Shown here piece after piece: positions 1 to 25,789 of a DNA stretch of 25,789 nt. Within the stretch, counting starts at the first letter, position 1, and each line of letters opens with the position of its first letter. The notes beneath the pieces were generated by a model that saw nothing but the letters and a program-made list of their open reading frames with translations, made no database searches and was not told the origin of the DNA. The stretch covers positions 1 to 25,789 of the IMG/VR virus record IMGVR_UViG_3300024255_000135. One strand, written 5' to 3'. Source of the stretch: a virus. Made by a program: the position numbers and the translations under genes.

Positions 1-69
1 GAAATAATTTTGGATGCGAGTGGAAGTAGAAAGGATAACATGGTAAACCTCATTAGTAATGTCTACCAT
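1..69 (-). CDS. N-terminal fragment of an unidentified gene
   Basis: An open frame begins with ATG (complement of 67-69) ten bases after the stop of the 305-aa gene and stays open for 23 codons to the window edge. The residues start MVDITNEVYHVILS. An AAAGG sequence lies about 8 bases before the ATG and could serve as ribosome binding site. It continues the unbroken minus-strand gene series. Too little is visible to assign a family, and the frame could close just outside the window. Confidence 0.5.
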   Translation of the reverse strand, partial: MVDITNEVYHVILSTSTRIQNYF

Positions 70-79
70 ATATATGCCT

Positions 80-997
80 TTAGTATTTTTTTACCTTCAT
101 TTTACTTCCACAACCTTCATCTACACTATCTTCACATTCACATTCATCAGTTCCATGAACGGGACACTTAGTTCCTGCTTTGGAATTATTGCATTTGCCT
201 TCTTCCAATCCCATTTCAGATCTCCAATCGGAGAACTCTTCTTTCTTAGTTCCGATTGCTTTACTGATTGCCTTACGACGCTTCATAAGGTACTTATCAC
301 TCTTATCAGTATCACCATCATTATCAACATCAGAATCTTCCTTGCCGACAGGATCAAGTCTCTTCTCATATAAATCTTCCTCCTTCACACAGTTAGGTAC
401 ATCCTTACCACCCTTCTTCTTAGTTCCCTTTGCCTTATATCCATCCCAGCAAGAGTCAGCACCGACATTAGCACGGGCTTGCTTCATGCTACCTTCAAAT
501 AATTTACCAGAGGAAAGTTTTGATAACGTAGCATCCATCAGTGATGATGAATACTGATCCTCAACGGTCTTTTTATCATCAACTTCTCCGTAGCACTCTT
601 TTCCAGCAATGCCATCAGAGGATCGCTTGATTAAAGAATCCGAATAATTATCGTTGTACATTTCTTTATGGGTACTTTTTCTTTTATTTATAGATGTAGA
701 CCCCTCAGGAGTCTTATTCTTACTATATCTTTCTTTCTTCTGACCAGGAGTTAGATCTTGAAGATACTCTCTAGTCTCATCAGTTCCAAGTTCATGGACC
801 TCACTGATGTCAGAAATCCAACTTCTAAAAGTCTTGTGATCTTCATCTAAACAGATCACATAATTAGGTCCACGTCTAATAATAGTTCCCACTTGATCGT
901 TTCCATTACGAACTTTCATTCCTTCAGGAAAGATCTCCTCATTATAATACTGCTCACGAATATAAACCTTCTGATTGTATTCCGAAAAGTTATACAT
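80..997 (-). CDS. 305-aa mosaic protein with EF-hand-like loop and Cys/His-rich tail
   Basis: Function unknown. Residues about 1-85 form a compact region with a small beta-barrel look (GTIIRRGPNYVICLDED, then FRSWISDISEV). The middle is charged and low in complexity. Near residues 170-200 comes a Lys/Gly-rich stretch (CWDGYKAKGTKKKGGKDVPNC) typical, as far as I recall, of linkers and tails in marine phage structural proteins. It is followed by an acidic loop, DSDVDNDGDTDKSD, with the alternating Asp pattern of an EF-hand or dockerin calcium site. The C-terminal 45 residues carry eight clustered cysteines with a CPVHG motif, a possible metal site. A late-type promoter lies 24 bp upstream, which fits a virion or late function. 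The gene follows the NMNAT-like gene with a 29-bp gap. The modular build suggests a structural or scaffold-like protein; no enzyme motif is visible. Confidence 0.8.
   Translation of the reverse strand: MYNFSEYNQKVYIREQYYNEEIFPEGMKVRNGNDQVGTIIRRGPNYVICLDEDHKTFRSWISDISEVHELGTDETREYLQDLTPGQKKERYSKNKTPEGSTSINKRKSTHKEMYNDNYSDSLIKRSSDGIAGKECYGEVDDKKTVEDQYSSSLMDATLSKLSSGKLFEGSMKQARANVGADSCWDGYKAKGTKKKGGKDVPNCVKEEDLYEKRLDPVGKEDSDVDNDGDTDKSDKYLMKRRKAISKAIGTKKEEFSDWRSEMGLEEGKCNNSKAGTKCPVHGTDECECEDSVDEGCGSKMKVKKY
685..692 (-). promoter_or_regulatory. Possible internal late promoter (TATAAATA)
   Basis: A perfect T4-type late promoter octamer on the minus strand inside the 305-aa gene. A downstream in-frame Met (MYNDNYSDS, about 25 bases on) could start a C-terminal fragment holding the EF-hand-like loop and Cys tail. 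In AT-rich DNA this may be chance. Confidence 0.25.
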
Positions 998-1020
998 TAA
1001 TAATTTAAATTGTGTTCAAC

Positions 1021-1028
1021 TATTTATT
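1021..1028 (-). promoter_or_regulatory. Late promoter AATAAATA before the 305-aa gene
   Basis: AATAAATA on the minus strand, one base off the T4 late consensus TATAAATA, 24 bp upstream of the ATG at 997 and overlapping the stop region of the upstream gene. The same variant precedes scaffold gene 22, which supports it as a functional form. Confidence 0.5.
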
Positions 1029-1575
1029 ACTTTAACATAATGTCCCTAATGTTATCCATAAGTTTTTTACAGTCTCTGTCAGAAATAGTTCTAGGCATAC
1101 CAGTTCTAAATGAATTGAAATCAGATTGAACTGCTGCTGCTCTCATCTTACTGGCAGACATACCTTCAGCACCATCAGCATCTGGATCTCTTTCACCAGC
1201 AGATATCACTTCTAGTTTTCTGAATGTATATTCAACTCCATTATACTTACTAATCATAGCATCGTATTGTGCCACACGGTCAGATCCTGCTACTAGAACA
1301 CAGTCATGATATGTTCCTTGAAGACCTTGGAGTGCTTTAATAATTGTATTAGTGTTAGGATCATAAACAATATTACTACTCATAGAAGGAAACATCTTCT
1401 TCATGAGATCAGATTTAGTTTTTGAATCCAATGGATTTTTTTTCTTGTCCTGAGTATGAGTAGGGTAGATAAGAAAATCATCACCAGCAGCAATCTTCTC
1501 TACTGCTTGCAGAAGTTTTTCATGTCCGATTGTTGGTGGGTTAAATCTACCCCATGCAAATACTACTCGTTTCAT
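1027..1575 (-). CDS. NMNAT-like / cytidylyltransferase-family nucleotidyltransferase
   Basis: A 182-aa HIGH-superfamily nucleotidyltransferase. Residues 9-18 read GRFNPPTIGH, the glycine-rich loop plus TxGH (variant of HxGH) that binds the NTP phosphates. GMSASKMR near residues 138-145 matches the C-terminal ISxTxxR motif. VLVAGSDRV supplies the middle beta-strand and Asp found in this fold. Known relatives transfer AMP or CMP to a phosphorylated substrate (NMN adenylyltransferase, CTP:phospho-alcohol enzymes), releasing pyrophosphate. The substrate cannot be told from motifs alone. The start overlaps the stop of the 404-aa ligase-like gene by 4 bp, so the two are probably translationally coupled. 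If it is an NMNAT, it could regenerate NAD from NMN; that is inference. Confidence 0.85.
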   Translation of the reverse strand: MKRVVFAWGRFNPPTIGHEKLLQAVEKIAAGDDFLIYPTHTQDKKKNPLDSKTKSDLMKKMFPSMSSNIVYDPNTNTIIKALQGLQGTYHDCVLVAGSDRVAQYDAMISKYNGVEYTFRKLEVISAGERDPDADGAEGMSASKMRAAAVQSDFNSFRTGMPRTISDRDCKKLMDNIRDIMLK

Positions 1576-2786
1576 TTGTCTCCTGCTACCCAGTCTTTAG
1601 ATACATTAAAGTTTGCTACGCTGAATGACAAACGATCAACTAACTTCACTGCGTTGGTTCCATTACTGACAGCAACATAACCCTCAGGTGCGGTGACTTC
1701 ATAACCACCTTCTGTCTTAAGGTAGGTTCCAATACGCTCACCCTTCTCAAGTTTACGAATGAATACTAACTTCGCATCCTGCAATAACTTATATAGTTGT
1801 ACTGTGCTATTAAGAGAGTTCTTATTCTTTTCAATAAACTCTAGACCATCAAACATCTTCTTGAGTTTGGTTGCCTTTGCCTTCGGAGTTTTTACTTTAT
1901 CAACTGCCTTCTGACATTCAGTCTCAAAATATTTTGTGAACTCTCTATAGAATGTATTCGGTTCGGGAACTGTTCTACCCTGACGAACATATGTGTTAAA
2001 GAAAATCTTTAATCGTGGTCCTACAGTCAATTGATCCTTAAGAACAATCTGTGCTGCTACCTCATCTAAGAATGATCCTGCTGTGCGAACATGACTAGGT
2101 GCCTGAGTTTTAAGTTGAGATAACTTACTCTTCTCAGTAGGTGTGAGAAGAGTATCCTTTCCTAACTGTCCGGTCTCAGCACTCAGCACTAGAATGTCAT
2201 CACTCTTCTTTAATCTACTCACATCAAATCCGAACGAAGCATTCATACTGCTTACATCAGATCCTGAATAAGATGTATGAAATACTACACCGATCTTTGC
2301 TTTCTTTGCCTTCTCATATAGATCACTATCTTCTGGTATGGCATAGGTAATTGTGTTAGGTTGAAATGTGATACAAGTCTTGCCATCGATCACCTGAGTT
2401 TTCTTATCATGAGTAAACAACAGGTCACCCTGTGCTACACCATTGATACCTAGTGCTGGAAAATATTTTAATGATGCTTTTAATTTCTCTACCAGACCAG
2501 CAGCATGACCGTGGTTTCTTTCAATATCAGCATCAACATAATTGATCTTCGCATCTTTATTGAAGACTGATTTAGTTCCGACAAAGAAGTTATCTGTGCC
2601 TGGATAGTTGCCACAGAAAATAGCAGGAGCACCATCCCATTTCGTAGTGATCTTAAAGTTATTATTACCCCCACCAGTAAAAGTTTTTGCTAGTAAATCT
2701 AAAAACTTAAATGCATCAGAAGCACCAGCAGCTCCGTCAAATAATATACTATCTTCTAGGTGTTCTAAGTGTGTGTTCTTACTCAT
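1572..2786 (-). CDS. Putative KxDG ligase-type nucleotidyltransferase (404 aa)
   Basis: A protein of unproven function, probably one of the conserved cyanophage hypotheticals. I see covalent-nucleotidyltransferase (DNA/RNA ligase) motifs in the right order. Motif I is K49-W-D-G52 in TTKWDGAPAIF, where the Lys would form the lysyl-AMP intermediate. A motif III-like GVAQGDLLF spans 116-124, a IIIa-like KIGVVFHTSY lies at 164-173, motif IV is E368-G-Y-V371, and motif V is K381-L-V. Between IIIa and IV sit about 190 extra residues, mostly helical and lysine-rich, unlike minimal ligases. It overlaps the genes on both sides by 4 bp. The family could be an RNA or DNA ligase or a protein- or metabolite-adenylylating relative. 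I am fairly sure of motif I, less of the others. Confidence 0.6.
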   Translation of the reverse strand: MSKNTHLEHLEDSILFDGAAGASDAFKFLDLLAKTFTGGGNNNFKITTKWDGAPAIFCGNYPGTDNFFVGTKSVFNKDAKINYVDADIERNHGHAAGLVEKLKASLKYFPALGINGVAQGDLLFTHDKKTQVIDGKTCITFQPNTITYAIPEDSDLYEKAKKAKIGVVFHTSYSGSDVSSMNASFGFDVSRLKKSDDILVLSAETGQLGKDTLLTPTEKSKLSQLKTQAPSHVRTAGSFLDEVAAQIVLKDQLTVGPRLKIFFNTYVRQGRTVPEPNTFYREFTKYFETECQKAVDKVKTPKAKATKLKKMFDGLEFIEKNKNSLNSTVQLYKLLQDAKLVFIRKLEKGERIGTYLKTEGGYEVTAPEGYVAVSNGTNAVKLVDRLSFSVANFNVSKDWVAGDK

Positions 2787-4219
2787 GATCCCGCAATGTA
2801 TTCAGATAAACCTTTTTGTTTCTCCACATAATTACGAATAGCAGTGCCACCCCACTCAATCTTATGTCTGAATTTAATTAGATCATAAACTTTATTATCA
2901 TTTTTATTCTTAGCACTAATGATAACTGCTGGTAGTGGTGCTCCCACAGTAGGATCTCTAGGAACTGATTTGTGATATGTTGATGCCAGTTCCAGATTTG
3001 CTTCTACATCCAAGTCCGGTCTACCGTTGAGTGCTACATGTAATTTAGAGAAATCAAACTTCTCATAACCACTACCAATAATCTCTACGAGTTTTACATT
3101 CTCCTCATTTTTTGTAGCGAAGTCATCAAGTGTTTCTACAAAATGTTTTCTCCAAGAAGAGTTACCAAACTTATTCTGTATTCTGTTATGCGCCCAGAGA
3201 TAGATATCATTCATCACAGCAGCAGCATGATGCTTAGTTGTTTCAAAATCCCCGTCATTATGCTTGGCATAGATTGCTTCTAGTTGAACGTTATTGATTA
3301 GATTTTCATCTAAGATAACACCCCAGAAATTATTAACAGTTTGGATATCCCATCCACCAACCTGAGCGAATTGATCTACCTCACGCTTCAGTGAGATCTG
3401 AGTGATAGCTAATTTTCTATTACCATATCTACCAGGAATTGTTATGTCTTTCTTCCCATCAATCCTCACAAAGATATCAACCTTTGTCGTTAGTTCACCA
3501 CCAACACCATCAGCTTCGACTTCAATTTTATTGTAAACTCTATTATGATACATGACATTTGCTAACTGAGAAATTTCTCTGGAGTTAGCATACTGAACGC
3601 ATGGCGTCATGATACTCATGCGGTCAGCAATACCTGATGCCTTCTCATCATTATCTAAAAGTTGCTCGCAAAAAACCAATGACATATTGATGGGCGACAA
3701 CTTAATAGTCAGTTCAACATCATCATCAGGGATCATCTTAGCGGACTCCCTAATGGTTTTAAAATTAGGAGACTTGAATATATTAAAACTTCCTTTGTGA
3801 TCTGTGGACAGTGTTCTATATTGCTTTTCTAGAATATTTAAAATATCCCTTTCATTAATTCTTTTTCCTTTATTAACAAAACGAGCAGCAATCGCTGCTG
3901 CTAGAATTCCTTCTGCAGCATTACCCATATTATATCTTGCCCTACCACCACCACTACCAACTCCATATCTAATTTTTAATGTAGTGCGAGAATTTCTTTC
4001 CAAGTCTCTTTCACTAAGACCAGATGCCTGTGCTATCTCAGGATGTACTTTAACTTCATTACCACCTCTAGCATCATTAAGGATCAGGGGGCGATCCACA
4101 TTACGATATTTACTAGTAAGGTATTCATAAAGTTCTACAATCAAACCAATCTTATCAGCTTTATAAGTAGTTACTTGATATATTTCATCCTTGTTTCTCG
4201 GACGAATAGAATATGCCAT
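2783..4219 (-). CDS. 478-aa protein with PD-(D/E)XK nuclease-like features
   Basis: Unknown protein, first gene of the left-hand cassette. The stretch MGNAAEGILAAAIAARF (98-114) resembles the N-terminal helix with a conserved Glu (E103) seen in many PD-(D/E)XK nucleases. About 145 residues later come TKVDIFVRIDGK (D248) and LAITQISLKREVDQFAQVGG (275-278 is ISLK), matching the D...(E/Q/S)xK strand pair followed by a Gln-containing helix. The long gap between the helix and the core is filled with 130 residues of unknown fold. The 3' end overlaps the ligase-like gene by 4 bp. A late-type promoter and a terminator lie immediately upstream. I would call it a candidate nuclease; it could equally be a structural or DNA-binding protein with a degenerate fold. 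Confidence 0.5.
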   Translation of the reverse strand: MAYSIRPRNKDEIYQVTTYKADKIGLIVELYEYLTSKYRNVDRPLILNDARGGNEVKVHPEIAQASGLSERDLERNSRTTLKIRYGVGSGGGRARYNMGNAAEGILAAAIAARFVNKGKRINERDILNILEKQYRTLSTDHKGSFNIFKSPNFKTIRESAKMIPDDDVELTIKLSPINMSLVFCEQLLDNDEKASGIADRMSIMTPCVQYANSREISQLANVMYHNRVYNKIEVEADGVGGELTTKVDIFVRIDGKKDITIPGRYGNRKLAITQISLKREVDQFAQVGGWDIQTVNNFWGVILDENLINNVQLEAIYAKHNDGDFETTKHHAAAVMNDIYLWAHNRIQNKFGNSSWRKHFVETLDDFATKNEENVKLVEIIGSGYEKFDFSKLHVALNGRPDLDVEANLELASTYHKSVPRDPTVGAPLPAVIISAKNKNDNKVYDLIKFRHKIEWGGTAIRNYVEKQKGLSEYIAGS

Positions 4220-4220
4220 T

Positions 4221-4241
4221 AAAAAACCCCCTTACGGGGGT
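4221..4241 (-). terminator. Rho-independent terminator after mazG, overlapping the next RBS
   Basis: On the minus strand ACCCCC-GTAA-GGGGGT followed by six T. It ends the polymerase-uvsX-41-mazG run. The T run ends one base before the ATG of the 478-aa gene, and the 3' arm AAGGGGG lies 7 bases from that ATG, where a Shine-Dalgarno sequence would be. Confidence 0.85.
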
Positions 4242-4248
4242 ATTTATT
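4241..4248 (-). promoter_or_regulatory. Late promoter AATAAATA before the 478-aa gene
   Basis: AATAAATA on the minus strand, 22 bp upstream of the ATG at 4219 and overlapping the mazG stop codon. A transcript starting 6-7 bases downstream would begin within the terminator stem, leaving only the GGGGG arm, which would then be free to act as ribosome binding site. Confidence 0.45.
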
Positions 4249-4651
4249 AGAGATCTCCTTCTACTCTGTTCTCTGAATGATGAACGTCAAACTCACCACC
4301 AGGGTAACGAGCCATCAGTTTATGAACATTCATCTCAATGACTTCATCGATAGAAACATTCAGACCCATACATGCCTGAGCAACATACCACATGATGTCA
4401 CCCAATTCACGCTTCATGTGAAACAAATTTTCATCATTGACAGGTTTGCCTTGGAAGACAATCTTCTTAACAATCTCAGTGAACTCACCTGCCTCAGCAG
4501 ACATTCCTACAGCAGCAGTAAGTAATCTCTCACTAGGAAACTCTTGTCCTTCTAGTTCTTGAAGACGATAGACTAGTGCCTCAAAGTCCTTGCTTTGTTC
4601 TGATGTAACAGCATCAACGAACTCAAGATATGCTTTAGTGTTTACAGTCAT
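4247..4651 (-). CDS. mazG: MazG nucleoside triphosphate pyrophosphohydrolase
   Basis: A 134-aa MazG-type NTP pyrophosphohydrolase that cleaves (d)NTPs to monophosphate and pyrophosphate in the cytoplasm. The metal-binding helices are visible: SAEAGEFTEIVKKIVFQ (ExxE type) and KRELGDIMWYVAQACMGL (ExxD type), with the usual four-helix spacing. Cyanophage MazG proteins are of this size and are thought to alter host nucleotide pools or ppGpp; the exact substrate in infection is debated. The gene begins 3 bp after helicase gene 41 and is followed at once by a strong terminator, so it is the last gene of the polymerase-uvsX-41 operon. Confidence 0.92.
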   Translation of the reverse strand: MTVNTKAYLEFVDAVTSEQSKDFEALVYRLQELEGQEFPSERLLTAAVGMSAEAGEFTEIVKKIVFQGKPVNDENLFHMKRELGDIMWYVAQACMGLNVSIDEVIEMNVHKLMARYPGGEFDVHHSENRVEGDL

Positions 4652-4654
4652 AGA

Positions 4655-6046
4655 TTAAAATTTAAATTCAGTTAACTTTGCCATAGATGATTTACTTTGA
4701 GACTTGGCAATCTCCTCAAAGTCATACTGCTCCTGCCCCGAGTCAACAATGTCAACCTGAGCGGACTCCTCTACATCATACAACCTCATCTTTGATCTGT
4801 CAATACCGATGACAAATCTTTTATATGATGTGGTATCGTTATAACGATTTTTAAGTTGCTTGATCATGAGTTGATTGATGCCTTCAAGTTCTTCTGTGCT
4901 GATAAGAGCAAACATAAAGTCTGCAGTAGCAGGTAGTCCAAAAGACTCAGAGGTATCAGTAAGATCAATGTCACTAGAACCATACCCAGAACGAGTAGTC
5001 TGAGTAGCCGAAACAATAGGGACGTTATGTTCGCCAGCAAGTCCGCGAAGTTCTTCTGCAATCGCTTTGATGTTAGTATAAGAATTTACAAGTGCTCCTT
5101 TATATCGTGATGACGCGCAGATGTTTAGATAATCAATAAAGATGATGTCTGGTTTAAAACTTTTCTTGAGTGCAAGTTCATTCAGAAGTGCCTTGAAGTG
5201 TCCGCTATGTGCTGACGCTGTAGGATACTCTTTAATGATAAGTTTACCGTTAGTCTTCTGTGCTAATCTATTTACTTTGGAAGTGAAGATTTGTTCCGGC
5301 AGTTCTTCAATGTCCTTGATATTGACGTTGAGAAGATTTGCGTCAATGCGTTCAGCGATCTTCTCTTCTGCCATCTCCAATGTGATGTAGAGGACATTTT
5401 TACTTTGAAGTAATGACGCAGCGGCCATGTGACACATAAACAATGATTTGCCCACCCCAGTACCAGCAAGTGCGATGTTGAGAGTTTTGTTAGAAATACC
5501 ACCCTTCGTAATTTTATTGAAGAGAGACAGATCGAACGGGATTTTGTTTTCATTGCGGTGATAGAATTCGTAACGACTTTCATAATCTTCTATGTAGTCA
5601 TGTCCGATGTGCTCGTCAAATGAAACACCTAATGCTTCCTGAAGAATTGATGGGATAGCATCCTCACTTCTCTTCTCATCCTTACCATCAGCAATCTTAA
5701 CACTCTCCAGTAGTGCCAAGTAAACTGCACGTTGCTTACACCATTTCTCTGTAGTGTCAAGGATCCAACGATCATCAACTTCAGTGTTATCAATGTCGGC
5801 AATCTTTACTTGCAGTTCCTTATAAGAATCTTCATTCAGATCCTTACGATTGTCAACCTCAATAGAAAGTACTTCTTTAGTAGGTGGTTGACCATAGTTA
5901 ACCACAAACTCATTAATGATATCAAACAGAATTTTATCAGAGTACTGAATAAAATATTCTGGTTTCACGTAAGGAATAACCTTACGCATATAACTCTCGT
6001 TACTAACGAGATTTTTCAGGATAGTGCTTTCAATTACTTCCATCAA
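4655..6046 (-). CDS. 41: Replicative DNA helicase (T4 gp41-like)
   Basis: A 463-aa DnaB-family hexameric 5'-3' helicase that unwinds the fork and works with the primase. The RecA-like core carries Walker [13 protein letters not shown] (near residues 193-204), Walker [13 protein letters not shown], and the following [14 protein letters not shown] region equivalent to motif H3/H4. The N-terminal 150 residues form the helical domain that packs against neighbours. Its length is close to T4 gp41 (475 aa). The start codon overlaps the uvsX stop (ATGATGG); the second Met is an equally possible start. The primase gene 61 is not in the window. Its position between uvsX and mazG places it in the replication operon. 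Confidence 0.95.
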
Positions 6047-7056
6047 GATCCATAGCAGAATTCTTTCTTAGCACACTCGTCAAGTGCTTGGAGGATTTCT
6101 TCAGTGAAGAACTTCTCAGGATCCTTGTAGATAGCAGAAGGATATACATTCCCATGCTCAGTCTTAACACGGTTACCAACACGCTCAAAGACTCCGTGCT
6201 GTTGACCCAATTCCAATAGTCCGTAATACTTGTCAAGTCCACGTTCGTCAAAGAATAACCTCGTTTCTACAATAGAATTTTCTTTAGTAAAGCGAGACTT
6301 ATGTGCCTTCACTTTAATGATGTTACCCACCTGCTCAGTACCATCCTTCTCCTTCTTTTTGGTGAGGAATAAAATACTAGAAGCAGCATACTTCAGACCA
6401 GTACCACCGCCCATTTCTTTCGTGGGAACGTAAGCACCAACAACTTCATAAGTATGATTAGTAACAATCAAAGGAATGCCTGCCTGACCCAACTTCAATG
6501 ACAAAATTCTAAAGATAGACTTAATCACCTGAGCACGGGTCATGTCGCGTGTCTCCTTACCATCAGATGCATCAGCAACTTCCTTGGAGGTTGATAGCAT
6601 ACCCAAAGAGTCTAGCACAAATAAGAGCGGTGGGCGATCCTCTTTCTTAAGTTTATTATACTCATCAACGATCTTAATACTTTGAGTACGAAACTCCTGA
6701 ACTGTAGTTACAGGGACAAGACCCACCCTTGTAACATCAATATCACGACTACTCATCATGCTCTTAGAGATAGCAGATTCAGATTCAAAATAAATTACTT
6801 GACCGTTAGAGTTTTGTGCCAGAAAGTTCTTTACGATTGACAGTGCGAAGAAGGTTTTCCCTGTACTTGATTCTCCTGCAAGAGCGGTGACTTTGTTTGA
6901 TGGGAGACCACCAAAAATGCTCCCAGACACAAGACCATTGAGGATGTAAGAGCCAGTGTCCACAAAAGTGTCACAATCTCCTGCGGCGATGCCTTCATCA
7001 ACAATTGACGCAAATTCATTATCTAACTCCTTGATAACGTTGTTTAAAAATGACAT
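6043..7056 (-). CDS. uvsX: UvsX RecA-like recombinase
   Basis: A 337-aa RecA/Rad51-family strand-exchange protein that coats ssDNA, pairs it with homologous duplex, and starts recombination-dependent replication. Walker A is [12 protein letters not shown] (near residues 66-77), Walker B is [13 protein letters not shown], and the L2-like loop and VTNHTYEV strand follow. The length is somewhat below T4 UvsX (about 390 aa), with most of the difference at the C terminus, as in cyanophage relatives. It lies 5 bp after DNA polymerase 43 and overlaps gene 41, giving a compact polymerase-recombinase-helicase order. Its mediator UvsY and helicase UvsW are encoded near the right side of the window. Confidence 0.95.
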
Positions 7057-7061
7057 AATAA

Positions 7062-9557
7062 TTACGAAAAGAAACTGCTTAGTGAGCCAGTGCGCTCATG
7101 CTTCCACCCAATACATTCTATCACAGATTTGAGAGGTTCCAAGAAAGATTTCTCAAATTGCATCTGATGATTGATGTACTGATCTAACTTAAATTCTTTA
7201 GGAAGCGTGTTAAAGAATGAGATAATGTTCTGACCGATAGGGTTTGGTGTTTTGAGGTAAATGAATTTTACCTTTTCTCCTTCTTGGATAAGAGGAAACT
7301 TATTAGTAATTTTATACTGCTTGAGATAGTGATTATACAATAATGCACCTCGGACAGCAATAGGTGTACCCTTCTTATAAATCTCCGAATAACTCCGGTA
7401 TTTTTCAAGACCATTACATCCTCGGGGGAATGCAATATCTATGTAACTTTGCTGGTGTGTCTCACGTTTGATGTCACTGATATAATCAATCATGTCATCA
7501 TTAGTTCCTTTGATCATAATCTTATATGCTTTCAGAAGTTTATCTCTGAAATATGCTGGTGTAGATGAACGTTGCGTCTCCAGTCCCATGATCTTCATCT
7601 TAGGTTCCTTATAACGAACACCCTCACTGTCCCATACATTAAGAATATATCTTTTCTTAGCAGTCCAGATGCCACGGTTAGCGATGTTCTCGCGTTTCAT
7701 TACCATCTTCTGCTGGTATGCATTTACATACGTCGCCAGTTCTTGGTAACAACTTTCAATATAAGTTTCAAGTTCCACCTTACAGATCTTATCAAGGAAG
7801 TTAACAACCTTCTCATCAGACGGCGTTCCTCCTTTGAATACGTTCTTAACAAGATCACCCAGATCAAGATAAATGGAGTCAGTGTCCACAGCAATGACAT
7901 AATCTTTATCATCCGATTTTAGAATTTTATTAAGATACTCATTCATCTTATTCTCAATCCATCTGATCGAGAGTTGCCCTGAAAGAGTAATTGCTTCAGC
8001 GTTTTCCAGTCGGAAGTACCTGAAGTATTCATTACCAATAGCACCATAAGCAGAGTTCAGTTGGATCTTACGTGCCATCTGAATGTTATTATACTTGGCA
8101 ATATCCTTAACAAGTTGAGGATCTTTAGTATTCTCATACTCTTGCTTGGCAGCAAGCATCTTTTTCTTGTAAATTGTACGCTCAGTATAAATCTTTTCCA
8201 TCAACTTAGGAAGGAAACCCTGCTTCTTCGTAGTAAACAAAGTTCCGTTAGGACACATAGTAACGCCGTCTAGGGTGCTTGTATCAATCTCACGGTTTAG
8301 TAGTTTGTCTACATTAATACCGCTCACACGGTCATCCAGAAGGGTCTCAGGAGAGATATTATACTGCATGATAAGGTGTGGATACAGTGAGTTAAGGTCA
8401 AAGTTAACTACCCAATCATAAATGCCAGGTTTAGGTTCTTTCACATAAGCACCAGCATACTGCTGATCTTTAGTACTCTCAGTCTTAGGAGGAATAATAA
8501 TATTTTCCTGAGTGAGAGCATCATAGATGATACTATCCCACATACGAACCTGATAGAATACATCCTCAAAGTTTACCTTGGCATCATATGCCATAGTAAC
8601 AGCGAGTTCAATCAGTTTCATCTTATCTTCCAGCATGTCTACAAGTTCAACGTCATGGATGTTGTACTCAATAAACTTCTGCCAATCACTACGATAGAAG
8701 TCCTGAAAGTTCTCGAACTCAGAGTGATCGAGTTTCTTCTGTCCTAGTTCCACAAAAGCAATGTGATCTAAACGATAAGATTCTTGATTGGTGTAAGTAA
8801 ATTTCTGATAGAGATCATAATAGTCAAGGGTAGCAACACCGATGATATCGTAATAGATCTTCTCCTGACCTTTTACAAACAACTTACGTTCACGAACAGA
8901 GTTCCATGGTGACATAGATCTCATATGCTTAATACTCAGCATACGATCAATGCGACGGCAGATGAATGGCATATCAAAGAACTTGACATTCCACCCAGTG
9001 ATTACATCAGGAGTTTTCTGCACCCAATACTCTAGGAACTTAAGAAGAAGTTCACGTTCATTCTGACAATAAACATAATGAACGTCATCACGGGAGTTTC
9101 TAAACTCACCACAACCCCAAGTAATAATCTTCTTGCTAGTAAAGTCTTTTACAGTAATGCAAAGAATTTCTTCCCGTGCTTCCTCAACACTAGGAAATCC
9201 ATTCTCAGATGTAGTCTCAATATCAAGAGACATGATATTAAGTTGACTGAAATCATAGTCAACTTCTTTAGGATACTTACTCAGGATATACTGATATAAG
9301 TATTTGGTATTGCCGTAGATAGTAAAGTTATCTACTGCCTCATAAGTATCAACAAACTCTTTAGCATCTTTGATGCCACCGAAGTGAACGGGTTCTACAC
9401 AGTTGCCCTCAAGTGTTTTATATTTGGTCTGATTTTTTGATGAGACATAAAGAGTTGGAGAGAAGTCTTCACGACGCTCAACCCTTTCACCCCCGCTAAA
9501 ACCACGATACAAAACTGTATCATTGATGATAGCAACATTAGTATAGAAATCCATCAA
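7062..9557 (-). CDS. 43: Family B DNA polymerase (T4 gp43-like)
   Basis: An 831-aa replicative polymerase with 3'-5' proofreading. Exonuclease motifs: Exo[12 protein letters not shown], Exo[14 protein letters not shown], Exo[15 protein letters not shown]. Polymerase motifs: [39 protein letters not shown] with both catalytic Asp. The C-terminal GSLSSFFS resembles the hydrophobic clamp-binding tail of T4 gp43 and would dock on the gp45 clamp. Compared with T4 gp43 (898 aa) it is slightly shorter and appears intact with no intein or split. The first codon overlaps the stop of the preceding small gene (ATGATGG); the start could be the first or second Met. Confidence 0.97.
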
Positions 9558-9805
9558 GCAATAGCATCGCGATATAATTTTAGCAGACTATCCATAGGTT
9601 CAGTGATAGTAATAATATCAGTAGACCTAATGGGAATCTGTTTTTGATATGAATATGGAATAAAATTTTCCAGAATAAAATCTGGAATAAATCCAATCAC
9701 CACTTTAGGATTGATGAGGATGCAATCAGCATCTTCTTCTGGACGTTCTTCAATCTCCGAGATCAGATACTGACCCGTTTTCAATAATACAATCTTCACT
9801 GTCAT
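9554..9805 (-). CDS. Small Sm-like-looking protein, copy 1 (83 aa)
   Basis: Unknown function. It begins VKIVLLKTGQYLISEIEE and continues to a motif ILINPKVV and a C-terminal IITITEPMDSLLKLY. Three other small proteins in this window (ending at 9750, 13707 and 19517) share the pattern K(L)-x-TGE-x-(I/V)-x-A-x-V, then LxNP, then an aromatic strand, then I(V)xIxEPxxxxxxxY. The strand order and the conserved Gly recall Sm/LSm (Hfq-like) barrels, which bind RNA as rings; that assignment is inference. A strong ribosome site TAGGAG lies 6 bases before the ATG. Its first 56 bp overlap the end of the preceding copy, and its stop overlaps the start of DNA polymerase. Confidence 0.85.
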   Translation of the reverse strand: MTVKIVLLKTGQYLISEIEERPEEDADCILINPKVVIGFIPDFILENFIPYSYQKQIPIRSTDIITITEPMDSLLKLYRDAIA

Positions 9806-10112
9806 CGCGAACTCCTACGTTTTGAATGTAACTTTCTTTGATATTATCTTGGGGTTCACAAATAGTAACTACCCAATCTTGTTTAATGAAATACTCCTCT
9901 GATTTAGAAGTAGCGAGCCACGGAACGAAACTCAAAACACTATCAGATGGTTCATTAGCACCCTCAGTGAGGACGCTTTGCTGCACCACTGTAACACGAA
10001 CAGGTTTGATTAGCACTGTACTGATAGATTGCTGAGTATCGCGATCAACGATCTCCCTGACATCAGCGACAAGTTCTTCCCCAGATTTAAGGAGAACTAA
10101 TTGAATGGACAT
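9750..10112 (-). CDS. Small Sm-like-looking protein, copy 2 (120 aa)
   Basis: Paralogue of the next gene downstream. It starts IQLVLLKSGEELVADVRE, has VLIKPVRV, then LSFVPWL and WVVTICEPQDNIKESY. After the shared core come about 20 acidic residues (ending GSVSDLGD) whose codons overlap the following gene by 56 bp, much more than the 1-8 bp usual here. The ribosome site CTAGGAG is only 3 bases from the ATG and resembles that of copy 1. The two genes sit between the Pol-beta-like nucleotidyltransferase and DNA polymerase 43. Its role is unknown; an RNA-binding or replisome-accessory role is inference. Confidence 0.85.
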   Translation of the reverse strand: MSIQLVLLKSGEELVADVREIVDRDTQQSISTVLIKPVRVTVVQQSVLTEGANEPSDSVLSFVPWLATSKSEEYFIKQDWVVTICEPQDNIKESYIQNVGVRDDSEDCIIENGSVSDLGD

Positions 10113-10148
10113 AAACTCCTAGAATTCAACCCTCATCATAGCATGAGG

Positions 10149-10859
10149 TCATCCGATTGACAAGCTGGCAACCTTAAGATTTCTTAGATGTGCTGACATT
10201 TTATCAAGATACCCACGGTTGCGTAGTTCCTTAAACACAAGGTTCTCTACAGCAAACTCACCACCACGTTGGATGGCAGATGATCTCATGTCACGCAGTT
10301 TCTCTTTCAACTTCTCAAATGCCTCGCGGTCGTCTGCCCTATTATCAATCAAGAAATCAATCTTCTCCATGTAGTGTCTCACCTTATTGATAATATTAGG
10401 ATCTGAAAGATCTACTTCCTGGTATGTGGGACGACGCAACCACAGACTATTCATCAGGGAGAATACTCCTTGACCTGAGGGGGTTGGGTCTCTTCTATCT
10501 TGAGCGTAGAGTTCAACATCGTGTCCATAGATCTGAATATTATGGGTGAGAGCCCAGAGTTGCTTTTTGTCTCGTAAATAATCATCAATGAGATCAGGAC
10601 AATCGGCAATGTCTTCCTTGGAAACAATAAGATGGAGGTCCAAATCAGAATACTTAGTATAATTGTAATTGGCATTGCCACCCACTAGCACTACATCAAT
10701 TATAGCACCACTAGGAATATTTGCAAACTCCGCCCACTCTTCGGCAATACGAACTAGTCCCTGCCTGACCTCAGGTTTCATTGCTTCACCAACCCAGATC
10801 TTAGGATTTAATTGCTGGTTATATCTTAGTGTAAGTTTTAGATCCCTATAACTTTTCAT
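10149..10859 (-). CDS. Pol-beta-fold nucleotidyltransferase (236 aa)
   Basis: The motif VGGNANYNYTKYSDLDLHLIV (G60-G61 then S71-D-L-D74) is the GG/GS plus hDhDh signature of Pol-beta-type nucleotidyltransferases. A third acidic position is available in GHDVELY (D114 or E116). Such enzymes transfer a nucleotide to a protein, small molecule or RNA end (MNT-type toxin-antitoxin partners, CCA-type enzymes, aminoglycoside transferases). The C-terminal 90 residues are helical and charged and may form the substrate domain. The substrate is not deducible. The gene heads the polymerase operon behind a TATAAATA promoter and is 36 bp from the following Sm-like-looking gene. No obvious partner toxin or antitoxin pair is visible. 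Confidence 0.82.
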   Translation of the reverse strand: MKSYRDLKLTLRYNQQLNPKIWVGEAMKPEVRQGLVRIAEEWAEFANIPSGAIIDVVLVGGNANYNYTKYSDLDLHLIVSKEDIADCPDLIDDYLRDKKQLWALTHNIQIYGHDVELYAQDRRDPTPSGQGVFSLMNSLWLRRPTYQEVDLSDPNIINKVRHYMEKIDFLIDNRADDREAFEKLKEKLRDMRSSAIQRGGEFAVENLVFKELRNRGYLDKMSAHLRNLKVASLSIG

Positions 10860-10877
10860 CAGGACAGACTTTAATTA

Positions 10878-10885
10878 TATTTATA
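10878..10885 (-). promoter_or_regulatory. Late promoter TATAAATA at head of polymerase operon
   Basis: Perfect TATAAATA on the minus strand, 18 bp before the ATG at 10859 and just after a terminator. An overlapping TATAAT at 10874-10879 has no -35 partner at the usual distance. It is the only promoter-like signal I see for the nucleotidyltransferase-43-uvsX-41-mazG run. Confidence 0.55.
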
Positions 10886-10891
10886 AGCAAG

Positions 10892-10928
10892 AAAAAAGAG
10901 GGTTACCTGACTGTGACCAGGGCCCTCT
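10892..10928 (-). terminator. Terminator after hsp20
   Basis: On the minus strand AGAGGG and CCCTCT form an outer stem, with an inner CCTG/CAGG pair, followed by a run of T (complement of 10892-10897). It lies 24 bp past the hsp20 stop. Confidence 0.7.
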
Positions 10929-10951
10929 GCGACGACGATATTCAATTCTAT

Positions 10952-11392
10952 TTAGTTACCAGTCAACTCGTAAGTTTTCTTCTTCTGGTGGTCGGGAATA
11001 ATTCTCTTTAATCTAATAGTAAGAAGACCATTGGTGAGATCAACACTTCGGACCTCAACATCATCAGCAATAGTTCTACTCCAGGTAAATGCACGACGTG
11101 CAATTCCTCTTTGCAGATACTCATGATCTGGTTCGGAATCTCCGGGTTTAGTACATTGAACAAATAATTTATTTGATTCTGTTTCAACTTTAATATCTTC
11201 TTTAGTATAACCAGCAAGTGCTAGTTCTAATCTAAAATCAATACTAGATTCTTTAACAAGATTGTGGGGTGGATAGTTTGCATCCGATTCATGAACTGTA
11301 GCAAATCTACGAATCCATTCATCCATACCAATACCAAATCTTGATGCATCATTCAATAGCGCATCAATATCCGCAATGTTATACTTAACCAT
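10952..11392 (-). CDS. hsp20: Hsp20-family small heat-shock protein
   Basis: A 146-aa small heat-shock protein with a central alpha-crystallin domain, an ATP-independent holdase for unfolding proteins in the cytoplasm. The domain runs from about residue 48 (SSIDFRLELALAGYTKEDIKVE) to the signature NGLLTIRLKRIIPD near 122-135. The N-terminal arm (residues 1-45) contains a short helical stretch with Trp. Small Hsp20 genes are a common part of marine T4-like cyanophage genomes, where they are thought to help virion assembly or protect replication proteins. The gene is a single transcription unit, between terminators, with a GATAAATA late-type promoter 58 bp upstream and an AGGAG ribosome site, suggesting late expression. 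Confidence 0.93.
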   Translation of the reverse strand: MVKYNIADIDALLNDASRFGIGMDEWIRRFATVHESDANYPPHNLVKESSIDFRLELALAGYTKEDIKVETESNKLFVQCTKPGDSEPDHEYLQRGIARRAFTWSRTIADDVEVRSVDLTNGLLTIRLKRIIPDHQKKKTYELTGN

Positions 11393-11449
11393 TATAGTAG
11401 CTCCTTAAAAAGCGAGTTTGTGTTTTGTGGACCCCGAAGGCATCCGATA

Positions 11450-11457
11450 TATTTATC
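11450..11457 (-). promoter_or_regulatory. Late promoter GATAAATA before hsp20
   Basis: GATAAATA on the minus strand, one base off consensus, 57 bp upstream of the hsp20 ATG and directly downstream of the regA terminator, as expected for an independent transcription unit. Confidence 0.5.
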
Positions 11458-11464
11458 ACCCAAC

Positions 11465-11497
11465 AAAAAAAGCAGACACAGTGTAAACCGTATCTGC
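11465..11497 (-). terminator. Terminator after regA
   Basis: On the minus strand GCAGATAC and GTGTCTGC pair over 8 bp (one G-U), with a 10-base loop, followed by seven T. It ends the long 55-to-regA run. Confidence 0.85.
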
Positions 11498-11551
11498 CTA
11501 TAAGGGTTTCCGACTTTTGTAGAGACCGCACGAAAAGAGTCTCAAGTCTAT

Positions 11552-11992
11552 TTATGCCTCAGTAGTTGTGACTACCTTTTTCTTACCAATATTATATTTT
11601 GCCTCAAGAGTCCATTCAACTTTTTCTTTGTAGGCAATAACTTTAATCTGGTTCAGTGGTGATACATCTTCAATTGCTTCAGACTTAAGCACCTTAATCA
11701 ATTCCCAATCAACTAAAAGTTGAGTAATACGATTACGACGCTGCACATCATTCAATGTAAGATTAGATCTCTTACCATCAAGAGCAAATAACTCTTTGAA
11801 GTGAACGATATAATAACGACCCTGCTTATGAAGAATGTGACAAGATTGATATAGTTTCTTTTCCTTACGAGAAGCAACACCAATACGTGTCAACGTTTCT
11901 CTCACCTTCAAAAAATCATCGGGTTCATTAAGAAGAACCTCCACCATATCGGCGGGTTCCCATGTTACTTCGATATCAGTTGATGTCGTCAT
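11552..11992 (-). CDS. regA: RegA translational repressor
   Basis: A 146-aa homologue of T4 RegA (122 aa), which binds initiation regions of early mRNAs, including those for clamp and clamp-loader genes, and blocks translation. The core aligns by eye with T4: PDDFLKVRETLTRIGVASRKEK, then LYQSCHILHKQGRYYIVHFKEL, then LLVDWELIKV and a C-terminal VEWTLEAKYNIG. It has an extra N terminus of about 16 residues and a longer C-terminal tail. Its ATG overlaps the gene 62 stop by 4 bp, keeping the T4 order 44-62-regA despite the insertion between 44 and 62. It is the last gene before a terminator. Confidence 0.96.
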   Translation of the reverse strand: MTTSTDIEVTWEPADMVEVLLNEPDDFLKVRETLTRIGVASRKEKKLYQSCHILHKQGRYYIVHFKELFALDGKRSNLTLNDVQRRNRITQLLVDWELIKVLKSEAIEDVSPLNQIKVIAYKEKVEWTLEAKYNIGKKKVVTTTEA

Positions 11993-12372
11993 TGCTTACC
12001 ACCTTTACTCAATTTAAGTTTAATACAATTTAGCTGTTCGTCAGAAAGAAGACTAAGAGCGGATCGTGCTTTCTCATTACTATAACCATAATAAGTTTTC
12101 ACTATTTCCAGATCTGTAATTTTTTCCTTTTTTAACCACGGAGAAAATCTCCGTTTTGGTCTGACAATATTTAGTAAAAATTCATATTGTAGTTTTTTAG
12201 AAAGGTGGTGGTTGATATTAATCTCATTCGATACCATAATAGTATCGATAAAACCAGACAGACACTTGTTAACAATGAATGGTGGGTATTCATTTTTGTT
12301 CTCATCAGTCATGATGTTTTGTTTCTCATGATTGATAGAATTCAACCAATGCTTCAGTTCAGTTTTACTCAT
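11989..12372 (-). CDS. 62: Clamp loader small subunit (gp62-like)
   Basis: A 127-aa relative of T4 gp62, which with four copies of gp44 opens and loads the gp45 clamp at primer ends. Characteristic cyanophage gp62 features visible are PPFIVNKCLSGFIDTIM, then HHLSKKLQYEFLLNIVRPKRRFSPWLKKE, and a C-terminal helical YGYSNEKARSALSLLSDEQ. I chose the start at MSKTELKHW (12372) rather than an upstream ATG at 12396 because MSKTE matches the family start and leaves only an 8-bp overlap with the methylase gene. It is shorter than T4 gp62 (187 aa), as usual in cyanophages. It is separated from 44 by a three-gene insertion. Confidence 0.9.
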   Translation of the reverse strand: MSKTELKHWLNSINHEKQNIMTDENKNEYPPFIVNKCLSGFIDTIMVSNEININHHLSKKLQYEFLLNIVRPKRRFSPWLKKEKITDLEIVKTYYGYSNEKARSALSLLSDEQLNCIKLKLSKGGKQ

Positions 12373-13195
12373 AATTAAATAGCAAGAGTTCAGCACGATC
12401 CTTCTGTTCGTTCATATAATCACCTGTAGACCGCATTGTATAAGTGAGATCATAAGTACAGGTCATCCAATCTTTGAAGCGGTCCTTGACCATCTGAGCG
12501 GAGTTATATGAGATTAACTGACGAGCAAGGTGGTTGTCGCAATCAGCAGCAAACTGATCATGATCGAAACGCTTATGCAAATCTCCCTTGTTACCATAGA
12601 GATTATCTTTGATATCATAGGGTGGATCAGAATATATAAAACAACATATATCGTCTGTAAGAAGTCCTTCATATGACCAATTAGTAATTTTCCAGTTCTG
12701 AATTATTTCTGAGTATCCTTTTAGTTTCTCGATTCCACGCACTGTGAAGTTGGCATCAGATGCCTGCCTGCTAAAGGATGAGGACTCAGTGAGACCAGAA
12801 AAAGAGCACTTGTTAACAATGTAAAAATTAACAGCACGAGATAGATGGGATTGATCATAGTTATTAACCAGTTGTTTTGCTTCAAGGAATAAATTTTTTG
12901 CCGATACAGGTTCAGGATGTTGCTGCTTAAGTTTCAATAACTCATCACATAATTCTTGACTGTAATCTTGAAGAACTCTCCAGAAGTTATACAAAGGTTC
13001 GTAAAGATCGTTCACCCACACAGGAATGTCTGGGTTCTCTTTAGTGAATGCGATGGCAACACTACCACCACCTAGGAATGTTTCCCGATACTCTTCAATG
13101 CCATCAGGGAAACGTGGAATAAGATACTTGGTAGCGCGAGATTTACCACCAGGGTATCTAAGCGGCGTCTTGAGAGACTTCAAAGTTTGGTTCAT
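12365..13195 (-). CDS. dam: Dam-type DNA adenine N6-methyltransferase
   Basis: A 276-aa D12-class adenine methylase. The N-terminal LRYPGGKSRATKYLIPRFP and FLGGGSVAIAF (near residues 40-50) form the AdoMet-binding motifs, VNDLYEPLYNFW carries the acidic ribose-binding residue, and SDPPYDIKDNLYG is the catalytic DPPY motif. The last part includes the RAELLLFNY end typical of the family. Relatives methylate GATC or related sites; the target here is inferred. GATC is not depleted in this DNA. It overlaps a nuclease-like gene by 4 bp upstream and gene 62 by 8 bp downstream, so it is co-translated inside the clamp-loader operon. It could be an orphan methylase for self-protection or half of a restriction-modification pair. 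Confidence 0.93.
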   Translation of the reverse strand: MNQTLKSLKTPLRYPGGKSRATKYLIPRFPDGIEEYRETFLGGGSVAIAFTKENPDIPVWVNDLYEPLYNFWRVLQDYSQELCDELLKLKQQHPEPVSAKNLFLEAKQLVNNYDQSHLSRAVNFYIVNKCSFSGLTESSSFSRQASDANFTVRGIEKLKGYSEIIQNWKITNWSYEGLLTDDICCFIYSDPPYDIKDNLYGNKGDLHKRFDHDQFAADCDNHLARQLISYNSAQMVKDRFKDWMTCTYDLTYTMRSTGDYMNEQKDRAELLLFNYE

Positions 13196-13710
13196 ACTGT
13201 TTGCTCAATCAAATTATAAAGTTTAGTAGCGAAGTCTTCCTTCTCTACTGGAATCACATTCTTAGCAAGAAATGTAATATCATCAAAATGAACTCTGAAA
13301 GAAACTGAATCATCTTTCAAAGTTGTATGCTTCATACAAGCATCCCATGTGCAAATACCAACAGTATAAGTTTTGGTATCCCATAATAGCATGTAATCAA
13401 AAGTTTTTTTAGGTAAACCAGAATTTCTACCTTTAAAGTTTTTCAAGGTAATTTCTTTTGTCCATGGAATTCTCTTGCAGAATAAACCATCTTGACCTTT
13501 TGATTCATAGTAAAGGTTATCTACAAGACCATAGAAATCTCTACCATTTTGAGTGTCACCAACATACTGAAGTTGCCCACCACTATATTTTGCAATAGCA
13601 ATCTCTTGAACTTCAGCACGAAGAGGACGTGTTTGCTGTCGCTTCAAACCATCAGTGGATTTAACTACACCAAAAATAGAAGGGAAGTCAAATAGTTTAG
13701 AATTAATCAA
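13192..13710 (-). CDS. Putative PD-(D/E)XK nuclease next to Dam methylase
   Basis: A 172-aa protein I do not recognise by family. It contains GRDFYGLVDNLYYESKGQ: Asp58, then a turn, then YYE69-S-K71, which matches the D...ExK active-site hairpin of PD-(D/E)XK restriction enzymes. Around it are further strand-like segments, FDYMLLWDTKTYTVGICTW near 104-122, as expected of the core fold. Its ATG overlaps the preceding gene by 4 bp and its stop overlaps the methylase by 4 bp. The adjacency to a DNA methylase supports a restriction-type role. Alternatives are a nuclease that degrades unmodified host DNA, or a non-catalytic protein. Length fits small type II enzymes. Confidence 0.6.
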   Translation of the reverse strand: MINSKLFDFPSIFGVVKSTDGLKRQQTRPLRAEVQEIAIAKYSGGQLQYVGDTQNGRDFYGLVDNLYYESKGQDGLFCKRIPWTKEITLKNFKGRNSGLPKKTFDYMLLWDTKTYTVGICTWDACMKHTTLKDDSVSFRVHFDDITFLAKNVIPVEKEDFATKLYNLIEQTV

Positions 13711-13997
13711 AGGATTAGTTTCTTTTTTTCAGGAGTTGTGATAGGAGAATACATTTGCTCATACTGAGAAACAATTTCTTCTGCTGCCTCAGCAACATAT
13801 ATCACAAACTTAGTATCTACTGTGATATCTTTTACTTCTTTACTAATCATCGGAGACCATGCTACGAATGATAGTGTGCCCTGCTGTGTAGGAACACCTA
13901 CAATTCCATTCTTTAGTGTGAGGGAATTATCATCATGGTTGACGACTTCAGCAATCACATCCTCTCCAGAGGACATACGGATCAGTTTTACGTTCAT
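13707..13997 (-). CDS. Small Sm-like-looking protein, copy 3 (96 aa)
   Basis: Third member of the small family: VKLIRMSSGEDVIAEVV, then LTLKNGIVGV, LSFVAWSPM, and a C-terminal FVIYVAEAAEEIVSQY. I chose the ATG at 13997 over one 36 bases upstream because it gives the family start (MNVKLIRM) and a typical 4-bp ATGA overlap with the clamp-loader gene 44. A basic tail follows (TPEKKKLIL). It sits between 44 and the nuclease-like gene, at the start of the insertion in the clamp-loader operon. The Sm-like fold is inference from the strand pattern; no function is known to me. Confidence 0.85.
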   Translation of the reverse strand: MNVKLIRMSSGEDVIAEVVNHDDNSLTLKNGIVGVPTQQGTLSFVAWSPMISKEVKDITVDTKFVIYVAEAAEEIVSQYEQMYSPITTPEKKKLIL

Positions 13998-14935
13998 TTG
14001 AATTGACACTCCATCATAATTTCGGTTAAACATGCCAGAAGATTAATCTCCTGATCAGCAGCAAACGCTGCCTGGTACTGGTATTTAGCGATTATCAGAA
14101 CCGCTGCTGGAATAGTAGCAGGTGTAAGAACACCATACATTGCTTCGTAGATACGATGACTAACCATATTGAAATCGTTATCAAGATTAGCAACTACCCA
14201 CTTACGAACAATATTAAACTCTTTGTTCTTAAGAGCATCCATGAGTCCTTTGAGATTGAAGTCAGTGATCTCAGCAAGGATACCAGTATCAATGCTACCA
14301 GTATTACCATACTTCTGAAGTTGATTGAGAACACGACGCCAATCAGGGAAGTGACTTTGAATTAATTCGGCAACAACTTTAGGATCGTATTCAACATTTT
14401 CACCCTCAAGTATAGTCCTGACACGGTTGAAGAATTGCCCCGCAACAGCTGCCTTTTCCTTTCCTTTGTAGGTGAAGTCAATGACTGAACATCTTGATTG
14501 GATGGGGTCAATGATTTTGTTTTTGTAGTTGCAGGTGAAGATGAATCTACAGTTGCTATGATACGCCTCAATAGAACTCCGTAAGAGGAGTTGTACATCG
14601 TTCCCTGTGTTATCTGCTTCATCAATAATGATGACTTTGTGCTTACTTCCTTGAAGTGATACGGTCGTTGCAAAAGTTTTTGCTTGGTTCCGTACCGTGT
14701 CCAGAAAGCGTCCTTCGTCAGATCCATTAATTACAATATAAGATAGTCCAAGTTCGGCACAAAGTGCCTTTGCTGCTGTAGTCTTACCAACACCAGGTGG
14801 TCCAGTGAGAAGAAGGTTATTCAACTCACCAGCAGCAACCTGTTGTTTAAGATCACGTTTGATGCCATCTGGAAGAATACAATCGTCAATTGTTTGAGGA
14901 CGATATTTCTCGACCCAGAGATACTGGTCGTTCAT
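13994..14935 (-). CDS. 44: Clamp loader large subunit (gp44-like AAA+ ATPase)
   Basis: A 313-aa AAA+ ATPase, the motor of the clamp loader. Walker A LTGPPGVGKTTAAKAL (near 43-58), Walker B VIIIDEAD, sensor 1 FIFTCNYKNKI, and the arginine-finger SRC motif IQSRCSVIDF are all present, followed by the helical lid and a C-terminal collar domain. Length matches T4 gp44 (319 aa). It works with gp62 to load gp45 for DNA polymerase and late transcription. It lies 16 bp after gene 45, as in T4. In T4 gene 62 follows directly; here three other genes intervene. Confidence 0.97.
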   Translation of the reverse strand: MNDQYLWVEKYRPQTIDDCILPDGIKRDLKQQVAAGELNNLLLTGPPGVGKTTAAKALCAELGLSYIVINGSDEGRFLDTVRNQAKTFATTVSLQGSKHKVIIIDEADNTGNDVQLLLRSSIEAYHSNCRFIFTCNYKNKIIDPIQSRCSVIDFTYKGKEKAAVAGQFFNRVRTILEGENVEYDPKVVAELIQSHFPDWRRVLNQLQKYGNTGSIDTGILAEITDFNLKGLMDALKNKEFNIVRKWVVANLDNDFNMVSHRIYEAMYGVLTPATIPAAVLIIAKYQYQAAFAADQEINLLACLTEIMMECQFK

Positions 14936-14951
14936 AATATAAAAATAAATT

Positions 14952-15617
14952 TCAGTTAGAGTCTGGTTCTAAAGCAATCCAATATGTAACAGGAATGCTC
15001 TTATTAGTGAAGCGGCTGATGAGACGCTTCGACATTACTACATCGTAGTCACCTTTGATGAGTTTCAGGTTCTCGACTTTCATGTTGAGGACAAATTCAT
15101 CATCAGTTTTCCCAACATTAATAGAGAAAGTATTTGATGTGTCATTCTCCTTATCGCGGACAACAACAGTAACATCAGTACCATCACCAATCACAGAAAA
15201 ATCTGGAAGTTGGTAGACAGCAGCAGCGCGAGTAAGACTTTGAATGTCTGATTCACTCAGAACAAAGTTTACATCTGCCGATGGGACTTTGATACCTTGG
15301 TCTGGTGCCTGCTTAATCAGACTTGAGTCAGCAAAGAAATACTTAATAGCAGAACGATTGTTCTTAATCTTTACATAATGATCGCTACCAAACTCCATGT
15401 CAGCACCACGCATCAGCGACATGCCACCAAGGAACTCATTAAGATCATAGATAGAAAAATTCTTAGGGAAAGTTTCTTCTACATCTGCTTCAGCAAGAAT
15501 ATTTTCTGCTACTGAAATGGTACGAATAGTATTTCCAGACTTCACGGAAATAGACTGGTTGATACCAGAGAAATTCTTAAGAAGATTGAAAGTATTTTCA
15601 GACAGTTTCATAGTCAT
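14952..15617 (-). CDS. 45: Sliding clamp (gp45-like)
   Basis: A 221-aa trimeric DNA clamp, the processivity factor of polymerase and the mobile enhancer of late transcription together with gp55. The N terminus MKLSENTFNLLKNFSGINQ and IYDLNEFLGGMSLM resemble T4 gp45 (MKLSKDT... and IYDLNGFLG). The C-terminal strand YWIALEPDS fits the end of T4 gp45 (VVALEADS). Two starts are possible: ATG at 15617, overlapping the previous stop by 4 bp, and ATG at 15611, which gives the T4-like MKLS start. No strong ribosome site is visible, so translational coupling to the upstream gene is likely. RegA repression is plausible from T4 but not shown here. Confidence 0.96.
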   Translation of the reverse strand: MTMKLSENTFNLLKNFSGINQSISVKSGNTIRTISVAENILAEADVEETFPKNFSIYDLNEFLGGMSLMRGADMEFGSDHYVKIKNNRSAIKYFFADSSLIKQAPDQGIKVPSADVNFVLSESDIQSLTRAAAVYQLPDFSVIGDGTDVTVVVRDKENDTSNTFSINVGKTDDEFVLNMKVENLKLIKGDYDVVMSKRLISRFTNKSIPVTYWIALEPDSN

Positions 15618-15895
15618 TGAGGATAGGTTTCGGTAATTTGGGATTTGTCTGAAAAGTGGAGTAGCAGTAATGCGTAGTGAAGGATCTTAATGATATCACG
15701 ACGGGCAGTGCCCTTACGATCATAGCGTGAAGCATACTTAAGGATGTTACTACGGCAGAATGCCTCAGCGTCTCCACATGATTCAATAAGATCTAACGTT
15801 TGAATACTGTCGTTACCAGCAGAATAATGTTGTCCATAGGTTCCTGAGATATAATCGCGCAACTCCTTGAGAAGCGCATCTTCATTGTATTTCAT
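15614..15895 (-). CDS. DUF3310-type small protein
   Basis: A 93-aa protein with the DUF3310 pattern: GQHYSAGNDSIQTLDLIES, then AEAFCRSNILKYASRYDRKGTARRDIIKILHYALLL. The family occurs in many phages and is sometimes labelled nucleotide-kinase-like; its activity is uncertain. The conserved features are the HYxxG and FCRxNILKYxxRYxxK segments. It sits between 46 and 45, the place where T4 has rpbA and 45.1/45.2. It starts 2 bp after the gene 46 stop and overlaps gene 45 by 4 bp. Confidence 0.8.
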   Translation of the reverse strand: MKYNEDALLKELRDYISGTYGQHYSAGNDSIQTLDLIESCGDAEAFCRSNILKYASRYDRKGTARRDIIKILHYALLLLHFSDKSQITETYPQ

Positions 15896-15897
15896 AA

Positions 15898-17625
15898 TTA
15901 GTCTCCATTAATCAATTGTTCCATTTTACTAAAATTTTTCACTTTGTCAAATTTGAGAACACGATCAAATTTCTCGACCATGTGTTCTCGGTGTGAGATA
16001 ATAAACAAATTGAGATCATTCGTGAAGTTCCTCAATATGAATGATAACTCATCAGTGCCCGTGCTGTCAAGTGAGCTGTCAAAGATCTCGTCCAGGACTA
16101 GAAGGTTGGTGTCTACACTGTTCTTGAGTTTAGCAACTGACCTCCAGGTTAGCATAAGAGCGATGTCAATGCGAGACTTCTCGCCCTCTGAGAACGATGC
16201 ATAACTAAAGTCGTCTCTGTAACGAGACTTGATAGTCTCTTCAAAACTCTCACTGAGTGTGAAGTTCACAAAGAAATCCATCTGCTGTAGGTACTGATTG
16301 ATGAGTTTATTCATCACTGGAAGATATCGTTTGATAATCCTAGTTTTAATACCAGTATCCTTCAGCAGATTAGCAGCAACATTAAAATAATCTTTGTTCT
16401 CTTTATGAGCGGCAAGGATACTTTCATAACCTACACGTTGATCGTTAAGGTTATTCAACTGCTCCTGCTCTTTACTAGAATCATTCTTACTATCCTGGAT
16501 AGTTTTAATTTCAGTTTCTAGTTCTTTGATCTGCTTATTCATATGATTGATCAGAGAATTATTCTTATCAATCACACTATAGTGTTTACGAATATCATCA
16601 GAAGTTTCTGTATATTCAGAAATTTGTCCCTTGACTTCATCTATCTGTTGCTCCAGTATTTCCCATGCCTGCTTGGTCTCTTTGATAGTATCGTTATTAC
16701 GATCTATCTTATCAGTCTTAAATGTTTCATCAAGATCTTGTTTGCAGGTGGGGCATTTATCATTCTTGGAATAAAAAATGTTTTCTTTCTCTAAGTTATT
16801 AACTTTAGTTTTAAATTTTACTTTAAATTCCTTTAAATTATCGTACTTATTAGAAAGTTTATCACCGTCAAATAATAGAGATTGTTTTTCTTTAATATAT
16901 TCGTTTGTATTATTATTTTCCTTGACTACATCCTCGCTTTGTGTAATGAGTTTACCGATTTTATCCTGCTTATACTCAATTAAGTTATCACTCTGTGTCT
17001 CAAGTTCCTTTATAAGTTCTTCTTGTGTCTCGATACGATGCTTCACTAAGTCAAGATCCTTTTCAGTGAAGCGAATATCATCATTTAATCGCTTCATGCG
17101 ATCTTTGAGATTAGTATTCATGGTAGAGAACACTTGAATATCTAAAAGATCCTCAATGATTTCACGACGTGATGCTATCGGCAACTGCATGAATGGAATG
17201 AACGTAGAAGATCCTAGAACAACGATCTGAGTAAACGATTTATAGTTAAGTTTGAGGATCGTTTGTTCTAGGAACTTCTGCTGATCTCCAGTAGCAGCAT
17301 CTTGGTTCAACATTTCTCCGTCAACATAAACCTCAAAGAGATTAGGTTTCATGCCACGGATAACTTTATATTTTTTATTGCCCTGAAAGAACTCAACTTC
17401 AATACGACAATCCTTGCCGTTAATAGTATTAACAAGTTGAGGTTTGTTAATCTTACGAAAGGGTTTATTGAATAAAACAAACGTAAGAGCATCTAGTAGG
17501 GTACTCTTACCAGCACCATTCTTACCAATGATCACATTATTGGTATGAGTATTGAGAGTTATCTCAGTAAAATTATTGCCACTAGATAAAAAGTTTTTAT
17601 AACGAATAGTTTCAAAAATAATCAT
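15898..17625 (-). CDS. 46: Recombination endonuclease subunit, SMC/Rad50-like (gp46)
   Basis: A 575-aa ATPase, partner of gp47, that resects DNA ends to make ssDNA for UvsX. The N terminus has Walker A IGKNGAGKSTLLDAL (near 37-51). A long coiled coil is broken at its middle by the zinc hook KCPTCKQDLD (CxxC). The C-terminal lobe has the signature SFSEGEKSRIDIALML, Walker B LLVLDEIFDS and the ISHRE switch. I chose the start MIIFETIRYKNFLSSG (17625) because it begins the conserved Rad50 strand; a longer frame from 17700 would add 25 residues unlike the family and overlap most of the DUF3110 gene's end. It overlaps that gene by 14 bp. Confidence 0.96.
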   Translation of the reverse strand: MIIFETIRYKNFLSSGNNFTEITLNTHTNNVIIGKNGAGKSTLLDALTFVLFNKPFRKINKPQLVNTINGKDCRIEVEFFQGNKKYKVIRGMKPNLFEVYVDGEMLNQDAATGDQQKFLEQTILKLNYKSFTQIVVLGSSTFIPFMQLPIASRREIIEDLLDIQVFSTMNTNLKDRMKRLNDDIRFTEKDLDLVKHRIETQEELIKELETQSDNLIEYKQDKIGKLITQSEDVVKENNNTNEYIKEKQSLLFDGDKLSNKYDNLKEFKVKFKTKVNNLEKENIFYSKNDKCPTCKQDLDETFKTDKIDRNNDTIKETKQAWEILEQQIDEVKGQISEYTETSDDIRKHYSVIDKNNSLINHMNKQIKELETEIKTIQDSKNDSSKEQEQLNNLNDQRVGYESILAAHKENKDYFNVAANLLKDTGIKTRIIKRYLPVMNKLINQYLQQMDFFVNFTLSESFEETIKSRYRDDFSYASFSEGEKSRIDIALMLTWRSVAKLKNSVDTNLLVLDEIFDSSLDSTGTDELSFILRNFTNDLNLFIISHREHMVEKFDRVLKFDKVKNFSKMEQLINGD

Positions 17626-17881
17626 GGTGTGATGGTGGAATAATAAGTTCGTCTGGAGCAACAACAGTATATTTGTAACCTGTGCTTTCACACATTTCAA
17701 TCATTGATTCGCTGTCTACTTCAACTGGTGCCATCGAAGGAAAATCATCTGCTTCAAGTAGAACAGCAAATCGTTCAGCATCCTCTATTTCACTAAAGAG
17801 CAAAAGAATTCTTTCATTCTTACTGTTTGAAACAGCATACGCTCCTTCAGTTTCCTTTCCTCTAAGACACAGTATATACAT
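17612..17881 (-). CDS. DUF3110 family protein
   Basis: An 89-aa protein with the DUF3110 pattern known from cyanobacteria and plastid lineages: a first strand VYILCL-like, then NERILLLFSEIEDAERFAVLLEADDFPSMAPVEVD, then a second half with VDSESMIEMCESTGYKYTVV. The EDAxRxAxLLEAxDFP segment is the diagnostic part. The function is unknown; the ferredoxin-like layout suggests a small binding or regulatory domain. It lies between 47 and 46, sharing a TAATG with the gene 47 stop and overlapping 46 by 14 bp. It is a good pointer to a cyanobacterial host. Confidence 0.85.
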   Translation of the reverse strand: MYILCLRGKETEGAYAVSNSKNERILLLFSEIEDAERFAVLLEADDFPSMAPVEVDSESMIEMCESTGYKYTVVAPDELIIPPSHHDYF

Positions 17882-18927
17882 TATACCACCTCTAGTGCCT
17901 CCACGTAAAGAGACTTCATAATCTCTTTCAATTTACCACTATCCAAATTTGTATTAAGTTCTTCAATATATTTCTCTAAAATAGTTAAGGTATCCTCATG
18001 TTCCAATTGAATATCTTCATCCTCACTTTCTTCAGTAGAGAAGTCCTCAATAATCTTAAGATCTAATGTGACATCCTGTAAAGAATTGATAAGATAATCA
18101 AACGCAGTGTAATCAGTTTTATTTTCTACAACAACTTTTACTACAGTATCTTTATACTTTTCAACATCTAAGTCATAATATTCATTTTTAGTATCATCAT
18201 AAAATATTTTATGAAACATTTCGTAAGGATTTTTAATATACTGTAACTTTAAAGTTTCAGTATCAAAGATATAAAATCCACGTTCATCAGCATAATCATT
18301 CCAATACATCTGATAAGAGTTTCCAAGATACTTAAAGTTTCCTTTCTGACTCTTAGTATGGAAATGACCAGACATTACCAGTTCAAATTTAGAAAACTCA
18401 TTAGTACTACGACCATGATTACAGACATAAGTAGGATTAGTTTTAAATCCTTCCATCTCTAAATGACCTAGGACTACTTCAGCATCTGTGTCATGTAGGA
18501 TATTAACACTCTGCTCTTCGTTCTGATCACATATCCATGGCAGATAAACCATCTTACGCCCGTCTAGGATGACCTCAGAGGGTTCTGAATATACATTTAG
18601 GTTAGAATACTCCTGAAGTAAACTCTCTAACGAGTTGATCTCCAGAGTGTTCTTATAGAAGGCATCATGATTACCGACCATCATATCCATAGTAATACCC
18701 ATCTCCTCTAGGGGGTTGAAGATATTATTCCTCGCCCAATTAAGAGACCAGAAATCTATGTTACGACGGATATCAAACACATCACCCAAGTGGATGACGT
18801 GCTTAATTTTTTTCTTTTTTAATGTAGGAAAGAAAACATCATTATAAAATTTTAGAAAGTAATCATGGTAGTCTTGATTACCTTTCTTAAATCCATAATG
18901 AGTATCAGTAATCAGGGCAACTTTCAT
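17881..18927 (-). CDS. 47: Recombination endonuclease subunit, SbcD/Mre11-like (gp47)
   Basis: A 348-aa calcineurin-like metallophosphoesterase, the nuclease partner of gp46. The five phosphodiesterase motifs are visible: ITDTHYGFK (D-x-H), HVIHLGDVFDIR (GD), MVGNHDAFY (GNHD), VVLGHLEMEGF, and MSGHFHTKS (GHxH). The C-terminal 110 residues include the part that binds the gp46 coiled-coil base. Length is like T4 gp47 (339 aa). Together the complex chews back ends for recombination-dependent replication and host DNA breakdown. Its ATG overlaps the gene 55 stop by 4 bp. Confidence 0.97.
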   Translation of the reverse strand: MKVALITDTHYGFKKGNQDYHDYFLKFYNDVFFPTLKKKKIKHVIHLGDVFDIRRNIDFWSLNWARNNIFNPLEEMGITMDMMVGNHDAFYKNTLEINSLESLLQEYSNLNVYSEPSEVILDGRKMVYLPWICDQNEEQSVNILHDTDAEVVLGHLEMEGFKTNPTYVCNHGRSTNEFSKFELVMSGHFHTKSQKGNFKYLGNSYQMYWNDYADERGFYIFDTETLKLQYIKNPYEMFHKIFYDDTKNEYYDLDVEKYKDTVVKVVVENKTDYTAFDYLINSLQDVTLDLKIIEDFSTEESEDEDIQLEHEDTLTILEKYIEELNTNLDSGKLKEIMKSLYVEALEVV

Positions 18928-19400
18928 TTTCTAGTTTTCTGCTCGATGTTCTGTTTGATACTATTGTATTCTGAAGAGGAGTAATTCAGTTCATTCTTAT
19001 CAGCATGGAGAACTTCATCGTATCCAGAACGCTCAAGAATTTTGCTTTTAATTTCTAGCTGCTTCTTTTCTTTTTGAATTCTTCTCAAGAATGCATAGTA
19101 AATAATCTGAGTAAAGTATGCAAAAGGATTACCACGGTTAGGATCAAAGTTATCGATGTACTGAACACAGTTCTCAATACCATCTGAGATCATGTCCTCA
19201 CGGAAAGGATAGTTGATGAAGTTAGGACGGTAGGACAGATGCTGTGCGATCTTCAAGAAGCACTCACCGATGTAATTCGGTATCCTAGGGCGTTCGGTCT
19301 CTTCTGTCAAGGCTCTTTCAACTTTGATCTTATACTCGGAGAGTGCTGCCAAGAATTCTTTATTATCTACATAATGTTCTGGCTTTTTTTTGATTCTCAT
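18924..19400 (-). CDS. 55: Late sigma factor (gp55-like)
   Basis: A 158-aa sigma70-family member that directs host RNA polymerase to TATAAATA late promoters. Region 2-like sequence is visible in PFREDMISDGIENCVQYIDNFDPNRGNPFAYFTQIIYYAFLRRIQKEKKQ (residues about 70-119), with the aromatic and basic residues used for core binding and -10 melting. There is no region 4, as in T4 gp55 (185 aa). Late promoter octamers found before genes 22, 23 and others in this window are its likely targets. Expression probably comes from the sigma70-type promoter 35 bp upstream. The ATG has no clear Shine-Dalgarno; a 12-bp palindrome occupies that place. Confidence 0.94.
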   Translation of the reverse strand: MRIKKKPEHYVDNKEFLAALSEYKIKVERALTEETERPRIPNYIGECFLKIAQHLSYRPNFINYPFREDMISDGIENCVQYIDNFDPNRGNPFAYFTQIIYYAFLRRIQKEKKQLEIKSKILERSGYDEVLHADKNELNYSSSEYNSIKQNIEQKTRK

Positions 19401-19403
19401 TTT

Positions 19404-19415
19404 GACACATGTGTC
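19404..19415. repeat. 12-bp perfect palindrome at the gene 55 start
   Basis: GACACATGTGTC is identical to its reverse complement and ends 3 bases before the gene 55 ATG, between the promoter and the start codon. It may be an operator for a repressor dimer or an RNA hairpin over the ribosome site. Its partner is unknown. Confidence 0.5.
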
Positions 19416-19434
19416 CTATACTATTTGTACTTAC

Positions 19435-19462
19435 ATTATAACATACTTTAAGAGCTTGACAA
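19435..19462 (-). promoter_or_regulatory. Sigma70-type promoter for the 55-47-46-45-44 run
   Basis: On the minus strand TTGTCA (19462-19457), a 16-bp spacer and a perfect TATAAT (19440-19435). Transcription would begin near 19428, about 28 bases before the gene 55 ATG. This is the best host-type promoter in the window and would express the late sigma and clamp genes early. Confidence 0.7.
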
Positions 19463-19484
19463 CATTAGGTTTTATCTGTAGAAT
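19456..19484 (+). promoter_or_regulatory. Opposing sigma70-type promoter on the plus strand
   Basis: TTGACA (19456-19461), a 17-bp spacer and TAGAAT (19479-19484). Its -35 overlaps the -35 of the minus-strand gene 55 promoter. It would drive RNA antisense to the small gene at 19517 and to uvsW, since no plus-strand gene follows. No RNA data are available. Confidence 0.4.
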
Positions 19485-19516
19485 AACTCTGTAAGGGTTC
19501 AAGAGTCAGAGTAGCT

Positions 19517-19930
19517 TTAATACTTATTGAATAGATCTTCAAACAATATTCTAGCATCATCAACTGATGCGCGATACCCTTGATATTTTTTTTGTGTTGA
19601 TCTTCTTTTAATTTTTTTATGAAACTCTTTTTCGTGACCGTTGATTTCAGTAACTGCTTTCTTATAATGAGAAAGTCCAGGTTCAATAAGTTCGTTGATA
19701 GTTACAATTTTAGTATCATCTATAAAAAAGAAATTGTCTGTCGTTGATTTAATCCATTTAGATAATTTTAATCCAGATGCTTTCACATCTTCAAATAGAT
19801 CTTCTAATGCACTCATGTCCTCTAGCAGTAAAGGATTATTGACTATTAGACCTTCATCATGAACTTCAACGAAAGCAACAATTTCTTCTCCAGTCATTAA
19901 TTTGATTGAGGCGAAGAATTTATCATTCAT
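19517..19930 (-). CDS. Small Sm-like-looking protein, copy 4 with extended tail (137 aa)
   Basis: Fourth member of the small family: ASIKLMTGEEIVAFVEV, then GLIVNNPLLLEDM, LSKWIKST, and KIVTINELIEPGLSHYKKAV. Between the second and third elements it has an insertion (ALEDLFEDVKASG). After the shared core comes a basic tail, EFHKKIKRRSTQKKYQGYR, then VDDARILFEDLFNKY. The basic tail would suit nucleic-acid binding. It overlaps the uvsW stop by 4 bp and is the last gene before the gene 55 promoter. Fold and role are inference. Confidence 0.85.
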   Translation of the reverse strand: MNDKFFASIKLMTGEEIVAFVEVHDEGLIVNNPLLLEDMSALEDLFEDVKASGLKLSKWIKSTTDNFFFIDDTKIVTINELIEPGLSHYKKAVTEINGHEKEFHKKIKRRSTQKKYQGYRASVDDARILFEDLFNKY

Positions 19931-21399
19931 TTTTTTATGTTTACGGGGATGATTTCATAATTAAATTGCTCCTCATTGTAAACTTTAATTCTTTCCTTTA
20001 AATGATTGAGGGTATAGTTAATGTAACTTCCTCTAGAAAAATCATCTGCAATGTCATAAAGTACTGCTTGTGATTTGTTATCTCCTTTACGCAGAACCCT
20101 ACCAATTGATTGCAAATTTCTAATCCTAGATTTGCTGGGAGAAGCAAAAATAATGTTATGTAGATTTTTAATGTTGATACCAGTAGAGAAGGTTCCGTAG
20201 GAAGCAATGATAACGCAGTTATCATTTACCTCTGCTAACTGTCTGATGTTTTCACGTTCCGATGCTTCCACACCACCATGAACAAAGAAAACTTTCTTGG
20301 TATCTCCGATACTATTATTTATCAGATCAAAAAGTGGTTCACCATGTTTCTCGACATAGTTGAATAGGACTAGAGTATTTCCTTTCAGATCGGATACTAA
20401 ATTTTTAACGAATACATTTCTCTTATCATGTGTTACAATGTATTCCATCTCATCTTGATAGTTCGCAAACTTATACGATTCATGTTTGAGTGTAAGAATT
20501 TTAATTTTAAGTTGCGTCAACTGATCGCGTTGCATTAACTCAGTTGTACTTGTAACTCTATCTGAGACACCGAACAACCCTTCTAATACTAGGCGATGGG
20601 TTTTAGTTCCATCTAAAGTTCCTGTAAATCCGATGCGATACTTAGCCTCATGAAGTTTAGTCATGATACTAGTGAGAGACTTTGCTTTAAATGTATGGCA
20701 TTCGTCTCCGATCACAGCAGTATACGAATCAAAATATTTCTTGGGAAGTTTATAGATGGACTGCCATGTAGTAATGACTACAGGAGCATCAGATACTTTC
20801 GCTTCACCTTGATAGATCTTATGGCAATACTCTTCAGGGTTCCATCCATAGTCTTCAAAGTCTTTGAATAACTGTGTGACTAGTGATATACTAGGAACGA
20901 TAATTAAAGTTTTAAGATTAGCAGCAGTGAAAAATCTCACTAGTGCATAGATCATAAAAGATTTGCCAGACCCTGTAGGTGATAGGATAATCTTTCTATA
21001 ATTTCTCAGTGCTTTGAATACAGCATTGTACTGATAGTCTCTGGGTTTAATCGCAGTTCCTTCAGTGAGATAGTTTAGATACTCCCTTACTGTCTCTGGC
21101 AGAATATCTGGATCGCGATCAGCGGGTTTACCATAATATTCATTGTCTTTTAGAGAACAAGTATACTCTCGTTCATCCGCCCATTCAAAAAGATATGTAA
21201 GAAGTCCGATATAAAGTTGACCGTTACCAGGACTAAACAAACGAATTTTTCCATCCCACATTCTGTTCTTAAACTGCGGCATGAACTTTGCATCAGGAAC
21301 TTCAAAAGTAAAATACTCACTCAGTTCCTGCTTAATATATGGTTCGCAATCAATCTGAAGATAGACTTCATTTCTTTTGCTGATAACAATGTCTGCCAT
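19927..21399 (-). CDS. uvsW: UvsW DNA/RNA helicase
   Basis: A 490-aa superfamily 2 helicase that in T4 remodels branched DNA, reverses forks and removes R-loops, moving replication from origins to recombination. Motifs: Q/I LSPTGSGKSFMIYAL (Walker A), Ia LIIVPSISLV, II VIGDECHTFKAKS (DECH), III GFTGTLDG, IV LVLFNYVEKH, V ASYGTFSTGINIKNL, VI QSIGRVLRKGDNKS. The N-terminal 100 residues hold the small UvsW substrate domain. Length is like T4 UvsW. It shares one base with uvsY (TAATG), keeping the uvsY-uvsW pair. Confidence 0.97.
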   Translation of the reverse strand: MADIVISKRNEVYLQIDCEPYIKQELSEYFTFEVPDAKFMPQFKNRMWDGKIRLFSPGNGQLYIGLLTYLFEWADEREYTCSLKDNEYYGKPADRDPDILPETVREYLNYLTEGTAIKPRDYQYNAVFKALRNYRKIILSPTGSGKSFMIYALVRFFTAANLKTLIIVPSISLVTQLFKDFEDYGWNPEEYCHKIYQGEAKVSDAPVVITTWQSIYKLPKKYFDSYTAVIGDECHTFKAKSLTSIMTKLHEAKYRIGFTGTLDGTKTHRLVLEGLFGVSDRVTSTTELMQRDQLTQLKIKILTLKHESYKFANYQDEMEYIVTHDKRNVFVKNLVSDLKGNTLVLFNYVEKHGEPLFDLINNSIGDTKKVFFVHGGVEASERENIRQLAEVNDNCVIIASYGTFSTGINIKNLHNIIFASPSKSRIRNLQSIGRVLRKGDNKSQAVLYDIADDFSRGSYINYTLNHLKERIKVYNEEQFNYEIIPVNIKK

Positions 21400-21827
21400 T
21401 ACCTAATACCTTCAATAAATGATTTCCATTCAATGGCGTTTTTAATTTGATATGATCTAGTGTTTATCATTCTGATAACACTCTCAAGATATTCGATAAT
21501 AATATCGTACATATCTATCTTTAATTGTAAATCTTTGATGTGAGGATCAGATTCGATATACATTGTCAAATCTGATTTAAGAAGTTTTAGGTCAAACGGA
21601 TTTTCCCTATAATCTTCTGGGTCTCCTTTACCTGAATAATATTCAAACTTGCGGCGGGTGAGTTGCTTTAAGTTTCCTGCTGCTTGTTTCTTTTTAAATC
21701 TGTACTCTGAAAAAATTTTAAAATATTTTGAATGTAGTTGTGGAATACTGAGTGAAGCAGTATCTAATTCAACAGGATCAATTTTTGCATCCTGTTCCCA
21801 CATCGCTTGGATTTCATCAAAAGTCAT
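21399..21827 (-). CDS. uvsY: UvsY recombination mediator
   Basis: A 142-aa protein matching T4 UvsY (137 aa), which loads UvsX onto ssDNA covered by gp32. Visible family features are the N-terminal MTFDEIQAMWEQDAKIDP, the basic segment RFKKKQAAGNLKQLTRRKFEYYSGK that binds ssDNA, and a C-terminal amphipathic helix (IIIEYLESVIRMINTRSYQIKNAIEW) that forms the hexamer. It follows the tail-tube-like gene with a one-base overlap and precedes uvsW. Confidence 0.95.
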   Translation of the reverse strand: MTFDEIQAMWEQDAKIDPVELDTASLSIPQLHSKYFKIFSEYRFKKKQAAGNLKQLTRRKFEYYSGKGDPEDYRENPFDLKLLKSDLTMYIESDPHIKDLQLKIDMYDIIIEYLESVIRMINTRSYQIKNAIEWKSFIEGIR

Positions 21828-22342
21828 TAACTAATCACTGTGCCATCATACTTAATTCTATATATGAGATATTTAAAGGTGACTGTTGCGGTAACATATT
21901 GCACTCCGGTCTCAGTAGAATCGAATACTACAGGTGACAATGATACAGGCCATGCATCATCATATTCAATTACAAGATTGGATTGCCAATTACTATTTAA
22001 AATTTCTAATACAATCTGACCTTCGATTGGATCTTTATCTGTGTCATACTGTTCTGCCAAACCAGTCTTCTTTAACCACTTGTGAATAGTGGCATAGTTT
22101 GACATATCTTCATCAATCAAAAACTTAACTGTCAGATCTTCAAATTCTGTTTCAGTTCCAGCAATCGAATAATCTCTGAAAGGATTAGGTACTGTGATGT
22201 CAGTAATTCTGATGCCTGGGATATCAACTGATTGACATAAAAATGATACCTTAGGAAATTTTAAAACCGATAGTTTAAATCCTTGAGGTGCCAAATAATT
22301 TGCATTATCAATTTTATCAACCAACCAATTTGCCTGGGTCAT
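21827..22342 (-). CDS. Tail-tube-like virion protein (gp19 superfamily; gp3 position)
   Basis: A 171-aa protein that looks like the T4 gp19 tail-tube fold family: an N-terminal NYLAPQGFKLSVLKFPKVSFLCQSVDIPGI, then PNPFRDYSIAGTETEFEDLTVKFLIDEDMSNYATIHKWL, and C-terminal strands ATVTFKYLIYRI. Such proteins stack as hexameric rings in contractile tails. Between 23 and uvsY, cyanophages usually carry a gene labelled gp3 (tail completion), so this may be that gene; the sequence itself supports the tube fold more than the exact name. A TCTAAATA late-like sequence lies 22 bp upstream. It begins after a terminator, so it starts its own unit. Confidence 0.65.
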   Translation of the reverse strand: MTQANWLVDKIDNANYLAPQGFKLSVLKFPKVSFLCQSVDIPGIRITDITVPNPFRDYSIAGTETEFEDLTVKFLIDEDMSNYATIHKWLKKTGLAEQYDTDKDPIEGQIVLEILNSNWQSNLVIEYDDAWPVSLSPVVFDSTETGVQYVTATVTFKYLIYRIKYDGTVIS

Positions 22343-22363
22343 TTTAGTAATATACCTTTTAAA

Positions 22364-22371
22364 TATTTAGA
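22364..22371 (-). promoter_or_regulatory. Possible late promoter TCTAAATA
   Basis: One mismatch from TATAAATA on the minus strand, 22 bp before the ATG at 22342, directly after a terminator where a new promoter is needed. Confidence 0.35.
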
Positions 22372-22372
22372 T

Positions 22373-22396
22373 AAAAAAAGACCCCTTGCGGGGTCT
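22373..22396 (-). terminator. Terminator after the twin-CX3C gene
   Basis: On the minus strand AGACCCC-GCAA-GGGGTCT followed by seven T: a 7-bp stem with a GNRA-type loop. Its stem and T run are almost identical to those of the gene 23 terminator. Confidence 0.9.
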
Positions 22397-22407
22397 CGTA
22401 TATTCTG

Positions 22408-22581
22408 TTAACTTAAAATGGTTCTACATACTCGTTTACATTTACTTTGGTCTAATGAATCACATTCAATTAAACACTCATAGTAGTCATTAAGTTTTTG
22501 ATATTCAACCTCCGCTCGATCTACTGACTTTTCAAAATGTTTCCATCCAGCTAGTTGACCTCTCGATAATAGATTGTGCAT
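22408..22581 (-). CDS. 57-aa twin-CX3C small protein
   Basis: A short gene with a near-ideal ribosome site, GGAGG, 4 bases before the ATG. The protein starts MHNLLSRGQLAGWKHFEKSV, continues with a charged helix, and ends with YYECLIECD...SKCKRVCRTIL. The cysteines form CX3C-7 residues-CX3C (C36, C40, C48, C52), the pattern of helical hairpins held by two disulfides or a metal. Codon use and the strong ribosome site support a real gene. It is alone between two terminators, with a possible sigma70-type promoter 70 bases upstream. Similar short cyanophage proteins may exist; I assign no function. Confidence 0.78.
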   Translation of the reverse strand: MHNLLSRGQLAGWKHFEKSVDRAEVEYQKLNDYYECLIECDSLDQSKCKRVCRTILS

Positions 22582-22658
22582 ATTGCCTCCATGTAATTTT
22601 CAAAAAGCATAATCAAAAAGAAGGGTTCATGTGTTACCTAACAATTCTACTAGTATGT

Positions 22659-22688
22659 ATATAAAAATGTTCATTTCAGCACAATCAA
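22659..22688 (-). promoter_or_regulatory. Possible sigma70-type promoter for the twin-CX3C gene
   Basis: TTGATT (22688-22683), 18-bp spacer, TTATAT (22664-22659) on the minus strand, about 78 bases before the ATG at 22581. Weak matches in AT-rich DNA. The rest of the gap between 22582 and 22723 shows no gene. Confidence 0.3.
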
Positions 22689-22723
22689 GAAATAAAAATT
22701 TATGCCTACGAATATATACCCAT

Positions 22724-22748
22724 AAAAAAAGACCCCTTAGAGGGGTCT
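22724..22748 (-). terminator. Terminator after gene 23
   Basis: On the minus strand an AGACCCCT/AGGGGTCT 8-bp stem with a 3-base loop, followed by seven T, 24 bp after the capsid gene stop. Confidence 0.92.
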
Positions 22749-22771
22749 GTGTGAACCTGTGTGAGGTTATA

Positions 22772-24124
22772 TCACATGAGGTTGGTAACACGCACACGTC
22801 TGTAGTAGACGTTGGTGCTGACGTTGCCAGCGGCGACTGGATCGGAATCGGTAAGAGCAGTGTCACCCTTAGCGAATGGATTAAGAACCATGCCGTAGCG
22901 TGTCTTAAATCCGATTTTGGGCTGGAAGGTGTCAGGACCAATTGCACGAACCATCTGAAGAGGAACGTATGGGCAATAGAACAGACCAGCATCATATGCT
23001 GATGTACCTTTGTATCCAGCGATGAAGAACTGAGCAGCGTTAGCGCCCTCAGAAGGAAGTGCCGAATAAGGATCGATGTAAACGCGGATGCGTCCGTTCA
23101 GCGTACCAACGAAGGTGCTGCCGGTGTCATCAACATTAAGACCAGTGTTAAGGGCAGGGTTGTAGTCGAGGACTCCAGCCATTGACAGAGCAGAAGCAAC
23201 ATCTGAAGAACAGATGAGCATGTTGCCCTTCCCTCTACGAGTCTCTTTCGCGATGGCGTTCATTTCACGCTCAATTTGGAAGAGAAGACCCTTGAACTTC
23301 TCAACGCTCCAACGTCCATTGGAGTCAACGTCGAGGTCGAAGGTTCCTTGTGCTGCGGTGTTCTGTTGAGCACCAGGCTTAGCGGAACGGAAGACTGTGC
23401 GAACGACTTCTCTGTTGATTTCCGTAAGGATCTCAGCAGAAAGGATGTTAGCAAGTTCAGTCTCAGCGTCAAGACCGTGGATTGCCTTAAGGTCTTGTGC
23501 CAGTTCCAAGCTGTACTCAGCTTTCAGGGCGCGTGACTTAGCAGTAACGGCGATCTTCTCGATCGAGAATGCCATCTCAGGGAATACAGCAGATGCTGCT
23601 TCGCCAAGTGCTTCAGCGGCGGTCGATGCCATGCCACTACCAGAAGTGTAAGTACCACTGTCGTTAAGAACGGCAGGGTTAGTTCCGGTTTGTGCAGTAC
23701 CACCAGCAGAGTTACCACTGTCATAAGCGGTGCCAGACCATGCCTGGTTGACTTCGTTGAAGAATGTCTCAGTACCAGTCTGTGACTCGTAACGTGAGCG
23801 CATTGCGAAGATCAGTCCAGTAGGACCGTTCATGGGTTGAACGCCACAAATATCATAGGCGATCAAGTTAGGCATTGAACGTCTGATCAATGAGATCAGA
23901 ACGGGATCAAAACCTTGGATGTTACCAGCGCCAGTTGTAGCAGTATTGATAGGACCAGCGTTTGTAGGCGCTTCGGTCAACATTCTCTCCTCACGGAGGA
24001 ATTTTTCTTGGTTCTCCAGTAACTGAGAAGTAACGGCTTTCTTGTAGCTATCTTTGATCTCGGGGAGATCGCTATGAGACAGAACAGGTGCCCACTTCTC
24101 TTGGAGTTGTTCGGTATTGAACAT
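22772..24124 (-). CDS. 23: Major capsid protein (gp23-like)
   Basis: A 450-aa HK97-fold capsid protein, shorter than T4 gp23 (521 aa) as in cyanophages. The N-terminal 51 residues (MFNTEQLQEKWAPVLSH ... REERMLTE) match the scaffold-binding prodomain and end with the LTE-A motif expected for cleavage by gp21 after E51. The mature part holds the family landmarks GFDPVLISLIRRSMPNLIAYDICGVQPM, GLIFAMRSRY and the C-terminal PFAKGD. GC content and codon use look higher than in neighbours, as in many highly expressed phage genes. A TATAAATA promoter and an AGGAGA ribosome site precede it; a strong terminator follows. Confidence 0.97.
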   Translation of the reverse strand: MFNTEQLQEKWAPVLSHSDLPEIKDSYKKAVTSQLLENQEKFLREERMLTEAPTNAGPINTATTGAGNIQGFDPVLISLIRRSMPNLIAYDICGVQPMNGPTGLIFAMRSRYESQTGTETFFNEVNQAWSGTAYDSGNSAGGTAQTGTNPAVLNDSGTYTSGSGMASTAAEALGEAASAVFPEMAFSIEKIAVTAKSRALKAEYSLELAQDLKAIHGLDAETELANILSAEILTEINREVVRTVFRSAKPGAQQNTAAQGTFDLDVDSNGRWSVEKFKGLLFQIEREMNAIAKETRRGKGNMLICSSDVASALSMAGVLDYNPALNTGLNVDDTGSTFVGTLNGRIRVYIDPYSALPSEGANAAQFFIAGYKGTSAYDAGLFYCPYVPLQMVRAIGPDTFQPKIGFKTRYGMVLNPFAKGDTALTDSDPVAAGNVSTNVYYRRVRVTNLM

Positions 24125-24165
24125 TAGGTTCTCCTAAAAGATTTTGTTAGTTGTGAACTATAATT

Positions 24166-24173
24166 TATTTATA
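24166..24173 (-). promoter_or_regulatory. Late promoter TATAAATA for gene 23
   Basis: Perfect octamer on the minus strand, 41 bp before the gene 23 ATG. AGGAGA lies 7-8 bases before that ATG, so the leader is short with a good ribosome site. Confidence 0.8.
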
Positions 24174-24184
24174 ATATAATTAAA

Positions 24185-25303
24185 TCACTTAGTATAACGA
24201 GCGATTGCGTTAACATAAGAAGCCATGTGAGCAGGAACTTCCTTCTCAACAACGGGCTCAGATGCTTCTACGCTTTCGTTGACTTGAGACTTGGGGAAAT
24301 AGTTTTCCTTAATAGTCTCAATCTTTTCACGATATGTTTCCTCAGAAGTGAACTCTACACCCTCAGCGAGTGAGGAGAGTTTCTCTTTCTGGGTATCTGC
24401 TAAACCTTGGGATACTTCTACAACGATAGATTCCTTTACGAATTCTCCCAGAGCAGAGTTTAATTCCACATTTTTTTCAATTTGTTCGTTGAGTTTTGTC
24501 TCCATCTCATCTAGTTTGTTAGTCATCCCCTCAACCATGTTGTACTTCTCTTCAGGGATTTCCATGTAGTGTTCAGTGAACACACCCTTCAGAGCAGACA
24601 TAAATGACTCAGCAATCTCAGTACGAATACCTTCATCAATTGCGAGCTTGTTATCTCTAATCCATTGTTCTACAATATAGTTCAAGAATGAGTCAACCTT
24701 AGAGGTCATCTCTTCCTTGATCACGTCAATTTGCTCATTTAACTGAGCAGCATACTTTTCTTCCAAACGTGTTGTTTCTTCTGTGATTTTAGAAGTAACA
24801 GCAGCAGTGAAGATTGTTGTTGCCTTTTCTTTGAAACCTTCGGAAAGTTCCTCGCCATTGACAAGAGCGTCAATGTCAGCAGAAACATCAACTGTCTCCA
24901 GAACTTCTTTGGTTTCATCGACAGCACCTTCTTTCTTAAGAGAAGGCATTGCGTCCCCGCCACCACGACTGGCACTCTTGCCAGACATATCCTTACCACC
25001 TTCTAATTTAGGCATAGGATCTTGCTTGCCTTCACCCGAGTTAACTGCAGTCTTAGACTTCTTAACAGCGGCGGCAGCTTTAGCGCCAGAGTTTTCAAAC
25101 TTGCCTGTGTGACCTTCGGAAGAACCGGCAGACATTGGTTCTACGTTAGCAACTGCAACTTCAGCACCTGATGCACTAGGAAGATGTGAACCTTCTGCTG
25201 GAGCTGCACCAGCATTTACAGCATTCTTCATTTCTGTAACGGTATCAGCATCAAAATTCTCTGATGCGAAATCCTCAAATTTCTCGTTTAACGAATTAGC
25301 CAT
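24185..25303 (-). CDS. 22: Prohead core scaffold protein (gp22-like)
   Basis: A 372-aa scaffold, identified mainly by position between 21 and 23 and composition: acidic, rich in Ala, Glu, Lys and Ser, with long predicted coiled coils (EETTRLEEKYAAQLNEQID, MTNKLDEMETKLNEQIEKN). In T4, gp22 forms the core around which gp23 assembles and is then cut to peptides by gp21. Residues 30-125 are Gly/Ala/Ser/Lys-rich and likely disordered. C-terminal VPAHMASYVNAIARYTK is a conserved-looking end, probably the capsid-binding helix. A late promoter lies 41 bp upstream. Confidence 0.9.
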   Translation of the reverse strand: MANSLNEKFEDFASENFDADTVTEMKNAVNAGAAPAEGSHLPSASGAEVAVANVEPMSAGSSEGHTGKFENSGAKAAAAVKKSKTAVNSGEGKQDPMPKLEGGKDMSGKSASRGGGDAMPSLKKEGAVDETKEVLETVDVSADIDALVNGEELSEGFKEKATTIFTAAVTSKITEETTRLEEKYAAQLNEQIDVIKEEMTSKVDSFLNYIVEQWIRDNKLAIDEGIRTEIAESFMSALKGVFTEHYMEIPEEKYNMVEGMTNKLDEMETKLNEQIEKNVELNSALGEFVKESIVVEVSQGLADTQKEKLSSLAEGVEFTSEETYREKIETIKENYFPKSQVNESVEASEPVVEKEVPAHMASYVNAIARYTK

Positions 25304-25344
25304 TTAAAATAACCCCGTATGGATACTTTTGATTTTCTATTACT

Positions 25345-25352
25345 TATTTATT
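25345..25352 (-). promoter_or_regulatory. Late promoter AATAAATA for gene 22
   Basis: AATAAATA on the minus strand, 41 bp before the gene 22 ATG, the same distance as the gene 23 promoter. Confidence 0.6.
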
Positions 25353-25356
25353 AAAA

Positions 25357-25789
25357 TTACAAGTTAGAAAGCAGTCTCTCAAACCCTTCGAGGATTTTAC
25401 CCTCAAGTTGATTGCGAGATACACTGTCTAACTCTTCCTTAACTCTTTGGAGATCTGCTTCTTTAAATGCTCCATTATTCCAAACCCACTCTTTTCCTTC
25501 CATGATTCCGTCAACAAAAGCGTCGGGAGCAGAAGGATCTGCTACGATATCGGCAGCAGTAGTAAGCATGAAATCATCACGGACATAGTTAGAACCACCT
25601 TTAGATTCTAAACTACCTACACCTCTAGAAGAAACTCCGAGTTGTACACCTTCACGAAGAAGGTTCTTTGCGATCTGACCCATAGGGGTTTCAAGCAGTT
25701 TCGCCTTACCAATATAGTTTGAACCATCTTGGTAAAGTTCCACAATCTTATGTGAAACACGATCAAGGTTGATGGTAGGACCATCAGGG
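25357..25789 (-). CDS. 21: Prohead maturation protease (gp21-like), N-terminal part missing
   Basis: The C-terminal 143 residues of the head protease; the frame is open to the window edge (DGPTINLDRVSHKIVELYQDG precedes the first possible internal GTG start, which is not needed). GVQLGVSSRGVGSLE contains the serine-protease core with the nucleophile Ser in a SSRG context, as in T4 gp21. DFMLTTAADIVADPSAPDAFV follows, as in the family. The enzyme cuts scaffold and the gp23 prodomain at (L/I)xE sites. The tail (VSRNQLEGKILEGFERLLSNL) is helical and may be an autocleavage region. Confidence 0.93.
   Translation of the reverse strand, partial: PDGPTINLDRVSHKIVELYQDGSNYIGKAKLLETPMGQIAKNLLREGVQLGVSSRGVGSLESKGGSNYVRDDFMLTTAADIVADPSAPDAFVDGIMEGKEWVWNNGAFKEADLQRVKEELDSVSRNQLEGKILEGFERLLSNL

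Follow-up and report, generated by a model that had tools for sequence, protein, structure and literature searches.

The window, a virus record of 25.8 kb, was found to come from a T4-like cyanophage (a marine T4-like virus). Its mazG, gp41-type helicase, uvsX and gp43 genes lie on the same strand as a set of three genes that they adjoin, and the gene order is that of Synechococcus phage ACG-2014h. The features of the three-gene set and of a fourth gene are as follows, in the direction of transcription:

4241..4249, minus strand (read 4249-4241): late promoter TAATAAATA, compared with the cyanophage late consensus NATAAATA; overlaps the mazG stop codon
4220..4240, minus strand (hairpin 4240-4227): terminator hairpin CCCCC-GTAA-GGGGG followed by T6, upstream of the P0003 ATG
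2783..4219, minus strand: P0003, 478 aa, nuclease-like slot protein (phrog_3560); open reading frame with motif residues E103, D248, S276-L-K278, Q283 and Q286
1572..2786, minus strand: P0002, 404 aa, DUF6267 by Pfam (PF19782, phrog_455), a ligase-fold nucleotidyltransferase by structure model, with predicted catalytic K49
1027..1575, minus strand: P0001, 182 aa, NMNAT-fold nucleotidyltransferase by signature and Pfam (CTP_transf_like; T4-GC190 'cytitidyltransferase')
1021..1027, minus strand: late promoter ATAAATA before P0004, at the P0001 stop codon
80..997, minus strand: P0004, 305 aa, fourth gene of the module, with an N-terminal domain and a C-terminal DxDNDGDxDxSDxYL motif

The three open reading frames are joined by two exact 4-nt overlaps, all on the minus strand and at the positions given in an earlier sequence-only reading. 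P0004 was grouped with them because other phages (phrog_395, phrog_455; S-8S56, S-RIM2, ACG-2014f, Melnitz) carry its N-terminal domain as a C-terminal fusion to the NMNAT-like protein.

From these features the three genes look like the opening of a late operon. The late promoter consensus of cyanophages is NATAAATA (PMC2984593), and the late-type promoter proposed previously for the set was recovered, although its position after the terminator was not: TAATAAATA overlaps the mazG stop and borders the hairpin on its 5' side. Among 49 distinct relatives, [N]TAAATA was found upstream of the slot gene in 45, compared with 16% of random stretches. In 33 of 44 relatives the late promoter lies within the loop of an intrinsic terminator hairpin just before the ATG (for example CCTCCCC-TAAATA-CTTAGGGGAGG-TTTTTT); controls with shuffled flanks gave 0.15 on average and 2 at most. 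In the window the promoter abuts the hairpin. Three of the six aligned stem pairs are changed on both sides in relatives with pairing kept, and a Shine-Dalgarno-like run separates promoter and ATG in 42 of the 44. The 3' arm of the window's hairpin, AAGGGGG, lies 7 nt before the P0003 ATG and, judged from its sequence, can be used as a Shine-Dalgarno sequence. The hairpin would have two tasks, stopping read-through from the replication genes and hiding the ribosome site, while late transcripts, initiated inside the hairpin, would escape both the terminator and the masking. If it works in this way, the nesting of terminator, late promoter and ribosome-binding site forms a compact switch that is easily tested. 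Neither this nested element nor the virion association and capsid-targeting-like N-termini of relatives described below had been part of the sequence-only reading.

P0002 belongs to Pfam DUF6267 (E 2e-126), a family without assigned function. Its AlphaFold model is of high quality (pLDDT 90.1, pTM 0.84), and in a second-look structural alignment all 50 matches listed were ligases, with RNA ligases first. The Naegleria RNA ligase came first, with Z 8.9 for 182 aligned residues at 3.6 A, and further matches included TbREL1 (Z 8.0), a tRNA ligase (7.7), T4 Rnl2 (7.5) and T4 Rnl1 (7.4). Because the matches listed were all ligases, the nucleotidyltransferase fold was accepted; its absence had been set beforehand as the result that would speak against the original proposal. 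The KWDG ligase motif noticed earlier is present as motif I, K49-W-D51-G52 (KxDG), and motifs III, IIIa, IV and V, which were assigned by eye, follow in order as Q119-G-D121, F141-x-P143, E368-G369-x-V371 and K381-x-V383. Across 45 diverse DUF6267 sequences K49, D51, G52, Q119, D121, F141, P143, E368, G369, V371 and K381 are invariant and V383 nearly so. On the model, P0002 is a protein of the covalent-nucleotidyltransferase (ligase) fold, and this assignment together with a named lysine, K49, makes DUF6267 directly testable.

P0002 resembles T4 RNA ligases 1 and 2, the Naegleria RNA ligase and TbREL1 in fold, in the KxDG lysine and in the residues and order of motifs III, IIIa, IV and V. It differs from them in that motif III reads QGD, with D instead of the usual E, in about 190 largely helical residues between motifs IIIa and IV, and in a conserved N-terminal NTHLEHLED signature. 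It also lacks a Pfam ligase match: the Pfam search returned no RNA- or DNA-ligase family, only DUF6267 and an irrelevant weak match, and a PDB profile search found no ligase. With Foldseek nothing in the PDB was matched at E <= 0.001 (best row T4 Rnl1, E 0.54). The moderate fold score, Z about 9, and the empty Foldseek result count against the preferred reading given below. The DUF6267 protein would be an ATP-type polynucleotide ligase or a related nucleotidyltransferase, presumably catalytic and with RNA or DNA as its substrate.

The description of the 182-aa protein as a TxGH adenylyltransferase of NMNAT type was borne out for signature and fold family. P0001 contains the (H/T)xGH signature (GRFNPPTIGH) and matches Pfam CTP_transf_like with 26.7 bits (cut-off 21); G9, R10, P13, G17, H18, S140 and R145 are invariant in 21 NMNAT-like members. 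It falls far below every NMNAT equivalog cut-off (22.1 vs 164 bits, 19.6 vs 112 bits), and on these sequence comparisons 'NMNAT' is a statement on fold family, not on substrate. The phage NadM/NadR proteins, which act with NadV in NAD salvage, share the HIGH-type nucleotidyltransferase fold with P0001, whereas P0001 carries neither a Nudix nor a kinase domain and scores far below the NMNAT equivalogs. No NadV was recognised among the genes examined.

The 478-aa protein does carry PD-(D/E)XK-like motifs. Residues E103, D248, S276-L-K278, Q283 and Q286 are invariant in its family and resemble a PD-(D/E)XK site, with serine S276 where an acidic residue is usual, a replacement also seen in other slot families. 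Neither Pfam nor a PDB sequence search gave a match. The P0003 model is weak at residues 240-290, the motif region, and its fold matches, the best with Z 3.9, all stay below Z 4 and belong for the most part to a widespread NTF2-like type. P0003 is thus best called nuclease-like, on its motifs only. The position directly before DUF6267 is occupied by at least four mutually dissimilar families in close relatives, most of them with a D...SxK motif, and further slot families were found in S-8S56, DLP_6, S-SM1, Melnitz and L189; K-x-D ... S-x-K occurs in many of them. A strict nuclease-like motif occurs in 7 of 25 slot families from all loci, compared with 5 of 91 background families, a count that is only suggestive. 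When the profile of the P0003 family was compared with that of the largest other slot family, no match was obtained; the motif region of this largest family is found again in group 3 (E 1.3e-6).

Searching 50,697 phage records revealed DUF6267 in 465, mostly cyanophages, and the NMNAT-like protein in 535 with nearly the same cyanophage make-up. The co-occurrence check proposed with the original observation showed that the two genes stay together: the NMNAT-like gene directly follows DUF6267 in all 60 distinct close viral-contig relatives with enough sequence, and the 4-nt overlap is kept in 52 of them. With this adjacency and the DUF6267 match, the observation of a linked set is real and beyond chance. 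The idea of a fixed three-gene cassette holds for the DUF6267/NMNAT-like linkage, and for the third gene as a slot but not as a single family. At distant DUF6267 loci an NMNAT-like gene lies within 4 kb in 27 of 44 cases. In S-PM2 the end of DUF6267 is fused to the NMNAT-like protein, and other NMNAT-type domains are fused to DUF6267 at six distant loci (L120, L124, L131, L136, L147 and L151). In S-CREM2 and ACG-2014f the DUF6267 and NMNAT-like genes are widely separated, which counts against the preferred reading. A scan of cellular genomes returned 38 loci, nearly all on metagenome-assembled contigs, and the family therefore looks viral. Literature searches on DUF6267/PF19782 found no paper naming the family in the literature searched, and a search combining NMNAT, RNA ligase and tRNA repair found nothing.

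Further evidence comes from the neighbours of the distant relatives. Pfam was applied to 32 proteins encoded close to distant DUF6267 genes and selected mainly for a start resembling the capsid signal; it recognised six adenylate kinases, five zeta-type P-loop kinases and one HAD/nucleotidase. At L147 an NMNAT-like domain, a HAD-like segment (motif by eye) and DUF6267 are joined in one protein of 1043 aa; Pfam confirmed DUF6267, and the CTP_transf match was sub-threshold. Since kinase and HAD company corresponds in composition to a kit for end healing and sealing, it is the main ground for a repair reading, which stays circumstantial.

Relatives of two of the three proteins have been found in virions. 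Virions of S-SM1 contain T4-GC190, a putative citidylyltransferase (Sullivan et al., PMC3037559), and NMNAT-like proteins were detected in virions of S-CREM2 by mass spectrometry (ORF154; PMC10665884) and of S-SCSM1 (ORF91; PMC9602691). In the S-SCSM1 record SSCSM1_90 (NKWSPADIYV...MFGVSLKK), encoded directly upstream of the NMNAT-like gene, is marked as a virion protein; its family, phrog_1462, is the largest that fills the slot. What has been published thus concerns other phages, and proteins related to P0001 and to the slot protein; the proteome authors themselves caution that detection may reflect carry-over in CsCl preparations. The DUF6267 protein of S-CREM2 (gp87) is missing from that phage's virion table, and the virion-proteome papers examined do not report DUF6267 in virions.

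The T4 capsid-targeting consensus provides a yardstick for the N-termini of the relatives. Starts like it were found in the NMNAT-like proteins of S-SM1 (MKKFSAFLNEAE), S-CREM2 (MKNFSSFLTEAD) and S-SCSM1 (MKSFLQFLKEAA). Within the S-CREM2 stretches examined, the virion proteins gp6, gp13, gp14, gp136 and gp154 have such starts, and the loose pattern also fits two further proteins. Among distant DUF6267 relatives 29 of 71 carry a capsid-targeting-like start (0.7 in shuffles), directly before the conserved NTHLEHLED, as do 10 of 30 distant NMNAT-like relatives (0.05 in shuffles); similar starts occur in slot proteins too, Melnitz L103 and L144 among them. The pattern was also matched by chance near distant relatives, for instance in UvsX (MSDFLKDIIKE). 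A capsid signal in the window's own P0001, P0002 and P0003 was considered and rejected, their N-termini having no capsid-targeting start, and among close relatives the start is rare (2 of 54 DUF6267 and 3 of 60 NMNAT-like proteins). The window's proteins and most close relatives being without the signal, packaging in the window's phage is an inference, as are virion association of DUF6267 and delivery into the cell.

Taken together, these data are best explained by a late operon of virion-associated enzymes that would jointly act as a nucleic-acid end-processing and repair kit for the start of infection, a reading to which we give a probability of roughly 0.55. The operon products would be made together with the head and would probably enter the cell with the viral DNA. 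The DUF6267 protein would adenylylate its K49, after which the AMP would be transferred to a 5'-phosphate end and the break closed. The slot of the first gene would supply exchangeable proteins of PD-(D/E)XK-like type that process or bind ends, and the NMNAT-like protein, a nucleotidyltransferase working on NAD (from NMN) or a different nucleotide cofactor, would support the cell in early infection. On this reading a new ligase-fold family forms the core of the operon, whose enzymes probably act on the ends of nucleic acids when the following infection begins. The weakest links are the absence of the capsid signal from the window's proteins, the nuclease assignment of P0003, the substrate of the NMNAT-like enzyme and the step from fold to activity.

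The exchange of the slot protein between unrelated families could point to independent virion-associated proteins that share late timing and packaging but have unrelated actions (for example NAD supply, attack on host nucleic acid, and a pseudo-ligase) and form no single pathway. The separated genes of S-CREM2 and ACG-2014f and the functionally mixed character of the wider capsid-signal neighbours fit this explanation, which we nevertheless regard as unlikely, given the adjacency of DUF6267 and the NMNAT-like gene in 60/60 close relatives and the fusions in S-PM2 and at the six distant loci. Repair of tRNA cut by host anticodon nucleases, carried out after expression by unpackaged enzymes in the manner of T4 Pnkp/Rnl1, is less probable still. 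Phages are established to repair tRNA (PMC9503650), and P0002 shares the ligase fold, with kinases and HAD-type proteins near its distant relatives. The promoter, however, is late rather than early, partner proteins were detected in virions, and in the window no kinase or phosphatase gene adjoins the set.

Very little weight can be given to the coupling proposed in the sequence-only reading, in which an NAD-using ligase releases NMN and its neighbour remakes NAD. It would account for the strongly conserved DUF6267/NMNAT-like pairing. Against it, P0002 has no NAD-ligase family match in Pfam at E <= 1 and only 48 residues before the motif I lysine, where an NAD-dependent DNA ligase has its NMN-binding part, and its best structural matches are ATP-dependent RNA ligases; an NMNAT identity of the 182-aa protein is likewise not supported by its 22 bits against a 164-bit equivalog cut-off.

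The reading of a late, virion-associated end-processing kit can be carried further. Marine T4-like phages might package a complete end-repair set (nuclease-like protein, ligase and NMNAT-like protein, in some lineages also with kinase and phosphatase) inside the capsid and deliver it along with the genome, so that damage would be repaired ahead of the expression of any phage gene; this stronger version is tentative, and we consider it rather doubtful. If the set is packaged, the recurrence of NMNAT-like proteins in cyanophage virions would be explained, and phages would be shown to inject repair-type enzymes. For T4 a capsid-targeting mechanism has been described (PMC10229621). Whereas T4 delivers IP proteins or the ADP-ribosyltransferase Alt, by way of a capsid-targeting sequence, gp21 processing and injection, the products here are repair-type enzymes and the window's copies are without the signal; the operon is like the genes of the T4 internal head proteins and Alt in its late expression and in having relatives found in virions, and its distant relatives share the M-x-x-F-x-x-F-[LI]-x-E start.

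A late promoter lies within a terminator hairpin or directly against it, an arrangement that recurs among relatives.

Window 4220-4249: promoter/hairpin element; same place in L058, L091, L077, L093 and other relatives

The element was present in 33 of 44 relatives, against 0.15 expected, and the 3' arm of its hairpin is predicted to be usable as a ribosome-binding site. An element of the same kind also lies 5' of the S-CREM2 gene for DUF6267 (the ligase-fold family of P0002) that is unlinked to an NMNAT-like gene (L109:3595).

Some DUF6267 proteins occur in longer ORFs. A single 869-aa ORF (L036:6606-9215) spans DUF6267 and a protein like P0003, the nuclease-like product, and is either a true fusion or a one-base error where the genes overlap. 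In L147:4018-7149, NMNAT-like, apparent HAD-like and DUF6267 parts form one 1043-aa protein.

Some distant DUF6267 genes are adjoined by P-loop kinases with capsid-targeting-like N-termini.

L122:4464-5048: P-loop kinase, a clear adenylate kinase by Pfam
L148:7477-8040: P-loop kinase
L160:7286-7861: P-loop kinase

Such a start is common to S-CREM2 gp6, gp13, gp14 (L191) and gp136 (L192), which comprise a SAM hydrolase, a kinase and two others, all virion-detected; this shared start suggests a packaging signal general to cyanophages. S-CREM2 gp12, a Cas9-like virion protein, carries RFASFMAEAA close to its N-terminus.

The 91-aa S-PM2 'NrdB' (L003:9528-9803), annotated as a ribonucleotide reductase subunit, instead matches the N-terminal domain of P0004 (the 305-aa product), as does phrog_4808; the reductase label looks wrong.
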